Shown one piece after another: positions 1-64,000 of a stretch of DNA of 64,000 nucleotides (position 1 is the stretch's first letter; each line of letters opens with the position of its first letter). Under the pieces are notes generated by a model. The model did not search any database and was not told where the DNA came from. It saw nothing but the letters and a program-made list of their open reading frames with translations. Source of the stretch: Bacillus sp. DTU_2020_1000418_1_SI_GHA_SEK_038 (GTDB lineage Bacteria > Bacillota > Bacilli > Bacillales > Cytobacillaceae); NCBI RefSeq assembly GCF_032341175.1, contig NZ_CP135435.1:1364001-1428000 (forward strand), in the 5' to 3' direction. The position numbers and the translations under genes are program-made.

Positions 1-366
1 GTCCATATCATAGACACCAATTGGAACTTGATAATGCAAAGAAAAGAAGTTATTAATATCAGTAGCACTGTTCACAGGCTGTAAATAGTTTTGCTTTTTG
101 ACCCTGCGGTATAGGGCTTCAGCCGAATGACGGTAACGGTTAGGATCTTTCCCTACTGCTTTAAAAATCTGTCTCCATTCTTTGATCCCATCTAAATCTG
201 TTACATTTTTATCCTCTAATTCGAAGTAAATGGATTCTTGAAACAGCTGCAGTCGTCCTTTAACCATTTGCGGAGATTCACCTACCTCAATATTCTGATA
301 GCGAATAACTCCGATTTTAATGTCTGGTATTAGTTCGCAAAGCTCAGACGAAACATGAATTTCCAA
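1..366 (-). CDS. B3/B4-domain protein (tRNA-synthetase-like), partial
   Basis: The gene runs off the left edge, so only the N-terminal 122 codons are visible. The translation begins MEIHVSSELCELIPDIKIG and contains FKAVGKDPNRYRHSAEAL. This resembles the stand-alone B3/B4 domain proteins related to the editing region of phenylalanyl-tRNA synthetase beta chain (family knowledge). A TTG start at 366 is chosen because a GGGAGG site lies 8 bases upstream; the in-frame GTG at 375 sits inside that site. It is divergent from queG. A role in tRNA editing or ligand binding is inference only. Confidence 0.6.
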   Translation of the reverse strand, partial: MEIHVSSELCELIPDIKIGVIRYQNIEVGESPQMVKGRLQLFQESIYFELEDKNVTDLDGIKEWRQIFKAVGKDPNRYRHSAEALYRRVKKQNYLQPVNSATDINNFFSLHYQVPIGVYDMD

Positions 367-472
367 CCATTCCACCTCCCAAATTATTTAAAAATAGTTT
401 ATCATAGGAAGCGATGATTTAAATAATATTTGGACCTTCATATAGAAAAATCTCGAAAGGAGGGGGGTCAAG

Positions 473-1609
473 GTGAATTCGGCTAGATTAAAACAAGAAA
501 TCATTGAATACAGTAAAAAAATCGGAATTGATAAAATTGGCTTCACAACAGCAAATACATTTGATGAAATGAAAAATCGGCTTATTCGTCAGCAGGAGCT
601 TCAATATCAATCAGGATTTGAAGAAAAGGATATTGAGAAAAGGGTTAACCCTGCACTGCTGATGGATGAGCCTCGCTCCATTATCTCCATAGCCCTTGCT
701 TACCCTTCTAAAATGAGCGAGAGAGTTGTAAGTAAAAAAGGAGAAAGACGCGGGATATTTTGCCGTGCATCCTGGGGAGAAGATTACCATTATATTTTAC
801 GGGATAGGCTGCAGCTATTGGAGGAATTTATTAAGGGGTTAGTTCCTGATGCCAAATGCAAGTCTATGGTTGACACAGGAGAATTAGTGGACAGAGCAGT
901 TGCGGAACGAGCGGGAATTGGCTGGAGCGGGAAAAACTGTTCTATTATTACTCCGGAATTCGGTTCTTACGTGTATTTAGGAGAAATGATTACATCGATT
1001 CCATTTGAGCCTGATCAGCCGATGGAGGATCGTTGCGGCACGTGCAATAAATGTATCGAAGCATGCCCTACTGGAGCTTTAGTGCAAGGGGGACAGCTAA
1101 ATGCACAAAGATGTATTGCTTTTCTCACACAGACAAAGGGATTTCTTCCAGAGGAATTCAGGGAGAAATTAGGAAATCGTCTATATGGCTGTGATTCATG
1201 CCAAACCGCTTGTCCGGAAAACAAGGGGAAGAACTATTATTTCCATGAAGAAATGAAGCCAGATCCTGAAACTGTTAAACCGCTATTAAAACCGTTGCTG
1301 CAAATAAGCAACCGGGATTTCAAAGAAAAGTTTGGACCTCTATCAGGATCTTGGAGAGGGAAAAAGCCTATTCAGCGTAATGCCATTTTCGCCTTAGCAC
1401 ATTTTAAGGACGAAACCGCTGTTGATGAACTCATTGAGGTGTTGAATTCAGATTCACGCCCTGTTATCCGCGGCACTGCCGCATGGGCAATTGGAAAAAT
1501 TGGCGGAGAAACGGCTCGCCTTGCATTAGAAAAGGCTCTACAAAAGGAAAAAGATGAAGAAGTATTAAGTGAGATCAATCTCGGATTAAGCTTTTTTCGA
1601 GTAAAATGA
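473..1609 (+). CDS. queG: epoxyqueuosine reductase QueG
   Basis: Cobalamin-dependent iron-sulfur enzyme that reduces epoxyqueuosine to queuosine in the wobble position of tRNA, the last step of Q biosynthesis. The 378-residue product has two ferredoxin-type clusters: CGTCNKCIEACPTG near residue 187 and CDSCQTACPENKG near residue 240. The VDTGELVDRA segment matches the active-site region of the family. A HEAT-like repeat tail (residues ~300-378) matches the Bacillus-type long form. The GTG start has an AGGAGGGG site just upstream. It is the homologue of B. subtilis YhbA, followed as there by a YhbB-like gene. Confidence 0.93.
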   Translation: MNSARLKQEIIEYSKKIGIDKIGFTTANTFDEMKNRLIRQQELQYQSGFEEKDIEKRVNPALLMDEPRSIISIALAYPSKMSERVVSKKGERRGIFCRASWGEDYHYILRDRLQLLEEFIKGLVPDAKCKSMVDTGELVDRAVAERAGIGWSGKNCSIITPEFGSYVYLGEMITSIPFEPDQPMEDRCGTCNKCIEACPTGALVQGGQLNAQRCIAFLTQTKGFLPEEFREKLGNRLYGCDSCQTACPENKGKNYYFHEEMKPDPETVKPLLKPLLQISNRDFKEKFGPLSGSWRGKKPIQRNAIFALAHFKDETAVDELIEVLNSDSRPVIRGTAAWAIGKIGGETARLALEKALQKEKDEEVLSEINLGLSFFRVK

Positions 1610-1697
1610 GGTCGGCTAAAAGCCTGCCTCATTTTTTATATGGTGAAAATCATTAATCTTCTTTCATATATATATTTATGAAAGGAGTGGTTGCCCA

Positions 1698-2579
1698 GTG
1701 AGAGAGCAGCTTCAAGAGCTTTTAGAAAAAAGGGTGCAGCAATGTGTTTCTCAAAAAAATAGGAGCTCAACTCATTTCTGCCCAAAAATAGAACTTAAGA
1801 AAGAGGGGCTTGCTAAGCGTTCAGGTGAAATAATTAAAGCAAAGTCAATTGGGAACATCATATCCGTTGATCATGGTCAAGAAGAAAAGAGCTCCGTTCA
1901 ATATAATGTCCACTTTAAATATTTAGTGAAGCACAAGGATATGCTCTTCTTAGAAGAGCAAATTGAGGAAAGAAGAGCTGAATTTTATAAGGGAATATTA
2001 ATTGAGGATCATGAAATTAATCGTTATGCAGAACCTAAAGAGGATACGGAACTAAAGATTGAAAAAGAAGATTCCGAAGAGAGAATTGTTTACGAGTATA
2101 ATCGATTAAGAGCTGTCCAATATGCAGAAAGATGGTGGAATAGCTATAATCCAGCCTATGAAACATTCGAGGTTAATTGTACGAATTATATATCGCAATG
2201 CTTGCATGCTGGCGGCGGCCCCATGCGAGGGTATCCGAATAGGGGCGCAGGCTGGTGGATGATGAATAAGAATTGGAGCTATAGCTGGTCTGTCGCAAAT
2301 TCAATGAGGATACACTTGCCTCGTGCATCTATAGGACTTCGGGCAAAAGAGGTTACTAGTCCTGAGGAATTAATGCTGGGTGACGTCATTTGCTACGATT
2401 TCCAAGGGGACGGAAGATTTGATCATACAACGATTGTAACTGCTAAGGATGCAAACGGAATGCCATTGGTTAATGCCCATACAACAAACAGCCGAATGCG
2501 ATATTGGGCATATGAGGATTCAACTGCATACACACCGAATATTAAATATAAATTTTTTACGATAGTCGATGATCAATGA
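1698..2579 (+). CDS. yhbB: putative amidase-domain protein, YhbB-like
   Basis: 293 residues. The N-terminal half (to ~135) is charged and without recognisable motifs. The C-terminal half has the signature of the Amidase_6 family: YNRLRAVQYAERWWNSYNP, then a catalytic-type Cys in NCTNYISQCLHAGG, and a later His in FDHTTIVTAKD. These Cys and His residues suggest a papain-like amidase or peptidase fold (family knowledge). No signal peptide is evident. Position after queG and before trmL matches B. subtilis yhbA-yhbB-cspR, which supports the assignment. The substrate is unknown; a role in spore or wall metabolism is inference. GTG start with AAAGGAGTGG upstream. Confidence 0.8.
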   Translation: MREQLQELLEKRVQQCVSQKNRSSTHFCPKIELKKEGLAKRSGEIIKAKSIGNIISVDHGQEEKSSVQYNVHFKYLVKHKDMLFLEEQIEERRAEFYKGILIEDHEINRYAEPKEDTELKIEKEDSEERIVYEYNRLRAVQYAERWWNSYNPAYETFEVNCTNYISQCLHAGGGPMRGYPNRGAGWWMMNKNWSYSWSVANSMRIHLPRASIGLRAKEVTSPEELMLGDVICYDFQGDGRFDHTTIVTAKDANGMPLVNAHTTNSRMRYWAYEDSTAYTPNIKYKFFTIVDDQ

Positions 2580-2640
2580 TTGTATGTAGAGGGAGTAAAT
2601 CAGTGATATAATATAATGTGTATTTTTATATTTTAAGAAC

Positions 2641-2761
2641 TGTCTAGCTCCAGCACCTACCCCCTCGAGGTCAAAAGCCGGTCCACCAAGAAGGTTAAAG
2701 TACAACCTTCTCGCCGGCCTGTCTTATGCTTGTCGGGGGTGAGCGAGGTGCTTGCGCTTTT
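2641..2761 (+). repeat. dispersed palindromic repeat, copy 1 (3'-truncated)
   Basis: Starts TGTCTAGCTCCAGC and continues with CCCCTCGAGGTC, a paired segment around AAGGTT/AACCTT, then CTTATGCTTGTCGGGGGTGA. The same blocks in the same order recur at 6936-7127. This copy lacks the terminal GCTAGACA found in the second copy. It lies directly upstream of trmL, and the longest possible trmL reading frame begins inside it, which argues for the downstream GTG start. Similar TGTCTAGCTCCAGC elements are known to be common in Bacillaceae intergenic DNA. Confidence 0.75.
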
Positions 2762-2778
2762 CTAATGAGGTGAAATAC

Positions 2779-3252
2779 GTGGCATTGCATGTAGTTTTAT
2801 ATCAACCAGAAATCCCAGCAAATACAGGAAATATCGCGCGTACTTGTGCTGCAACGGATACGACATTGCATTTAATTCGTCCTCTTGGCTTTTCTACTGA
2901 TGATAAGATGTTGAAACGGGCTGGGTTGGACTATTGGCAATACGTTAATATTATTTATTATGATTCACTGGATGATTTTTTTAAAAAAACGGCAGGCGGG
3001 GAATATTTTTTTCTAACAAAGTTTGGATCGAAGCCCCACTCTTCATTTGACTATAGTAACAAGGTTAAGGATTATTATTTTATTTTTGGAAAAGAAACAA
3101 CTGGACTCCCTAAGGATGTTATCGAGAATAATAAGGACCGAGCTTTACGAATACCGATGAATACTAATGTCCGTTCCTTGAATTTATCCAACACTGCAGC
3201 CATCCTTATATATGAAGCATTGCGACAGCAAGATTATGTACATTTAGAGTAG
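2779..3252 (+). CDS. trmL: tRNA (cytidine/uridine-34-2'-O)-methyltransferase TrmL
   Basis: SPOUT-family enzyme that 2'-O-methylates the wobble nucleotide of tRNA-Leu isoacceptors (family knowledge; B. subtilis CspR). The 157-residue product starts VALHVVLYQPEIPANTGNIA, the conserved N-terminus. It has the trefoil-knot signature FIFGKETTGLP and the C-terminal segment IPMNTNVRSLNLSNTAAI. GTG at 2779 is chosen because TGAGGTGA precedes it and because homologues begin at this residue. The in-frame TTG at 2752 falls in the repeat element. A terminator follows. Confidence 0.92.
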   Translation: MALHVVLYQPEIPANTGNIARTCAATDTTLHLIRPLGFSTDDKMLKRAGLDYWQYVNIIYYDSLDDFFKKTAGGEYFFLTKFGSKPHSSFDYSNKVKDYYFIFGKETTGLPKDVIENNKDRALRIPMNTNVRSLNLSNTAAILIYEALRQQDYVHLE

Positions 3253-3254
3253 GG

Positions 3255-3287
3255 AAAAGACCTGATTATGCTCAGGTCTTTTTTTTT
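3255..3287 (+). terminator. Rho-independent terminator of trmL
   Basis: Stem AAGACCTGA/TCAGGTCTT with a short loop, followed by nine T residues, directly after the trmL stop. Confidence 0.85.
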
Positions 3288-3344
3288 GGTGAAATTAACC
3301 AAGTTGGTTACAATGTAATTGAGGCATGGAAAGGATGGTTGTAA

Positions 3345-4094
3345 ATGAATCAAAGTATAGAGCTTCTTCTTAATCATCGGTCTGTCAGGAAGTTCGAGGA
3401 CAAGCCATTAACAAGAGAACAGATTGAGACTATTGTAAGATGTGCACAGTCTGCTTCAACATCAAGCTTTATTCAAGCTTATTCAATTATTGGCATTACA
3501 GATCAGGAGAAGAAAAATAAATTGGCCCAGATTGCAGGAGATCAAAATTATGTTGCGAATAACGGACATTTCTTTGTTTTTTGCGCTGATTTATCACGAC
3601 ATGAGCTAGTAGGAGAAATGGAAAATAAGGATGTTCATCCATCCATTGAAAGCACTGAAAAGTTTATGGTTGCCTTAATTGATACGGCATTAGCTGCTCA
3701 GAATGCAGTCATTGCTGCGGAATCTATGGGGCTTGGGATTTGTTATATTGGCGGTATCCGCAACAATCTCGAAGATGTATGCAATCTGCTAAAGACACCA
3801 AAACGGGTGATTCCTTTATTCGGACTAGCAGTGGGATTCCCTGCGCAAAATACGGATAAGAAACCAAGACTTCCACTCCAATCGGTTTACCATGAAAATG
3901 AATACCATCAAGATAAAGAAGAAATTCGTAACGGGCTGGAAATGTATAATGGAATCATTTCTGAGTATTATTTTAAAAGAACAGATGGAAAAAGAAATGA
4001 TACTTGGACAAGCCAAATGGCCAATATGCTGGAGAAGCAATCGAGAATGTATATGAAGGAATTTGTTGAAAAATTAGAACTAAACCTCAAATAA
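3345..4094 (+). CDS. nfrA: NADPH-dependent flavin oxidoreductase / nitroreductase, NfrA-like
   Basis: 249-residue nitroreductase-fold protein that uses FMN and NAD(P)H to reduce nitro compounds, quinones or flavins (family knowledge). The N-terminal NHRSVRKFEDKPL is the FMN-binding RSxRxF motif. AAESMGLGICYIGGIRN and the LFGLAVGFPAQ segment are typical of the NfrA/oxygen-insensitive group, and the Arg/Lys-rich tail with YYFKRTDGKRNDTW is also found in this group. ATG start with GAAAGGATGG upstream. It is flanked by terminators, so it is probably a single-gene transcript. The physiological substrate is not deducible from sequence. Confidence 0.85.
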   Translation: MNQSIELLLNHRSVRKFEDKPLTREQIETIVRCAQSASTSSFIQAYSIIGITDQEKKNKLAQIAGDQNYVANNGHFFVFCADLSRHELVGEMENKDVHPSIESTEKFMVALIDTALAAQNAVIAAESMGLGICYIGGIRNNLEDVCNLLKTPKRVIPLFGLAVGFPAQNTDKKPRLPLQSVYHENEYHQDKEEIRNGLEMYNGIISEYYFKRTDGKRNDTWTSQMANMLEKQSRMYMKEFVEKLELNLK

Positions 4095-4095
4095 A

Positions 4096-4124
4096 AAAAG
4101 CTGCACTTGGCAGCCTTTTTTATT
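4096..4124 (+). terminator. terminator of the nitroreductase gene
   Basis: GCTGC-ACTTG-GCAGC stem flanked by A-rich and T-rich runs; it may act in both directions, since a small minus-strand ORF ends here. Confidence 0.7.
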
Positions 4125-4215
4125 TATTACCTGTTCCTGGCTTATCTTCGTAACCAGATGTGAAAATAGCAGCAAGGAAAGCAACCATAACACCGAGAAT
4201 GATAACCGTACCCAT
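4120..4215 (-). CDS. 31-residue single-span membrane protein
   Basis: Reads MGTVIILGVMVAFLAAIFTS then a short polar tail ending GYEDKPGTGNK. It has one hydrophobic helix (about residues 3-19) and a charged C-terminus. An AAGGGGGA ribosome-binding site lies about 11 bases upstream of the ATG, and the gene stops inside the terminator of the convergent nitroreductase gene. Short proteins of this design are common in Bacillaceae but often unannotated. No function is recognised. Confidence 0.6.
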   Translation of the reverse strand: MGTVIILGVMVAFLAAIFTSGYEDKPGTGNK

Positions 4216-4466
4216 ATGTATGAAATCCCCCTTATCCTCTTTTGTTATTTCAATCAACATATATGCTTATTATAGCCCAATAAAATGAAAGTGTGAAATA
4301 AAATCTGTGGAATATTTTTAACACTTTTGTATTAATGAAGTTTTCATGAAATCCTAATAGATTATTCAGAAATAAATGGAGAAACAGCGCAATCTGCATC
4401 TTAATATTCTTCATTTTATAAATGCCTGATTTTAAAAAAGGACAACCGAATCTATTCCCTAAGTTA

Positions 4467-4495
4467 GCATGTTCATTTACAGGCTCGCATAGAGT
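4467..4495 (+). promoter_or_regulatory. sigma-E-type promoter of prkA
   Basis: -35 GCATGTT and -10 CATAGAGT separated by exactly 14 bases, close to the sigma-E consensus KMATATT-N14-CATACAnT. Initiation would fall near 4502, 34 bases before the chosen prkA ATG. B. subtilis prkA is a sigma-E gene, which agrees. Confidence 0.7.
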
Positions 4496-4535
4496 ATATT
4501 AATCGTCTCTGAAAATGCGACAAGGGGAGGTCCTT

Positions 4536-6431
4536 ATGGATATTCTAAAAAAAATTGAGATGTATCGACATGAAGAGGAAAAGCTTAAATGGGAAGGGAC
4601 TTTTGGAGAGTATTTAGAAATTATTAAAGAGAAGCCATGGGTTGCCCAGTCGGCACATTCCCGGGTATATAATATGATCAAAGATTCGGGTATTGAGGAC
4701 GTGAAAGGGCAGAAACGATATCGCTTTTTCAGTAATCAACTATTTGGTTTAGAGGAAGCACTTGAAAGACTTGTAGAAGAATATTTTCATCCGGCTGCCA
4801 AAAGGCTGGATGTTCGAAAAAGAATTCTCTTATTAATGGGGCCTGTTAGTGGAGGGAAATCCACATTGGTCACCATGCTTAAAAGAGGCTTGGAGGCCTA
4901 TTCCCATCAAGATAGGGGAGCAGTCTATGCGATAAAAGGCTGCCCAATGCATGAAGACCCCTTACATCTAATCCCACATCATCTCAGACAGGATTTCCTT
5001 GAGGAATATGGGATAAGAATAGAAGGAAATTTATCTCCGCTGAATATGATGCGTCTGGAACAGGAATATAACGGAAGAATTGAGGATGTGCTTGTAGAAA
5101 GAATCCTTTTCTCTGAAGACCGAAGAGTGGGAATTGGCACATTTAGTCCATCCGACCCGAAATCTCAGGATATTGCCGATTTAACTGGAAGCATAGATTT
5201 CTCAACCATTGCTGAATACGGCTCTGAATCTGATCCGAGGGCATACCGATTTGATGGAGAGCTGAACAAAGCAAACCGAGGAATGATGGAGTTCCAGGAG
5301 ATGCTGAAATGTGATGAAAAGTTTCTTTGGCATTTATTATCCTTAACACAGGAAGGAAATTTTAAAGCGGGAAGGTTTGCGCTTATTTCAGCTGATGAGC
5401 TAATTGTCGCACATACAAACGAAACAGAGTACCGTTCCTTCATCTCCAATAAGAAAAATGAAGCCCTTCATTCAAGGATTATTGTCATGCCGATTCCGTA
5501 TAATTTAAAGGTAACGGAAGAGGAGAAGATATATGACAAAATGATTCGCGAAAGTGATGTGTATGATGTTCATATTGCCCCTCATACATTACGGGTGGCC
5601 GCGATGTTTACGATCTTAACACGCTTAAAGGAACCGAAGAAAGGCGATATCGATTTAGTTAAGAAAATGCGTCTTTATGACGGGGAAAGTGTTGAAGGCT
5701 ATAATCGGGCTGATGTAGATGAGCTGAAAAAGGAATACCAGGATGAAGGCATGAGCGGAATCGATCCGCGTTATGTGATCAATCGCATTTCTTCAACGAT
5801 TATTCGTAAGGAGATCTCCTCCATCAATGCGCTGGATGTTTTAAGATCGCTAAAAGAAGGACTGGATCAGCACCCATCGATAACACAAGAGCTTAGGGAG
5901 CGATATTTAAATTTCATATCACTTGCACGTAAAGAATATGATGAAATCGCGAAAAAGGAAGTACAAAAGGCATTTGTGTATTCATATGAAGAATCTGCGA
6001 AAACCCTTATGGATAACTACCTGGATAATGTGGAGGCCTATTGCAATAAATCGAAGCTTCGCGATCCTTTGACAGGCGAGGAAATTAATCCAGACGAGAA
6101 GCTCATGCGTTCTATTGAGGAGCAAATTGGCATTTCGGAAAATGCAAAAAAAGCGTTCCGGGAAGAGATTCTTATTCGAATTTCAGCTTATGCCCGTAAA
6201 GGAAAGAGATTTGATTATAACTCTCATGACAGGCTCCGTGAAGCGATTCAAAAGAAACTATTTGCTGATTTAAAAGATGTTGTGAAAATTACAACCTCTT
6301 CCAAAACACCGGATGAACAGCAACTTAAAAAGGTAAATGAAGTCGTGGCGCGCTTAATAGATGAGCATGGCTACAATTCGACTTCTGCGAATGAATTACT
6401 GAGGTATGTAGGCAGTCTTTTAAATAGGTAG
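4536..6431 (+). CDS. prkA: PrkA, AAA+ sporulation protein (serine kinase/protease family)
   Basis: 631 residues beginning MDILKKIEMYRHEEEKLKWE, the family's conserved start; ATG 4536 has GGGGAGG upstream. The AAA+ core carries a Walker A motif GPVSGGKST near residue 107, and the C-terminal half is the PrkA C-terminal domain. Described in Bacillus as a serine protein kinase made early in the mother cell, with later reports of Lon-like protease activity (family knowledge). The next conserved partner is yhbH; in many bacteria prkA, yhbH and spoVR act together, and all three occur in this window. A terminator follows, so yhbH is probably transcribed separately. Confidence 0.93.
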   Translation: MDILKKIEMYRHEEEKLKWEGTFGEYLEIIKEKPWVAQSAHSRVYNMIKDSGIEDVKGQKRYRFFSNQLFGLEEALERLVEEYFHPAAKRLDVRKRILLLMGPVSGGKSTLVTMLKRGLEAYSHQDRGAVYAIKGCPMHEDPLHLIPHHLRQDFLEEYGIRIEGNLSPLNMMRLEQEYNGRIEDVLVERILFSEDRRVGIGTFSPSDPKSQDIADLTGSIDFSTIAEYGSESDPRAYRFDGELNKANRGMMEFQEMLKCDEKFLWHLLSLTQEGNFKAGRFALISADELIVAHTNETEYRSFISNKKNEALHSRIIVMPIPYNLKVTEEEKIYDKMIRESDVYDVHIAPHTLRVAAMFTILTRLKEPKKGDIDLVKKMRLYDGESVEGYNRADVDELKKEYQDEGMSGIDPRYVINRISSTIIRKEISSINALDVLRSLKEGLDQHPSITQELRERYLNFISLARKEYDEIAKKEVQKAFVYSYEESAKTLMDNYLDNVEAYCNKSKLRDPLTGEEINPDEKLMRSIEEQIGISENAKKAFREEILIRISAYARKGKRFDYNSHDRLREAIQKKLFADLKDVVKITTSSKTPDEQQLKKVNEVVARLIDEHGYNSTSANELLRYVGSLLNR

Positions 6432-6464
6432 GATGTATTATCATAACTATAAAGTTTAGGCAAG

Positions 6465-6498
6465 AAAAGGACTGACAGCGAATCTGTCAGTCCTTTTT
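6465..6498 (+). terminator. terminator of prkA
   Basis: AAGGACTGACAG-cgaat-CTGTCAGTCCTT, a 12-bp stem followed by T residues. Confidence 0.9.
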
Positions 6499-6517
6499 CT
6501 ACCATTATTCCATTCGC

Positions 6518-6661
6518 TTATTTCTTTTCAACCAATCGTGAATCTGTTAAATAAACGACTAAATCGCTGCAGGCAGGGCAAACGGGTTTGTTATCAATAT
6601 AGATTGTAGAATCATACATGGAAAGCTCGCCGCATCGGTCACAGCATAGGAACTCGCTCAT
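6518..6661 (-). CDS. 47-residue zinc-ribbon-like protein
   Basis: Reads MSEFLCCDRCGELSMYDSTI with a second cluster VCPACSDLVVYL, giving a CxxC...CxxC pattern typical of a small zinc ribbon. A GAGGTGA ribosome-binding site precedes the ATG. It is convergent with prkA across the terminator. No specific function is recognised; nucleic-acid or protein binding is only the usual role of such folds. Confidence 0.65.
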   Translation of the reverse strand: MSEFLCCDRCGELSMYDSTIYIDNKPVCPACSDLVVYLTDSRLVEKK

Positions 6662-6935
6662 TATGTCACCTCGATCTATTAATGGTTACTTAAGTTTATT
6701 TCTGCCTAAATCACTATATGTATTTAATTAGTATAAAAGAAAGCTTGTCCTTATGGAAAGGGAAACCACCCTATTATCGAAATTATTTGTAAATTATTTC
6801 GAGTTCTTGCATAGGATAAAGTAATAAACATTCTTAGCCATAAGTTGTCCAATAGTAGAAAGAAGGCTAAGAAGCCTATTGTCAATTGGATTTGTGATAT
6901 GTAAGGTTGGTTAGATAATCAATAACCAAGTTCAA

Positions 6936-7127
6936 TGTCTAGCTCCAGCGCCTACCCCCTCGAGGTCATAAGTCAGTCCGCCAAGAAAGTCAAAAAACAA
7001 CTTTCCCGTTAGCCTGTCTTATGCTTGTCGGGGGTGAGCACAAAGGAAAGCTTCTGTGAATATTCATCGCAGGAACAATTGTCCTTTAATTGTTCCGAAG
7101 GCGCTTCCGCTTTTCTTATGCTAGACA
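6936..7127 (+). repeat. MITE-like dispersed repeat, copy 2, with 8-bp terminal inverted repeats
   Basis: Begins TGTCTAGC (6936-6943) and ends GCTAGACA (7120-7127), a perfect 8-bp terminal inverted repeat. Internal blocks CCCCTCGAGGTC, AAAGTC...AACTTT and CTTATGCTTGTCGGGGGTGA match the copy at 2641. A further GGAAAGC...GGCGCTTCCGCTTTTC segment follows. There is no coding capacity. It sits between prkA and yhbH. Confidence 0.75.
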
Positions 7128-7244
7128 CCATTCTGTTGACACTCTCGATATTGTATGTTGTTTAGTTAGAATTGTGCGCGAAAATTTAACTTCATTCATC
7201 AGAAGTATTCCACTCCTAAATTGAATGTCGAATGCAAAATTGTA

Positions 7245-7374
7245 TCAAATTCAGCGGGGGTTCAAGCTCCAGTTGATTGAAGTTAAGCCTCCGGCGGATG
7301 CCTCAGATTTTTTAGAGGAAATTATCGAGTAAGCTCGATAAAAATCTGGGTGCAATTTCGCCCAGGCGAAATTG
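7245..7374 (+). other. structured intergenic element upstream of yhbH
   Basis: Three pairings are visible. CAGATTTTT (7304-7312) pairs with AAAAATCTG (7340-7348) and encloses TTATCGAG-taag-CTCGATAA (7322-7341). A second, perfect 10-bp hairpin CAATTTCGCC/GGCGAAATTG spans 7353-7374 and ends 6 bases before the yhbH ribosome-binding site. GC-rich segments GCGGGGG and GCCTCCGGCGG lie just upstream. It could be another dispersed repeat or a leader RNA; sequence alone does not decide. Confidence 0.5.
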
Positions 7375-7392
7375 ATAAAAGGAGGGCTTAAT

Positions 7393-8562
7393 GTGACCGA
7401 AATGAATAACCATCAGTTTGTGATTTCTCAAGAAGATTGGTCCCTCCATCGCAAAGGCCATGATGACCAGCAGCGCCATCAGGAAAAAGTTCAGGATGCC
7501 ATCCGAAATAATTTACCTGATCTAATAACAGAAGAGAGTATAGTCATGTCGAATGGTCGGGAAGTTGTCAAAATCCCGATTCGTTCATTAGACGAATATA
7601 AAATTCGCTATAATTATGATAAAAACAAACATGTTGGCCAAGGAGATGGAGATAGCCGCGTTGGTGATGTGGTGGCCCGTGATGGATCAAGCAATCAAAA
7701 AGGACCTGGGAAAGGGCAGGGAGCAGGCGATCAGCCTGGTGAAGATTATTTTGAAGCAGAAGTTTCGTTAATGGAAATTGAAGAAGCGCTTTTTAAGCAA
7801 TTAGAGCTACCCAATTTAAAAAGGAAAGAACAAGAGGAGATTCTTGTTGAAAACATTGAATTTAATGATATTAGAAAAACCGGTTTGATGGGAAATATCG
7901 ATAAGAAACGAACGATGATGACAGCATTTAAACGAAATGCCATGACCGGGAAGCCTAGCTTTCACCCTATTTATCAAGAGGATTTAAAATTCAAGACTTG
8001 GAATGAGGTTATAAAACCTGACTCCAAGGCAGTCGTATTAGCAATGATGGATACGAGCGGCTCAATGGGAATATGGGAAAAGTATATGGCTAGAAGCTTC
8101 TTCTTCTGGATGACAAGATTTTTAAGGACAAAATATGAGACTGTAGAAATTGAATTTATTGCCCACCATACGGAAGCTAAAGTTGTATCGGAGGAAGATT
8201 TCTTTTCAAAAGGTGAAAGCGGCGGTACGATCTGCTCCTCTGCCTATCGAAAAGCACTTGAGCTTATTGAGGCAAAATATAATCCCCGCAGGTTTAATAT
8301 TTACCCATTTCACTTTTCCGATGGTGACAACTTAACCTCAGACAATGCCCGCTGTGTAAAGCTTGTTGAGGAATTGATGAAGGTATCCAATATGTTTGGC
8401 TATGGAGAAGTTAATCAGTATAACCGCCACTCAACCCTCATGTCCGCCTATAAAAACATCAAACATGATGATTTCCGGTACTATATTCTAAAACAAAAAG
8501 TGGATGTATTTCACGCAATGAAGAGCTTTTTCAAGAAGGAAGAAGATAAAATGTACGTCTAA
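7393..8562 (+). CDS. yhbH: YhbH, VWA-fold sporulation-associated protein
   Basis: 389 residues, UPF0229/YeaH family. The N-terminal [20 protein letters not shown] and the Gly-rich linker (GKGQGAGDQ) are characteristic. The C-terminal half carries a von Willebrand A-type metal site, MDTSGSMG near residue 220 (DxSxS), plus [17 protein letters not shown] and FHFSDGDN. The GTG at 7393 is chosen for the GGAGG 7 bases upstream; the longer TTG start lies inside the preceding hairpin. In B. subtilis yhbH is sigma-E-controlled and needed for normal sporulation; it usually works beside PrkA. I found no clear sigma-E promoter immediately upstream here. Confidence 0.93.
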
Positions 8563-8594
8563 TGGAGAGAGGATCGATTCGCCTCTCTTACTCT

Positions 8595-8648
8595 ATCATA
8601 ATAGTACAACCCCATTTCAAAATAGAAATGGGGTTGTGCTATTATGAT
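8595..8648. terminator. 24-bp stem bidirectional terminator-like hairpin
   Basis: ATCATAATAG at the left base and CTATTATGAT at the right base flank ACAACCCCATTTC/GAAATGGGGTTGT, with loop AAAATA. Only one non-Watson-Crick pair occurs in 24. It lies exactly between the convergent yhbH and binding-protein genes. The stem is much longer than a normal terminator and ends two bases from the binding-protein stop codon. Confidence 0.75.
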
Positions 8649-8649
8649 A

Positions 8650-10245
8650 TTACTTTAATTTAATATCTTTAAAGAATGGAGTTCCACTGAAGTTTACGAA
8701 TAAACCAGATTCAACTCCGTTTGTAGCGTGAACAAAGTCAGGATGATGCAGGTATACCATTGGTGCTTCTTCTACAAGAATTTCAGAAACTTCTTTGTAT
8801 GCTTGGTTACGATCATCTTGATTTGTGCTTGTACGTCCTTTATCTAGTAACTCATCCACTTTAGGATTTGTGTAGAATGAACGGTTACCAACTGATCCAT
8901 GATTAGCAGAATGGAATAATGCGTATAAGCCGTAGTCAGCATCACCTGTTACTGTAGTCCAGCCTAGAACGAATAATTCATGCTCGCCAGCAGCTGTTTT
9001 CTCAAGGAATGTCCCCCACTCAATAACTTGGATTTCTACTTCGATATTAATTTCAGCTAATTGAGCTTGAACAAGTTCAGCGATATCAGCACGCTCTTTA
9101 CTTCCTTCGTTTACATAGATTGTTGTTTTGAAACCATCTGCAAATCCTGCTTCTGCAAGTAATTTCTTAGCAGCCTCTACATCATATGGAAGCGGCTGTA
9201 ACTCTTGGGAGTTACCAACAACTGTAGGAGCTAATGGACCAACAGCTGGAACTCCTTGACCATCTAGGATTCCGTTTACAACATCATCTTTGTTAATAGC
9301 CATTGCAATCGCTTGACGAACTTTAACGTTGTCATATGGAGCTTTATTCAAGTTGAAACTTACGTAGTCCATACGTGTACCACGAACACGGTCGATTGAA
9401 ATGCCGTCCATTGCCTCAACACGAGCAACATCAGAAGCACCAACTAGCATAAGATGAGCTTCGCCTGTCTCAATCATTGCTACGCGTGTAGCTTGCTCTG
9501 GTACAACTTTGATAGAAACAGTTTCAATGGAAGGTTTTTCTCCCCAATAGTCATCGTTTTTAACAAATTTAATTTCAGCACCACGGTTCCATGATTCGAA
9601 TTTGAAAGGACCTGTACCGATTGGATTTTCATCCACTTTCTTACCGCCATCCTTTTCTTCTTGAAGAGCAGAAGGAGCGATGATTGAACCAGCGTTATGT
9701 GCTAAGTGAGCTGGCAGCGGAGCAAAAGGCTTCTCTGTAATGATTTGAACTGTATAATCGTCAATAACCTTAATTTCTGAAATCATGTTAAGAATAACTG
9801 CTTTTGGTGAAGCAAATTCTGGATCGATAATTCTCTCAAAACTCAATTTAACAGCTTCAGCTGTGAAATCTGAACCGTCATGGAATTTAACTCCCTCACG
9901 AAGTTTGAATTCCCAAGTTGTATCATCTACAGCATTATATTCAGTAGCAAGTAAAGGAACAACAGATCCATCTGGTGCATAATCAGTCAAGCGCTCATAA
10001 AGTTGGGTTGTTGCAGTATTAGATGCGGTATCATTCACTCCATGAGGATCTAAAGTTGGTGCATCTGATCCTGTAACATAGATGAAGTCTTTGCCACCAG
10101 TTGCTGGCTCTTCTGTCTTAGGTGTTTCGCCTTCCTTTGCAGGAGTTTCCTCAGTGGTAGTGTTGCTTTTTCCGCTGCATGCAGACAGCACTAGAATAAA
10201 TGCAAGCGCTAACATGAGCAAAAGATTGTTCTTTTTCGTCAACAA
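8650..10245 (-). CDS. oligopeptide/dipeptide ABC transporter binding lipoprotein
   Basis: 531-residue family-5 solute-binding protein. It has a lipoprotein signal with lipobox LSAC (Cys about residue 23), then a Ser/Thr/Glu-rich linker. The SBP_bac_5 core includes GSDAPTLDPHGVNDT, WEFKLREGVKFHDGSDFTAE and VRQAIAMAINKDDVV. It captures peptides outside the membrane and delivers them to the permease encoded divergently at 10553-14449. TTG start with an AAGGGGG site. It could be Opp-, Dpp- or glutathione-type; sequence does not fix the ligand. The close divergent position and matching system size make it the likely partner. Confidence 0.88.
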   Translation of the reverse strand: MLTKKNNLLLMLALAFILVLSACSGKSNTTTEETPAKEGETPKTEEPATGGKDFIYVTGSDAPTLDPHGVNDTASNTATTQLYERLTDYAPDGSVVPLLATEYNAVDDTTWEFKLREGVKFHDGSDFTAEAVKLSFERIIDPEFASPKAVILNMISEIKVIDDYTVQIITEKPFAPLPAHLAHNAGSIIAPSALQEEKDGGKKVDENPIGTGPFKFESWNRGAEIKFVKNDDYWGEKPSIETVSIKVVPEQATRVAMIETGEAHLMLVGASDVARVEAMDGISIDRVRGTRMDYVSFNLNKAPYDNVKVRQAIAMAINKDDVVNGILDGQGVPAVGPLAPTVVGNSQELQPLPYDVEAAKKLLAEAGFADGFKTTIYVNEGSKERADIAELVQAQLAEINIEVEIQVIEWGTFLEKTAAGEHELFVLGWTTVTGDADYGLYALFHSANHGSVGNRSFYTNPKVDELLDKGRTSTNQDDRNQAYKEVSEILVEEAPMVYLHHPDFVHATNGVESGLFVNFSGTPFFKDIKLK

Positions 10246-10276
10246 AATGACCCCCTTATTTAGTCGTACAATTTTT

Positions 10277-10305
10277 ATAATAGTAGAAAAATTAGTAATT
10301 TACAA
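10277..10305 (-). promoter_or_regulatory. sigma-A promoter of the binding-protein gene
   Basis: On the minus strand, -35 TTGTAA (10305-10300), 17-base spacer, -10 TATTAT (10282-10277), about 30 bases before the start codon. Confidence 0.6.
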
Positions 10306-10459
10306 GATTTATTTTGGTAAAATTTAATTTATATGTTAATATTGTCATAAAAATGTAATCATATCTCTGTAATTCTATGTTTTTCCACATAATAGGAGAA
10401 AGTGGTGGTAAAATAGCATTTTGATTATAGGATATACATATTCTGCTAATTAAAAAGCA

Positions 10460-10488
10460 TTGTCATATCATTAAAATTTATATATTAT
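10460..10488 (+). promoter_or_regulatory. sigma-A promoter of the permease operon
   Basis: -35 TTGTCA, 17-base spacer, -10 TATTAT, about 65 bases before the first permease ATG. The 307-base divergent interval holds this and the opposing promoter in very AT-rich DNA; no clear operator was recognised. Confidence 0.6.
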
Positions 10489-10552
10489 ATTCGTTGTGTG
10501 TTTTGAATTTTTTTAATCTTTAATCTACTAATGAAAGGATGAACATTAGGAT

Positions 10553-11458
10553 ATGAATCAACAGCCACAGCTTCAACCAACTGCTCCGGCCATTCCTGTT
10601 AAAGAGTACAATCCAAAGGCTGCTCGAGCAAAAGCCTTTTATAAGAAACTTGCGAAAAACAAGGCGGCCATGTGCGGTGCCTTTATTGTCATTGCCATTA
10701 CATTTATGGCTATTTTTGCACCTCTGCTTGCACCGTATGATCCGGCGGAAATGGCATTGAGCAAAAAATTGCAAGCGCCTTCATCTGAGCATTGGCTAGG
10801 CACGGACGACAAGGGACGTGATATATTAAGCCGTATTTTATTTGGGGCAAGAATTTCATTAACTATTGGAATTTTATCAACTGCCCTCGGTGCGTTTGCC
10901 GGAATTCTATTAGGAGTTGTATCTGGATATTACGGCAGATGGATCGATTCATTCATTATGAGAATATGCGATATTTTACTAGCTTTCCCTGGTATTTTGT
11001 TAGCTCTAGCCATCATAAGTGTGCTTGGCGCAAGTACGACAAATGTGATTATTGCCGTTGCATTCTTTGCAGTTCCAACATTTGCGCGGATTGTTCGAGG
11101 ATCTACTTTAAGTGTAAAAAAGCTAGAGTACATCGATGCTATAAGGGCGATGGGTTCGAGTGATTTTAGAATTATCTTTAAACACATTCTTCCCAATATT
11201 CTTTCTCCAATTATTGTACAAGCTACACTTTATATTGCGTCAGCGATCATTACTGCTAGTTCACTGTCTTTCCTTGGAATGGGGACAAAGCCGCCAACTC
11301 CCGAGTGGGGCTTTATGCTTTCACAGGGCCGTTCTTATTTAGCACAGGCTCCACATGTTACTTTAATTCCGGGATTAGCTATTTTACTAGTTGTAGTAGG
11401 CTTTAACTTATTTGGTGATGGATTACGTGATGCACTTGATCCAAAATCCAAGAAATAA
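10553..11458 (+). CDS. peptide ABC transporter permease (DppC/OppC type)
   Basis: 301-residue inner-membrane permease. The N-terminal cytoplasmic segment is followed by a first span (AMCGAFIVIAITFMAIFAPL), then LGTDDKGRDILSRILFGAR, the hallmark of the C-type subunit. Five further spans follow. The EAA-like loop DAIRAMGSSDFRIIFKHILPN near residue 200 contacts the ATPases. The next gene follows after 21 bases and the four genes to 14449 form one operon. Classed as Dpp/Opp-like by family; the exact substrate is unknown. Confidence 0.9.
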   Translation: MNQQPQLQPTAPAIPVKEYNPKAARAKAFYKKLAKNKAAMCGAFIVIAITFMAIFAPLLAPYDPAEMALSKKLQAPSSEHWLGTDDKGRDILSRILFGARISLTIGILSTALGAFAGILLGVVSGYYGRWIDSFIMRICDILLAFPGILLALAIISVLGASTTNVIIAVAFFAVPTFARIVRGSTLSVKKLEYIDAIRAMGSSDFRIIFKHILPNILSPIIVQATLYIASAIITASSLSFLGMGTKPPTPEWGFMLSQGRSYLAQAPHVTLIPGLAILLVVVGFNLFGDGLRDALDPKSKK

Positions 11459-11479
11459 TGTGAGAGAAGGTGAGCGAAC

Positions 11480-12403
11480 ATGTTTATATATATTCTTCGA
11501 AGATTAATCCAGACAATCCCTGTCATGATCGGGGTTACTCTAGCAGTATTTTTAATGATGCACTTAATTCCAGGAGATCCTGCTCAAATCATGGCTGGAG
11601 AGAACGCTAATCCTGAGCAGGTCGAACAGATGCGAGAGAATTTAGGTTTGAACGATCCTTTATATGAACAATATTTCCGTTATGTTTCCAATGCTGTTCA
11701 AGGTGATCTAGGAACATCTATCCGGACGAATCGTGCTGTATCCAATGAAATATTCGATTCACGGTTTTGGATTACTGTTCAGCTTGCCGTTTTTGGTACG
11801 GTACTGGCTGTTTTAGGGGGGCTAATTGCGGGAATCGTTTCCGCTACAAGGAAAGGATCACTCGCTGATATTTCTCTCATGCTTGTAGCACTTTTCGGCT
11901 TCTCAATGCCGAATTTTTTACTCGGAATTATGTTAATTTATTTCTTTGCTGTCAATCTAGGTTGGCTTCCTGTTGTCGGTTGGGGTTCTTTTGAACATAT
12001 GATTTTGCCGGTTATTACGTTAGGAACTGTTGGTGCAGCGATTATTGCCCGAATGACTCGTTCAAGTATGCTTGAAGTTATTGATCAGGATTATATTCGC
12101 ACAGCCTATGCAAAAGGTGTTAGCGATCGGTTAGTTATTTACAAACATGCTCTGCGTAATGCTTTAGTTCCTGTTGTTACGGTTGTCGGCCTGCAATTTG
12201 GAGGTTTACTAGGGGGAGCAGTTATAACAGAAACGGTTTTTGCCATTAATGGTTTAGGACGCTTGATCATCGATTCTATTCGTGCACATGATTTCCCGAT
12301 GGTACAAGGGACGATTCTAGTTTGTGCTGTTCTCTTCGTAATTGTTAATACACTTGTGGATGTTACATACCGTTTCATTAACAAACGGATTGATTTGAAC
12401 TAA
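11480..12403 (+). CDS. peptide ABC transporter permease (DppB/OppB type)
   Basis: 307 residues, starting with the conserved B-type N-terminus MFIYILRRLIQTIPVMIGV. HLIPGDPAQIMAGENANPEQ and YEQYFRYVSNAVQGDLGTS form the typical extracytoplasmic region between span 1 and the core. The EAA loop is RTAYAKGVSDRLVIYKHALR. It forms the transmembrane heterodimer with the preceding subunit. ATG start with GAAGGTGAG upstream. The operon order C-B-D-F is the reverse of the common B-C order. Confidence 0.9.
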   Translation: MFIYILRRLIQTIPVMIGVTLAVFLMMHLIPGDPAQIMAGENANPEQVEQMRENLGLNDPLYEQYFRYVSNAVQGDLGTSIRTNRAVSNEIFDSRFWITVQLAVFGTVLAVLGGLIAGIVSATRKGSLADISLMLVALFGFSMPNFLLGIMLIYFFAVNLGWLPVVGWGSFEHMILPVITLGTVGAAIIARMTRSSMLEVIDQDYIRTAYAKGVSDRLVIYKHALRNALVPVVTVVGLQFGGLLGGAVITETVFAINGLGRLIIDSIRAHDFPMVQGTILVCAVLFVIVNTLVDVTYRFINKRIDLN

Positions 12404-12417
12404 GGCTGGTGAGACAA

Positions 12418-13443
12418 ATGACAATACAAAAAACTGAAAAAATTCTTGAGGTAAAAGGATTGCGAACGTCCTTCTTTACAGATGAAGGAGAAGTAAAAGC
12501 AGTAGATGGTGTTGATTTTTCAATAGAAAGAGGGAAAACGCTTGGAATTGTTGGTGAGTCCGGCTCAGGTAAAAGTATTACTTCCCTTTCGATTCTTCGT
12601 CTTCTCCAAGAGCCAATTGGGAAAATTGTTGGCGGGGAAGTCTATTTCAAGGGCGAAAATCTATTAGAAAAATCGAAAAAGCAGATGATGGATATCCGTG
12701 GTAATAATATTTCGATGATTTTCCAAGAGCCAATGACATCTTTGAATCCGACATTAACATGTGGGGAACAGATTGCGGAATCCATTCGCATTCATCAGAA
12801 GCTAAACCGCAGGGACGCATGGATAAAAGCAATTGATATGCTGAGTTTGGTAGGTATCCCTTCACCCGAAAAACGTGCTAAGCAATATCCGTTTGAGCTT
12901 TCAGGGGGTATGCGCCAACGGGTTATGATAGCGATTGCATTGGCATGTAATCCAGAATTATTAATTGCTGATGAGCCGACTACTGCACTGGATGTTACGA
13001 TCCAGGCTCAAATTCTTGAACTGATAAAAAAGCTCCAGGACGAACTTGGCACATCACTTATGATTATTACTCATGATCTTGGAGTAGTAGCAGAAATGTG
13101 TGATAAGGTAGCGGTTATGTATTGTGGAAAGGTTGTAGAATATGCAGATGTAGAATCCATATTCACAGACCCTAAGCATCCATATACGATCGGTTTATTA
13201 AACTCAGTTCCTAAACATGATGAAGATGTAGAGGGAGATCTTTCTGTTATTCATGGTCAAGTCCCAAGTCCATTTAAATTACCGCTTGGCTGCCGATTTG
13301 CTCCTCGGTGCCCGCATGCAAGAGAAGTTTGTCATTCCGAGCTGCCGGAGCTAAGAGATACTCCAGATGGTGATAAGGTTCGCTGCTGGATTTATACAGA
13401 TAAATGGGAGAAACAAGAGGGGGTTGCAGCTAGCCATGAGTAA
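12418..13443 (+). CDS. peptide ABC transporter ATPase (DppD/OppD type)
   Basis: 341-residue ATPase subunit. Walker [10 protein letters not shown]-loop [11 protein letters not shown], signature LSGGMRQRV, Walker [13 protein letters not shown] and the switch His in IITHDLG are all present. The C-terminal oligopeptide-type extension has the Cys-rich [14 protein letters not shown] pattern. ATG 12418 is preferred to GTG 12409 because GGTGAG serves as its ribosome-binding site. It starts 14 bases after the permease stop and overlaps the next ATPase gene by 8 bases, so the two ATPases are translationally coupled. Confidence 0.9.
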
Positions 13444-14449
13444 GCAAGCATTATTAGAAGTGAAGGAGCTTAAGCAGTATTTCCCAATTAAAGGCGGTAT
13501 TCTAGGTAGAACTGTTAACCACGTTAAAGCAGTTGATGACATTAGCTTTAATATATATGAAGGAGAAACGGTCAGCATAGTTGGAGAGTCCGGCTGCGGC
13601 AAATCGACAACTGGCAGAGCGATCCTTCGATTGGATAATCCTTATTCTGGTGAAGTGTATTTCCAAGGCGAGAATTTACTTGCATTAAGCAAATCACAAA
13701 TGAGAAAAAAACGAAAAGATTTGCAAATCATATTCCAAGATCCGTATGCTTCATTAAATCCACGTCAAACAGTAAGTCAGATTTTAGAAGAAGCACTGGA
13801 GATCCAAAATGTTGTACCGCCTAGAGAAAGAAGACAAAAAATTACTGAGTTACTTGAAACAGTAGGAATTGGAGCTCACCAGATTGACCGCTACCCACAT
13901 GAATTCAGTGGAGGACAGCGTCAGCGAATTGGCATTGCCCGTGCGCTTTCTGTAAATCCAAAGCTGATAATTTGTGATGAAGCCGTTTCAGCACTTGACG
14001 TGTCTATTCAAGCACAGGTATTAAACCTACTAAAGGAATTGCAAAGGGATTTCAAGCTAACCTATTTATTTATCTCCCATGATCTTGGTGTAGTACGCCA
14101 TATTTCAGATCGAATCATTGTTATGTACTTAGGCAAGATTGTGGAAATCGCAGATAAAAAATCCTTATTTAATAATCCGCAGCATCCTTATACAAAGGCA
14201 TTATTATCTGCAATTCCTAGTACGAATGTATTACAGAAAAAAGAACGGGTCATTCTCAAAGGAGATGTACCATCACCGATAGATCCACCAGCCGGATGCC
14301 GTTTTCACACACGCTGCCCATATGCTTTTGATCGCTGTGCAACAATGGAACCAGCCCTGCATGCCATTCCTGGGGAGAATCATCAAGTGGCCTGCCATTT
14401 AGCGGAGGAAGGTCCTGTCGATTTCTCTGCATTAAAAGCTAACTATTAA
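13436..14449 (+). CDS. peptide ABC transporter ATPase (DppF/OppF type)
   Basis: 337-residue second ATPase. Walker A GESGCGKS, Q-loop FQDPYASLNPRQ, signature FSGGQRQRIGIARAL, Walker B LIICDEAVSALD and FISHDLG are intact. The C-terminus has CRFHTRCPYAFDRC. ATG 13436 ([17 protein letters not shown]) is used although the frame is open to 13367; homologues start here and AGAGGGGG lies just upstream. It overlaps the previous gene by 8 bases. It is the last gene of the transporter operon and a terminator follows. Confidence 0.9.
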   Translation: MSKQALLEVKELKQYFPIKGGILGRTVNHVKAVDDISFNIYEGETVSIVGESGCGKSTTGRAILRLDNPYSGEVYFQGENLLALSKSQMRKKRKDLQIIFQDPYASLNPRQTVSQILEEALEIQNVVPPRERRQKITELLETVGIGAHQIDRYPHEFSGGQRQRIGIARALSVNPKLIICDEAVSALDVSIQAQVLNLLKELQRDFKLTYLFISHDLGVVRHISDRIIVMYLGKIVEIADKKSLFNNPQHPYTKALLSAIPSTNVLQKKERVILKGDVPSPIDPPAGCRFHTRCPYAFDRCATMEPALHAIPGENHQVACHLAEEGPVDFSALKANY

Positions 14450-14460
14450 GCAATATTTCG

Positions 14461-14491
14461 AAGCCCTTCTCTCTTTGAGAGGGCTTTTTAT
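14461..14491 (+). terminator. terminator of the peptide transporter operon
   Basis: AAGCCCTTCTCTC-ttt-GAGAGGGCTTTTTA hairpin with T tail. Confidence 0.85.
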
Positions 14492-14582
14492 TAACCCTGA
14501 AAAAACGGAAAGAGGATTTTTGCTAAATTTTGAAGAATTCGTTATAAAATAGTAAATATACTTTCGAAAGGGGTTTGGTGAA

Positions 14583-15539
14583 ATGAGTACAACAAATTTA
14601 GGATATAATGTATCTCTTATCGATGCATTCGATATCGGAAAAGAAAGAAGAACAGGTTCCTATGTTCTTCATGATGACGATGTAACGATTATTGAAACGA
14701 GCGCGAGTCCCTCTATTCCATATGTGCTGAAAGGTTTAGAAGAATTAGGTATAGAGTTAACAGAAGTAAAAAATATAATTGTCACACATATACATCTTGA
14801 TCATGCCGGCGGTGTTGGTTTATTGCTTAATCATTGCCCGAATGCTAAAGTAATTGTTCATCCTCGCGGCAAACGTCATCTTGCTGATCCCTCTAGACTG
14901 ATTCAAGGAGCGAAGGCCGTTTATGGTGATAAATTTAATGAGCTCTTTGATCCCATTTTGCCAGTGCCAGAGGATCGTTTGGTAATCAAAGAGGACGGGG
15001 AAAAGATAAAAATCGGAAAAGAACGTATGCTGACATTTATGGATACACCAGGTCATGCTAACCATCATTTTTCTATACATGATTCATTAAGTAATGGGAT
15101 ATTTACTGGCGATACAATCGGAGTTTATTATCCTCAAGTTTTCGATCAGGGGGTTGAGTTATTTCTTCCGTCCACCTCACCGAATCAATTTGATCCTGAA
15201 ACCATGCTTCATTCCATGAAAAAAATTTCATCCCTTCATGTCGAGAGAATTTACTTTGGCCATTACGGAATGACAGCTAATCCTGATGAGGTTTACAAGC
15301 AAATTGAATATTGGCTTCCTATATTTATGGCTGCTGGGGAAAAAGTATGGGCAGAAAACCCGACTGCATCATTTGATGCGAAGCAGAAAGCCATTTTTCT
15401 TCTGTTATTGGATGAGGTACATCAATTTTTATCCAATAATAAAATAGTTTTAAATGGAGATATTTCTGAAATTATTCAGCTTGATTTGACTGTTGGATCA
15501 ATGGGAATATTAGATTATTTAACAAAAAGAGAAAAATAA
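14583..15539 (+). CDS. metallo-beta-lactamase-fold hydrolase
   Basis: 318 residues. The zinc-binding motif is VTHIHLDHAGG (HxHxDH) near residue 68. Further ligands are DTPGHANHHFS (His) and FTGDTIG (Asp), with a final His in YFGHYG. This is a complete two-metal MBL site. The C-terminal ~90 residues form a helical extension seen in several Bacillus YflN/YqjP-like hydrolases. The substrate is unknown; it could be a thioesterase, lactonase or glyoxalase-type enzyme. ATG start behind AAAGGGG. The Nudix gene starts 32 bases after its stop, so the two may share a transcript. Confidence 0.8.
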   Translation: MSTTNLGYNVSLIDAFDIGKERRTGSYVLHDDDVTIIETSASPSIPYVLKGLEELGIELTEVKNIIVTHIHLDHAGGVGLLLNHCPNAKVIVHPRGKRHLADPSRLIQGAKAVYGDKFNELFDPILPVPEDRLVIKEDGEKIKIGKERMLTFMDTPGHANHHFSIHDSLSNGIFTGDTIGVYYPQVFDQGVELFLPSTSPNQFDPETMLHSMKKISSLHVERIYFGHYGMTANPDEVYKQIEYWLPIFMAAGEKVWAENPTASFDAKQKAIFLLLLDEVHQFLSNNKIVLNGDISEIIQLDLTVGSMGILDYLTKREK

Positions 15540-15571
15540 TAGGTGTTCAACAAATTATGGAGGTGTAGAAT

Positions 15572-16216
15572 ATGGATCTTCAGAAAATAATAAATAAGCT
15601 TAAAAATCGTACACCTTCTATTCTAGGAAGTGAGAAATTTTCTAAATATGCCATATTAATTCCTCTTATTCAAATGGAAGATGATATTCATCTTTTATTC
15701 GAGGTTCGTTCTCTGCAATTAAGAAGACAGCCGGGTGAAGTATGCTTTCCGGGAGGAAGGGTCGATAGGACAGATCGCGATGAAAAGCATACGGCAATAA
15801 GGGAGACTTCAGAAGAGTTAGGGATAAAAGAGGATCATATTCATCATGTTTTTCCGTTAGACTATATGATTTCTCCGTTTGGAACGATTATCTATCCTTA
15901 CGTTGGACACATTGGAAATCCGGAAATGATGAAGCTTAACCGAAGTGAAGTGGAGGAGACCTTCACTGTACCGCTATCCTACTTAAAGAAAACAGAACCC
16001 GAAACCTTTCAAATCCGCTTTCGAGTCGAGCCTGAAAAAGATTTCCCATTTAACCAAATTGTCGGCGGAAAAAATTATGATTGGCAAACGAGAAAAATGG
16101 AAGAGTGTTTTTATTATTATGAAGACAGAGTCATCTGGGGTTTAACAGCAAGAATTCTTAAGCATTTTATAGAAATCCTTAACGCGGATGTCCTTGACCC
16201 CTTTGATGAAGAGTAG
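15572..16216 (+). CDS. Nudix hydrolase, CoA pyrophosphatase (NudL) type
   Basis: 214 residues. The Nudix box runs from GGRVDRTD to RETSEELGI near residue 65-90. It is preceded by LQLRRQPGEVCFPGG, which resembles the UPF0035 pattern that marks the CoA pyrophosphatase subgroup (LRxHxGQVxFPGG in the family, here with Arg/Glu differences). The predicted reaction is hydrolysis of CoA or acyl-CoA to phosphopantetheine and 3',5'-ADP (family knowledge). ATG start with GGAGGTG. It lies between the MBL hydrolase and proC, probably in one transcript. Confidence 0.8.
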   Translation: MDLQKIINKLKNRTPSILGSEKFSKYAILIPLIQMEDDIHLLFEVRSLQLRRQPGEVCFPGGRVDRTDRDEKHTAIRETSEELGIKEDHIHHVFPLDYMISPFGTIIYPYVGHIGNPEMMKLNRSEVEETFTVPLSYLKKTEPETFQIRFRVEPEKDFPFNQIVGGKNYDWQTRKMEECFYYYEDRVIWGLTARILKHFIEILNADVLDPFDEE

Positions 16217-16252
16217 TCATTATTATTATGTAAATAGTCGGGATGTGTTAAT

Positions 16253-17062
16253 TTGAATAGAAAGATTGGGTTCATAGGTGCTGGAAAAATGGCGCAGGCG
16301 ATGATAGGCGGAATCCTTCATGCGGATAAAGTTCCAGCTGCGAATATGATGGCAAGTGCGGCTTCAAAGGAGACAGTCAGGAAAGTGATGGAAAGGTTCT
16401 CTATCCAGGTAACAACAGATAATAAAAAAGTTGCCAAGCATGCTGATGTACTTTTCCTCGCAATTAAGCCAAATCTACACCAGTCTATTATTGAGGAAAT
16501 TAAAGATTCCATTAAGCCTGATTCGCTCATTATTACAATTGCTGCAGGTATCAGCCTGCAATTCCTTGAGAAATCATTTCCCCGGAAGGTAAAAGCGATA
16601 CGGTCCATGCCGAATACACCTTCTTTAATTGGAGAGGGGATGAGTGTCCTTTGTGCAAACAAATTTGTGACGAAAGAGGAATTGGAAGAAGTTCTTAGCA
16701 TTTATTCGTGCTTCGGACGGGCTGAAGTCGTCCATGAGAGCTTAATGGATTCAATTCCAGCTATTAGCGCATCGTCACCTGCCTATGTGTATATGTTTAT
16801 TGAGGCATTAGCAGATGGAGGAGTCAAAAACGGATTATCAAGAGAGCAGTCCTATAAATTAGCAGCCCAAGCTGTATTAGGAGCTGCGAAAATGATTCTT
16901 GAAACGGGAAAACATCCGGGGGAGCTTAAGGATGAGGTTTGTACCCCTGGAGGAGCAACCATTGAGGCAGTAGCCGAGCTTGAGAAAAAGGGATTTCGTG
17001 CCGCTGTCCTCTCGGCAATGGAGAAATGCACAGAGAAAACAAAAGCACTTACTAATCATTAA
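16253..17062 (+). CDS. proC: pyrroline-5-carboxylate reductase
   Basis: 269 residues; NAD(P)H-dependent reduction of pyrroline-5-carboxylate to proline, the final proline biosynthetic step, in the cytoplasm. The N-terminal Rossmann motif is IGFIGAGKMAQAM. SMPNTPSLIGEG and the C-terminal DEVCTPGGATIEAV are ProC signatures. A TTG start is used. Bacillus species often carry several paralogues (proI, proH, proG), so this may be one of a set. A long hairpin terminator follows. Confidence 0.92.
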   Translation: MNRKIGFIGAGKMAQAMIGGILHADKVPAANMMASAASKETVRKVMERFSIQVTTDNKKVAKHADVLFLAIKPNLHQSIIEEIKDSIKPDSLIITIAAGISLQFLEKSFPRKVKAIRSMPNTPSLIGEGMSVLCANKFVTKEELEEVLSIYSCFGRAEVVHESLMDSIPAISASSPAYVYMFIEALADGGVKNGLSREQSYKLAAQAVLGAAKMILETGKHPGELKDEVCTPGGATIEAVAELEKKGFRAAVLSAMEKCTEKTKALTNH

Positions 17063-17071
17063 TTAGACAAA

Positions 17072-17118
17072 AATAAGCAGGAGGAGCAGCAAATAAATTG
17101 CTGCTCCTCCTGCTTATT
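17072..17118. terminator. bidirectional terminator between proC and a convergent gene
   Basis: AATAAGCAGGAGGAGCAGCAA pairs with its complement ending CCTGCTTATT; the stem is about 20 bp with a 5-base loop. Confidence 0.85.
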
Positions 17119-17134
17119 GACAGTAGGGACTATA

Positions 17135-17323
17135 TTAATTTTTCAATAACGTTTGATTAAGACCAGAATATAAGTCTTTCATATGGACAGTAACAATTTT
17201 AGCACCGATCTGAACATGTACCATGTTGTCAAAAACAGCAGTAACAAGACCGTTTAGGGATACTTTCGAACCAATATTAACATCCTTTTTTTCGTTTTTA
17301 TCCTTTTTGCTATCTGCCATCAT
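17135..17323 (-). CDS. 62-residue hypothetical protein, DUF2187-like
   Basis: After a Lys/Asp-rich N-terminus, the sequence VNIGSKVSLNGLVTAVFDNM and VHVQIGAKIVTVHMKDLYSG looks like a small beta-barrel. It resembles the KOW/DUF2187 (YkvS) style of protein, but weakly. GGGATGGTG precedes the ATG pair. It is convergent with proC. No function is assigned. Confidence 0.6.
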   Translation of the reverse strand: MMADSKKDKNEKKDVNIGSKVSLNGLVTAVFDNMVHVQIGAKIVTVHMKDLYSGLNQTLLKN

Positions 17324-17468
17324 TACACCATCCCATTCAATAATAAATTTTTAATATTATAAAAAGAATATATCCTTTTAATTGTAAAATAAACCCCGAA
17401 ATAAAAAAAGTATTATGCATTTAAAAATCGGCAAGAATATAATTATAAAAAGATTATCGAATTCCTAC

Positions 17469-17497
17469 TTGACTCATAGGATTACATGATATATATT
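17469..17497 (+). promoter_or_regulatory. sigma-A promoter of tcyP
   Basis: TTGACT-N17-TATATT. Initiation near 17504 leaves the upstream in-frame ATG (17505) at the transcript end and supports translation from 17538. No S-box or T-box leader was seen in the short 5' region. Confidence 0.75.
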
Positions 17498-17537
17498 TTT
17501 ATCAATGTTTAAGTTTATTATTTTAGGAGGAAATAAA

Positions 17538-18926
17538 ATGACAACAGGGCTTGTTATCGTAAATATTGCCATTATGTTATTAATTATTATTGGCCTGTTC
17601 TATATGCAGAAAAAACATATATCATTTTCAAAACGTGTTTTTACTGCATTAGGATTAGGGATTGTGTTTGGTTTTGCCTTACAGCTTATTTATGGCCCCA
17701 CTTCAGAGGTAGTTGCTGAATCAACAGCATGGATTAACATTGTTGGCGGAGGTTATGTAAAGTTTCTGCAAATGATTGTTATGCCACTTGTGTTTATTTC
17801 GATATTAACTGCCTTTACGAAGCTGAAATTAAGCAATAATATTGGTAAGATTAGTACTCTTATTATTGGCTTGCTAATTGCAACAACAGCTGTATCAGCC
17901 GGTGTAGGTATTGCTACAACTTTAGGCTTTAATTTGGAGTCTGTTCAAATTACTCAAGGTGATGCTGAAGTAGCCCGGGGTGAAATGATAGAGCAAAGAA
18001 ATCTTGAAATGCAGGGTAAGACATTCCCACAGCAGATTTTGGAATTACTTCCAGCTAACCCATTCTTGGATTTAACAGGTGCACGTCCAACATCAACGAT
18101 TTCAGTTGTTATCTTTGCAGCATTTCTTGGGTTTGCCTTTTTAGGTGTTAGAAGAAAGGCGCCTGAACAAGCTGAATTATTCTCGAAAATTGTAGATGCA
18201 TTTTACGCAGTAATCATGCGTGTTGTGACGATAATTTTACGCTTAACTCCATATGGCGTCCTTGCCATTATGACAAAGACCGTAGCATTAAGTGATTTCG
18301 ATGCGATATTAAAGCTCGGCAAGTTTGTGCTCGCGTCCTATGTCGCATTGCTCGTTATGTTCCTAATTCATTTATTGTTGCTGACATTTGCTGGACTTAA
18401 TCCGATTACGTATGTGAAAAAGGCGTTCCCGGTACTAACCTTTGCCTTTACTTCACGTTCAAGTGCCGGTGCCTTGCCATTAAATATTCAAACACAGAAG
18501 TCTCTTGGAGTCCCTGATGGAATTGCCAACTTCTCTGGATCCTTTGGGCTTTCTATCGGCCAAAATGGTTGCGCTGGTATTTATCCGGCCATGCTCGCAA
18601 TTATGATTGCACCAACAGTAGGAATTAATCCATTGTCACCATCATTCATCGCTACGGTTATTGCTGTTGTGGCAATTAGCTCTTTCGGTGTTGCTGGAGT
18701 TGGCGGCGGTGCAACCTTTGCAGCTATCTTAGTTTTATCCGCTTTGAATTTACCAGTTGCCTTAGCCGGTCTCTTGATATCAATCGAGCCGCTAATCGAT
18801 ATGGGGCGTACCGCACTTAATGTAAGTGGCTCTATGACATCAGGACTTCTAACGAGCCGAATGACTGGTGAAATTGATTCAAGTGTATATAACAATATGG
18901 ATAAGAAAATTGAAGCAGAAGCATAA
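17538..18926 (+). CDS. tcyP: L-cystine transporter TcyP (sodium:dicarboxylate symporter family)
   Basis: 462-residue DAACS-family symporter with about nine hydrophobic segments. MTTGLVIVNIAIMLLIIIGL, GGGYVKFLQMIVMPLVFISI and FTSRSSAGALPLNIQTQ are typical of the TcyP/YdjN cystine subgroup; the HP1 serine-rich loop and the NGCAGIYPAML segment are intact. It imports cystine in Bacillus (family knowledge: YhcL). ATG 17538 has AGGAGG 7 bases upstream and a strong promoter. Single gene followed by a terminator. B. subtilis controls its orthologue through CymR; a CymR box was not identified here. Confidence 0.9.
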   Translation: MTTGLVIVNIAIMLLIIIGLFYMQKKHISFSKRVFTALGLGIVFGFALQLIYGPTSEVVAESTAWINIVGGGYVKFLQMIVMPLVFISILTAFTKLKLSNNIGKISTLIIGLLIATTAVSAGVGIATTLGFNLESVQITQGDAEVARGEMIEQRNLEMQGKTFPQQILELLPANPFLDLTGARPTSTISVVIFAAFLGFAFLGVRRKAPEQAELFSKIVDAFYAVIMRVVTIILRLTPYGVLAIMTKTVALSDFDAILKLGKFVLASYVALLVMFLIHLLLLTFAGLNPITYVKKAFPVLTFAFTSRSSAGALPLNIQTQKSLGVPDGIANFSGSFGLSIGQNGCAGIYPAMLAIMIAPTVGINPLSPSFIATVIAVVAISSFGVAGVGGGATFAAILVLSALNLPVALAGLLISIEPLIDMGRTALNVSGSMTSGLLTSRMTGEIDSSVYNNMDKKIEAEA

Positions 18927-18933
18927 AAAAAAT

Positions 18934-18969
18934 CGGCAGGTGCCTATGAAGGCATTTGCCGTTTTTTTT
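18934..18969 (+). terminator. terminator of tcyP
   Basis: CGGCAGGTGCC-tatgaa-GGCATTTGCCG stem followed by eight T residues; it overlaps the 3' end of the convergent gene. Confidence 0.85.
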
Positions 18970-20833
18970 CATTTTGCAGATTTTCACTATCAAATAAAAA
19001 CCCCTTTGATAAAATAAGCCCAGCAATATAAAGAAGTAAGGCAAAGTATGCTGGAAGAAGGTGAATAAAGGTCGTATAGCCAATAAATAAATGAGTTAAG
19101 ATACCGGCTGAAAAGGCTGGCAGGCCCCCAAATAAAAAGGAGTACCATACCCATTTAGCCCCTTCATGATAGCCCCAAAGGCCCATCATGAGTACAAGCA
19201 GCCCGACACTAAATAAGGCACTCCCAAATCCGGCCCGATCATGGGCAATGACTGGAATTAGCCGGTTATTTATTTCATTAAGAATCTCAGGAGGGATACA
19301 GATAAACCCAATATCTGTCGGGACAAAAATACTTGTTATCCCAATAGTTGAGATGACGACTCCGCCAATGACAAATGAAAATCCCAAGATGACGAAGCAA
19401 AGCTGCCCCCAAAGTGATTTTTTCCAATTCAAAGTATTTCTGCGGTTTTTTGAAACGGGAGAATGAACGGCTCCTTTTGTTTGATAAACTCCCCATATGA
19501 AAAATGGAAGCAGGATGAGCCAAAATAAACCATGCAGCCAATCAAAGTATCCATATCCGATAAATAAAAGTATTCCTAAAAATCCTGAAATGGCAGCAAT
19601 ATTAATGGCCTTCCTCGCCCAATGAACTCCTAAACGCACTCCGTTTTTTGCGAGCTGCATATAAAGAATTGACCCAGAAATCATTGTTCCAGCAAGGGTC
19701 ATCCGATCATGAGCCATAAATTTAAGGATGTTTGGATTTAAGGCAAGTAATTCCTCTTTAGTCATTTGGATAAATGCTTCATCATATGGGAGAATGACAC
19801 GGGTCATGCTAAAGATGAGAGCAAGAAGTCCCCCGCAGAAAATAATTAACCCAAATAGCCAATACCATTTCCAGCCTTGTATGATATCTATTTCTTCATC
19901 TATTCCTATAGAATCAGCAAGTGCTTCGTTAATTCTTTTAGGAAGGCCTGGGCCAGATGAGACATAGCCATCTGTTAGCATGATTAGATCTGCTCCAAAA
20001 TCATGAAGCAGAATAGCGTCTTCAGGCTCATATACTCCCCCTGAAATAATAATAGGAATCCCCACAATTTCCTTTTCCTGTAGAAGCTTTAAAGCATCTG
20101 CTATCTTCATTGTCTGTCTCTCATGAAGTGGGGCATCATTCGCTTCCTCAATTAATAATCCATGAATTAGATTAGAGCTTATGAGTGATTGAATGTGAAT
20201 AATAGAGGTACCTATATTATTGTGTGGAATGGCAAGAATAATCGGTTTCTTGCTTTCATTTGCAATCATCTCTATAAACTGATTGGAGTTTAGCAATGTA
20301 AGATTATCAATCACATATGCATCAGCAAAGGACTCTAATGGCTTTGAAAGTTTTTCTATTTCATCCATACTTTTAAGCGTATTGGTATTTAATCTAATAA
20401 ATAAAGGAATGGCAGGCTTTAGATTCTTTAACCTTTGCACTGTTTGGTTGATCCCTATTGATTCAAGAGGCTTTGGAAAAAGAATGGTCCCTGTTTGCAC
20501 ATCAAATCTAGCTGTCTCTTTAGACTCATTAGGATTCACACTGACAGGACCTACCTCAATGAAACCAAAGCCAAGATGAGAAAATGCTCTTGTTCCAGTC
20601 AATAACGGGTCTATTTTTCCACTTAAACCAATTGGGCTTGAAAATGTGCAGTTAAATAACCTTTTGCCTATTGTAGGAGATGGCTGCATATGTCCAAGAA
20701 ATTCGATCAGGTATTTTCCGCCTGGTAAACTAGCAATCACACCCATTCCCCTGTGAATGAATTCTCTTCCGGCCGAACCGGATAGCCGGGAAAGCCATGG
20801 CTTAAACAAAGGGTGATATGACCAATCAGGCAT
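18944..20833 (-). CDS. DHODH-like domain fused to a multi-pass membrane domain
   Basis: 629 residues in two parts. Residues ~1-315 follow the class 2 dihydroorotate dehydrogenase fold: FSSPIGLSGKIDP, LGFGFIEVGPVSVNP, IPIIISGGVYEPEDA and SSGPGLPKRINEAL match family positions. The substrate-binding NxSSPNT region is replaced by VIDNLTLLNSN, so true DHODH activity is doubtful. Residues ~325-629 hold about seven membrane spans and two copies of an AHDR motif (KFMAHDRMTLAG and PVIAHDRAGFGSA), suggesting an internal duplication. ATG with GGGGGA upstream. It is not linked to pyr genes. Function unknown; an FMN-linked membrane role is inference. Confidence 0.72.
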   Translation of the reverse strand: MPDWSYHPLFKPWLSRLSGSAGREFIHRGMGVIASLPGGKYLIEFLGHMQPSPTIGKRLFNCTFSSPIGLSGKIDPLLTGTRAFSHLGFGFIEVGPVSVNPNESKETARFDVQTGTILFPKPLESIGINQTVQRLKNLKPAIPLFIRLNTNTLKSMDEIEKLSKPLESFADAYVIDNLTLLNSNQFIEMIANESKKPIILAIPHNNIGTSIIHIQSLISSNLIHGLLIEEANDAPLHERQTMKIADALKLLQEKEIVGIPIIISGGVYEPEDAILLHDFGADLIMLTDGYVSSGPGLPKRINEALADSIGIDEEIDIIQGWKWYWLFGLIIFCGGLLALIFSMTRVILPYDEAFIQMTKEELLALNPNILKFMAHDRMTLAGTMISGSILYMQLAKNGVRLGVHWARKAINIAAISGFLGILLFIGYGYFDWLHGLFWLILLPFFIWGVYQTKGAVHSPVSKNRRNTLNWKKSLWGQLCFVILGFSFVIGGVVISTIGITSIFVPTDIGFICIPPEILNEINNRLIPVIAHDRAGFGSALFSVGLLVLMMGLWGYHEGAKWVWYSFLFGGLPAFSAGILTHLFIGYTTFIHLLPAYFALLLYIAGLILSKGFLFDSENLQNEKKRQMPS

Positions 20834-21024
20834 AAAGCTGTCCCCCTATATAAGAATTATATCTCTATTCTACAGGAAGAATTTTCAAATAAAAGAGGAA
20901 ATGGAAAGGTTTTTAGGGAATTTTTATTTGGAAGAAAATATAATGGTAAGATGTGACAATTTGCCTTTTCTAACGACTAATTTAGATGGGCGATTGAAAA
21001 TTATTTATATAGGGTGAAAAAAGG

Positions 21025-21735
21025 ATGACGACAAACGGAAAAATATTAATTGTTGAAGATGAGCTATCTATACGTAAATTAATTGCTTTTAATCTACAAA
21101 GATCTAATTTTGAGGTAATGGAGGCTGGTGAAGGAAATCTTGCCTTAAAGTTAGTTGAAGAGTATAAGCCATCGTTAGTTATTCTTGATCTCATGCTTCC
21201 TGACATGGATGGATTTGAGATATGCACTGCGATAAGGGAAAAGACCCCCCAGCTGCCAATCATTATCCTCTCAGCACGAGGGCAGGATATGGATAAAATT
21301 ATGGGTCTTGAGCTTGGGGCAGATGATTATATTGTGAAGCCTTTTAATCCGCTTGAGCTCGTAGCAAGAATAAGGACTGTGTTAAGAAGAACAGAAATGA
21401 TACCTCAGACGGCCAAGGCTTCAAAGTTAGAGGCAGGCCCCTACGTAATTGATATTAAAACACAAAGAGTCTATAAATCTGGACAGCTGCTAAAGTTAAC
21501 TCCCCGTGAATTTCAAATAATGAAATATTTCTTTGAAAAGTTAAATGAACCCATTACAAGAGATGAATTCCTTGATGAGGTATGGGGATTAAATTATTTT
21601 GGAGACCCTAAAACAGTTGATGTGCATATTAGAAGGCTTAGAGAAAAAATTGAAGATGATCCTTCAAATCCATTATATTTGAAAACGATTTGGGGATTTG
21701 GGTATTGCTTTGAGGAAGGCGAGAAGCTGGGATGA
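21025..21735 (+). CDS. OmpR-family response regulator
   Basis: 236 residues. The receiver domain has the acidic pair in IVEDELS, phospho-acceptor Asp in LVILDLMLPDMDG near residue 55, Thr/Ser site IILSARG and Lys in DYIVKPFNP. The C-terminal winged helix has LTPREFQIMKYF and DVHIRRLREKIEDD. It overlaps the kinase gene by 4 bases (ATGA), so the pair is translationally coupled. It resembles PhoP/YycF-like regulators, but the target is not identifiable. An FG-GAP lipoprotein gene lies downstream. Confidence 0.9.
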   Translation: MTTNGKILIVEDELSIRKLIAFNLQRSNFEVMEAGEGNLALKLVEEYKPSLVILDLMLPDMDGFEICTAIREKTPQLPIIILSARGQDMDKIMGLELGADDYIVKPFNPLELVARIRTVLRRTEMIPQTAKASKLEAGPYVIDIKTQRVYKSGQLLKLTPREFQIMKYFFEKLNEPITRDEFLDEVWGLNYFGDPKTVDVHIRRLREKIEDDPSNPLYLKTIWGFGYCFEEGEKLG

Positions 21736-23108
21736 AGAAAGGGATTAAGAAGCGGCTAGTATGGAGTTATCTAATATTAATCATCTTTACAGTTGTTCTC
21801 TATGAGACTATTATTCTATCTGCCCTTTACACTTATTACATGGGTGGAGTCAAACAGGCTCTCAGAGATCAAGGATCCATGTTTTCGACCTTTTATGAGC
21901 AATATTTTGAGTCTGGAAACTTGTCTAATCAGGCGGAGCAGCTTCTTAGTCAATATCACTTTAACATCGGTGCGCAGGTGCAAATCATTGATTCTGATGG
22001 CACCGTTCTGGCAAATACTCATGACCAGGGAAAATTAAATCTGGCAGCACTTGAAGATGTTAAATCGGGTCTAAATGGAACAACTGGCTATTGGGTGGGC
22101 GATAACGGGGGTGAACAGCTGTTAGCAGTAACACAGCCAATTTTAGTGGGAAATGAGCCAATTGGAGCGGTCAGGTTCATTTCATCTATAGACAATCTAT
22201 ATTCTGTTTTTATTCAAAATTCTATGATGTTAGCTGGAATCGGAATCATTGTTATTTTGCTCGTAACATGTATTAGCTATTTCCTGGCAGCCTCCATTAC
22301 AAAACCAATTAGCACGATCACATTGGCTGCAGAACAAATGGCTGCTGGTTTCTTTGCTACAAGAATTCCGAAGAAAAAAGATGATGAAATCGGCAAGCTG
22401 GCTGACACATTAAACTTTATGGCTAGAGAGGTTGAAAAGCACGAAAAGCTGAAGAATGAATTTATCGCATCCGTTTCACATGAATTAAGAACACCATTAA
22501 CCTCTGTAAAAGGATGGGCTGTTACTTTACATTCGCTTTCTGAAGATCAGATGTTTAAAGAAGGGCTAGAAATCATTTCAAGTGAAAGTGACCGGCTAAA
22601 TTTAATGCTAGGGGATTTGCTTGATTTATCTAGTTTATCAACTGGTAAAGTAGAATTTCTTTTAGCTAATATCGATTTATCAAAATTAATAAGGGAAGTT
22701 GCAGGGCAGCTGCACCCACGGGCAGAGAGGCAGAAGGTAAATTTAGAGGTAATCAGAATGCCTGAAGCCTTAATCGTTAAACTTGATCGAAACAGGATGA
22801 AGCAAGTATTGATTAACATCTTGGATAATGCTCTTAAATTTACACCTCAAAATGGAAGAATTACCGTTCGTGTTGAACGGAAAGAAGGAATAACAATCAT
22901 TGAAATAGCTGACACAGGGAAAGGAATACCACCTGATGACCTGCCTGCCATAACGAAGAAATTTTATAAAGGTAAGTATCGCGGGGCCGGTACAGGGTTG
23001 GGGCTTGCTATTTGTTATGAAATTATTCAAGCCCATGGCGGAAATCTGGAGCTAAATAGTAAGGTTGGCGAAGGGACAACAGCCACTATATCCTTGCCTC
23101 ATCAATAG
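21732..23108 (+). CDS. sensor histidine kinase
   Basis: 458 residues. There are two membrane spans (about residues 10-32 and 160-185) around an extracellular sensor of ~125 residues containing QVQIIDSDGTVLANTHD, typical of a PAS/dCache-like fold. A HAMP linker follows. The H-box is FIASVSHELRTPLTSVKGW near residue 250. N, G1 and G2 boxes (ILDNALKFTP, DTGKGIP, GTGLGLAI) are intact. It partners the preceding regulator. The signal is unknown. Confidence 0.9.
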   Translation: MKKGIKKRLVWSYLILIIFTVVLYETIILSALYTYYMGGVKQALRDQGSMFSTFYEQYFESGNLSNQAEQLLSQYHFNIGAQVQIIDSDGTVLANTHDQGKLNLAALEDVKSGLNGTTGYWVGDNGGEQLLAVTQPILVGNEPIGAVRFISSIDNLYSVFIQNSMMLAGIGIIVILLVTCISYFLAASITKPISTITLAAEQMAAGFFATRIPKKKDDEIGKLADTLNFMAREVEKHEKLKNEFIASVSHELRTPLTSVKGWAVTLHSLSEDQMFKEGLEIISSESDRLNLMLGDLLDLSSLSTGKVEFLLANIDLSKLIREVAGQLHPRAERQKVNLEVIRMPEALIVKLDRNRMKQVLINILDNALKFTPQNGRITVRVERKEGITIIEIADTGKGIPPDDLPAITKKFYKGKYRGAGTGLGLAICYEIIQAHGGNLELNSKVGEGTTATISLPHQ

Positions 23109-23223
23109 GCTAGCTTTTTAAGCTTCTTAATGTATATGCAATGATTAGTTAACCTATTTGAAACGAATTCCATTCCTTTATTATTGTATTCTTTTTGTAG
23201 GAGGAAATATAGGGGGTTAATTT

Positions 23224-24915
23224 ATGGGGAAATATCGTTTACGGTATTCTGCTTTGCTTTTAGCTAGCTCATTTTTTCTTGGAGGATGCAACTTTCTTCC
23301 GGAGCCAGTAACATTATTACAAGCACCTCAATATGCAGAAGCGGCTAGTGAAATAGAGAAGACATTGTTATTAAAATCTAAAGAATTCTTACCTGCCGGA
23401 ATGGTTTTTACAACGGCTAGTCAGCCAGTGGGAATTGAATCTGCCATACAAGCGGATTTAAATGGAGACGGAGAAAATGAGGTGGTTTATCTTTACCAGT
23501 CCATTGGAAAACAAGACCAATCAGGGGCGTTAATTTTAAGGAAAGAGAAAGGCGAATGGAAAAAGGAAAGGGATGTTAAAGGGACTGGATATGAAGTTAG
23601 CTGGGCTAGCAGTGCAGACATAACAGGTGACGGAAGGCCAGAACTTTTATTAGGATGGAAAATCGGTGTATCGGCAGGAAATATCCTCGACATTTTCACA
23701 TGGGACCCCGGCCAACACGGCGGATTAGTGAAATTAGCACAGTTAAACTACCACGAATTAGAGGTTCTGATTCCGGAGGATAAAAAGGACTCACAGGCAA
23801 GATTAGCTGTTTGGAATCGAGAGATGGCTGATGTATATAAAACAGACCTTGTTAAGTGGGAAAATAATTCATTTCAATCTGATTTAAGCTTCTATCCTGC
23901 CTATTTCGCGAAAGTAGCCGATTATTATGATACAAGGGCTAATAATGTTCCTAATGCTCCTTATTATTGGTATTATCTGGCTGATGCAAGGCTAAGAGAA
24001 GGTCACCCTGAGCTAGCACTTCAAGCTATTGAAAATGGGATGAATTTGAAAATAACTTTTCCTTCAAGAGATGAATTTAAAAATCTGAAAATGGAGATTA
24101 AAGAAAAATTAGCACACCTTAACAGTGAGACGCTACTTTATTATTTACGGGATGCGGATATCACAATGGATATCCCGAAAGCTTTGGCTTCAAGTCTTTT
24201 CATTAAAGATGAAGAAGGAAATAATAGTGAATATATGATTAATGTAAATAAGGTCTTAGACAATGGGCAAACGGAAATATTATTTACCGTGGAAGTCCAT
24301 CAAAAAGATTGGATTAGCAGTTTGGAGGAATATGGTTTATCTCCGCTCTTTGAAACAAAAACTCTTACGTATGGCGTTCGAAAGAATAATGAATTTTTTC
24401 ATGATCCGGTGGTAGGTCAAATAGTTAGCAGTATTAGACCGGGGGCGGACTACAAGAAACTAAAAAGTCAGGAAGAACAAATGTTGCTGGAAATGGTTCA
24501 AACGGCAGTAAAGAAATACTGGTATGTAACAAGCGGAGGAAAAATTGAAGAGGGTCTGATAGAAAGCTTTCTATTGAATGAGATGGATTACCGTTACATG
24601 GGCAGTGATCTTGATTCAAAGGAGAAAGTGAACGAATATTTATCAAGCACATACTCGGCAGAAGCTATTCATCAATATATGGAACGAGCAGGCATAGTAC
24701 TTCATAATGGAAAGCTTGCTCAGCCAAATGCAGACGGAGGGTCACGTGCAGATTACGAAAGAGCAACCATTTTTCTCACAAAGGATGCAGGCTCTGAAAA
24801 AGAATACAATCTAAAAGTTCCGCTCGGTGATAGTTTAGTTACTGAAACTGTTCATATCGTTTTTCGCCAAACCGATAAGGGCTGGAAAATCGATTCCATC
24901 CCCGGCAGCTTTTAA
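23224..24915 (+). CDS. FG-GAP/VCBS-like lipoprotein of unknown function
   Basis: 563 residues. The signal peptide ends in lipobox LGGC (Cys22), predicting attachment to the outer face of the membrane. Two calcium-loop-like repeats, DLNGDGENEVV and DITGDGRPELLLGW, resemble FG-GAP/VCBS repeats. The middle has a TPR-like segment (YYWYYLADARLREGHPELAL) and the C-terminal ~150 residues contain no recognised motif. It follows the two-component system by 115 bases without an obvious terminator between them, so it may belong to that operon or regulon. Role unknown. Confidence 0.75.
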   Translation: MGKYRLRYSALLLASSFFLGGCNFLPEPVTLLQAPQYAEAASEIEKTLLLKSKEFLPAGMVFTTASQPVGIESAIQADLNGDGENEVVYLYQSIGKQDQSGALILRKEKGEWKKERDVKGTGYEVSWASSADITGDGRPELLLGWKIGVSAGNILDIFTWDPGQHGGLVKLAQLNYHELEVLIPEDKKDSQARLAVWNREMADVYKTDLVKWENNSFQSDLSFYPAYFAKVADYYDTRANNVPNAPYYWYYLADARLREGHPELALQAIENGMNLKITFPSRDEFKNLKMEIKEKLAHLNSETLLYYLRDADITMDIPKALASSLFIKDEEGNNSEYMINVNKVLDNGQTEILFTVEVHQKDWISSLEEYGLSPLFETKTLTYGVRKNNEFFHDPVVGQIVSSIRPGADYKKLKSQEEQMLLEMVQTAVKKYWYVTSGGKIEEGLIESFLLNEMDYRYMGSDLDSKEKVNEYLSSTYSAEAIHQYMERAGIVLHNGKLAQPNADGGSRADYERATIFLTKDAGSEKEYNLKVPLGDSLVTETVHIVFRQTDKGWKIDSIPGSF

Positions 24916-24920
24916 AATGC

Positions 24921-24949
24921 AGCAGGCTATTAATGCCTGCTAATTTTTT
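24921..24949. terminator. terminator after the lipoprotein gene
   Basis: AGCAGGC-tattaat-GCCTGCT followed by AATTTTTT. Confidence 0.8.
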
Positions 24950-25031
24950 GAAAAATGAATGGTTTTAAGAGAATAGCAAGTTGAACCATCCCCTTAGAAC
25001 CAGCAAAACTCGAAATCCTATCTTTCATCCA

Positions 25032-26030
25032 TTAAAAAATAGCATTTAAAAGAAGGTAAACAAGACCTGCGATGGTTGCAGAAATAGGCAAAGTAATTAC
25101 CCAAGTGATAAGCATTCTTTGTGCTGTTCCCCATTTAACCCCTTTTAGGCGGTGAGCTGAACCGACTCCTAAAATAGAAGACGAAATAACATGTGTTGTA
25201 CTTACTGGCAAATGAATAAATGTAGCCCCGAAAATAATCATCGCACCTGTTAAATCGGCTGCCACGCCATTCACTGGGCGAATTTTCATGATTTTTCCGC
25301 CGACTGTTTTAATGATTTTCCAGCCGCCGACAGATGTCCCAAGCCCCATTGCAAGCGCACAGGAGAACTGAACCCAGAATGGAATGTCTGTAGTCGTCAC
25401 ATAGTTATTGGCGATAAGTGCCATTGTAATTATTCCCATCGCTTTCTGTGCATCATTCGTCCCGTGTGTATAGGATTGCAATGCAGCAGTAAAAATTTGA
25501 AACAAGCGAAAATTCCGATTGGTCTTTGTTAAATTGTTATTTCTAAATACGACTTTAAAAATGCTGTAAACAATAAATCCGACTACAAATGCGATTATTG
25601 GCGAGAAAATAAGCGCCTGCAAAATTTTCAGAAAACCTTGGTAATTAAGAGCAGCAAACCCTGAAGCAGCAATAGCCGCACCGGCAATAGAGCCAATTAA
25701 GGCATGTGAGGAGCTGCTTGGAATACCATAATACCATGTTAATAAATTCCAGAAAATCCCTGCAATCAGTGCAGCCAGAATAACTAATGATCCATTTTGT
25801 AATGTAAATGGGTCAACGATATCCTTTGTAATTGTTTTGGCAACACCTGTAAAAGTCATCGCACCAACAAAGTTCATTACTGCTGCTAAAATGATCGCAT
25901 GCCGTGGTTTAAGGGCTTTTGTTGAAACAGATGTAGCAATTGCGTTAGCAGTATCATGAAAACCGTTTATGAAGTCAAAAGTTAAGGCTCCGATGACAAT
26001 TAAAACTGTTAATATAAATAATCCATCCAT
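25032..26030 (-). CDS. pit: PiT-family inorganic phosphate transporter
   Basis: 332 residues, about ten membrane spans. The two PiT signature repeats are present: DFINGFHDTANAIATSVSTK near residue 20 and TSVGGWKIIKTVGGKIMKI near residue 230, with YTHGTNDAQKAMGIITMAL between. Low-affinity metal-phosphate:proton symport (family knowledge). ATG with AAGGAG upstream. The gene starts 13 bases after the DUF47 gene, forming the usual DUF47-pit pair (ykaA-pit in B. subtilis). Confidence 0.92.
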   Translation of the reverse strand: MDGLFILTVLIVIGALTFDFINGFHDTANAIATSVSTKALKPRHAIILAAVMNFVGAMTFTGVAKTITKDIVDPFTLQNGSLVILAALIAGIFWNLLTWYYGIPSSSSHALIGSIAGAAIAASGFAALNYQGFLKILQALIFSPIIAFVVGFIVYSIFKVVFRNNNLTKTNRNFRLFQIFTAALQSYTHGTNDAQKAMGIITMALIANNYVTTTDIPFWVQFSCALAMGLGTSVGGWKIIKTVGGKIMKIRPVNGVAADLTGAMIIFGATFIHLPVSTTHVISSSILGVGSAHRLKGVKWGTAQRMLITWVITLPISATIAGLVYLLLNAIF

Positions 26031-26043
26031 ATGTTACGGCTCC

Positions 26044-26661
26044 TTATGCATTTTTCATAATGATGGTTTCAAGTGTGTTAGCAACCGCTTGGCAGCTATC
26101 GGCTATATCTTCCATATTTTCGTATATCTCTTTATACTGAATGATTCTGATTGGATCCTTCTCTACGGAGAAAAGATGTTTGATCGACTGGCGAAGAACG
26201 CCGTCACATTTTGATTCATGATCTTTAATTATGATTAGATGTTCTCTAATTTGCAGTAATTTTTTCGTTGAAAGAAGTTCTATTGACTTTTCAATTTCAA
26301 AAGCAGAGTTTTTAATTGCATCTACGAACTTAAGCATGTAATCATCAGCCTGAGTAATGGAATACATTTCGAATAGGGCTGCACAATGTTCAATTCCATC
26401 GATTACATCATCCAAACTCATAGCTAGGTGAAGGATATCCTCCCGCTCAATTGGCGTAATAAAGGCATTATTTAATTCCCTGATCACTTCATGAACATAT
26501 GTATCCCCTTTTGACTCATAATCCTTCATCGTTTCTGAAAAAACTTTCAAATCACTTACATTGTTCAGTTTATAATCTGCGAAGTAAATTGCACCCTCTT
26601 TTACGTTCAGTGCAATATTGCTTAACAACGTATTGAATTTGTCCTTCTTTTTGAAAACCAT
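26044..26661 (-). CDS. ykaA: DUF47 PhoU-like phosphate-transport accessory protein
   Basis: 205 residues, all-helical PhoU-related DUF47 protein. The start MVFKKKDKFNTLLSNIALNV matches the family; GGGGG lies 8 bases upstream, so ATG 26661 is chosen over 26694. Acidic helix motifs with HEVIRELNNAFITPIEREDI and LAMSLDDVIDGIEHCA, plus DHESKCDGVLRQSI, match the metal-binding E(D)xxxD positions of the PhoU fold. Thought to modulate the linked Pit transporter (family knowledge; mechanism unsettled). Confidence 0.9.
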   Translation of the reverse strand: MVFKKKDKFNTLLSNIALNVKEGAIYFADYKLNNVSDLKVFSETMKDYESKGDTYVHEVIRELNNAFITPIEREDILHLAMSLDDVIDGIEHCAALFEMYSITQADDYMLKFVDAIKNSAFEIEKSIELLSTKKLLQIREHLIIIKDHESKCDGVLRQSIKHLFSVEKDPIRIIQYKEIYENMEDIADSCQAVANTLETIIMKNA

Positions 26662-26857
26662 GTTTATAACCCCCATAGAAATAAATTCATCCAAACGAAA
26701 ATAATTTTATATGAAAATGAGTGAATTAGATAGGTTTAAGTCGAAAAAAGTCGATAAATTCTTTTCTTTTAATGTAAAAAAATCATTCAATATTTCTTAT
26801 AGTTTCCTTAGTATGTGAAATTTCGGATGGATTATAATCATTTTGCAAAAAGCAAAA

Positions 26858-26883
26858 GTTTTGGACAAATGCTGTGCGGGTAA
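26858..26883 (+). promoter_or_regulatory. candidate sigma-B promoter
   Basis: -35 GTTTTG, 14-base spacer, -10 GGGTAA; sigma-B consensus is GTTTAA-N12-15-GGGTAT. The first downstream gene in this direction is a GlsB/YdaS-type stress protein, and ydaS of B. subtilis belongs to the sigma-B regulon. A terminator-like hairpin lies between the promoter and that gene. Confidence 0.55.
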
Positions 26884-26922
26884 ACGGGTATTAATATCCG
26901 GCGTAGGCCGTTTATATAGATT

Positions 26923-26955
26923 GAGCGATTGCCTTAGAGCAATCGCTTTTGGTTT
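26923..26955. terminator. hairpin terminator in the pit-glsB interval
   Basis: AGCGATTGC-cttaga-GCAATCGCT followed by TTTGGTTTT. About 35-60 bases after the expected start of the sigma-B-type transcript, it would define a very short RNA unless read through. Confidence 0.65.
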
Positions 26956-27119
26956 TCTAGTAAAAAAAGTGTAATTTTGATGATTTTTGGGTACGTTACA
27001 TATAAGCTTCAAGCTTGTACCATTTCTTTTCAGTTGCTTTCCGAAAAGTGGAAAATAATTTTTTGAATGAAAGAAAAAAACGGAGAAAAACTACAATCAA
27101 AACAGCAAGGAGTGATATT

Positions 27120-27380
27120 ATGTTTAGCTTTTTATGGGCATTAATTATAGGAGGAATCATTGGCTGGATTGCTGGGATGATTGTCGGCAAAGATATTCCA
27201 GGCGGTGTTTTTGGTAATATAATTGCAGGATTTGTAGGTGCATGGCTAGGGTCTGCAATCTTCGGTGATTGGGGTCCAGATATCGCTGGCTTCCCGATTA
27301 TTCCAGCCTTAATCGGTTCTGTGCTGCTCGTATTCCTTCTAAGCCTTATTATGCGAGCCTTTAGAAGAACAACTGACTAA
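27120..27380 (+). CDS. ydaS: GlsB/YeaQ/YmgE-family stress membrane protein
   Basis: 86 residues, three hydrophobic segments with Gly-rich packing: MFSFLWALIIGGIIGWIAGM, IPGGVFGNIIAGFVGAWLG and PALIGSVLLVFLLSLIM. This is the full-length transglycosylase-associated/GlsB family, and B. subtilis YdaS is of the same size. ATG 27120 has AAGGAGTG upstream; the open frame back to 27015 has no supporting site. Its biochemical role is unknown; it is commonly induced by general stress, consistent with the upstream sigma-B-like promoter. Confidence 0.85.
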   Translation: MFSFLWALIIGGIIGWIAGMIVGKDIPGGVFGNIIAGFVGAWLGSAIFGDWGPDIAGFPIIPALIGSVLLVFLLSLIMRAFRRTTD

Positions 27381-27430
27381 TCAAATTGCGGAAATAATTA
27401 GGCGCTGAATAAAGATAAATAAAAGTAGAA

Positions 27431-27473
27431 GGGTCGTCTCAAATGCCAAATTAATGGCATTAGAGGCGACCCT
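27431..27473. terminator. bidirectional terminator
   Basis: GGGTCGTCTCAAATGCCA-aattaa-TGGCATTAGAGGCGACCC, an 18-bp imperfect stem between convergent genes. Confidence 0.85.
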
Positions 27474-27479
27474 TGTCAT

Positions 27480-28424
27480 TTAGGTAAGGTCACTGGGCAA
27501 CACTTGCAGCAACTCTGCCAGCATGACTGATTTGTTGTCCTTTTCCCCAGGTAAAGGAGCATTGCAGCTGATGTTTTCCATCGTAAAGGGGTGAGGAAAA
27601 TCAAGTTTGGCAGCATGTAAGGCTTGACGGTCAAAGATGGGTTTTCCTCCATATAATACGTCACCAGCTAGAGGATGACCAATATGGCTTAAATGGACAC
27701 GGATTTGATGTGTACGCCCCGTCTCTAGCTGACATTTAACAAGTGACAGGTTTTGTTTCGGGTACGTTTTGATTAATTCAAAATGTGTAATAGCCTGTTG
27801 TCCGCTTGGGGATACTCGCCTTCTTGTTGCATGGTGGCGATCGCGTCCAATGGGCTCCTTTATGATTCCTTTCTTAGTCTTTAGCAAGCCATGAACGAGT
27901 GCCATATACGTCCGTTTAATGATTCTTTCCTCTAATTTCCTATCAAGAATACTGCCTGCAAGAGGATGCTTGGCAAAAAGCACGGCCCCAGTCGTATCAC
28001 GATCCAGCCGGTGAACATGCCTCACATTCCGATATTCTCCTTGAGATTGCAAATAAAAAGCAGCTGCATTTGAAAGTGTATTTGTCTGCCTCTCCTCGTT
28101 AGGGTGAGTATCCATATGGGCTGGCTTATTAAGAACAAGTACATGATCATCCTCATAAAGGATTTCTACATCTTTATAAGAGGGAGCTACGCCAAAGTCC
28201 TCATCAACAAAAAGTCGTAATTGCAATTTATCATTATTTTTTAATGAGGAATTCCAGTTTATCAACTCACCGTTAACCTTTACATGATTTTCCATTCGCA
28301 TAAAATGAATTTGTTTTTTCGGTGCTCTCCAAATATTTCTAAGAATATAATCAATAGTAAATCCTTCCCAATCAAGGGGTAAAGTTAATTCATACCATTC
28401 TCCAAATCTTTTGGCTTTAATCAT
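27480..28424 (-). CDS. yhcT: RluA/RluD-family pseudouridine synthase
   Basis: 314 residues. An N-terminal S4-like segment (KQIHFMRMENHVKVNGELI) precedes the catalytic domain. The catalytic motif is VHRLDRDTTGAVL near residue 142, with the Asp nucleophile in HRLDR. LETGRTHQIRVHLSHIGHPL is the second signature. It converts uridine to pseudouridine in RNA; the target (rRNA or tRNA) is unknown for this branch. It corresponds by similarity and position to B. subtilis YhcT, with YhcU divergent beside it. ATG with AAAGGAGAGG upstream. Confidence 0.9.
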   Translation of the reverse strand: MIKAKRFGEWYELTLPLDWEGFTIDYILRNIWRAPKKQIHFMRMENHVKVNGELINWNSSLKNNDKLQLRLFVDEDFGVAPSYKDVEILYEDDHVLVLNKPAHMDTHPNEERQTNTLSNAAAFYLQSQGEYRNVRHVHRLDRDTTGAVLFAKHPLAGSILDRKLEERIIKRTYMALVHGLLKTKKGIIKEPIGRDRHHATRRRVSPSGQQAITHFELIKTYPKQNLSLVKCQLETGRTHQIRVHLSHIGHPLAGDVLYGGKPIFDRQALHAAKLDFPHPFTMENISCNAPLPGEKDNKSVMLAELLQVLPSDLT

Positions 28425-28554
28425 AAACCTCTCCTTTATGGATGTAAAAATGGAAGTTTTTTGGGTTTAATTACCACCCTAAAAAACTTATTGAATATGC
28501 TATTCTAATGATATATTACGAACAGGTTACAATGTTTAAAAGGTGGTCATCTAA

Positions 28555-28953
28555 GTGAAAGTTGTGTTTGCTTCGACTTATGAACAAGAGCTGAAAATAA
28601 AGGAACTTATCCAAAATTTATATTCAAAAGTCTTTCCTCTCTATTTTCCTGATGAAGAAATAAAGGAATTTGAGCGTATGCAAGTATTACATACGACAAC
28701 AAGACATTCCGAGTACTTTGGAACATTGAAAGAGGCATACCAGATTATAGCAAGCTTACAAACCATTATTTCCATACTAGAACTTCCCCAATTAGAAGAT
28801 AAATATGAGGGAGTATTTGTAAAAAATGTACATACTCTAGAGCAGTTTGGTTTGACCTTTCCATTTTCCTTCAGTCAATTTAATGGGAGTAAAATTATTA
28901 AGGATGAAGTTCTTAGTATTTATTCAAAAGCAGCAAATGAAATTTTAATATAG
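28555..28953 (+). CDS. yhcU: YhcU-like protein (DUF5365)
   Basis: 132 residues, no signal peptide or membrane span, predicted mostly helical. Begins VKVVFASTYEQELKIKELIQ and includes NLYSKVFPLYFPDEEIKEFE. Length and start agree with B. subtilis YhcU, and the position beside the YhcT-like gene is conserved. GTG start with AAAGGTGG. No function is known. A terminator follows. Confidence 0.75.
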   Translation: MKVVFASTYEQELKIKELIQNLYSKVFPLYFPDEEIKEFERMQVLHTTTRHSEYFGTLKEAYQIIASLQTIISILELPQLEDKYEGVFVKNVHTLEQFGLTFPFSFSQFNGSKIIKDEVLSIYSKAANEILI

Positions 28954-28957
28954 GATG

Positions 28958-28996
28958 AAAACGCCTGCAAATGTGAAAGTTTGCAGGCGTTTTTTA
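28958..28996. terminator. bidirectional terminator
   Basis: AAAACGCCTGCAAA-tgtgaaag-TTTGCAGGCGTTTT. Confidence 0.88.
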
Positions 28997-29002
28997 TTGA
29001 CT

Positions 29003-29473
29003 TTACAGGCTGTTTTCGTTAAACCATTGTTTAAAAACATCTTCGTCTTGATATCCTGTAATACGATTAACTTCTTTTCCGTCTTTATATTGGACGATGG
29101 TAGGTGTTTGAGTAATTAAGTATTTATCCCAGCCATTTTCAAACTCGAGCAAATTATATTGTACAAGATCTACTTTCATATCTTTTGCTAAAGGAGAAAC
29201 AACTGGTGTTGTTCTTTGACAATGGGAACATGTTGGGCTAAAAAAGTACACAGTCACATCTTCTTTATTATCAAGTTTCTTCTCTAATTCCTCAGGAAGG
29301 ATTATATTTTGATAATTAGGGTCATCAAGCTGAGCTATTGTTTCAGGATGAAGTTTATCTTTTCCATATGGATTATCACCGGAAACCTTCTCTTCATTTT
29401 GCATTTTTGTTAAAAAACCGACAGCTACAAAAAGAACAATGATGACTGCAAGAAATATAACAACTTTTTTCAT
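29003..29473 (-). CDS. membrane-anchored thioredoxin-like protein
   Basis: 156 residues. An N-terminal membrane anchor (VVIFLAVIIVLFVAVGFL) is followed by an extracytoplasmic thioredoxin fold with active site FFSPTCSHCQRTTP near residue 80 (CSHC) and a cis-Pro in TQTPTIVQY. It starts one base after the DsbB-like gene, so the two are one unit. It probably exchanges thiols with the DsbB-like protein as a DsbA/BdbD-type oxidase or BdbA-type partner. CSHC does not resemble the classical CPHC of DsbA, so oxidase versus reductase is unresolved. Confidence 0.8.
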   Translation of the reverse strand: MKKVVIFLAVIIVLFVAVGFLTKMQNEEKVSGDNPYGKDKLHPETIAQLDDPNYQNIILPEELEKKLDNKEDVTVYFFSPTCSHCQRTTPVVSPLAKDMKVDLVQYNLLEFENGWDKYLITQTPTIVQYKDGKEVNRITGYQDEDVFKQWFNENSL

Positions 29474-29474
29474 C

Positions 29475-29909
29475 TTATTTTACCTCTTTCGTTTTTTTCC
29501 ATAAAAGATAACTGCATATAAAAATAATGATAAAAGCAGTCAAAGCTAGAAACGGAATTGTAATAAATCCAAGCCAATTAATATATTGGCCAGTACATGG
29601 GACTCTCCCGCATGAAGCCGCATGATCAGCAAGAAAAGACACCTTTTGTATGGAATAATGATATAGTGAAATACAAACACCAATACTAGACAGGACCATG
29701 GAATAAATGCTGATTCGATAATCCTTTCGAATAACCGCCATTCCTAATATAATAACTAATGGATACATAACTATTCTTTGATACCAACATAATGTACAAG
29801 GCTCATATTGGCGTATCTCAGAAAAATATAGGCTTCCAAACAACGCAATAACGGAGGCTGCCCAGGAAATAAACAGGAAGGACTCACGATTATCTTTCGT
29901 CTTATTCAT
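29475..29909 (-). CDS. bdbC: DsbB-family thiol oxidoreductase (BdbC/BdbB type)
   Basis: 144 residues, four membrane spans. The two redox Cys pairs of the family are present: CTLCW after the first span (CxxC) and CGRVPC in the second loop. Re-oxidises the thiol partner and passes electrons to menaquinone (family knowledge). ATG with AAGGAG. It is paired with a thioredoxin-like gene, as bdbC is with bdbD in Bacillus; the partner here is not a typical BdbD. Confidence 0.88.
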   Translation of the reverse strand: MNKTKDNRESFLFISWAASVIALFGSLYFSEIRQYEPCTLCWYQRIVMYPLVIILGMAVIRKDYRISIYSMVLSSIGVCISLYHYSIQKVSFLADHAASCGRVPCTGQYINWLGFITIPFLALTAFIIIFICSYLLWKKTKEVK

Positions 29910-30205
29910 AGTGTACTCCTTATCTATTGAACATACTTTAGAAAAGTATAGAGCTTCTCGTTTAGCTTTGTAAATTACTTTAAAAGAATATCATGTTTTT
30001 TTCTGTATTTCGTCATAATTTTGTCATGATATATATATATGTTGCCTTCGTTTTATCATAAGAAAAAGAGGAAAAATACTCAAATTTGTTGTCTGATTAT
30101 TATGGTTATGTCAAAAAAACAAGAATAATTTTAAAAGGGAAACAGGTCTTTTTATCGAAGAGAATTTGTAGATTGGATAGTGTTTTAATTTTAGGAGGGA
30201 AAAGT

Positions 30206-31948
30206 GTGAACTGGAAAGCAAAAGCAGAAAGATGGATTTATGATGAGAATTTAGATCCGAAGTTAAAAGCGGAGCTAACAGTCCTGCAAAAGGATGAAAA
30301 AAAACTGGAGGATGCTTTTTATAAAGACTTAGAGTTTGGTACCGGCGGAATGAGAGGAGAAATCGGGGCGGGTACGAATCGGATGAATATATATACCGTC
30401 AGGAAAGCATCTGCTGGCCTGGCAGCTTACATAGAAGAGAATGGAGAAAAGGCTAAAGCACAAGGGGTTGTCATTGCCTATGATTCCCGTCATATGTCTA
30501 AGGAATTTGCTATGGAGGCAGCAAAAACTCTGGCGGCAAGAGGGATTCAAACATATGTATTCAAAGAATTGAGACCTACTCCTGAGTTATCCTTTGCCGT
30601 CCGTCATTTACAGGCATTCTCAGGCATTGTCATTACGGCAAGCCATAATCCGCCAGAGTATAATGGATATAAAGTATATGGAGCTGACGGATCACAGCTG
30701 CCACCTAAATTAGCTGATATCGTCATTTCCAAGGTAAATGAAATTGAAAATGAACTTTTAATCAATGTTGAAGATGAAACAAGTTTAATGGAGCAGGGAC
30801 TCATTAAAATAATTGGTGAAGAGGTTGACAGTCAATATACAGAAAAGCTAATCTCAATTTCTGAAAACTCTTCCTTAGGGAGCGAAACAGATCTTAAGAT
30901 TGTCTTTACTCCACTGCATGGAACCGGAAATAAACCGGTAAGAGCTGCATTAGAGGCTTTACATTACAAGCAAGTGTATGTTGTAGAAGAACAGGAACTG
31001 CCAGATCCTGAATTTTCAACGGTTAAAAGTCCTAATCCAGAGGAGAAGTCGGCCTTTGAATTGGCGATAAAGGTTGGAAAAGAGAAGGAAGCCGATCTGT
31101 TAATTGCTACTGACCCTGATGCGGATAGACTTGGGATAGCAGTCAGAAATCAATCTGGTGAGTTTGTTCTTTTAACTGGAAATCAAACGGGCGCTCTGCT
31201 GATGCACTATATTTTGTCACAGAAAAAAGAAAAAAACATTCTTCCTATTAACGCCGTTGTCCTGAAAACGATCGTTACATCTGAACTTGGCAGAAAAATT
31301 GCTTCCTCATTTCATACAGATACTGTCGATGTATTGACGGGCTTTAAATTTATTGCTGAAAAAATGAAGGAATATGAAGAGACGGGGGAATATGAGTTTC
31401 TATTCGGCTATGAGGAGAGCTATGGCTATTTAATCGGAGACTTTGCAAGAGATAAAGATGCGGTTCAGGCTGCTTTATTAGCGGCAGAAGCAGCAGCCTT
31501 TTATAAGAAAAAAGGGATGACTTTATATGAGGGATTACTAGCTCTATTTGAGCAGTATGGTTATTTTCTTGAGGGCCTAGAATCAATCACCCTTAAAGGA
31601 AAGGAAGGGGCTCAATTAATTCAGGAAATATTAGCTGCCTTCCGAGCAAATCCTCTAACTCAAGTGGCTGGAATAAAGACTGTAGCTGTTGAGGATTATT
31701 TAACAGGTGTCCGGAGGGAGAGCAATGGAGTGGAGTCATCCATAAACCTTCCTAAATCTAATGTGATTAAATATCTTTTGGAAGATGGGACATGGATTTG
31801 CTTAAGGCCATCTGGGACTGAGCCGAAGATGAAGTTTTATTTCGGAGTCAATGGGGCAAGTTCAGTAGAAAGCGAGCAAAAGCTTGGAGCAATCAAAAGT
31901 GATTTCATGGCGATTGTTGACAAGAAGCTAAATTCAGCAGCAATATAA
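30206..31948 (+). CDS. pgcA: phosphoglucomutase / phospho-sugar mutase
   Basis: 580 residues, alpha-D-phosphohexomutase superfamily. The catalytic Ser loop is [17 protein letters not shown] near residue 145, metal loop [11 protein letters not shown] near residue 305, sugar loop [12 protein letters not shown] near 405 and phosphate loop [12 protein letters not shown] near 535. Interconverts glucose-1-P and glucose-6-P for UDP-glucose and teichoic-acid glycolipid supply. GTG 30206 ([10 protein letters not shown]) has TAGGAGGG 6-7 bases upstream; the open frame back to 30086 is not expected to be used. Confidence 0.92.
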
Positions 31949-31959
31949 TGAATCTAGAT

Positions 31960-31991
31960 GCACCGTGGAGATAAACTCTTCGGTGCTTTTT
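31960..31991 (+). terminator. terminator of pgcA
   Basis: GCACCGTGGAG-ataaa-CTCTTCGGTGC followed by TTTTT. Confidence 0.8.
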
Positions 31992-32107
31992 GATTTTAAT
32001 ACAGAAACTACAACTTTAGTCGTAGATATATTCATTCGAATTGCTAAGGAATAGGCCGCATAAAAGTATTATAATAATGGCAGGAACATCCATTGGGAGG
32101 AATAAAG

Positions 32108-33229
32108 GTGACATTGGAGAATCGCTATTCGGAAATTTGGATATTAAAGGAAATTGCTGAATTGTTAAATGAAGGAACAGAAATAAAAAAGATTTTGTCC
32201 GAGGTTCTAGCTAAATTACTGCATGTGACGGGCTTGGAAACAGGATGGGTCTTTCTATTTGAGCCTGATGGAAAATACGAGCTTGCAGCAAAAGAAAAGC
32301 TGCCCGCAGCGTTATCATACAATCATAATGAGCGGATGTGTAAGGGTGAATGCTGGTGTATAGACCGCTATATCGATGGAAGATTGCATAAGGCGATTAA
32401 TATTATTGAGTGCAAAAGAATTGAAGACGCACGCAATGAAAAAATTGCGGATACGAATCAATTAACGCATCATGCAACAGTTCCTCTTCGGGCAGGTGAT
32501 GAGAAATTCGGTATTTTAAATGTCGGATCACCAAATAAGACCCATTTTTCTAAGGAAGAACTGGCTTTGCTCGAATCCATTGCATTTCAAATTGGCACAG
32601 CCTTAAAGCGAATTAAGCTTACAGGACAGGAGCAGGAAAATGCCTTAACAGCAGAAAGAAATAGGCTTGCAAGAGATTTGCATGACTCAGTCAATCAGCT
32701 CCTTTTCTCTTTAAGCTTAACGGCAAGGGGAGGGGCAGAGATGACAATGGAACCCGATACAAAAGAGACCTTCTCCTATATTCAAGATTTAGCACAGGAA
32801 GCATTAATTGAAATGAGAGCATTGATTTGGCAACTGCGGCCAAGGGGATTGGAAAATGGAATAATAAGCGCCCTTTTAAGCTATGGAGAAATGCTTGACT
32901 TAGAAGTAAGCTCTAAAGTAAAGGGGGTAGTTTCTCTGCCAGGAAAGGTGGAAGAGGCTCTTTGGAGGATTGGTCAGGAGGCACTCGCCAATTGTAAAAA
33001 GCATTCCGGTCAGCCCAAGGTGGAATTAATCTTATCCGTGGAACAAAAGCGAGCAAATATGGTTATTTCCGATTATGGCTGCGGTTTTTATTATGATGGG
33101 GATTTAAGAAATATTCCATCCCTTGGCTTAAAGAGCATGAGAGATCGTACTGAATCATTAAATGGGGAATTCAAGCTGACAAGCTCTGAAGAAAATGGGA
33201 CTAGAATTGAAGTGTCTATACCAATATAG
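32108..33229 (+). CDS. yhcY: GAF-domain sensor histidine kinase, YhcY (AirS-type)
   Basis: 373 residues, no membrane span, cytoplasmic. The N-terminal GAF domain (~20-175) holds a Cys cluster MCKGECWCIDRY with a further Cys in INIIECKR. A HisKA_3 phospho-acceptor follows, ERNRLARDLHDSVNQLLF near residue 190, then a NarX-type ATPase with IGQEALANCKKHS and LGLKSMRDR. The S. aureus homologue AirS (YhcS) senses oxygen or redox state through an Fe-S cluster in this GAF domain (family knowledge), so a redox role here is inferred. GTG 32108 has GGGAGG. It is paired with yhcZ. Confidence 0.88.
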   Translation: MTLENRYSEIWILKEIAELLNEGTEIKKILSEVLAKLLHVTGLETGWVFLFEPDGKYELAAKEKLPAALSYNHNERMCKGECWCIDRYIDGRLHKAINIIECKRIEDARNEKIADTNQLTHHATVPLRAGDEKFGILNVGSPNKTHFSKEELALLESIAFQIGTALKRIKLTGQEQENALTAERNRLARDLHDSVNQLLFSLSLTARGGAEMTMEPDTKETFSYIQDLAQEALIEMRALIWQLRPRGLENGIISALLSYGEMLDLEVSSKVKGVVSLPGKVEEALWRIGQEALANCKKHSGQPKVELILSVEQKRANMVISDYGCGFYYDGDLRNIPSLGLKSMRDRTESLNGEFKLTSSEENGTRIEVSIPI

Positions 33230-33240
33230 GGGGGAAGAAA

Positions 33241-33882
33241 ATGGCCATACGTGTTCTTATCGCCGATGATCACCATGTTGTCAGGCGAGGACTCGTTTTT
33301 TTTCTTAAAACACAGGCGGAAATTGATATCGTTGGCGAGGCTAAGAATGGAAAAGAGGCAATTGACTTAGCAGCAAAACTTTGTCCAGATATTGTGTTAA
33401 TGGATTTAGAGATGCCTGTTTTAAACGGAATTGAGGCAACTCGTGAAATAAAAAAACAATATCCAGAAATTAAGGTCATGATGTTAACAAGCTTTTCCGA
33501 TCAAGATCATGTCATACCGGCAATTGAAGCTGGTGCTTCTGGTTATCAATTAAAAGATATAGAACCAGATGAGCTTGTCAAAGCCATTTTTCAATTAATG
33601 AGCGGTGAAAATCAGCTGCATCCAAAAGCAACCACTCATCTATTATCTCATTTATCAGGAAAAAGTCATTCCGAAAAAAGAGCTGTTGATGAGCTGACAA
33701 AAAGAGAAATCGAAGTCCTGCAGGAAATTGCAAAGGGAAAAAGCAATAAGGAAATTGCTGCTGAACTTTTCATTACGGAAAAAACAGTTAAGACTCATGT
33801 ATCTAATCTTCTATCTAAGCTTGAACTTGCCGATAGAACTCAAGCTGCTCTCTATGCAGTAAGAAATGGTATATTCAAATAA
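33241..33882 (+). CDS. yhcZ: LuxR/NarL-family response regulator YhcZ
   Basis: 213 residues. The receiver has DDHHVV acidic pair, Asp in IVLMDLEMPVLNG near residue 56 and QLKDIEPDEL near 106. The C-terminal GerE/LuxR HTH includes LTKREIEVLQEIAKGKSNKE and TVKTHVSNLLSKL. It starts 11 bases after the kinase. Forms the YhcYZ/AirSR-type pair; its targets here are unknown, but the next gene encodes a flavin azoreductase. Confidence 0.9.
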   Translation: MAIRVLIADDHHVVRRGLVFFLKTQAEIDIVGEAKNGKEAIDLAAKLCPDIVLMDLEMPVLNGIEATREIKKQYPEIKVMMLTSFSDQDHVIPAIEAGASGYQLKDIEPDELVKAIFQLMSGENQLHPKATTHLLSHLSGKSHSEKRAVDELTKREIEVLQEIAKGKSNKEIAAELFITEKTVKTHVSNLLSKLELADRTQAALYAVRNGIFK

Positions 33883-34081
33883 TGCTGTCTTAAGAAATTT
33901 ATCAGCCCATCAATAGCCAAATGGGTTTGTAGTTGTGACTAAAGTTGGAGTCTATATTGTTTTCTTCATAAGTAATGGCAGAAAAAATAAATCTTACCGC
34001 TGATGAAAAAGTACAATCTCTCCCCTATAGTTGAATGAATATAAACGATAGCGAAAAATGACGTAAAAAGGAGAGATCCAT

Positions 34082-34609
34082 TTGAAATTGACGATTATAA
34101 ATGGCAGCCCAAGAAAAAAAGGAAGAACAGGGATTGCCTCAAGATATATTGCGAAAAAATACGGCGCTGACCTTATTGATTTAAGTAAATGCGAGCTGCC
34201 TTTATATAACGGAGAGGAGTCACAGCATCAAATTCCTGCCGTTAAAGCATTGCGAGAAAATCTGTCAGCATCTGATGGCATTATTTTGGCGTCACCTGAG
34301 TACCATAGTGGAATGAGTGGGGCGCTTAAAAATGCGCTTGATTTCCTTGGAAGTGAACAGTTTGCTAATAAACCTGTCGCATTACTTGTAGCAGCAGGAG
34401 GCGGAAAGGGCGGAATAAATGCCCTAAGCAATATGAGAATTGTTGGCAGAGGAGTATATGCAAATGTGATCCCTCGTCAGTTAGTTTTAGATCCGCACTG
34501 CTTTGACTATGATAACGATTGGCTACATGAAGAGCCAGCGAAACTCGTTGATCAATTAATGAATGAGCTAAAAATGTATACGAATATGTATGTCCAAATG
34601 AAGGGTTAA
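34082..34609 (+). CDS. azr: NADPH-dependent FMN azoreductase
   Basis: 175 residues, flavodoxin-fold NADPH-FMN reductase. The FMN phosphate loop is INGSPRKKGRTGIA at the N-terminus, then SPEYHSGMSGALKNALDFLG near residue 75 and AAGGGKGGINAL near 105, all family signatures. Matches B. subtilis Azr (YhdA, 174 residues) and sits after yhcYZ and before yhdB as there. TTG start with AAGGAGAG. Probably reduces quinones or azo compounds with NADPH. Confidence 0.9.
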   Translation: MKLTIINGSPRKKGRTGIASRYIAKKYGADLIDLSKCELPLYNGEESQHQIPAVKALRENLSASDGIILASPEYHSGMSGALKNALDFLGSEQFANKPVALLVAAGGGKGGINALSNMRIVGRGVYANVIPRQLVLDPHCFDYDNDWLHEEPAKLVDQLMNELKMYTNMYVQMKG

Positions 34610-34680
34610 TAGGTAAAGGATAACTGTTCAATCATACGATTTAATAAAAGCACTATATTCAGCATAAATAGAAGTAGTAA

Positions 34681-34709
34681 AAAAACACGGTTTGAAACCG
34701 TGTTTTTTT
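34681..34709. terminator. bidirectional terminator
   Basis: AAAAACACGGTTT-ga-AACCGTGTTTTTTT. Confidence 0.88.
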
Positions 34710-34725
34710 GATGGTGGTGGAATTC

Positions 34726-34977
34726 TTATGGTAACTGGTAAACCTCGTTTTGCAATTCAAAAGCAGAATAGGCATTAGCATGGTCGATGTATCGAAGTAA
34801 AGAATATAGATGTTTCTCGATAACGGAATAGTCTTTTTCAAAGTTGTACGCATGAAGAAAGTATTCGATCTTTTTAGAAAGAAAGTGATCTTCCGTTCTA
34901 ACCATCAATATTAACAAATTATCCCATTCAGAGCGATGTGTATAATATAACGCTCGGTCATAATCTAATTTATTCAT
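34726..34977 (-). CDS. yhdB: YhdB-like protein
   Basis: 83 residues, MNKLDYDRALYYTHRSEWDN with aromatic-rich helices and HAYNFEKDYSVIEKHLYSLL. No membrane span or known domain. Homologous in size and sequence style to B. subtilis YhdB, and in the same convergent position after azr. AAGGAGATG precedes the ATG. Function unknown. Confidence 0.75.
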   Translation of the reverse strand: MNKLDYDRALYYTHRSEWDNLLILMVRTEDHFLSKKIEYFLHAYNFEKDYSVIEKHLYSLLRYIDHANAYSAFELQNEVYQLP

Positions 34978-35199
34978 TTGTCCATCTCCTTCATCTTAAG
35001 GAGTTGACTTTAGCTTATGTTTATGTAATTAAAAATTACACTGTAAATGTTGGACATCTTGATTTTATAGGGTTTTCAACTTTTTCCTGCATACAAAAGA
35101 ATCATTAAGGAACTGTAAATTAATTTCTAATCTGGCCACATAAATAATGAAAAAACACAAACAATAGGAAAAATTGATTTAAGTGCAGGAGGACAAGTG

Positions 35200-35511
35200 A
35201 TGAAAAAGCTTTTCTGTATGATGTTTACTGTCAGTTTATTTTTGAACGCTCACAACTTAGCATTTGCTCAAAATGATTATGAAAAGTATGGACGAATTGC
35301 TACTGCAGTTGTTAAAGAGGATTACCCTGGTGAAGAGGTTGTTGATTATCAATATGCCGGCAGGAAGAAGCTCTCAGAAACAGATGTCATGGACTCCTTT
35401 ATTTTTGAGGTGAAAGAAAATAATCAGCTCAAAAAAGTAACAGTCAATATTTCACATAGCTTAAAAAACAATAGGCTTTTACAACTTACAGTAGACGAGC
35501 AGAAGGGATAA
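35200..35511 (+). CDS. secreted DUF3889-family protein
   Basis: 103 residues with a signal peptide (MKKLFCMMFTVSLFLNA, cleavage after AFA near residue 24). The mature part, YEKYGRIATAVVKEDYPGEE then VVDYQYAGRKKLSETDVMDS, matches the DUF3889 family (YqzG/YuzC-like), which is restricted to Bacillaceae and is of PepSY-like size. ATG 35200 is preferred to GTG 35197 for spacing to AGGAGG. It lies just upstream of a two-component-PepSY cluster. Function unknown. Confidence 0.75.
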   Translation: MKKLFCMMFTVSLFLNAHNLAFAQNDYEKYGRIATAVVKEDYPGEEVVDYQYAGRKKLSETDVMDSFIFEVKENNQLKKVTVNISHSLKNNRLLQLTVDEQKG

Positions 35512-35545
35512 GAGGGCATACTAGCTCCTTATCCCTTCTTTTTTC
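35501..35545 (+). terminator. terminator after the DUF3889 gene
   Basis: AGAAGGGATAAG pairs with CTTATCCCTTCT, followed by TTTTT; the stop codon is within the stem. Confidence 0.85.
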
Positions 35546-35630
35546 CTATTTATTCATGATGATAATGAATTACTTGCAGGTTTTTGTTAACCTTGATAAA
35601 TAAATGGTTATTGAAAAAGGGGAGACTCAA

Positions 35631-36323
35631 TTGAATAAAGAAGCAATATTAGTTATTGAGGATGAAGAGAAAATAGCGAGGCTGCTTGAACTGGAGCTCG
35701 AATTTGAAGGTTATAAAGTAACAAAAGCAATGGACGGGATAAAAGGTCTCGAGGAATACCGATCAAATAAATGGGATTTAATATTATTAGATGTCATGCT
35801 TCCCGGATTGAGCGGAATTGAAATTTTGCGGCGAATTCGAATAAATGACAGCCATACACCTGTTTTGTTATTAACAGCAAAAGACTCGGTTGAAGATAAA
35901 GTTTCAGGGCTTGATTTAGGTGCAAATGATTATATAACGAAACCTTTCCAAATAGAAGAATTGCTAGCAAGGGTTCGTGTCGCATTAAGGCATAAAGCAG
36001 CTGAAAAAAAGGAGGAAACCGACTGGCTTACATTAGCGGATTTAAGATTAAATGAAAAAACACGAGAAGTTTTAAGAGGAGAAGATTTCATCGAATTAAC
36101 TCCTAGAGAATTTGATCTTCTTGCTTATTTGTTAAAAAACAAAATGCAGGTATTAAACCGTGACCAAATTTTAGAAGCCGTATGGGGGTATGACTTTTTT
36201 GGCGATACAAATGTAGTGGATGTATATATCCGTTATTTAAGGAAAAAAATTGATTCTCCGGAAAAAGAGCCATTAATTCATACGATCCGCGGTGTTGGCT
36301 ACGTTCTAAAGGTAATAAAATGA
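35631..36323 (+). CDS. OmpR-family response regulator
   Basis: 230 residues from the TTG at 35631 (AAAGGGGAGA 6-7 bases upstream; the ATG at 35604 lacks a site). The receiver has VIEDEEK, phospho-Asp in LILLDVMLPGLSG, TAKDS and ITKPFQ. The winged helix has LTPREFDLLAYLL and DVYIRYLRKKID. It overlaps the kinase by 4 bases. Similar to ArlR/CssR-type regulators. The downstream PepSY genes suggest envelope or metal-related signals, as inference. Confidence 0.9.
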   Translation: MNKEAILVIEDEEKIARLLELELEFEGYKVTKAMDGIKGLEEYRSNKWDLILLDVMLPGLSGIEILRRIRINDSHTPVLLLTAKDSVEDKVSGLDLGANDYITKPFQIEELLARVRVALRHKAAEKKEETDWLTLADLRLNEKTREVLRGEDFIELTPREFDLLAYLLKNKMQVLNRDQILEAVWGYDFFGDTNVVDVYIRYLRKKIDSPEKEPLIHTIRGVGYVLKVIK

Positions 36324-37672
36324 AGCTGAGAAATAAGATTAACCTTAATACTGCAGTCTTGTTTACAATCCTGTTAATATTAATGAATATTTCGATTTAT
36401 TTTCTATTTAACAATTTACTCATTAATAGTGAACTTGAAACAGCCAGAGAAGAAATGAAAATGACATCCATGACGTTTAATAAATATCTCGAAACGATTC
36501 CAGAGAAAGAACTTCTCAGATCTTATCTTCCAGTGGAAGGCATGATTCGAATCGTTAGGCCAGACACAAAGAAGTCTTCAGCTGTTACAACCTTAAATGA
36601 AAAAGAATTGAGCAAACAGAAAGTAGAATATTATTCAGGTGAGATTAGCAAGAAAATTAATAAAAATAAGCGCATTTATGCTTTTCATTCTATGCCGATC
36701 ATTCTCCCAGATGGAAACATCGCAAATCTGCAAATAACTAAGAGCTTGGAAAAATCGATTGAGAATCTCCAAACCCTTAGGCTTGTATTATTCATAGTTA
36801 CGTTGCTGGCATTAATTCCTGTATTTATTTCGAGCAGGCTGCTAAGCAATCTCTTAATTAATCCAGTAACAAGTATGATTAAAACGATGAGCGAAATTAA
36901 GGAAAGCGGTCAATTCAAACGGCTGCCATTAGAAGAAGAATCAAAGGATGAGCTTTATCAAATGGGAGAGACGTTTAATCATATGATTGATTTGCTTGAG
37001 ACAAATTTTGAAAAACAGAAGCAGTTCGTTTCCAATGCTTCACATGAGCTTAAGACACCTTTAACGGTTATTGAAAGCTATGCAAGCCTTTTGAAAAGAA
37101 GAGGCTTGCGGGAGCCTGAGATCTTTAATGAATCCATTGAGGCGATCCTTTCAGAGTCCATTCGTATGAGGGAAATGACCGAGCAATTGTTATTGCTCGC
37201 AAAGCATAATGAACAGTGGGATCTCAAGCTAACAAATTTAAATTTATTAGATGTATTGAAACAAACGGTAAAAGGATTTCAAAATGCTTATAATCGTGAT
37301 GTTGTAATTGAAGTGGAACAATTGACTTCTACCTTTGTTACAACAGATGAGCAAAAACTAAAGCAGTTGCTGTTTATATTTTTAGATAACGCCCGTAAAT
37401 ATAGTGATGACATCATTACCACTTCTGTTGGCGTAGAAAAGAACGAAGCCTATATTAAAATAATTGATCGCGGGATCGGAATTCCTGAAGAAGCATTGCC
37501 AAAAATATTTGATCGTTTCTACCGTGTTGATCAAGCGAGGAGCCGTAAAAGTGGTGGTTCAGGCCTAGGACTTTCCCTCGCAAAGGAAATTGCCGAGGCA
37601 ATAGATGTACGAGTAACGCTTGAAAGCAAAGAAAAAGCTGGAACAACAGTGACTTTAACAATTAATAAATAA
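36320..37672 (+). CDS. sensor histidine kinase (ArlS-like)
   Basis: 450 residues. Two membrane spans (about 10-32 and 155-175) flank a ~120-residue extracellular sensor. A HAMP domain precedes the H-box FVSNASHELKTPLTVIESY near residue 240; ATP-binding boxes FLDNARKYS, DRGIGIP and GSGLGLSLA are intact. The gene is coupled to the regulator by an ATGA overlap and followed, 78 bases later, by a PepSY protein. An ArlRS-like architecture is suggested by family resemblance. Confidence 0.88.
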   Translation: MKLRNKINLNTAVLFTILLILMNISIYFLFNNLLINSELETAREEMKMTSMTFNKYLETIPEKELLRSYLPVEGMIRIVRPDTKKSSAVTTLNEKELSKQKVEYYSGEISKKINKNKRIYAFHSMPIILPDGNIANLQITKSLEKSIENLQTLRLVLFIVTLLALIPVFISSRLLSNLLINPVTSMIKTMSEIKESGQFKRLPLEEESKDELYQMGETFNHMIDLLETNFEKQKQFVSNASHELKTPLTVIESYASLLKRRGLREPEIFNESIEAILSESIRMREMTEQLLLLAKHNEQWDLKLTNLNLLDVLKQTVKGFQNAYNRDVVIEVEQLTSTFVTTDEQKLKQLLFIFLDNARKYSDDIITTSVGVEKNEAYIKIIDRGIGIPEEALPKIFDRFYRVDQARSRKSGGSGLGLSLAKEIAEAIDVRVTLESKEKAGTTVTLTINK

Positions 37673-37750
37673 AAAATTTCTTTTTCTCATCTTTTTCTCA
37701 TTTTCATATAGGAAAATGGAAGGAGTATAGAAGGTGAGGTGTTTATACTT

Positions 37751-38485
37751 ATGAAAAACAAACATTTTCTATTGATAATGATGAGCGTTGCAGCAATAGT
37801 TATACTTTTGATTGTTATTAAAGCTTTAGGTCCTGTATTGAACCCATCTGCAGAAACTCTATCCAAAAGCGATGCTAAATCTCTCGTAGAGGAAAGATAC
37901 AATGGACAGGTAACAGAGATAGTCCTAAAGAATAATCACTATGTCATTGAAATGGATAGAGATGAGATGAACTATGAGCTCAAGCTGGATGCTGAAAAAG
38001 GGGAGGTTATTTCTTTTACTAAAAAAGGAAATTCTAACGGCGCATCCGATACTTTGGATCCTGAACAAACAGAAATTATCCCTCAGCCAGCAGAGTCCCT
38101 AACTGAAAATGAAATTAAGGAGAAAATTCTATTAGAGTATCCTGGTGAGCTCGTTCAATTTATTAAATTAAATGAGCAGGGTAAAAGCCAATATAAAGTT
38201 ATCGTTCAGGGGAAAGGAAAGAAACACATCTTAAAAGTAGATGCACAAACAGGAGAAATCCTTTTTCACAAGGCGGAAAATAAAGCAACCGTGATCATTA
38301 CAGAGGAAGAGGCTGTTCAAATTGCTTCAAAGCAAGTAAAGGGTCAAATAAGTGATGTTGATTTAGAAACGGATGACAATTTACATTATTATCTCGTTGA
38401 AATTGATACTTCAGATGATCGGGAAGCAACCATCCAAATTCACGCGATAACAGGTGAAGTCATATCTATTACATGGGATGATTAG
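37751..38485 (+). CDS. membrane-anchored PepSY-domain protein
   Basis: 244 residues. A single N-terminal anchor (FLLIMMSVAAIVILLIVIKA) precedes three PepSY repeats: LSKSDAKSLVEERYNGQVTE, a central one (residues ~115-170, ending LKVDAQTGEILF) and ITEEEAVQIASKQVKGQISD to AITGEVISITWD. Each ends with the D(A)xTGEV-type hairpin. PepSY domains are thought to bind or modulate extracytoplasmic proteases or sense envelope state. ATG 37751 has AAGGTGAGG upstream. It belongs to the two-component cluster. Confidence 0.82.
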   Translation: MKNKHFLLIMMSVAAIVILLIVIKALGPVLNPSAETLSKSDAKSLVEERYNGQVTEIVLKNNHYVIEMDRDEMNYELKLDAEKGEVISFTKKGNSNGASDTLDPEQTEIIPQPAESLTENEIKEKILLEYPGELVQFIKLNEQGKSQYKVIVQGKGKKHILKVDAQTGEILFHKAENKATVIITEEEAVQIASKQVKGQISDVDLETDDNLHYYLVEIDTSDDREATIQIHAITGEVISITWDD

Positions 38486-38585
38486 AATAGACTCACATGA
38501 TTCTCATCAATTTCTAATCTTCCTATTCTATTCCTCTAATATTGAAGGGCTATATTGTAGATGTACGAAAGAACAAGGAGGAATA

Positions 38586-39251
38586 ATGATGAAGCATAAA
38601 TTTATTATTGGAGCCGTTTCAGCAGCAGTGATTTTAGGAGGAGCCGTTGCGGCAGGTGCAGCAAAAAATGATTATCCCAAAGCAGAGCTGCAAAACACGA
38701 ATCAGAAAATGATTACACATGACGAGGCTATTAAGATTGCTTTAACAAAGGCAGAGGGAAATGTAGAAAGTGTTGAATTAGAAAACAAGTTTGGGAAGCG
38801 TTATTTTGAAGTGGAAATTGAGAATGGTCATAAAGATGTTGAAATCCGCATTGATGCCATATCAGGTGATGTTCTATCAGTAAAAGAAGATCTAGACGAT
38901 GATGATCATGATGACGATGATTCTGAGAAAACAGCAAAATCTAGTCAAAAAGGTTCTATTCCTTTTCAAAAAGCAATAGAGATTTCCGAAAAGGAAGTTA
39001 GTGGCAAGGTCAAAGACATTGATCGTGATGAGGATGACGATCAACTTATTTATGAAGTTGAACTAAAAACTAATAAGGGTGAAGCTGAGGTAAAGATTAA
39101 TGCTGTATCTGGGAAGGTATTAGATGTCGAGTATGATGACGATCGCGATGATGATAATGACGATGACGATGACGATGATGATGATGATCGCGATGATGAT
39201 CACAATGACAAAGACGATGATGATGACGATGATGATGACAGCGATGATTAA
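38586..39251 (+). CDS. secreted PepSY protein with poly-aspartate tail
   Basis: 221 residues. The signal or anchor segment (HKFIIGAVSAAVILGGAVAA) is followed by two PepSY repeats (ITHDEAIKIALTKAEGNVES; IPFQKAIEISEKEVSGKVKD). The repeats are separated by a short Asp/His run (DDDDHDDDDSEK) and followed by a ~45-residue tail that is almost wholly Asp with a few Arg, His, Asn, Lys. The tail DNA is a GATGAC repeat likely to vary by slippage. Such tails can bind Ca2+ or other cations (inference). ATG 38586 has AAGGAGG; the open frame back to 38454 is not supported. Confidence 0.8.
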   Translation: MMKHKFIIGAVSAAVILGGAVAAGAAKNDYPKAELQNTNQKMITHDEAIKIALTKAEGNVESVELENKFGKRYFEVEIENGHKDVEIRIDAISGDVLSVKEDLDDDDHDDDDSEKTAKSSQKGSIPFQKAIEISEKEVSGKVKDIDRDEDDDQLIYEVELKTNKGEAEVKINAVSGKVLDVEYDDDRDDDNDDDDDDDDDDRDDDHNDKDDDDDDDDDSDD

Positions 39252-39255
39252 GTGA

Positions 39256-39290
39256 GAAAAAGCGGGAGATTATGCTCTTCCGCTTTTTTT
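39256..39290 (+). terminator. terminator after the PepSY gene
   Basis: AAGCGG-GAGATTATGCTC-TTCCGCTT with seven T residues. Confidence 0.75.
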
Positions 39291-39304
39291 GTTCCAACTC
39301 CAAT

Positions 39305-39333
39305 TCATCATTCCGCCTATTTTTTCATAGATT
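39305..39333 (+). promoter_or_regulatory. candidate sigma-E promoter of spoVR
   Basis: -35 TCATCAT and -10 CATAGATT with a 14-base spacer. Initiation near 39340 supports the ATG at 39363. B. subtilis spoVR is a mother-cell sigma-E gene. The -10 box is nearly identical to the one before prkA in this window. Confidence 0.6.
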
Positions 39334-39362
39334 GTGATAAGAACAAAAAGGGGGAATTACAA

Positions 39363-40778
39363 ATGTTGGAAGAGGATCGTAAGCAGCTGTATAACGCCAT
39401 AGAAGAAATAACAGAAATCGCCAAAGGTTTTGGCTTAGATTATTATCCGATGCGTTATGAAATATGTCCCGCTGATATTATTTATACTTTCGGAGCCTAT
39501 GGTATGCCAACGCGTTTTTCACACTGGAGCTTTGGCAAGCAGTTTTTCAAAATGAAGCTTCATTATGATCTTGGGCTATCTAAAATTTATGAGCTTGTTA
39601 TTAATTCAGATCCATGCTACGCCTTTTTGCTCGATTCCAACTCATTAATTCAGAATAAATTAATCGTTGCCCATGTGCTGGCACATTGTGACTTTTTCAA
39701 AAACAATATTCGTTTTCAAAATACAAAGCGCGATATGGTTGAAAGCATGGCAGCTACAGCAGAACGGATCAGACAATATGAAATTATGCACGGCAAAAAG
39801 GCAGTGGAAACCTTCTTAGATGCTGTTCTAGCCATTGAAGAACATATTGATCCTTCCTTAATGAGACCGAAGCTCCCCTGGAATTTAGATGATGCCGAAT
39901 ACGAAGAAGAAGAACCTATTGCCACCTCCCCGTACGATGATTTATGGAATCTTGATGAAAGAAATAATCGGAAACCTGATAAGATAAAGAAGAAAAAGAA
40001 AATCCCGCCACAGCCTGAAAAGGACTTATTGCTATTCATTGAAAGCTATAGCCGTGAGCTTACCGACTGGCAGCGTGATATATTAACGATGATGCGAGAA
40101 GAGATGCTCTACTTCTGGCCACAGCTCGAAACAAAAATCATGAATGAAGGCTGGGCATCGTACTGGCATCAGCGTATTCTTAGAGAAATGGATTTAACTA
40201 GCTCTGAGGCATTAGAGTTTGCGAAATTAAATGCAGGCGTTGTTCAGCCATCACGCACAAGCATTAACCCATATTATTTAGGATTGAAAATTTTTGAGGA
40301 TATTGAGGAGAGATATGATAATCCGACAGACAAGATGAAAAAACGTGGGGTAAAGCCTGGTTCTGGAAGGGAGAAAATGTTCGAGGTCCGTGAAATTGAG
40401 TCTGACATTTCATTCCTCCGCAATTACTTGACTAAAGATTTAGTGACGAGAGAGGATATGTATCTATTCCAGAAGCAAGGAAAAGATTATAAAGTCGTTG
40501 ACAAGCAATGGGAGCATGTTCGTGATCAGCTTGTAAGCATGCGTGTAAACGGCGGCTTCCCATATTTAACCGTCAATGATGGTGATTATTTAAAAAATGG
40601 CGAGCTTTATTTAAAGCATTGGTTTGAAGGAATAGAGCTAGATCTAAAATATTTAGAAAAGGTCCTGCCTTATGTCCACCAGCTTTGGGGCAGAAGTGTC
40701 CATATGGAAACAATCGTTGAAGGCAAGAATATGCTGTTTACGTATGATGGGAAAGGGATTCACCGAAAGTATTTATAA
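39363..40778 (+). CDS. spoVR: SpoVR family sporulation protein
   Basis: 471 residues. The family core is clear: [40 protein letters not shown] and [19 protein letters not shown], with [20 protein letters not shown]. Involved in spore cortex formation in B. subtilis and often functionally linked to PrkA and YhbH, both present 30 kb away. The His/Glu residues in HVLAHCDF and NEGWASYWH look like a metal site, as inference. ATG 39363 has AAAGGGGG; the longer frame start at 39252 would lie upstream of the promoter. Confidence 0.93.
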
Positions 40779-40941
40779 TAACTTGAAACAACGACAGGTT
40801 GTGACTTGTCGTTGTTCCTTTGTGCCTATTATTTCGTTTTTTCAAAATATACCTCCCATAATGGCTAGTTTGAAACTGTGCTTTTTCCAGAATTGCGAAT
40901 ATTTATGTCGCTTACTGGAAGAATACTGGAGAGGTGAGGAA

Positions 40942-41475
40942 ATGAAAAAATATGCTATTCTTATTGGCCTATCCATGATGATGCTTTTTTCAGTCAGAGC
41001 AGTGCCAGTGTTAGCATTAAATTACGAAAAACAGGAACTGGACTGTGCTCAGAAAAAAGATATGAGGAATAAAGCCTTTAATGAAGCGGTAATGGAGGAT
41101 ATTTTTTCGAGCTATGGCCATAAATATGATGAGATAATTGATCAAAGTATGTATATAAATTTTATTGACTTGATGAAATATAGTGTAATTGCTGGTAAAA
41201 GAGATGTTCAATTGGAGAGTATAAAGGGGCATATGAGCGGGGAGTCAACTGGGGAAAAAAGAATCTATTTTTTCCACGGAAACCCTAATGAAGCGTATAT
41301 TTTTTATAAGGATTTGGAAAGTCAAAATATCGCGATTCATTTGGAACGCACCAATAGTGAATGGACTATAAAGGATACGAAAATAAAAAAGGGAAAAAAG
41401 ATCCCCTTTATCCGTGAAAAATGTGAGGATGATTATTTCATGAAACGGATGTTTAATAATCTCTATCAAAAATAA
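40942..41475 (+). CDS. secreted protein of unknown function
   Basis: 177 residues. A signal peptide (MKKYAILIGLSMMMLFSVRA, cleavage near residue 27) precedes a charged domain with FNEAVMEDIFSSYGHKYDEI and a single Cys near each end (LDCAQKKD and REKCEDDYF) that could form a disulfide. The end pattern resembles small DUF3888-type Bacillus proteins, but not strongly enough to name. GAGGTGAGG precedes the ATG 40942; the open frame back into spoVR is not used. It could be cotranscribed with spoVR. Confidence 0.65.
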   Translation: MKKYAILIGLSMMMLFSVRAVPVLALNYEKQELDCAQKKDMRNKAFNEAVMEDIFSSYGHKYDEIIDQSMYINFIDLMKYSVIAGKRDVQLESIKGHMSGESTGEKRIYFFHGNPNEAYIFYKDLESQNIAIHLERTNSEWTIKDTKIKKGKKIPFIREKCEDDYFMKRMFNNLYQK

Positions 41476-41477
41476 TG

Positions 41478-41500
41478 AGGTGCCGATAGGGCACCTTTTT
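41478..41500. terminator. bidirectional terminator
   Basis: AGGTGCC-gata-GGGCACCT with TTTT, between convergent genes. Confidence 0.8.
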
Positions 41501-41503
41501 CTC

Positions 41504-42397
41504 TTAATGAATAGCCTTCTTCTTAAACCGTCCGCCACGCACCTCGGTGATATTGGCAATAGCCAAAAAGGCATGTGGATCAATTTCTTCCACAATCGTT
41601 TTTAATTTAGCTTCTTCGAGGCGTGTAATGACACAAAAAATGACTTTCTTATCGTCACCTGTATATGCCCCTTCCCCGTTCAAATATGTGACACCACGAC
41701 CAAGCCTTGCAAGAATAGCATCCCCGACAATCTTGTGGTTTTCTGATATGATCCAAACTGATTTCGATTCGTCTAATCCTTGAATAACGATGTCAATCGT
41801 TTTATATGCGATAAAATAGGCGAGAACGGAATACATCGCTCGATTCCAACCAAATACAAAACCCGCTGATGTGAAAATAAAAAGATTAAAGAACATAACA
41901 ATTTCTCCTACAGAGAAAGGGAACTTCTTATTTACAATAATTGCTAATATTTCGGTCCCATCAAGAGAGCCACCATAGCGTATAACGATTCCGACTCCGG
42001 CTCCTAAAATAATCCCTCCAAATACAGTTGCAAGAAGAGGATCCTTAGTAAATACGGGAACATCGTGAAGAAGAGCGGTTGAAACAGAGAGAATAGTAAT
42101 TCCCAACAGGGTGGATAATGCGAAGGTTTTACCAATCTGTTTATAACCTATATAGAAAAAGGGGATATTCAAAATGAAGATAAATACGCCTAAATTCATC
42201 CCGGTGATATGTGAAAGCATGATGGAAATACCGGTAATTCCTCCATCCAAAATTTTGTTCGGAACGAGAAATTCTTCGATTCCTACCCCCATTAATAAAG
42301 AGCCAAAACAAATAAAAAAGATAATTTTTACTAATTTTGTTTTAGATAAGCCCTTATGCAACTGTGCCGCGGCCACATTTTCTGTCGAATCGATCAT
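41504..42397 (-). CDS. YitT-family membrane protein (DUF161 + DUF2179)
   Basis: 297 residues. Five to six membrane spans form the YitT_membrane region: GVGIEEFLVPNKILDGGITG, GVFIFILNIPFFYIGYKQIG and GSLDGTEILAIIVNKKFPFS. The cytoplasmic C-terminal DUF2179 domain (ISENHKIVGDAILARLGRGV, AFLAIANITEVRGGRFKKKA) may bind a small ligand. Transport or channel function is suspected for the family but not proven. ATG with GGGGGA. Several paralogues are usual in Bacillus. Confidence 0.88.
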   Translation of the reverse strand: MIDSTENVAAAQLHKGLSKTKLVKIIFFICFGSLLMGVGIEEFLVPNKILDGGITGISIMLSHITGMNLGVFIFILNIPFFYIGYKQIGKTFALSTLLGITILSVSTALLHDVPVFTKDPLLATVFGGIILGAGVGIVIRYGGSLDGTEILAIIVNKKFPFSVGEIVMFFNLFIFTSAGFVFGWNRAMYSVLAYFIAYKTIDIVIQGLDESKSVWIISENHKIVGDAILARLGRGVTYLNGEGAYTGDDKKVIFCVITRLEEAKLKTIVEEIDPHAFLAIANITEVRGGRFKKKAIH

Positions 42398-42621
42398 ATA
42401 TTTTCCCCCAATTTAAATAATTCCTACAGCTGAATCATGAAATTTCCATTTTTATTAATTATAACATTTTTTTACTTTATTTAAGTAAGCATGGATTAAA
42501 AAATGTCGAAAATGTTACATGAAAAACAGGGATTAAGTAATATATTTTCTATTTAATGAAGGGATATTGTTGTATATTGTAGAACTTTTATCCTATATCT
42601 TTAAATCAGGAGTGAGACACA

Positions 42622-43017
42622 ATGGAAAATCATTTAAAAGTGTTAATTTGCGATGATTCTGCCTTAATTAGAAAAAAACTTAGAAATATTTTAGGGGTTT
42701 GCCAATGCAAAAATATTGAAGAGGCTCAAAATGGGCTAGAGGCTGTTGAAAAGGCCAATTCCTTTAAGCCTGATCTCATTTTTATGGATATTGTTATGCC
42801 TGAAAAAGATGGCATTGAAGCTTTAGAAGAAATAAAAAGGAATCATCCGGCAATGAAAGTAATAATGGCATCCTCAGCAGGCACTCAATCTCATTTGAAA
42901 AAAGCACTCGAATGTGGTGCAGATGATTTTATTCAAAAGCCGATTACTCTTGAAGCAATAACATCCATTATTGAAAAAGCGATAAAGGAAGAAAGGGAGG
43001 ACAATGCTCATGTTTAG
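42622..43017 (+). CDS. CheY-like single-domain response regulator
   Basis: 131 residues, receiver domain only. The acidic pair is in CDDSALIRKK, phospho-Asp in LIFMDIVMPEKDG near residue 57, Ser in MASSAGTQ and Lys in DFIQKPITLE. It lacks an output domain. Its coding end overlaps the next gene by 8 bases, so the two are coupled. The next gene encodes a possible CheX-like phosphatase domain, suggesting a self-contained phospho-signalling pair outside the main che operon. Confidence 0.85.
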   Translation: MENHLKVLICDDSALIRKKLRNILGVCQCKNIEEAQNGLEAVEKANSFKPDLIFMDIVMPEKDGIEALEEIKRNHPAMKVIMASSAGTQSHLKKALECGADDFIQKPITLEAITSIIEKAIKEEREDNAHV

Positions 43018-43942
43018 TCAATACTTTGGACATTATTTATTAAATAATGGGCTGCTAACAACTGAACAGCTCAAGCATGCGCTAGAACAGCAAAAATCGA
43101 TCCATGTAAAATTAGGTGTGATTGCAGTCGATAAAGGTTTTCTTACATCTGCACAAGTGGAAGAAATTCATGACAGCCAGAAAAAACAGGACAAGCGATT
43201 TGGGGAAATTGCAGTTGACCTTGGATTTTTAACGAACGAGCAGGTCGAGCAAATGCTTGCTGCACAGAAAAACAACCATTTGCTTTTAGCACAAGCTATT
43301 GTGGACAACAACTTTATGACGATTGACGAGTTCTCTAATTCATTAAATGAATATAAAAAGTTATATACCTTATCAGATGAACGTTTTGAAGCAATTAAAA
43401 ACGGTGACATTGATGCAATGGTCAAAAGTCTTTTACATTCATCTGAAAACGAAAAAGATGATTATATTGACTATATTTCATTATTTGTTAAAAATATGAT
43501 TCGGTTTATTGACGATCAAGTTTATATTGAAGTAAGTCCCGTAAATGGAGAAATCGAAACAGACTGGCTTGTCATGCAGGAAATTCAAGGTGAGGTACCA
43601 CTGTTAACGGCACTTGCTGCTAGTGAAGAAGTGTTCTTACATATCGCATCCATTTACGCCGAAGAGGAATTGGCAGAAGTTTGCGAACTTGCTCAAGCAT
43701 CTGTCAGTGAGTTCCTGAATCTTCATAATGGAATATTCCTAGTGAATATGTCTAATAGAGGAATAGAATTAGGAATGGCTCCACAATCCGTTCAGAGTGA
43801 GGCAGTTTTCCAATTTGATGAAGACACAAGCTTACATCTGACTGTCCATACTTCTAAAGGTGAATTCCAATTAGTCATTTCGAAGAAGCCTCAGTTAGCT
43901 AAAGTTTCTGCTAAGATTCAAGAAACTCCTGCCACTATGTAA
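43010..43942 (+). CDS. MshEN-like repeats + CheX/CheC-like domain protein
   Basis: 310 residues. The first ~125 residues hold three repeats of a helical unit around GLLTTEQLKHALEQQ, GFLTSAQVEEIHDSQ and GFLTNEQVEQMLAAQ, resembling the MshEN (type II/IV secretion ATPase N-terminal, c-di-GMP-binding) fold. The second half (VEVSPVNGEIE-like start to the FQLVISKKP end) looks like a CheX/CheC phosphatase-like domain with EEELAEVCELAQASVSEFLN, but the family ExxN signature is unclear. ATG 43010 is favoured over 43004 by spacing to GGGAGG. Coupled to the CheY gene. Confidence 0.65.
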   Translation: MFSQYFGHYLLNNGLLTTEQLKHALEQQKSIHVKLGVIAVDKGFLTSAQVEEIHDSQKKQDKRFGEIAVDLGFLTNEQVEQMLAAQKNNHLLLAQAIVDNNFMTIDEFSNSLNEYKKLYTLSDERFEAIKNGDIDAMVKSLLHSSENEKDDYIDYISLFVKNMIRFIDDQVYIEVSPVNGEIETDWLVMQEIQGEVPLLTALAASEEVFLHIASIYAEEELAEVCELAQASVSEFLNLHNGIFLVNMSNRGIELGMAPQSVQSEAVFQFDEDTSLHLTVHTSKGEFQLVISKKPQLAKVSAKIQETPATM

Positions 43943-44017
43943 GAAAATATGCACCTGAATGAGAATTTATTCTATCACAATGATGGAGAAGCCATAGGGT
44001 GATTTAAGTAAAAATAG

Positions 44018-44044
44018 AAGGCTGCCTATCACTTAGGCAGCCTT
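44018..44044. terminator. bidirectional terminator
   Basis: AAGGCTGCCTA-tcact-TAGGCAGCCTT. Confidence 0.8.
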
Positions 44045-44056
44045 GTGCATATTTAG

Positions 44057-44695
44057 CTAATCCTTAATATCTTCTTTTATTTTCTTCATTAAAGCTTTCT
44101 TTTCCGCACGGACTTTTTCTTTATCGATATTAAGGCTATCCTTCATATCCTTAAAGGATAATCCTTCCTGTTTAAGCTTGATCAACTCAGATAAATCCTT
44201 ATTGCTTACCTTTGCGATGGCTGCACCTACTACAATAAATCGTAATGAAATCCCTTTGTCTACCCAGGAATTAATTTCATCTTCTGTTTTTCCGGAATAT
44301 TCAGCAACGTTTTCGATTACTTCGTTCTTATGTTCCTGTAAGTATTTTTCCTTATGCTCTTGGTATTGTTCTTTAAGCTTCTTTAAATCAAGCCCATAAT
44401 GCTCTGCAGTTTTCTCCCAAGAGGAATCATTTTTCTTGTAAACATTTAGGACGTCATCAACTTTTTTATTCGAATATTTAGCGATATGAGCGGCTCTAAG
44501 AATCTCGTCTTTTGAATAACCTTGATCCAAAAGGCGGTTAAGATCTCCTTCATTAATAAAATGATGGTGGTGATCTCGCTTAATCTCATGATGCCTGCCG
44601 TTTTCAGCATATGTAATTATAGTTGATTGGGCTAGGATGAATCCAAAAACAATTATCCCAAACACCCATTTTTTAAGTAAATCTCTACTTACCAT
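44057..44695 (-). CDS. secreted helical protein with His-rich N-terminus
   Basis: 212 residues. The signal peptide ends near AQSTIITYAE; a His-rich stretch (HHEIKRDHHHHF) follows. The rest is charged and helical with two related units: INEGDLNRLLDQGYSKDEIL and INSWVDKGISLRFIVVGAAI, each followed by an AAxIAKxSNK-type helix (AAHIAKYSNKKVDDVL, VGAAIAKVSNKDLSEL). AAGGAGA precedes the ATG. The gene is divergent from the two-component system at 44874, making it a possible target or metal-binding accessory (inference). No family name is recognised. Confidence 0.65.
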   Translation of the reverse strand: MVSRDLLKKWVFGIIVFGFILAQSTIITYAENGRHHEIKRDHHHHFINEGDLNRLLDQGYSKDEILRAAHIAKYSNKKVDDVLNVYKKNDSSWEKTAEHYGLDLKKLKEQYQEHKEKYLQEHKNEVIENVAEYSGKTEDEINSWVDKGISLRFIVVGAAIAKVSNKDLSELIKLKQEGLSFKDMKDSLNIDKEKVRAEKKALMKKIKEDIKD

Positions 44696-44873
44696 TTTGC
44701 ATTCTCCTTTTTATTTTTTTGCTCCGTAAATAGTATGTCCGAAATAAGTAAAGAAATGTGGAAAAAATTGGTCCGCCTAATAAAAACTTAGGGATAAGTG
44801 AAATTTATTGTAAAATAGGGGAGGGTTCGATTACATTTAAGAAAAGGTATTTACTTGGGAAGGTGCATTTTTG

Positions 44874-45575
44874 ATGAAAATACTCGTTGTTGAAGATAAT
44901 GAAAGTGTTTGTTCCATGCTGGAGATGTTTTTTATGAAAGAAGGGTATGAGGGTTTTTTTGTTCATAATGGACAAGAAGGTTTTGAGCGGTTTAATAAAG
45001 GGAAATGGGATTTAATTATTGTCGATTGGATGCTTCCGATTATGGATGGTGTGACACTTTGCCGAAAAATTCGTGAACTGAGCCAAGTGCCAATTATTAT
45101 GCTGACAGCCAAGGACAGCGATTCCGATCAGGTTCTGGGTCTTGAAATGGGAGCGGATGATTACGTGACGAAGCCTTTCAGCCCGCTCGCACTGATGGCG
45201 AGGATTAAGGCTGTAACAAGACGTTATCAATCTGATGTTATGGAAAAAGAGGAAAGCAATGTCATTACTAGCCAATATTTTAAAATTAGTAAGGATTCAC
45301 GCGAAGTTTATTTTAACGGGCAGCCACTCCTAAATTTGACACCAAAGGAATTTGATTTGCTTTATTATTTTGTAAAAAATCCGAAGCAGGTTTTTTCACG
45401 TGAGCAGTTATTAGATCGTGTATGGGGTTATCAGTTTTATGGAGATGAACGAACGGTGGACGTCCACATTAAACGGTTAAGGAAGAAGATCGGAACTCCT
45501 GAGCAGCCATTTATTCAAACGGTATGGGGAATTGGCTATAAATTTGATGAAACGGTAGTCCCGAATGAGGATTAG
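44874..45575 (+). CDS. OmpR-family response regulator
   Basis: 233 residues. ATG 44874 (MKILVVEDNES) is used rather than the TTG one codon upstream; AGGTG is 8 bases before it. Phospho-Asp in LIIVDWMLPIMDG, TAKDSDS, VTKPFSP and winged-helix LTPKEFDLLYYF, DVHIKRLRKKIG are present. It overlaps the kinase by 11 bases. It resembles YkoG/ResD-like regulators without a specific assignment. Confidence 0.9.
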   Translation: MKILVVEDNESVCSMLEMFFMKEGYEGFFVHNGQEGFERFNKGKWDLIIVDWMLPIMDGVTLCRKIRELSQVPIIMLTAKDSDSDQVLGLEMGADDYVTKPFSPLALMARIKAVTRRYQSDVMEKEESNVITSQYFKISKDSREVYFNGQPLLNLTPKEFDLLYYFVKNPKQVFSREQLLDRVWGYQFYGDERTVDVHIKRLRKKIGTPEQPFIQTVWGIGYKFDETVVPNED

Positions 45576-46971
45576 ATTTTTTTATCAGCTATTAATTAGT
45601 CATATTAGCATCCTCATTTTGGCTTTCCTCATTTTGAGTTTGTCCTTTTCACAGTTTGTTGAAAGGTATATTTTCCAGAATAAAGTGGAGGAGCTAGAGG
45701 CATATGGCGATCAAATCCTAACAGATTTAACGTTAAGGCTTGAGGGGAATGAACAATTTTTAGCCGAGTACAGCCAGCTTCTTAATACTAGACATATTAA
45801 ATATATTCTGTTTAATTATGAAGGAAAAGTTATCTATCCGAAGCTGCAAAGCACCCCATTAATACAATTGACTGAAAAAGAGTGGACGGAAATATCAAAG
45901 GGAAATAAAGTATCTGTTAAGCATGATATTAAACGATTTGGTCAGGAAGTATCACTTGTTGCTGTTCCCTTTATGCAGGGAGATCGTTTAGGCGGGGGAA
46001 TTCTATTATTGTCGCCCATAACTGGGACGATGAATATGATTGCCCAATTAAATAAATTCTTATTGTATACAATCGTCATCTCTTTATCAGCTTCCATTCT
46101 TATTAGTCTTGTATTTTCGAAAAGCTTGATTAGACGGATTAAGGAAATCCGTAATGCGACTTCGATGATATCAGCTGGAAATTATGATGTTCACGTTCCG
46201 GAATCATCCATCGATGAGATTGGCCAGCTGGCAAGAGATTTCAATGAAATGGCCGGAAAAATAAAGGAATCCCATGAAGAAATAGAGCGGCTTGAAAATA
46301 GACGGAGAAAATTTATAGCGGACGTTTCTCATGAAATGCGGACCCCATTAACAACGATTAGCGGGCTTGCTGAAGGGATAAAGAATCAGTTAATTCCTGA
46401 AGATGATATAGAAAGAGGCATGGTATTAATTGACCGTGAAGCGAAAAGACTGATTCGGCTAGTGAACGAAAATCTTGACTACGAAAAAATCCGCTCTAAC
46501 CAGCTGAAGCTAGATTCGGTTGAAATAAATTTATCCGAAGTGCTTGAAGTAGTGAAAGAGCAGCTTCAAATGCAGGCTCTTGAAAAAAACAATCACATAT
46601 TGGTCATATGTGAGGCAGGTATTACGGTCATTGCCGATTATGACAGACTCATCCAAATCCTCATAAATATTGTCAAAAATAGTAACCAGTTCACTGAAAG
46701 CGGCCAAATTATCCTTAAAGGATTAGCAGAAAAAAAGGAAACGATTATTGAAATCGAGGATACTGGCATTGGAATTGATCCCGAAGAAATAGAGTCCATT
46801 TGGCATCGATTTTATAAAGCTGATGTATCTAGAACGGGAGAGTCGTTCGGAGAATTCGGCATCGGCTTATCCATTGTCAAACAGCTTGTTCAGCTGCATC
46901 ATGGCAGAATAGAAGTGAGCAGCGAAAAAGGGAAAGGTACGAAATTTACAATTTACTTTCCGAAAGGATAA
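45565..46971 (+). CDS. sensor histidine kinase
   Basis: 468 residues. Two spans (about 8-30 and 170-190) enclose an extracellular ~140-residue sensor. HAMP follows, then H-box FIADVSHEMRTPLTTISGLA near residue 253. N-box NIVKNSNQF, G1 DTGIGID and G2 FGIGLSIVK are intact. Coupled to the regulator. Signal unknown; the divergent His-rich secreted protein is the only clue from context. Confidence 0.9.
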   Translation: MRIRFFYQLLISHISILILAFLILSLSFSQFVERYIFQNKVEELEAYGDQILTDLTLRLEGNEQFLAEYSQLLNTRHIKYILFNYEGKVIYPKLQSTPLIQLTEKEWTEISKGNKVSVKHDIKRFGQEVSLVAVPFMQGDRLGGGILLLSPITGTMNMIAQLNKFLLYTIVISLSASILISLVFSKSLIRRIKEIRNATSMISAGNYDVHVPESSIDEIGQLARDFNEMAGKIKESHEEIERLENRRRKFIADVSHEMRTPLTTISGLAEGIKNQLIPEDDIERGMVLIDREAKRLIRLVNENLDYEKIRSNQLKLDSVEINLSEVLEVVKEQLQMQALEKNNHILVICEAGITVIADYDRLIQILINIVKNSNQFTESGQIILKGLAEKKETIIEIEDTGIGIDPEEIESIWHRFYKADVSRTGESFGEFGIGLSIVKQLVQLHHGRIEVSSEKGKGTKFTIYFPKG

Positions 46972-46976
46972 TAAGA

Positions 46977-47018
46977 AAAGGTCAGAATCCACTTGAATGA
47001 TTGGAATCTGACCTTTTT
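46977..47018. terminator. bidirectional terminator
   Basis: AAAAGGTCAGAATCC pairs with GGAATCTGACCTTTTT. Confidence 0.88.
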
Positions 47019-47023
47019 ATTTG

Positions 47024-48367
47024 TTAGACTACTTGGGTTCCCCTCAAGGGAAGGGGTTGAGTCTTTTCATTTTCATTACGCTTCATGACTTCAATATACT
47101 TAATATGATGATCTTCCATGTCGATAATCTTAAAGGCATAGGAATCTAATTCAATAACATCGCCTTGCTTAGCTTCGTAATTCTCTGTTAAAATCCAACC
47201 GCCGATTGTATCAACATCCTCGTCATTGATATCTACATTAAGCAAGTCACTAACTTCACTTACAAGCATTTTGGAATCAATGATATAGTGTTCTTCATTG
47301 ATTTTACGAACCTCTGGCACTTCATCCATATCAAATTCATCACGGATATCACCGACAATTTCCTCGATAATATCTTCTACTGTCACCAGACCGGAAGTTC
47401 CGCCATATTCATCCATCAGAATAGCCATATGAATTCTTTCCTTCTGCATTTTAAGAAGAAGATCATGGATTGGAATCGTATCAATTACGCGAATAATTGG
47501 GCGTGTATAAGATTCAAGCTTATTGGAAGTGACCTGTCTGTTCTTAATGAGATCCGTCATAACTTCTTTAATATTCACTAATCCGATAATATGGTCTTTA
47601 TCCCCATCGATTATTGGATAGCGTGTAAATTTCTCTTCATAAACCGTTTGTAAAAAGCTTTCAAGCGTATCATCCTTCGAGAATGAAACGATTTCAGTTC
47701 GTGGAACCATGATTTCTTTTGCAATACGGTCGTCAAAATCAAAGATTTTATTTACATACTTAAACTCAGATTGGTTGATTTCGCCGCTTTCATAGCTTTC
47801 AGATAAAATGATGCGAAGTTCTTCTTCTGAATGGGCTAATTCGTGTTCAGAAACTGGCTTTAATCCAAATAGTCGCGTTAATAATTGAGCAGATCCATTT
47901 AAAGCCCAAATGAAAGGATACATTAACTTGTAGAATAAAATTAATGGTCGTGCGGTTAACAATGTAACCTTTTCAGCTTTTTGAATCGCAAGGGTTTTTG
48001 GCGCCAATTCTCCTACAACAACGTGCAAGAAGGTAATAATTCCGAAGGCAATTCCGATTGAAATAATATGTGATGCAGAACTTGGTACGTTCAGTTTTTC
48101 AAAAATAGGGTGTAGCATATGTGCAATGGTCGGTTCTCCGAGCCAACCGATTCCAAGAGCTGTAATGGTTATCCCTAATTGGCAAGCTGATAAATACTCA
48201 TCCAAATTACTAATCACTTTCTTAGCTGGAATTGCACCTTTATTTCCTTCTTCAATTAACTGATCAATCCTTGAACTTCTTATCTTTACGATGGCAAATT
48301 CTGAAGCAACAAAAAATGCCGTCAAAGCAATTAAAATGGCTATAATAACCAAGTTTAATATGTCCAA
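47024..48367 (-). CDS. yhdP: CNNM/CorC-type hemolysin-family membrane protein (YhdP-like)
   Basis: 447 residues: DUF21 transmembrane domain (four spans, ~1-190), CBS pair (~200-330, with [15 protein letters not shown] start and [23 protein letters not shown] end) and a CorC_HlyC C-terminal domain (WILTENYEAKQGDVIEL). Related to Mg2+ exporters of the CNNM/MpfA group (family knowledge). TTG start with AAGGGAA. It follows a MerR-type gene with 64 bases between, as yhdQ-yhdP in B. subtilis. A paralogue lies at 49091. Confidence 0.9.
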   Translation of the reverse strand: MDILNLVIIAILIALTAFFVASEFAIVKIRSSRIDQLIEEGNKGAIPAKKVISNLDEYLSACQLGITITALGIGWLGEPTIAHMLHPIFEKLNVPSSASHIISIGIAFGIITFLHVVVGELAPKTLAIQKAEKVTLLTARPLILFYKLMYPFIWALNGSAQLLTRLFGLKPVSEHELAHSEEELRIILSESYESGEINQSEFKYVNKIFDFDDRIAKEIMVPRTEIVSFSKDDTLESFLQTVYEEKFTRYPIIDGDKDHIIGLVNIKEVMTDLIKNRQVTSNKLESYTRPIIRVIDTIPIHDLLLKMQKERIHMAILMDEYGGTSGLVTVEDIIEEIVGDIRDEFDMDEVPEVRKINEEHYIIDSKMLVSEVSDLLNVDINDEDVDTIGGWILTENYEAKQGDVIELDSYAFKIIDMEDHHIKYIEVMKRNENEKTQPLPLRGTQVV

Positions 48368-48369
48368 AT

Positions 48370-48415
48370 AAATTCCCTTAGCCCGAATCTTTCGGGTAAG
48401 GAGTCACCTCCTGAA
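48370..48415 (-). promoter_or_regulatory. leader hairpins before the YhdP-like gene
   Basis: On the minus strand: AGGAG-gtga-CTCCT (48412-48399) then TTACCCGAA-aga-TTCGGG (ending 48382), just before the AAGGGAA site. The first hairpin and following TTAC recur before the paralogue at 50415-50431. A candidate cis-acting RNA element. Confidence 0.45.
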
Positions 48416-48431
48416 ATATTAGAAAATAGGG

Positions 48432-48839
48432 TTAACTTGTCAGGCTTACAAGAGATTTAATTAATGTTGTGCCTTCTGTATTCAGCTTTTTTGAGAGGTC
48501 ACCCTTTTGATCTTCATCCAAGCAATTGATCAGTGGCAACAGAACAGCAATTTCATTATGAAGCTGCTTTATTTGCTGCGTAACCGCATCAATTTGCCTC
48601 TCAACATCTCTTGTATGCATGACCGTTTTTGATTTTAATTCTAGTTTTCTCTTAATCTCATCTAACGGTAAATGCATAGTTTTACATTCTTCAATAAAAT
48701 GAAGGTCGGATAGAACTTCTTCTGAATACATACGGTAATTAGACTTAGTGCGTTGAGCCTGGATAAGCCCAATGTTTGTATAATAATCTATAGTTCGTTT
48801 AGAAATATTTGCAATTTTTGCTATTTCACCAATACGATA
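48432..48839 (-). CDS. yhdQ: MerR-family regulator without a normal in-frame start
   Basis: 135 residues from the first homologous codon. The HTH reads YRIGEIAKIANISKRTIDYY followed by TNIGLIQAQRTKSNYRMYSE, typical MerR, then a coiled-coil dimer helix. No ATG, GTG or TTG occurs in frame between an upstream TGA and this segment. The only well-placed start, ATG 48850 behind GGGGTGAT, is two bases out of frame and hits TAG after nine codons. Options are a one-base frameshift (mutation or sequencing error) or a rare ATT start at 48833. The first normal in-frame ATG (48731) would delete the DNA-binding domain. Confidence 0.6.
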   Translation of the reverse strand, partial: YRIGEIAKIANISKRTIDYYTNIGLIQAQRTKSNYRMYSEEVLSDLHFIEECKTMHLPLDEIKRKLELKSKTVMHTRDVERQIDAVTQQIKQLHNEIAVLLPLINCLDEDQKGDLSKKLNTEGTTLIKSLVSLTS

Positions 48840-48915
48840 AACTGCCCCATCGTATCACCCCATTACAATTAAATAAAGTCAGAGTTTCTAAAAATAAGTG
48901 TAACTCCCTAAATTT

Positions 48916-48945
48916 ATTATATGCTAGATAAAACCATACAGTCAA
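48916..48945 (-). promoter_or_regulatory. promoter of the merR-yhdP unit
   Basis: Minus strand TTGACT (48945-48940), 18-base spacer, perfect TATAAT (48921-48916). Initiation near 48909 leaves ~60 bases to the MerR ribosome-binding site. Spacing is not the 19-20 typical of MerR-activated promoters. Confidence 0.65.
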
Positions 48946-49090
48946 ACGTAACAGTTTAATAATTATTTGTTACATTAATTTATTGGGCATTCTAAAGAAA
49001 TATGTATTCGAATTTTCGGAAAATAAAAAACGAACAGAAAGGAACAGACCGATATTAGGAATAACATTGTTGTTCCTAATGGTCTATTCA

Positions 49091-50392
49091 TCAGTCAGCA
49101 TTAGCTTTTTTCACTTCAATATAGAGTATATGGTGGCCTTCAATTTCTTTAATAATAAATTGGTATCCATCATGTTCAAGGGCCTCTCCCTGTTCTAAAT
49201 CGAATTTTTGTGTGAGTATCCAGCCGCCAAGAGTATCGACCTCATCTTCATCAAGAGTCGTACCTAATAAATCATTCGTTTCAGAAATGAGCAGCTTTGC
49301 ATCTAATATATAATGGTCTTTATCCAGCTTTTGCACGAAAGGAAGTTCATCAGCATCAAACTCATCACGAATTTCACCAACTATTTCCTCTAAAATATCC
49401 TCTGCCGTAACTAAACCAGCAGTTCCGCCATATTCATCAAATAATATGGCCATATGAATTCGTTCCTTTTGCATTTTCAACAGCAGATCATGAATAGGGA
49501 TGGTTTCAATAACTTTTATTACAGGCTTTATATACTGCACTACTGTATTTTCCTCTTTGCATTTTTTTCGAATACAGTCGGTTAATATTTCTTTCACGTT
49601 AATATGTCCAAGAATGGTATCTTTGTCTCCACCCGTGATCGGATACCTTGTATACCTTTCATTCATGATGACATCAAGGACTTCAGAAAGCGTAGCATTC
49701 TCATCTAAGCTGACGATTTCAGTTCGAGGGACCATAATCTCCTTTGCGATGCGATTGTCAAATTCGAAAATATTATTTACGTATTTATATTCTGACTGGT
49801 TGATTTCACCGCTCTTCAGGCTTTCAGAAAGGATAATCCGCAATTCTTCTTCAGAGTGGGCAATTTCATGCTCAGAAACAGGCTTTAAACCAAACAGGCT
49901 AGTTACAAATCTTGCCGAGTGATTAAGGGTCCAAATAAAAGGGAATAAAATTTTGTAAAACCAAATTAAAGGCTGGGCGAAAGATAGAGTAACGGCTTCA
50001 GCTTTTTGAATGGCAACTGTTTTTGGTGCCAGCTCTCCTATAACTACATGTAAGAAGGTGACAACTGAAAAGGCGATGACAAACGAAAGAACCTTATTAA
50101 GGGAAGGCTGTAAATTAAGCTGCTCAAAGATGGGTTCTAACATTTTTGCGATAGTTGGCTCACCAAGCCAGCCGAGGCCTAAGGCGGTTATGGTAATTCC
50201 AAGCTGACATGCAGATAAGTATTCATCGAGATTGGCGGTTACTTTTTTTGCAGCGTTTGCTTTCGGATTGCCCTCTGCAATTAGTTGGTCAATACGGGAT
50301 GAACGAACCTTTACCATGGCAAATTCAGATGCAACAAAAAAAGCAGTTAAGGCAATTAATAAAAATAGCAGGAAAAGATTAAGTATCATCAT
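49091..50392 (-). CDS. CNNM/CorC-type hemolysin-family membrane protein, paralogue 2
   Basis: 433 residues, same three-part layout as the gene at 47024: DUF21 membrane domain, CBS pair and CorC_HlyC tail. It is strongly similar throughout, for example [40 protein letters not shown] and [18 protein letters not shown] 50392 is favoured by GAGGA a few bases upstream (the GTG at 50404 overlaps that site). Divergent from cadC. Probably a recent or ancient local duplication; Mg2+ or other divalent cation export is inferred. Confidence 0.9.
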
Positions 50393-50414
50393 TAAAGTCC
50401 TCACAAAGGTTGTA

Positions 50415-50431
50415 AGGAGCGTTCACCTCCT
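50415..50431 (-). promoter_or_regulatory. leader hairpin before CNNM paralogue 2
   Basis: Minus strand AGGAG-gtgaacg-CTCCT followed by TTAC, matching the element before the YhdP-like gene (AGGAG-gtga-CTCCT-TTAC). The AGGAGGTGA half looks like a strong ribosome-binding site but is not next to the start codon. Confidence 0.45.
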
Positions 50432-50519
50432 GTGAAGTTTACTTTTCCCGAAATGATCTTTTTTTATTTTAATTAATACCATTTCAACTCTATAAACAAA
50501 CATTTTTGTCATAATTCCT

Positions 50520-50549
50520 TTGACAGAAAATGAAAGGATAGCATAAACT
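50520..50549 (+). promoter_or_regulatory. promoter of cadC-cadA
   Basis: TTGACA, 18-base spacer, TAAACT. Initiation is expected near 50556, inside the CadC operator. Confidence 0.65.
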
Positions 50550-50552
50550 AAT

Positions 50553-50572
50553 ATTCAAATAAACATTTGAAT
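50553..50572 (+). promoter_or_regulatory. CadC/ArsR-family operator
   Basis: Perfect inverted repeat ATTCAAAT-aaac-ATTTGAAT at the transcription start. It closely matches the known CadC operator core CTCAAATAAATATTTGAATG. Repressor binding here would block initiation until Cd, Zn or Pb is bound. Confidence 0.85.
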
Positions 50573-50584
50573 GATGGTGTGAAA

Positions 50585-50980
50585 ATGAAGATCATAAATG
50601 ATGTTTGTGAAATTACATGCGTTGATGAAGAAAAGGTAAATCGGTTAAAAAGCAAGTTAATGGATCAGAATACAACAGATGTAACAAAAATTTTCAAAGC
50701 TCTTGCTGATGTTACCCGTCTAAAAATTGCTTATTCCTTAGTTCTAGAGGAACCTTTATGTGTTTGCGATGTTGCCAATATTGCAGGCTGCTCAATTGCA
50801 TCCGCATCACATCATTTACGAACACTGAAGAAGCTTGGACTAGCAAAGTTTAAGAAAGAGGGTAAGCTTGTTTATTATTCACTTGATGACGAGCATGTCC
50901 GCCAACTCATCGAAATCGCATTTATCCATCATAAGGAGGTGGCTTTACGTGAACCAGGCAATGGCGAAAGAAACGGATAA
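50585..50980 (+). CDS. cadC: CadC-type ArsR metal-responsive repressor
   Basis: 131 residues from ATG 50585; the upstream TTG at 50567 lies inside the operator and is unlikely. The N-terminal CEITCVDEEKV supplies the Cys pair and LCVCD in the alpha-3 helix supplies the other ligands of the Cd/Pb/Bi site. IASASHHLRTLKKLGLAKFK is the recognition helix region. DEHVRQLIEIAFIHHKEV carries the C-terminal (alpha-5) zinc site residues. It overlaps cadA by 32 bases. Confidence 0.92.
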   Translation: MKIINDVCEITCVDEEKVNRLKSKLMDQNTTDVTKIFKALADVTRLKIAYSLVLEEPLCVCDVANIAGCSIASASHHLRTLKKLGLAKFKKEGKLVYYSLDDEHVRQLIEIAFIHHKEVALREPGNGERNG

Positions 50981-53081
50981 GACTGTCTATCGAGTACAAG
51001 GCTTTTCTTGAATTAGCTGCGCTCAAAAGTTCGAAAAGAACGTTAAGCACCTGGATGGTGTGATAGATGCCAGTGTTAATTTTGGAGCTTCAAAGCTCAC
51101 GGTTTATGGGGCAACCACTTTAGAAGAGCTTGAAAAGGCTGGAGCCTTTGAAGGAATAAAACTCAAACCTGAAAATGAAAAAATCGAATTCACAAAAGTA
51201 CCCTTTTATAAAAAGAATTGGAATGTCCTTGTTTCCTGCGCTTTATTAATAGCTGGATGGATGATTCAATTTTATTACGGGGAAGGATATATTCTTTCGG
51301 TAATCGCTTATGGCTTATCGATCGTCATAGGAGGCTACGGCCTTTTTAAAACAGGGTTAAAAAATCTTTTCAAATTGCAGTTTGATATGCGAACTCTGAT
51401 GACGATTGCTATTATTGGTGCAGCCCTTATTGGAGAATGGGGAGAAGGGGCAACAGTCGTGATTCTTTTTGCCATCAGTGAGGTGCTCGAGGCCTATTCG
51501 ATGGATAAAGCAAGGGCCTCTATCCAATCATTAATGAATATTGCGCCGAAGGAAGCTCATATAAGGCGAAACGGCAAAGATATGACCATTCCAGTTGAAG
51601 AAATTGTCATCGGAGATATTATGATAGTAAAACCAGGGCAAAAAATTGCAATGGATGGTAAAGTTCTCTCCGGTGCTTCAACTGTCAATCAGGCACCTAT
51701 CACAGGGGAATCGATTCCAGTTAATAAATCATCAGGAGATGATGTTTTTGCTGGTACGTTGAACGTTGAAGGCCTACTGGAAATTACGGTTACGAAGAAA
51801 ATGGAAGACACGACAATCGCAAAAATAATTCATCTTGTAGAAGAGGCACAGGCAGAACGCGCGCCTTCCCAAGCGTTTGTTGATAGATTTGCAAAGTATT
51901 ATACTCCAGTAATAATTCTAATTGCTTTCTTGGTTGCCATTATTCCTCCGGTTTTCTTACATGGAAATTGGGATACTTGGATTTATCAAGGCTTAGCTGT
52001 ACTAGTTGTAGGCTGTCCTTGTGCTCTTGTTATTTCAACGCCAGTGTCGATAGTCACAGCCATTGGGAATGCTGCAAGAAATGGTGTCCTCATTAAAGGC
52101 GGTATTCATCTAGAAGAGACTGGGGCTTTAAGAGCCATTGCCTTTGACAAAACAGGAACACTTACGAAAGGCATTCCTGCAATAACAGATCTTCTCGTTT
52201 ATCATGGCATGAATGTTAAACAGCTATTAAGGATTGCCGCGGCATTAGAAAATGGGTCCCAGCACCCGTTGGCAAAAGCAATTATAAATAGGGCTGAACA
52301 GGAGAAGCTTCCTTTTAAAGAAGTGGAAGTGACGGATTTTACCTCCATAACAGGTAAAGGAATAAAGGGACGGATTGATCAAGCTACTTATTTACTTGGC
52401 AGCCCTAAGTTATTTGAAGGCCATCGTGAAATGGACGCCATTTCCCCTGAACTTACCAGATTGGAAGGTGAGGGCAAGACAGTTGTTTTATTAGGAACAG
52501 AGGATAAAATTATTGGAATTGCAGCCATTTCTGATGGGGTAAGGGAAAGCAGCAGGAGTGTTATACGGAAACTTCATGAATTAGGGATTGAAGAAACGAT
52601 TATGCTCACAGGCGACAATTACGGCACAGCAAGGGCTGTCGGTGAAAATATAGGTGTCTCAAGCATTGCAGCAGAACTGCTTCCTGAAGAAAAATTAGCC
52701 TATATAAAACAGCTTCGAGACACATATGAAAAAGTAGCAATGATAGGGGATGGCGTAAACGATGCTCCTGCACTTGCAGCTGCAAATGTTGGCATTGCAA
52801 TGGGGGGAGCGGGTACAGATACCGCACTTGAAACCGCTGATATCGCATTAATGAGCGATGATTTATCCAAGCTGCCTTTTACAATTAAATTAAGCCGCAA
52901 AGCGTTACAAATTATTAAGCAAAATATCACTTTCTCCATTGGCATAAAGCTCATCGCCTTGCTGCTCGTTGTTCCGGGATGGCTAACATTATGGATTGCG
53001 ATTTTCGCGGATATGGGTGCAACATTGATTGTGACATTAAACGGTTTAAGACTGCTGAGAGTGAAGGAAAGTAAAAAATAA
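50949..53081 (+). CDS. cadA: Cd2+/Zn2+/Pb2+ P1B-ATPase CadA with in-frame TGA at 51009
   Basis: The reading frame from GTG 50949 (AAGGAGG 9 bases upstream) gives [20 protein letters not shown], then TGA (51009-51011), then [16 protein letters not shown]. The TGA occupies the first Cys of the HMA motif CxxC (family: GFTCANCA). The rest is intact: TGES phosphatase loop, CPC (GCPCALVIS), DKTGTLT phosphorylation site, SQHPLAKA and [13 protein letters not shown]. Explanations are a nonsense mutation, with restart near GTG 51060 giving a 673-residue pump without a full HMA domain; readthrough; or selenocysteine. It forms one operon with cadC. Confidence 0.8.
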
Positions 53082-53129
53082 GTTTTGTGGAGTAGAATTA
53101 AAACTTTACGAAACCTATACAAATTAACA

Positions 53130-53166
53130 AAAAGTAACGCTTAGAGACTATGAGCGTTACTTTTTT
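53130..53166 (+). terminator. terminator of cadCA
   Basis: AAAGTAACGCT-tagagactatg-AGCGTTACTTTTTT. Confidence 0.88.
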
Positions 53167-53180
53167 ACGCCTACAAATAA

Positions 53181-53375
53181 TGTGGACATTGAATCCGTTA
53201 TTTTCATGAAAATGGCCTAATTAAAAACTAAGCGGACACTGGGTAAGTTATTTACTAAAAAACACGGATAATTTACTGCTTTTTCATAAAATAGAGGCAC
53301 CTGTGTCCGTAAACATAAGGAATTCCCTTGTTTTGCCCCGAATGACGGACCATATGTCCGACAAGAAATGCTAAC
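53181..53375. repeat. intergenic array of GGACA/TGTCC units
   Basis: The 390-base gap after cadA holds no credible gene. It has GTGGACATTGAATCCGTTAT, GCGGACACTGGGTAAGTTAT, ACGGATAATTTACTG and, inverted, CCTGTGTCCGT, plus the palindrome CGGAC-catat-GTCCG at 53346-53360. The recurrence of GGACA and xxxTTATTTACT words suggests a degraded dispersed repeat like those in other Bacillaceae. Confidence 0.5.
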
Positions 53376-53473
53376 AATAGTTATTGTTCTACTAAAGTAG
53401 AAAATTAGACCTATAGTGTATGTTTTGCGCTCCCTATCAGTTTACAATTTCCACAAAAGCTAAACTACTTCCT

Positions 53474-54013
53474 TTATTTCCAATCACGTGCAAGCATTCC
53501 ATAGATTACTAGATCATGATAATGATCGTATAAAAATTCTGCGTCACGAACAATTCCTTCTTGAATAAACCCCAATCTTTCTGGAATCGCACGGCTCTTC
53601 TTATTGCCTATCCCGCAGCGGATTTCCAGCCTATTTAAATTTAGGTCCAGAAACGCGAAATTGACTAGCGCCTGAACCGTTCTAGTCATAATCCCTTTTC
53701 CTTCAAAGCCTTTTGCAAGGTAGTAGCCCATACTCGTTTGTTTATTATTCCAATCAATTTGGTGAAAACCAACTGAACCGACAAGCTGCCCTTTATAACG
53801 AATCCCAGTATTAAGTCCATTATTATCAGCAAAAGCTTTTAGCCACATTGGAATAATCCCATGATATTGGATTGGTGAAGTCATGTTATCAACCCAAGGC
53901 AGCCATTCTCTTAAATGCTCTCTATTCGTATCGACTAAATGATAAAGTTCTTCTGAATGGTGCAATTGAAAAAGCTGCAATTCGATATCTTGATCAACCT
54001 TTAGCACAAACAT
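53474..54013 (-). CDS. GNAT acetyltransferase, RimJ/RimL type
   Basis: 179 residues. The N-terminal HLREWLPWVDNMTSP pattern and the acetyl-CoA loop YYLAKGFEGKGIMTRTVQAL (Q/RxxGxG/A-like, here GFEGKG) mark the RimL-type GNAT family. FLDLNLNRLEIRCGIGNKKS and ERLGFIQEGIVRDAEF complete the fold. Homologous to B. subtilis YdaF-type enzymes; acceptor unknown (N-terminal amine or small amine). GGGAGGG before the ATG. Single gene. Confidence 0.88.
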   Translation of the reverse strand: MFVLKVDQDIELQLFQLHHSEELYHLVDTNREHLREWLPWVDNMTSPIQYHGIIPMWLKAFADNNGLNTGIRYKGQLVGSVGFHQIDWNNKQTSMGYYLAKGFEGKGIMTRTVQALVNFAFLDLNLNRLEIRCGIGNKKSRAIPERLGFIQEGIVRDAEFLYDHYHDLVIYGMLARDWK

Positions 54014-54149
54014 CTTATACCCTCCCTTTTAAAAAAAATTAGAGATAATTACCAATTTTATATGGAAAAATGATAGAAGTACATTAGAATTTTCCAAGCG
54101 GATTGAAATATCGTCTATTAATAATAAAAAATGGCCGACTCTTAAAGAA

Positions 54150-55283
54150 TCAGCCTTGGTTTTTGTCAGAGATTGGAAGGATCATACTAAATACCGTTAA
54201 TTCTCCTTTTGTTTCACATTCTAATTTACCTTTATGCTTTTCAATAATTTCTTTGCAAACAAATAATCCGAGCCCAGTGCCGAGAGATTTGGTCGTTACA
54301 AATGGTTCAAAGATGGACTGGACAAGATGATGTGGAATCTTTGGCCCATTATTGGCAATTTCTAGCCTAATATATGAATCATCTTGAATATGGCTTGTAA
54401 TTTTTATTAATGGTTCTTGCGTATACGTATGCAAAACATCAATTGCATTAAAAATAATATTGATTAGTACTTGCCGGATCTCATCCGAATAGCCCAAGAG
54501 GTAAATATGGTCTGGCATATATTTATCAATTTTTACTTTGCCGTCCAAAATACTTGGATACAAGAAAACTAATACTTCATCAATTATTTCATTAAGTGAA
54601 AAATTCACTTTCTCTTTTCCAATCAATTCTTTCTTGGATAGTAAGAGAAACTGAGAAATGCGAAAATTTAATTGTTCTAATTCTATCGAAATAATATCTA
54701 AATATTTCAAGTTTGGATTTTCAGCTTTTAATAATTGAATGAAGCCTTGAACAGAGGTAAGTGGATTTCGAAACTCGTGGATGAAGCTAGAAGTCATTTG
54801 TCCTAGCAATGTAAGTCGGTCTTTATGGCTTGTATCAATAAATTGAGTTTTTTCTTCGATAATCTGGTTTTTTGCATCACTATAATAAGTAACAGAGAAA
54901 AATAAGAATTGATCAAAACAATATTGAACCTTTTGATAGTATTCGTTTAGTTCTTCAGAATCAAGGTCCATAAATTTTAGTTTTTCTTGGAAAATGGAAC
55001 GTCCAAGATTTACGTTATAAACAAACTCGCCTATATTAATACCGGCTTTTAACCGTTGATCCGCAATGGAAATTGCAAACTTGCGTATCGTCTTTACCAA
55101 TTCCTCCTCTGAGTATGAAAAGCATTGGGTCAGAAGATAAAACATTACCTCGCCATTTTCCTTCATTCGATCTTTAAACGGATCTTCAGAAGAAACGACT
55201 ATTTTCTTTCCCCATTCACTTAACATATTTTTCTTTTCCCTGTGCAATTGCTCAACAACCTTCTTACTTGATCTTGTTAACAT
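54150..55283 (-). CDS. orphan sensor histidine kinase, sporulation-kinase-like H-box
   Basis: 377 residues, soluble. The N-terminal ~165 residues form a helical sensor like the HisK_N/RsbR-N globin-type domain found in Bacillus kinases. The H-box FIHEFRNPLTSVQGFIQLLK strongly resembles that of Spo0F-directed kinases (KinA/KinB type HEIRNPLTxxKGF). ATP boxes NIIFNAIDVL, ANNGPKIP and GTGLGLFVCK are present. ATG 55283 has GGAGAG upstream. No response regulator is adjacent. A role feeding the sporulation phosphorelay is inferred from the H-box and orphan status. Confidence 0.8.
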   Translation of the reverse strand: MLTRSSKKVVEQLHREKKNMLSEWGKKIVVSSEDPFKDRMKENGEVMFYLLTQCFSYSEEELVKTIRKFAISIADQRLKAGINIGEFVYNVNLGRSIFQEKLKFMDLDSEELNEYYQKVQYCFDQFLFFSVTYYSDAKNQIIEEKTQFIDTSHKDRLTLLGQMTSSFIHEFRNPLTSVQGFIQLLKAENPNLKYLDIISIELEQLNFRISQFLLLSKKELIGKEKVNFSLNEIIDEVLVFLYPSILDGKVKIDKYMPDHIYLLGYSDEIRQVLINIIFNAIDVLHTYTQEPLIKITSHIQDDSYIRLEIANNGPKIPHHLVQSIFEPFVTTKSLGTGLGLFVCKEIIEKHKGKLECETKGELTVFSMILPISDKNQG

Positions 55284-55538
55284 TTGTCTCTCCATTCTTC
55301 ATGAATATAAATCTTTTTCCATAGTTATATAAATTTCTACTTTTTATATGAATATCCTTTGTCGAATTTAAACGAATTAAAAAACAGTTCTTCAAGACTA
55401 CTCATTCTTTGTCAAAATAGGAGAAAAGCAAACGATTTCCACAAAATATCAATAGGCTCGCAGTTTAATTTATTGTCATTTTTTTACGCAATCTTTTATA
55501 ATTGAAGAAGCAGTGTAAAAATACACTAAATTAAAGGG

Positions 55539-56015
55539 ATGAAGCATACATTGAATCGCGAAGAAGTAATTTTTAAAGTATCTGAGAAATTGCGTCTTAT
55601 CCGAACGGAAGCAGGATATACACAGGATAAAATGGCGGAGATTATTGGTGTCTCTAAAAAAACCCTTGTTCAAATAGAAAAAGGGCGAGTCGAAGCAGGC
55701 TGGTCGATAGTTGTTGCTGTTTGTGCCCTATTTAGGGAAACGGAAACAGTCCGCTTTTTATTTGGAAACGAGCCCTTGGAGGTTCTCGAGACGATTGCAA
55801 GAGAAGGGATTGACTATCGAAAAGAAAAAACGTTGGGCGGAAAGATTTGGTGGAGAGAGCTAGGGAACGAAAATGGCATTTTGCTTCAGCAAAATATTAT
55901 TAGTCAGCATTTTCGCATCATTGACGAAGACCATTTTCGTATTTATAGCAGCTTTGATGAATCCTCCTCCAAAGAACGATTTGCCGAGCTGGTACACGAA
56001 AAAAACAGTTTGTAA
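55539..56015 (+). CDS. XRE-family HTH protein with C-terminal domain
   Basis: 158 residues. The HTH_3 domain (about 15-70) reads LRLIRTEAGYTQDKMAEIIG then VSKKTLVQIEKGRVEAGWSI. The C-terminal 75 residues contain GKIWWRELGNENGILLQQNI, an unidentified ligand or partner domain. It lies between a divergent histidine kinase and a class A PBP gene. A regulatory link to either is possible but not shown. Confidence 0.8.
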   Translation: MKHTLNREEVIFKVSEKLRLIRTEAGYTQDKMAEIIGVSKKTLVQIEKGRVEAGWSIVVAVCALFRETETVRFLFGNEPLEVLETIAREGIDYRKEKTLGGKIWWRELGNENGILLQQNIISQHFRIIDEDHFRIYSSFDESSSKERFAELVHEKNSL

Positions 56016-56098
56016 CCCCCATAAAAATGAATAGTCTGCCGAATTTCTTTATAGAATCATTATAATTTTAGACATCTTTGACCAACTATGGAGGAATT

Positions 56099-58144
56099 AT
56101 GAGGGAAAAACAATCTGTTTATATCAAGTTCCTGAAATTTTGGAAGCAGAAGCATATGACTCAAATTGCTATTCTATCTGCATCAACTGCAGTATTAGCA
56201 TTTTTGGGCTTTTTTTATTACTACGCAAACGGGGCAAATATTAGTTCGCTAGAAGACGGACTTGCACAGTCTACTGTTATTTATGATGTGAACGGAGAGA
56301 TTGCAAGCAAAATATCTGCTAATAAAGTAGAAGGAGTATCAATAAAGGAAATACCAGATCATATGAAGAATGCGGTTATTGCCATTGAGGATCACCGTTT
56401 TTATCAACATAATGGTGTTGATTTTACGAGTATTGGAAGAGCATTTTTCCGAAACATGAAGGCAGGGGAAATTGTCGAGGGTGGCAGTACAATTACTCAG
56501 CAACTGACAAAAAATGCATTGCTATCATCAGAAAAAACATATAAGCGAAAAATCGAAGAATACTTTCTAGCGAGGGAAATTGAGAAACAGTTTACCAAAG
56601 ATGAAATTTTGCAGATGTATTTGAATGAGATTTATTTTGGTGAAGGTGCATGGGGGATTAAGAGAGCAGCAATGAAGTATTTCGGTAAGGATGTCAAAGA
56701 TTTAACGATCAGTGAAGCAGCTTTATTAGCCGGCTTAATCAAAGCTCCTTCTGTGATTAACCCTTACAAAAATGAAAAGGCAGCACTTGATCGCAGAAAC
56801 ATTGTACTCGCACAAATGAAAACCAATGGCTTTATTTCAGAAAACCAATGGATAGAAGCGAAAAATGAAAAATTAGTTTTTGACGATAAAGGCGGTGATC
56901 CATTCAAGGGGAAATATCCGTATTATGTTGACTTTGTTCTAGAGGAAGGGATGAAGAAATACGGTTTTACTCTTGATGAGTTATTAACTGGCGGCTATCA
57001 GATCTATACTGAACTTGACCCATTCATGCAGGCGACTGTTGAAGAGACGTATCGTGACGATTCCATGTTTCCAGTAAGTAAAGGGGATCAAATGGTTCAA
57101 AGCGGGGCTATTCTTATTGATCCAAAAAGTGGGGGTGTTCGTGCTCTAGTTGGCGGCAGGGGCGAGCACACACTCCTTGGACATAACAGGGCGATTCATC
57201 CCGTAGGCCAGCCAGGTTCAACGATGAAACCACTTGTCCCTTACACGCCTGCACTTGAAAATGGCTGGGATATTAAAGATGAATTACAGGATGAAAAAAT
57301 GCAGTTTGGTGATTACAAGCCAAATAATTATAATTTCAAATTTCGTGGGCAAGTACCTATGTATGAAGCTGTGAAGGATTCTTTAAATATTCCTGCAGTA
57401 TGGCTTCTCAATGAAATCGGCATTGATAAGGGAATTGACGCAGCAAAAAGGTTTGGAATTCCGGAAGAAGCAATCAACAAAAACCTTGCACTAGCACTTG
57501 GAGGAACAAATAAAGGAGTATCTCCTTTGAATATGGCTGAAGCGTACACTGTTTTTGCAAACGGTGGGGAAAAGGCTGACGCGCATACGATTGTAAAAAT
57601 TGTTGACCAAAATGGAAACACTATTGCAAATTGGGATGATAAAAGAACAAAGGTAACAACTAAAGAGGTAACTGATAAAATCACAACCATGCTGCTTGGT
57701 GTTGTAGAGCAAGGTTCCGGAAAAGCAGCGCAGATTCCGGGGAGAGAGGTAGCCGGTAAAACCGGCTCAACACAGGTTCCCATTGAAGGGGTAAACGGGA
57801 TAAAGGATCAATGGTTCGTTGGTTATACTCCTCAGCTTGTTGGCGCTGTTTGGGTAGGCTATGATCGGACTGACAAGGAACACTATTTAACAACAACGAG
57901 CGGAGAAGGAACTGCGCCGATTTTTAAAACGATCATGTCTAAGGCTTTACAAAATAAAGAAGCCATTTCTTTCGGTGTCCCGCATATTTCCTCCTTTATC
58001 GAAAAGAAAAAGCAAGAAGAAAATTTCAATAAGTTTGATAAAGGCTTCTTGAAAAATAAAGAAAAGTGGGAAAAGAAAATAGAAAAGGAAAAGAAAAAGT
58101 GGGAGAAGAAGCGGAAGAAAAATAAAGGGAAAAAAGATGATTAA
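56099..58144 (+). CDS. class A penicillin-binding protein (PBP1A family)
   Basis: 681 residues from ATG 56099, with GGAGGA upstream (the TTG at 56078 lacks a site). One N-terminal span (~20-45) is followed by the glycosyltransferase domain: IEDHRFYQHNGVDFTSIGRA, EGGSTITQQLTKN, KIEEYFLAREIE. The transpeptidase domain has SxxK as GQPGSTMKPLV, SLN as KDSLNIPA and KTGS as AGKTGSTQ. The tail is Lys/Glu-rich. Builds and cross-links peptidoglycan. PbpF/PbpG/PBP4-like; the exact orthologue is unclear. Confidence 0.9.
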   Translation: MREKQSVYIKFLKFWKQKHMTQIAILSASTAVLAFLGFFYYYANGANISSLEDGLAQSTVIYDVNGEIASKISANKVEGVSIKEIPDHMKNAVIAIEDHRFYQHNGVDFTSIGRAFFRNMKAGEIVEGGSTITQQLTKNALLSSEKTYKRKIEEYFLAREIEKQFTKDEILQMYLNEIYFGEGAWGIKRAAMKYFGKDVKDLTISEAALLAGLIKAPSVINPYKNEKAALDRRNIVLAQMKTNGFISENQWIEAKNEKLVFDDKGGDPFKGKYPYYVDFVLEEGMKKYGFTLDELLTGGYQIYTELDPFMQATVEETYRDDSMFPVSKGDQMVQSGAILIDPKSGGVRALVGGRGEHTLLGHNRAIHPVGQPGSTMKPLVPYTPALENGWDIKDELQDEKMQFGDYKPNNYNFKFRGQVPMYEAVKDSLNIPAVWLLNEIGIDKGIDAAKRFGIPEEAINKNLALALGGTNKGVSPLNMAEAYTVFANGGEKADAHTIVKIVDQNGNTIANWDDKRTKVTTKEVTDKITTMLLGVVEQGSGKAAQIPGREVAGKTGSTQVPIEGVNGIKDQWFVGYTPQLVGAVWVGYDRTDKEHYLTTTSGEGTAPIFKTIMSKALQNKEAISFGVPHISSFIEKKKQEENFNKFDKGFLKNKEKWEKKIEKEKKKWEKKRKKNKGKKDD

Positions 58145-58146
58145 AA

Positions 58147-58175
58147 GAAACTTGGCATTTTTAGCCAAGTTTTTT
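58147..58175 (+). terminator. terminator of the PBP gene
   Basis: AAACTTGGC-attttta-GCCAAGTTT followed by TTTT. Confidence 0.85.
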
Positions 58176-58218
58176 TACTTTTTCCATGTTTTTTTATGAA
58201 AAAAATTTATAATATATG

Positions 58219-58244
58219 TGAACGATTATTTATTATCAAGCGTC
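58219..58244 (+). promoter_or_regulatory. autoregulatory sigma-Y promoter
   Basis: TGAACG, exactly 16 bases, CGTC: identical to the reported sigma-Y consensus of B. subtilis. Initiation is expected near 58251, which supports the downstream ATG of sigY (58311). Confidence 0.85.
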
Positions 58245-58310
58245 TAATTTATAATGAGTCTAAGAAATGTAATGAAGGCGGGACGATACGAAGGGGAGGA
58301 ACTTAGTCAA

Positions 58311-58865
58311 ATGGAGGAGAAAGAGCTCATACAAAGCGCGAAGTCCGGCAATAAACGCGCTCTAGCCACGCTTTTTCAAAATAATTACCCCTTCTTAGTT
58401 AAGTATTTAATTAAAGTTACAATGAATCCAGATATAGCTGAAGAGCTAGCACAGGAAACAATGGCAAAATGTATAGAGAAAATTCATTTATACCAATTTA
58501 AATCCAAGTTTTCCTCTTGGCTTATTTCAATTGCAACAAATTTATATATCGATCAGCAGCGGAGAAAGAAAAGGGAAAAAGCATTCATGATGGATGAAGA
58601 ACAATACAGAAAGCTAAAATGGCATCTGGAATCGAGGAATGAAGAATGGAATGATACGATATCCGCTTTAGGCAAATTGGCGGAGGATGTAAGGATTCCG
58701 ATTATTTTAAGGCATTATTATGGCTATACCTATGATGAGATTGGGGAGTGGATGAAGCTATCCCCTGGGACGATAAAGTCTAGAGTTCATAATGGAATTA
58801 TGGCTGTCAGGAAGGAGTTGAGAATAAATGAAGAAAGAGAGAGACATGAGAGAAGATCTAGATGA
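58311..58865 (+). CDS. sigY: ECF sigma factor SigY
   Basis: 184 residues. Region 2 (SGNKRALATLFQNNYPFLVK, EELAQETMAKCIEKIHLYQF, FSSWLISIATNLYIDQQRRK) and region 4 (IILRHYYGYTYDEIGEWMKL, SPGTIKSRVHNG) are complete. The start at 58311 has GGGGAGG 11 bases before it. The first gene of a yxlCDE-type operon, behind its own promoter. SigY in B. subtilis responds to nitrogen starvation and supports a toxin-related function; the role here is inferred only. Confidence 0.9.
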   Translation: MEEKELIQSAKSGNKRALATLFQNNYPFLVKYLIKVTMNPDIAEELAQETMAKCIEKIHLYQFKSKFSSWLISIATNLYIDQQRRKKREKAFMMDEEQYRKLKWHLESRNEEWNDTISALGKLAEDVRIPIILRHYYGYTYDEIGEWMKLSPGTIKSRVHNGIMAVRKELRINEERERHERRSR

Positions 58866-59169
58866 AGACTTATTATTAGTCATGAGGGAAATTGAGCACG
58901 GTCTTAACTCAATTGATCAAGGTACACCTATTCAAACGCCAAATATAGAATGGTTTGAGAATTTGATTGTCGAAGAGAAGAAAAATATGAAAAAGAAGCT
59001 TATTTTCGATGCTTCACTTTTCGCCATTCTTGCACTAATTATTTTAACCGGCATTTTATTTGCTTTGTACCGGGTTCCAATTGTCTTCTTCGCGATTCAA
59101 GGGATTGCTGTTATGTTTATCCTTGCATTCGTTTCAATTCAGTTTGTTAAACAGGTGAAAGAAACATGA
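58828..59169 (+). CDS. yxlC: YxlC-like anti-sigma-Y factor
   Basis: 113 residues. A soluble N-terminal half (IEHGLNSIDQGTPIQTPNIE) precedes two membrane spans (FAILALIILTGILFALYRVP and IQGIAVMFILAFVSIQFVKQ). Topology and position match YxlC, which with YxlD restrains SigY. It overlaps sigY by 38 bases and the next gene by 4. Confidence 0.85.
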   Translation: MKKERDMREDLDEDLLLVMREIEHGLNSIDQGTPIQTPNIEWFENLIVEEKKNMKKKLIFDASLFAILALIILTGILFALYRVPIVFFAIQGIAVMFILAFVSIQFVKQVKET

Positions 59170-59372
59170 ATGAGGAAGTTTCTTTACCGTTACTTATTGT
59201 TGTTGCCGTCATTTTAATCAGTCAAAGTACTTTTCTATTCACAAATGCAAGGAAACATGGACATAACTATTGGCTATGGGGAATCCTCGGCTTAATCCAG
59301 GCGCCTGTTCCTACACTTGTTTATTTACTATTTGTTAGGAAGCTGTGGAGAAAGAAGAAAAAGATTCATTAA
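59166..59372 (+). CDS. yxlD: YxlD-like SigY regulatory membrane protein
   Basis: 68 residues with two spans (PLLIVVAVILISQSTFLFT; NYWLWGILGLIQAPVPTLVY), Lys/Arg-rich C-terminus. Same length as B. subtilis YxlD, and the HGHNYWLWGILGLIQAP segment is characteristic. ATGA overlap with yxlC shows translational coupling. YxlD cooperates with YxlC in SigY inhibition (family knowledge). Confidence 0.85.
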   Translation: MNEEVSLPLLIVVAVILISQSTFLFTNARKHGHNYWLWGILGLIQAPVPTLVYLLFVRKLWRKKKKIH

Positions 59373-59387
59373 AAGGGATGAAGATTC

Positions 59388-59591
59388 GTGGGAAAACTGA
59401 AGCAGCTGTTTCTGCTGTTAACAGTCGTTAGCCAAATACTTGGATTGGTTATGCTGTTTATTAACATTAAAATAGCGATATTGCTTTATGTCTTATACGC
59501 TGTTCTGTTTGTGCTTATTTTTATTATATTAATCATAGAGAGACAGAAAGAAAAAGAGGAGGAAAAACGTAATGATTATCGTAACTATTGA
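59388..59591 (+). CDS. yxlE: YxlE-like membrane protein
   Basis: 67 residues, two hydrophobic segments (LKQLFLLLTVVSQILGLVML and IAILLYVLYAVLFVLIFIIL) and a charged RQKEKEEEKRNDYRNY tail. GTG start with AAAGGG upstream. Position 15 bases after yxlD and size agree with YxlE. It overlaps the next gene by 20 bases. Confidence 0.75.
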   Translation: MGKLKQLFLLLTVVSQILGLVMLFINIKIAILLYVLYAVLFVLIFIILIIERQKEKEEEKRNDYRNY

Positions 59592-59886
59592 GTCTGTTCC
59601 GGGGAAGGAAATTAAAGAAATAAAAGGGTTTGTCAGAGGAGGCTGCATTCAATCTAAGCATATCGGTAAGGATATCATGGCTGGATTACGCACAATTGTC
59701 GGCGGAGAAATAAGTGAATACACTGAAATGATGGAAGAAGCAAGACAAAAGGCTATCGGCAGAATGGTGGAGGATGCCAAGTCAAAAGGAGCAAATGCGA
59801 TTATTGGCATGCGTCTCCAATCGTCAGCAGTCATGCAGAATGCATCAGAAATTATAGCTTATGGAACGGCTGTTTTTGTGGAATAA
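59572..59886 (+). CDS. YbjQ/UPF0145 family protein
   Basis: 104 residues. ESVPGKEIKEIKGFVRGGCI and MEEARQKAIGRMVEDAKSKG, ANAIIGMRLQSSAVM match the YbjQ (heavy-metal-binding-like) family, which assembles into pentamers. GAGGAGG lies just before the ATG. It overlaps yxlE by 20 bases, so it looks like the last gene of the sigY operon, in the place where B. subtilis has yxlF-yxlG. Confidence 0.88.
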   Translation: MIIVTIESVPGKEIKEIKGFVRGGCIQSKHIGKDIMAGLRTIVGGEISEYTEMMEEARQKAIGRMVEDAKSKGANAIIGMRLQSSAVMQNASEIIAYGTAVFVE

Positions 59887-60030
59887 GTTGTGAAAAGTGG
59901 ATTTGTATAAAGGTGAGAAAAAGTTCATAAATATGTCACCTTGCTGTCACGGAATGTTCCTATCTTTTCGTAAAACCGTCCTTTTTCTATGATATTTTTA
60001 ACATATCAATAGAATCAGGGGGAATTTAAA

Positions 60031-60114
60031 ATGGAACAGCTTTCAATTACATTAGTTATTGCCAGTATTATGGTCCTTGGTTATTTTATCGGTTATACAG
60101 TTGTTAAACACTAA
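60031..60114 (+). CDS. 27-residue single-span membrane peptide
   Basis: MEQLSITLVIASIMVLGYFI then GYTVVKH. One hydrophobic helix (4-23) with a basic end. An AGGGGGA ribosome-binding site is 8 bases before the ATG and a terminator starts 2 bases after the stop, so it is a compact complete unit. Unknown function. Confidence 0.65.
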   Translation: MEQLSITLVIASIMVLGYFIGYTVVKH

Positions 60115-60115
60115 A

Positions 60116-60146
60116 ACTGCTTGCTTATGCAAAGCAGTTTTTTTAT
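60116..60146 (+). terminator. terminator of the 27-residue gene
   Basis: AACTGCTTGC-ttat-GCAAAGCAGTT with TTTTT. Confidence 0.85.
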
Positions 60147-60219
60147 ACCCATAAAACTCCAAAAATAGGGAATAGAATATAAGGGAAGGAATGATTAAAA
60201 ACAACGAAGGAGGGGTTTC

Positions 60220-61602
60220 ATGGAAAATTATCGGATCGAAAATGATACGCTTGGAGAAGTAAACGTTCCGGCAGATAAATATTGGGGAGCGCAGACACAA
60301 AGAAGCCGGGAAAACTTTCGTATCGGCATTGAAAAAATGCCGATGGAGGTCATTTATGCCTTTGCCAAAATTAAAAATGCGGCAGCTATTGTAAACAATA
60401 GACTTGGAAAATTATCAGATGAAAAAAAGGAAGCGATTGTTCAGGCAACCGCGGAAATTCTTGAAGGGAAATTTGATGATCATTTTCCGCTAGTAGTCTG
60501 GCAGACAGGAAGCGGTACCCAATCCAATATGAACGTAAACGAAGTCGTGGCAAGAAGAGCAAATGAAATGCTGAAGGCCAAAGGAGACTCAAATACAAAG
60601 GTGCATCCTAATGACGATGTGAATATGTCCCAGAGCTCGAACGATACGTTCCCAACAGCGATGCATGTATCAGCATATATTGAAATAGCCGAAAAGCTGA
60701 TTCCCTCACTTCAAGCATTGAAGAAATCCGTCCGTCAAAAGGAAGAGGCTTTTCATGCAATTGTAAAAATTGGAAGGACCCATTTGCAGGATGCTACCCC
60801 ATTGACATTAGGTCAGGAAATAAGCGGGTGGCGTGCTATGCTTGAAAAAAGCGAGCGGATGATTTCGGAAGCAATGGATCATTTACTAGATCTAGCCATT
60901 GGCGGAACAGCAGTAGGTACAGGTATAAATGCAGATAAATCCTTTGGGGAAGAGGTTACACAAGAAATTTCGAAAGGAACGGGGCATGCTTTCCGTTCTT
61001 CTGACAATAAATTTCATGCCTTGACAAGTCATGATGAAATTGTTTATATGCATGGGTCTTTAAAGGCACTGGCTGCAGATCTCATGAAAATAGCCAATGA
61101 TGTCAGATGGCTCGCCAGTGGACCTAGAAGTGGTATTGGGGAGCTTTCCATCCCTGCTAATGAACCAGGAAGCTCCATTATGCCAGGAAAGGTAAACCCG
61201 ACACAAAGCGAAGCACTAACAATGATTGCGTGTCAGGTATTTGGCAATGATGCAACAATTGGTTTTGCCGCAAGCCAAGGGAATTTCGAATTAAATGTCT
61301 TTAAGCCAGTCATTATTTTCAACCTTATCCAAAGTGTTCGCCTTTTATCAGATGGAATGGACTCATTTAATGAAAAATGTTTAGTTGGCTTGGAAGCAAA
61401 TGAAGATATTATTGCGGATCATGTTAATAGATCATTAATGCTTGTCACTGCTCTTAACCCTCATATTGGCTATGAAAAGGCAGCTGAGATTGCAAAGCTT
61501 GCATTTAATGAAAATAGTACTTTAAAAGAAGCGGCCCTGAAGACTAGGCATGTTACAAGTGAACAATTCGATTTGTGGGTGGATCCTTCAAAGATGGTAT
61601 AG
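60220..61602 (+). CDS. fumC: class II fumarate hydratase
   Basis: 460 residues, Fe-independent fumarase interconverting fumarate and malate in the TCA cycle. The superfamily signature [16 protein letters not shown] is near residue 316, [14 protein letters not shown] near 137, and [16 protein letters not shown] near 185 holds the catalytic His. Full family length, corresponding to B. subtilis CitG. ATG with AGGAGGGG. Single gene. Confidence 0.95.
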
Positions 61603-61614
61603 CTAAACCAATGG

Positions 61615-61639
61615 AAAAGCCCCCTTATAGAAGGGGGCT
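61615..61639 (-). terminator. terminator of the SASP gene (and fumC)
   Basis: GCCCCC-ttatag-AAGGGGGC; the T-run is on the minus-strand side (GGGGGCTTTT), so it mainly serves the SASP transcript. Confidence 0.75.
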
Positions 61640-61675
61640 CAAGCCATCTCTTATTAAATTGTGTTTTACAAGTTA

Positions 61676-61888
61676 TTATTTTTGATAACCGCCAAGTTGT
61701 TGTTCAGCCATTTGAACTAGGCGTTTTGTAATTTCTCCTCCAACAGATCCGTTGGCACGAGATGTAGTGTCAGCACCTAAGCTTACACCAAATTCAGTAG
61801 CAATTTCATACTTCATTTGGTCAAGTGCTTGTGCTACTCCTGGTACTAGTAATTGGTTTGAGGAATTGCTTCTTGTGTTGTTGTTCAT
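61676..61888 (-). CDS. alpha/beta-type small acid-soluble spore protein
   Basis: 70 residues. [20 protein letters not shown] followed by [20 protein letters not shown] and [11 protein letters not shown] shows both conserved SASP motifs; the EFGV site is the GPR protease cleavage point. It binds and protects spore DNA in the A-form and is degraded at germination. GAGGAG precedes the ATG by 11 bases. Driven by a sigma-G-type promoter about 130 bases upstream. Which paralogue (sspA-D) it represents cannot be told. Confidence 0.95.
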
Positions 61889-61922
61889 AATTGGTTCATC
61901 TCCTCATAGAATTTTGTTAGTA

Positions 61923-61987
61923 TGGTTGGGTTAGCCGGATTTGCACCGACACAAGATAAACTTGTTACCTCTAACTGGTTTAACCCA
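61923..61987 (-). other. compact tRNA-like cloverleaf in the SASP 5' leader
   Basis: Read on the minus strand from 61987: TGGGTTA / A / ACC-AGTTAGA-GGT / A / ACAAG-TTTAT-CTTGT / GTCGG-TGCAAAT-CCGGC / TAACCCA / A / CCA. This gives a perfect 7-bp acceptor stem, 3-bp D-like arm, 5-bp anticodon-like arm with 5-base loop, 5-bp T-like arm (one G-U) with 7-base loop, and a 3' discriminator A plus CCA. It lacks a variable loop and U8, so it is not a normal tRNA. It lies 34 bases before the SASP start. Confidence 0.6.
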
Positions 61988-62027
61988 TCGGTTAGTGGAA
62001 AGTTGTTGTGTGTCTGTGTTTACTCTA

Positions 62028-62056
62028 TATTATGGTGTTTTTCTAATCGCTTATTC
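62028..62056 (-). promoter_or_regulatory. sigma-G promoter of the SASP gene
   Basis: Minus strand -35 GAATA (62056-62052), 17-base spacer, -10 CATAATA (62034-62028), fitting the sigma-G pattern (GMATR, N17-18, CATNNTA). Initiation near 62020 gives a ~130-base leader. Confidence 0.75.
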
Positions 62057-62172
62057 TTTTTTTGTAGTGGGAATTGTTTCCTACCGGTTTTGTCATAACT
62101 ATTAAGGGAATGACGAACGATATGATTATGGAGAGTGTATGACATAATTAAGAATGGAGCGGGGGCATATAA

Positions 62173-62415
62173 ATGGCGATTTGTCCAATCTGTAATGGGT
62201 TCCAAGAAATAAAGACAAAATGCTCATCATGCGGTAATATTGTATACGACCAAGGCAGGATTATGGATTATTACGATGATTATAGTGCATACATGCCTAT
62301 AGATCTCATGAAATTGGAAAATGGCTATCCAACTGATTACATCAACAAGGAATGCCCGCATTTATTGAAATGCTTATCATGCGGAAATCAAGAGATAGCC
62401 TTAATAAAAGAATAA
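62173..62415 (+). CDS. 80-residue double zinc-ribbon-like protein
   Basis: CPICNGFQEIKTKCSSCG forms one four-Cys zinc ribbon, and CPHLLKCLSCGNQE supplies a second Cys set near the C-terminus. Between them lies an acidic Tyr-rich linker (MDYYDDYSAYMPIDLM). AGCGGGGG precedes the ATG. Divergent from the SASP gene. No function recognised. Confidence 0.7.
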   Translation: MAICPICNGFQEIKTKCSSCGNIVYDQGRIMDYYDDYSAYMPIDLMKLENGYPTDYINKECPHLLKCLSCGNQEIALIKE

Positions 62416-62428
62416 TTTTCACACGAGA

Positions 62429-62462
62429 AAATAGCACTTTCATTTTGCGAAAGTGCTATTTA
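62429..62462. terminator. bidirectional terminator
   Basis: AAATAGCACTTTC-attttgc-GAAAGTGCTATTT. Confidence 0.85.
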
Positions 62463-62478
62463 TTATACAAATTTTAAG

Positions 62479-62664
62479 TTATTGGGCTGTATATGGCGGA
62501 TCCTCTTCAAAAAGATCTCTTGCTTCCTCAATATTAGTTGTTTCTTCTCTCATATGTACTGATCCGCCCGACATTCCTTCATTGATCATTCGGTCAATGT
62601 CTAAATAAACTTTGTCTCTTCCTTCATTATGAGAATCGTCTTTTACATTTTTTTTATCAGGCAT
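62479..62664 (-). CDS. 61-residue acidic hypothetical protein
   Basis: Starts MPDKKNVKDDSHNEGRDKVY; AAGGAGG is 9 bases upstream of this ATG, so the longer frame to 62733 is rejected. It contains YLDIDRMINEGMSGGSVHMR and ends EEARDLFEEDPPYTAQ. Small, hydrophilic, no cysteines. Its style fits small Bacillus sporulation or coat-associated proteins, but no name is assigned. Confidence 0.65.
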   Translation of the reverse strand: MPDKKNVKDDSHNEGRDKVYLDIDRMINEGMSGGSVHMREETTNIEEARDLFEEDPPYTAQ

Positions 62665-62729
62665 GGCAGTTTGCCTCCTTTGCATATGATAAGACTTATC
62701 ATTCCAAAGAAGTTTAGAAAACATACTAA

Positions 62730-62942
62730 TCACTGATCATAAACATGGAAAAGCATTAATTCATGAATTTGTTCCATTAATTTTATCTCATCTTCTCCAT
62801 TTGGTGTGATTGAGGTCCATTCAATTTTACCATTTTGATGATAAATCCCATTAAATTTCTGCTTGTTAAAATAAAAGGAAAATTTCCATCCAGGCAATTG
62901 TTTGTTTTCGTATAAAGGCTTGTATTGAAAATGCGTTAACAT
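62730..62942 (-). CDS. yheE: YheE-like protein (DUF5342)
   Basis: 70 residues, MLTHFQYKPLYENKQLPGWK then FSFYFNKQKFNGIYHQNGKI. Size and sequence style match B. subtilis YheE, which neighbours the yheC/yheD coat-associated genes, one of which lies just upstream here. AAGGGGGCGG before the ATG. Function unknown. Confidence 0.75.
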   Translation of the reverse strand: MLTHFQYKPLYENKQLPGWKFSFYFNKQKFNGIYHQNGKIEWTSITPNGEDEIKLMEQIHELMLFHVYDQ

Positions 62943-63089
62943 ATCACCGCCCCCTTTGTTTTCATCTTACACCTTTTTCTCAAACAACCCAATAAAATAA
63001 TTCACATGACATGAAAAACCAGTGTAATTCCTTCAATTGGAGGGAAGAAGAAGTATGTACAATTATTAATTGAAAAAGGAGTTGCTTAA

Positions 63090-63215
63090 ATGAATAGAAA
63101 TAAATGGGCTTTAACCACTTTAGCTTTTGGCGCAGCATACTTATTAAGGAATGATAAATCCCGCCAAAAGTTAAAGGAACAGTTCCGCTCGTTTGCCGGA
63201 CCAACTAAGAGATAA
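63090..63215 (+). CDS. 41-residue basic hypothetical protein
   Basis: MNRNKWALTTLAFGAAYLLR then NDKSRQKLKEQFRSFAGPTK. A weak N-terminal hydrophobic helix is followed by a basic tail. AAGGAG 9 bases before the ATG. Similar short proteins occur beside yheE in Bacillaceae, but no function is known. Confidence 0.65.
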   Translation: MNRNKWALTTLAFGAAYLLRNDKSRQKLKEQFRSFAGPTKR

Positions 63216-63222
63216 GTAATAG

Positions 63223-63259
63223 CAGTCCACATAGGGATCCGTATAATGTGGACTGCTGA
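63223..63259. terminator. bidirectional terminator-like hairpin
   Basis: AGCAGTCCACAT-agggatccgtat-AATGTGGACTGCT, between convergent genes. Confidence 0.75.
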
Positions 63260-63260
63260 A

Positions 63261-64000
63261 TTAAAATCCTGCTAAATCAAGAAATAAACAGGTCAAGGTT
63301 TGCAATCGTTTCCTTTCAATTTCCTGTTCATCAAACCGCATTGGCTTAGAATTAATTTCGTATACCACATACCGGCCGTCTGCAGAAATTCCTGCATCAA
63401 TTGAAAATTCGCCAAAAAAACCGATTTCCTTTGATAATAGCTTTCCTGCACGCTGGGAGACTTCTGTAATAAACTGATCATGTTCTTTTGATTGCAATTG
63501 TTTATAGGGCAGAATAATCCCGCCTTTTGGAACGTGGGTTGTAACATTTTGTTCTCTCGATTGCCGGATGCCTACGCCCGTTACTTTATATTGATTATTT
63601 ACATAATGGACCAGAATCCGAAAGTCAAACCGTTTTCCATTATACAACAATGGCTCGACAGCATTTTGGGCGATATAAGACTTTTTTAAGAGAACCGAGT
63701 TCCAATTCATCCAAAATGTATGAAAATCTTCATACTGAAGCAATTCCTCATGCCCTAGCAAATTAATGGTAGAATCCTTATTTAATGAAGCAAGATAAAT
63801 GCCCTTTCCTTTTGAACCTAATGATGGCTTTAAATATAATTGATTGTGCTTTTTAAAAAAGTTCTCTAATGGTAATTTTTCATGGATTTTAATTGTTTCA
63901 GGCATTAACTTTTGGAAATAGGGATCCTCGGAAAAAACTTGATAAAATTCATGTTTATCAAGAAAACATGTATTGAAAAAGGGAATGTTCTTGCTCTTGA
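63261..64000 (-). CDS. YheC/YheD-family ATP-grasp protein, partial
   Basis: The gene runs off the right edge; 246 C-terminal codons are visible, and the frame continues upstream of ATG 63905 (IPFFNTCFLDKHEFYQVFSE), so that ATG is not the start. ATP-grasp motifs are LYLKPSLGSKGKGIYLA, KRFDFRILVHYVNN and FGEFSIDAGISADGRYVVYE with final EINSKPMRFDEQ. Endospore coat-associated YheC/YheD family; a ligase activity is predicted but its substrate is unknown. Downstream neighbours yheE and a small protein match the family context. Confidence 0.85.
   Translation of the reverse strand, partial: KSKNIPFFNTCFLDKHEFYQVFSEDPYFQKLMPETIKIHEKLPLENFFKKHNQLYLKPSLGSKGKGIYLASLNKDSTINLLGHEELLQYEDFHTFWMNWNSVLLKKSYIAQNAVEPLLYNGKRFDFRILVHYVNNQYKVTGVGIRQSREQNVTTHVPKGGIILPYKQLQSKEHDQFITEVSQRAGKLLSKEIGFFGEFSIDAGISADGRYVVYEINSKPMRFDEQEIERKRLQTLTCLFLDLAGF

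Follow-up and report, generated by a model that had tools for sequence, protein, structure and literature searches.

Comparison among relatives showed that a predicted tRNA-like element forms part of the leader of a SASP mRNA, that of the probable sspB locus, and that this element is widespread in the order. The copy analyzed here lies in a stretch of 64,000 nucleotides (the window, positions 1,364,001 to 1,428,000 of contig NZ_CP135435.1 of Bacillus sp. DTU_2020_1000418_1_SI_GHA_SEK_038). The features are given below in window coordinates, all on the minus strand; the 159 elements and the alignment A4 to which some of the lines refer are described in the following paragraphs.

62052..62056, minus strand: -35 box GAATA of a sigma-G-type promoter, read in the sequence (full pattern upstream of 115 of the 159 CCA-bearing elements)
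62028..62034, minus strand: -10 box CATAATA of the sigma-G-type promoter (sequence and relatives)
61981..61994, minus strand: competing hairpin TAACC-GATG-GGTTA, outside the conserved element and complete in only 3 of the 159 elements
61923..61987, minus strand: tRNA-like cloverleaf element of the SASP leader, 65 nt (fold in isolation, conservation and covariation)
61981..61987, minus strand: 5′ strand of the acceptor helix, TGGGTTA, pairing with TAACCCA (both-sided changes in 5 of 7 pairs in A4)
61967..61979, minus strand: D-arm ACC-AGTTAGA-GGT (both-sided changes in 3 of 3 pairs in A4; the loop covaries with T-loop position 55)
61951..61965, minus strand: equivalent of the anticodon arm, ACAAG-TTTAT-CTTGT, variable (both-sided changes in 5 of 5 pairs, 76.6% of cells paired in A4)
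61934..61950, minus strand: T-arm GTCGG-TGCAAAT-CCGGC, stacked on the acceptor helix to give 12 bp (both-sided changes in 4 of 5 pairs)
61927..61933, minus strand: 3′ strand of the acceptor helix, TAACCCA, pairing with TGGGTTA
61923..61926, minus strand: discriminator-like A73 and encoded CCA (N-CCA in 33 of 34 copies of the genus)
61900..61905, minus strand: Shine-Dalgarno sequence GAGGAG, read in the sequence
61676..61888, minus strand: alpha/beta-type SASP gene of 70 aa, probable sspB-locus orthologue (PF00269, 82.3 bits; synteny)

From 61987 to 61923 on the minus strand the element reads TGGGTTA-A-ACC(AGTTAGA)GGT-A-ACAAG(TTTAT)CTTGT-GTCGG(TGCAAAT)CCGGC-TAACCCA-A-CCA. The original prediction had placed a four-way cloverleaf on these 65 contiguous bases; its coordinates were exact, and the minimum-energy structure of the isolated 65 nt was precisely the cloverleaf drawn, with helices of 7, 3, 5 and 5 bp, a single G-U pair and a free energy of -20.0 kcal/mol (z of -2.6, equalled by 6 of 500 dinucleotide shuffles). 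The cloverleaf was not the minimum within the full 168-nt leader (-22.3 with it and -24.7 without it), nor was it when the leader began at the predicted transcript start (-22.3 and -23.9, respectively). The z of the entire leader was -0.49, so that single-sequence energy gave no support for a structure. The candidate reading of a chance fold was overturned by comparison. An element parser that demanded at least six acceptor and at least four T-stem pairs returned 186 non-overlapping elements, 159 of them followed by CCA. All 53 elements sampled from these 159 were more stable than their shuffles (z from -1.1 to -6.5), and the acceptor helix had a probability above 0.5 within the leader context in 84% of 67 sampled elements. 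The cloverleaf is real and beyond chance; the case is weak from one sequence, which is insufficient evidence, and the cloverleaf is accepted because of the comparison among relatives.

By DNA search, 34 of the 36 genomes of the genus, our own included, carry the leader, and a SASP frame was present downstream of all 34 leaders. The two other genomes (G013 and G035) gave covariance-model matches (L081 and L093), both again with a SASP downstream. The acceptor helix was followed by N-CCA in 33 of the 34 copies, a motif that the DNA search had not required; in L022 the CCA was displaced by one base. When RNAalifold was run on a MAFFT alignment alone of the genus leaders, the acceptor, D and T helices were predicted (13 pairs, two with both-sided changes), and the anticodon-like arm, which is of differing length, was left out. 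A first covariance model (R1) was built from the genus leaders and a second model (R2) was used for the wider surveys; both contain the CCA columns. In addition, a pattern scan of named genomes, which demanded TGGGTTA and RCCA, gave 68 stretches, all of which score 46.7-100.3 bits with the covariance model, from Cytobacillus, Mesobacillus, Neobacillus, Lederbergia, Heyndrickxia, Anoxybacillus, Rossellomorea, Robertmurraya, Aeribacillus and other genera. A SASP frame was located within 260 nt in 67 of the 68, the slice of L140 ending too early. The same scan also returned one record each titled Sporosarcina, Chryseobacterium and Paenibacillus.

Across the order, R2 matched 148 of 397 genomes at E≤1e-8, a count that errs both ways, as it includes tRNA-Gln matches and misses the genus f20 g100 (37-46 bits). 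Reading of 64 R2-matched loci revealed a SASP downstream in 63, and the remaining one, chosen deliberately, was a tRNA-Gln. With the covariance models, alpha/beta SASP genes preceded by the element were found in 24 family codes of the order, and weaker copies were present in two further codes, f12 and f19. Nineteen R2-negative genomes, from 20 among the 249 without a match, were also tested: in two of them (G210 and G203) a SASP domain was preceded at 40-46 nt by a weaker match, and no element match was observed in the other 17. In the phylum survey 7 of 398 genomes matched at E≤1e-8, with no strong copy outside the order, the sole outside match (G749) being a tRNA-Gln, as was the match in G273. 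This threshold overlooks weak copies (e.g., in G302, G273, G210 and G203), so that the absence beyond the order holds for strong copies.

The original prediction had named compensatory changes in the stems as the test of its fold, and such changes were found, in all four helices with A4 and in acceptor and T pairs with the tree. The alignments A2 to A4 were fitted to the structure of the covariance model, and A4 contains 67 rows, including one tRNA-Gln and three weak reverse-strand echoes. Both-sided changes were observed in 17 of the 20 pairs of A4, spread over all four helices, and 93.2% of its cells pair, compared with 77.6% after shuffling and at most 48.5% after sliding; the loosest helix was the anticodon-like one. 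A2 was weaker on its own, with both-sided changes in 9 of 20 pairs, 94.6% of cells paired (85.7% shuffled) and further pair types that were equalled by 25 of 500 shuffles; its acceptor is nearly invariant because the pattern scan fixed its letters. When parsimony was applied to a tree built from the coding sequences of 157 SASPs, double changes were estimated in 8 of the 12 acceptor and T pairs, namely 1-72 (2), 4-69 (5), 5-68 (5), 6-67 (7) and 7-66 (2) in the acceptor and 49-65 (8), 50-64 (10) and 51-63 (14) in the T-stem, these counts being estimates, given a tree derived from 150 bases and a parser that accepted only paired helices. The other four acceptor and T pairs had no double change, and changes to unpaired states occurred at 7-66 (10 times), 49-65 (7 times), 5-68 (once) and 50-64 (once). 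The related sequences that enter all these counts are not independent.

The sigma-G-type promoter GAATA-N17-CATAATA is present in the window as predicted, and its pattern recurs among the relatives: a full match to GNATR-N16..18-CATNNTA precedes 115 of the 159 CCA-bearing elements (1.2 expected from mononucleotide shuffles), with 14-73 nt between the -10 box and the element in these 115. A Shine-Dalgarno sequence was recognised for 145 of the 159, and in 139 of these 145 it lies 11-25 nt past the CCA. In the 5′ flank, which is conserved, 134 of the 159 elements have C at N-3 and 158 have G or A at N-2; a CA-N ahead of U1 is also found in three of four aligned tRNA-Gln genes.

SASPs form a protective coat on spore DNA, and sspB is among the classic genes of sporulation. 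The SASP gene of the window is adjoined by genes for a YheC/D-like ATP-grasp protein and a DUF5342 protein, and FumC is encoded nearby in 70 of the 94 loci searched (1.7-8 kb each), surroundings that we take to be the sspB neighbourhood of B. subtilis. In 84 of the 94 loci the vicinity of the SASP gene also includes a gene for an 80-aa, zinc-ribbon-like protein that has several CxxC motifs and no Pfam match (window 62173-62415, plus strand), and part of the syntenic loci have one for a 61-aa protein, likewise without Pfam match (62479-62664, minus strand). In the genus f44 g68, which we assume from its SspA- and SspB-like proteins to be B. subtilis-like (up to 97% identity to SspA of B. subtilis), the element was found upstream of two SspB-like genes (L335 and L336), and at four sspA-like genes that were read (L305, L306, L313 and L319) the leader was short and had no element, so that not every major SASP needs such a leader. 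Synteny and the SspB-like proteins indicate that this is probably the sspB locus. In our own genome the element is present at one of seven SASP genes, with no model match at E≤0.1 at the six other SASP loci. A repeat element was discarded as a candidate, the DNA search giving a single copy in this genome.

We then considered the kinship of the element with tRNA. In our own genome R1 gave 86.8 bits with the leader, followed by tRNA-Gln genes (43.1, 36.2, 33.4 and 31.4 bits) and, lower, by tRNA-Cys (29.8 bits) and tRNA-Trp (28.8 bits); as R1 was trained on mRNA leaders alone and its next matches are tRNA-Gln, the model recognises tRNA-Gln. The element and the tRNA-Gln(UUG) of this genome are alike in the UGGG start, the U1-A72 pair, 6 of the 7 acceptor pairs, the CCA and a T-arm of the type G(C/U)UGG..CCAGC, whereas the element has neither a variable loop nor a 7-base anticodon loop, mostly carries G55 and lies inside an mRNA. 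Its 7-bp acceptor, 5-bp T-stem, T-loop and CCA are those of a tRNA, and an elbow contact is indicated by covariation alone; the loop equivalent to that of the anticodon is 5 nt long in the window, and this part varies in length among relatives. The tRNA model of Rfam (RF00005) did not match the window element even at E 10, and no Rfam tRNA match at the curated score was obtained when six genus loci were scanned whole. In a narrow scan, L243, a relative with U55, passed the Rfam tRNA threshold of 29 bits (29.3 bits), and L111 remained below it (17.3 bits). ARAGORN detected no tRNA in the window or at any of 57 element loci to which it was applied.

After removal of L067 as a false parse, an AGG D-loop was counted in 29 of 36 elements with U55 (TTCAA, TTCGA), compared with 15 of 148 elements with G55, 13 of these 15 being one loop, AGGCAGT (Fisher p 2e-16, kinship ignored). 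There are thus signs that the letters of the D-loop and the T-loop vary jointly, as a tRNA elbow contact (G18-G19) would predict. The earlier suggestion of a minimal tRNA mimic, or a degenerate tRNA co-opted within a sigma-G-type SASP leader, is backed by the covariation.

The copies differ in number and length. Neobacillus-type (g18) and Mesobacillus-type (g14) SASP leaders carry two tRNA-like elements in tandem, of which the upstream (distal) copy has G55 and mostly RCCA, whereas the proximal copy lacks the CCA and combines U55 with what is mostly an AGG D-loop; the tandem loci are L096, L109-L111, L117, L119-L121, L126-L128 and L131 in g18, and L099, L100, L106, L124 and L125 in g14. In 15 elements, all from g18, the middle is at most 22 nt and leaves no room for a D-arm plus an anticodon arm. 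Long insertions at the position of the anticodon arm were seen in L079, L087, L097, L098, L101, L247, L249 and L269 (model matches of 109-160 nt), and the CCA is seemingly lost in L343 (f44 g85) and L347 (f12 g36), as read by eye. Most copies carry R73-CCA. The acceptor, the T-arm, the elbow and the RCCA are retained, the acceptor, T-arm and RCCA being nearly fixed, and the anticodon arm is the part given up.

Rfam holds models for yjdF, a riboswitch that binds azaaromatic ligands, and for the T-box. No Rfam family was found in the window at the gathering score, so that a T-box leader, with its specifier loop and antiterminator, was rejected as a candidate, and yjdF was absent both from that scan and from the weak matches of the element, its relatives and the genus loci. 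The weak Rfam matches other than tRNA (including miRNAs, a Twister-sister fragment that has the T-loop hairpin in common with the element and, on the opposite strand, a plastid ycf2 leader) were taken for noise. The yjdF riboswitch, called a tRNA-Lys homologue in PMC9142559, shares with the element the tRNA-like four-way fold and the D-loop/T-loop elbow, and it likewise precedes the Shine-Dalgarno sequence of an mRNA. Unlike yjdF, in which the junction is extended and purine-rich, the element has one base between the acceptor and the D-arm; its nearest tRNA is Gln, and it belongs to a SASP gene with a sigma-G-type promoter. Like the tRNA-like domain of tmRNA, it corresponds to a tRNA top half that includes a T-arm and a CCA, but it is not a separate RNA, and a tRNA/tmRNA scan gave no tmRNA in the window. 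Viral tRNA-like structures are classically found at the 3′ ends of viral RNAs, whereas the element is in the 5′ leader of a bacterial mRNA. Both are tRNA mimics within a long RNA (PMC5723415 for the viral ones). The pseudo-tRNA tRNAOther of Bacillus cereus is likewise a tRNA-like RNA of a bacillus, non-functional in translation, but it is encoded by a pseudo-tRNA gene flanking an island and not in a SASP leader (PMC3399842). The hairpin in the sigG leader treated in PMC5942855 is another matter. No account of a tRNA-like SASP leader was found among titles and opening lines of abstracts in the open literature, which covers few subscription journals. The tRNA-like mRNA leader is known as a kind from yjdF, and, as far as our searches go, the family, the gene, the RCCA and the tandem form are new.

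From a structure and a conservation that are established by comparison, we infer the function of the element. Its best explanation, which we hold only tentatively, would be a pre-tRNA mimic through which RNase P tailors the 5′ end of the SASP mRNA. The SASP gene would be transcribed by sigma-G in the forespore and its leader would adopt an L shape, with selection presumably acting on the pre-tRNA "top half", the portion read by RNase P. The enzyme would bind and most likely cut on the 5′ side of U1 (between 61988 and 61987), so that the single-stranded 5′ segment is lost. A stable helix would then bury the new 5′ end of the SASP mRNA, 17 nt ahead of the Shine-Dalgarno sequence. The buried end would shield the mRNA from 5′-to-3′ decay, with heavy translation in spore maturation.

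The substrate consensus of RNase P comprises, according to PMC10731613, a 12-bp acceptor/T stack, a T-loop and a 3′ RCCA, and the window element has all three. A kept acceptor, T-arm and RCCA together with a lax anticodon arm are a signature of RNase P, unlike that of a decoding tRNA, and therefore we hold RNase P to be the most likely partner; the 14-73 nt between the -10 box and the element, moreover, resemble a pre-tRNA 5′ leader. However, the enzyme prefers U at N-1 (PMC10731613), and only 36 of the 159 elements have U there (A in 96, C in 22, G in 5), the window carrying A at 61988. Furthermore, the CCA is shifted in L022, and neither L343 and L347 nor the downstream copies of the tandems have it; since about one third of B. 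subtilis pre-tRNAs have no encoded CCA (PMC10731613), RCCA is not strictly required. A slightly better alternative leader fold in this genome, the sspA-like genes that do without the element and the confinement of anticodon-arm loss to one genus code (g18) also speak against RNase P. Recruitment of the CCA enzyme and EF-Tu, originally proposed alongside RNase P, seems unlikely, as this CCA lies within the mRNA.

SASP is required in bulk, and the folded element could instead bind the ribosome directly and raise SASP translation, uncut, which we consider conceivable and rather doubtful. The yjdF leader, itself tRNA-like, binds the ribosome in its liganded form, and translation rose 2- to 6.3-fold with tRNAs positioned ahead of the Shine-Dalgarno sequence (PMC9142559); the end of our element lies 11-25 nt before the Shine-Dalgarno sequence in the 139 of 145 leaders noted above. 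In that work a change of ACCA cost little, yet RCCA is kept here, and arm lengths mattered for ribosome binding by yjdF, whereas what stands here at the position of the anticodon arm ranges from none to very long. A switch, in which a sensor of a metabolite, an ion, dehydration, temperature or a tRNA-binding protein (e.g., a synthetase or GatCAB) would act and an alternative fold would hide the ribosome site, appears improbable. The alternative leader folds of similar energy in this genome, a mean unpaired probability of 0.49 for the Shine-Dalgarno sequence (66 sampled leaders), the slightly better pairing of the whole element with its own ribosome-site region (-9.2 kcal/mol) than with permuted partners (-8.8) and the precedent of yjdF as a ligand-responsive tRNA-like leader (PMC9142559) are consistent with it. 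But the hairpin TAACC-GATG-GGTTA, originally put forward as the switching partner, exists in this genome and is not conserved: all five pairs, G-U allowed, are possible in 3 of the 159 elements and at least four in 20. In addition, the T-loop and the Shine-Dalgarno region show no co-adaptation (-5.39 against -5.33, sd 0.08), so that an off state of the yjdF type, in which the T-loop pairs with the Shine-Dalgarno sequence, was rejected, and U1-A72 is replaced by A-U in two relatives, contrary to a strict glutamine identity.

We give equally little credence to a plain 5′ stabiliser, i.e., a compact fold that would block exonuclease with an incidental tRNA shape and no RNase P: the sampled elements that all beat their shuffles (53 of 53) and the position of the element close downstream of the promoter agree with it, but the T-loop sequence, the elbow covariation and the RCCA are left unexplained. 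That the element is an inert tRNA pseudogene or a chance fold is hardly credible, since its conservation in 24 family codes is compensated, even though the full-leader z is -0.49 and both ARAGORN and Rfam report nothing there. Returning to RNase P, the fuller reading, which we put forward with still more reserve than RNase P itself, would be that of an undescribed class of mRNA-embedded tRNA mimics, widespread in the order, that sprang from tRNA-Gln, with the forespore RNase P both finishing and protecting the SASP mRNA and with a tandem form in Neobacillus and Mesobacillus (distal copy with RCCA, proximal copy without it).

Conservation of the element across many families of spore-forming bacilli points to a working, undescribed control element. 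A tRNA mimic kept across so many families would link the expression of a sporulation gene to the tRNA-processing or translation machinery, and it would illustrate the conversion of a tRNA into an mRNA control element.
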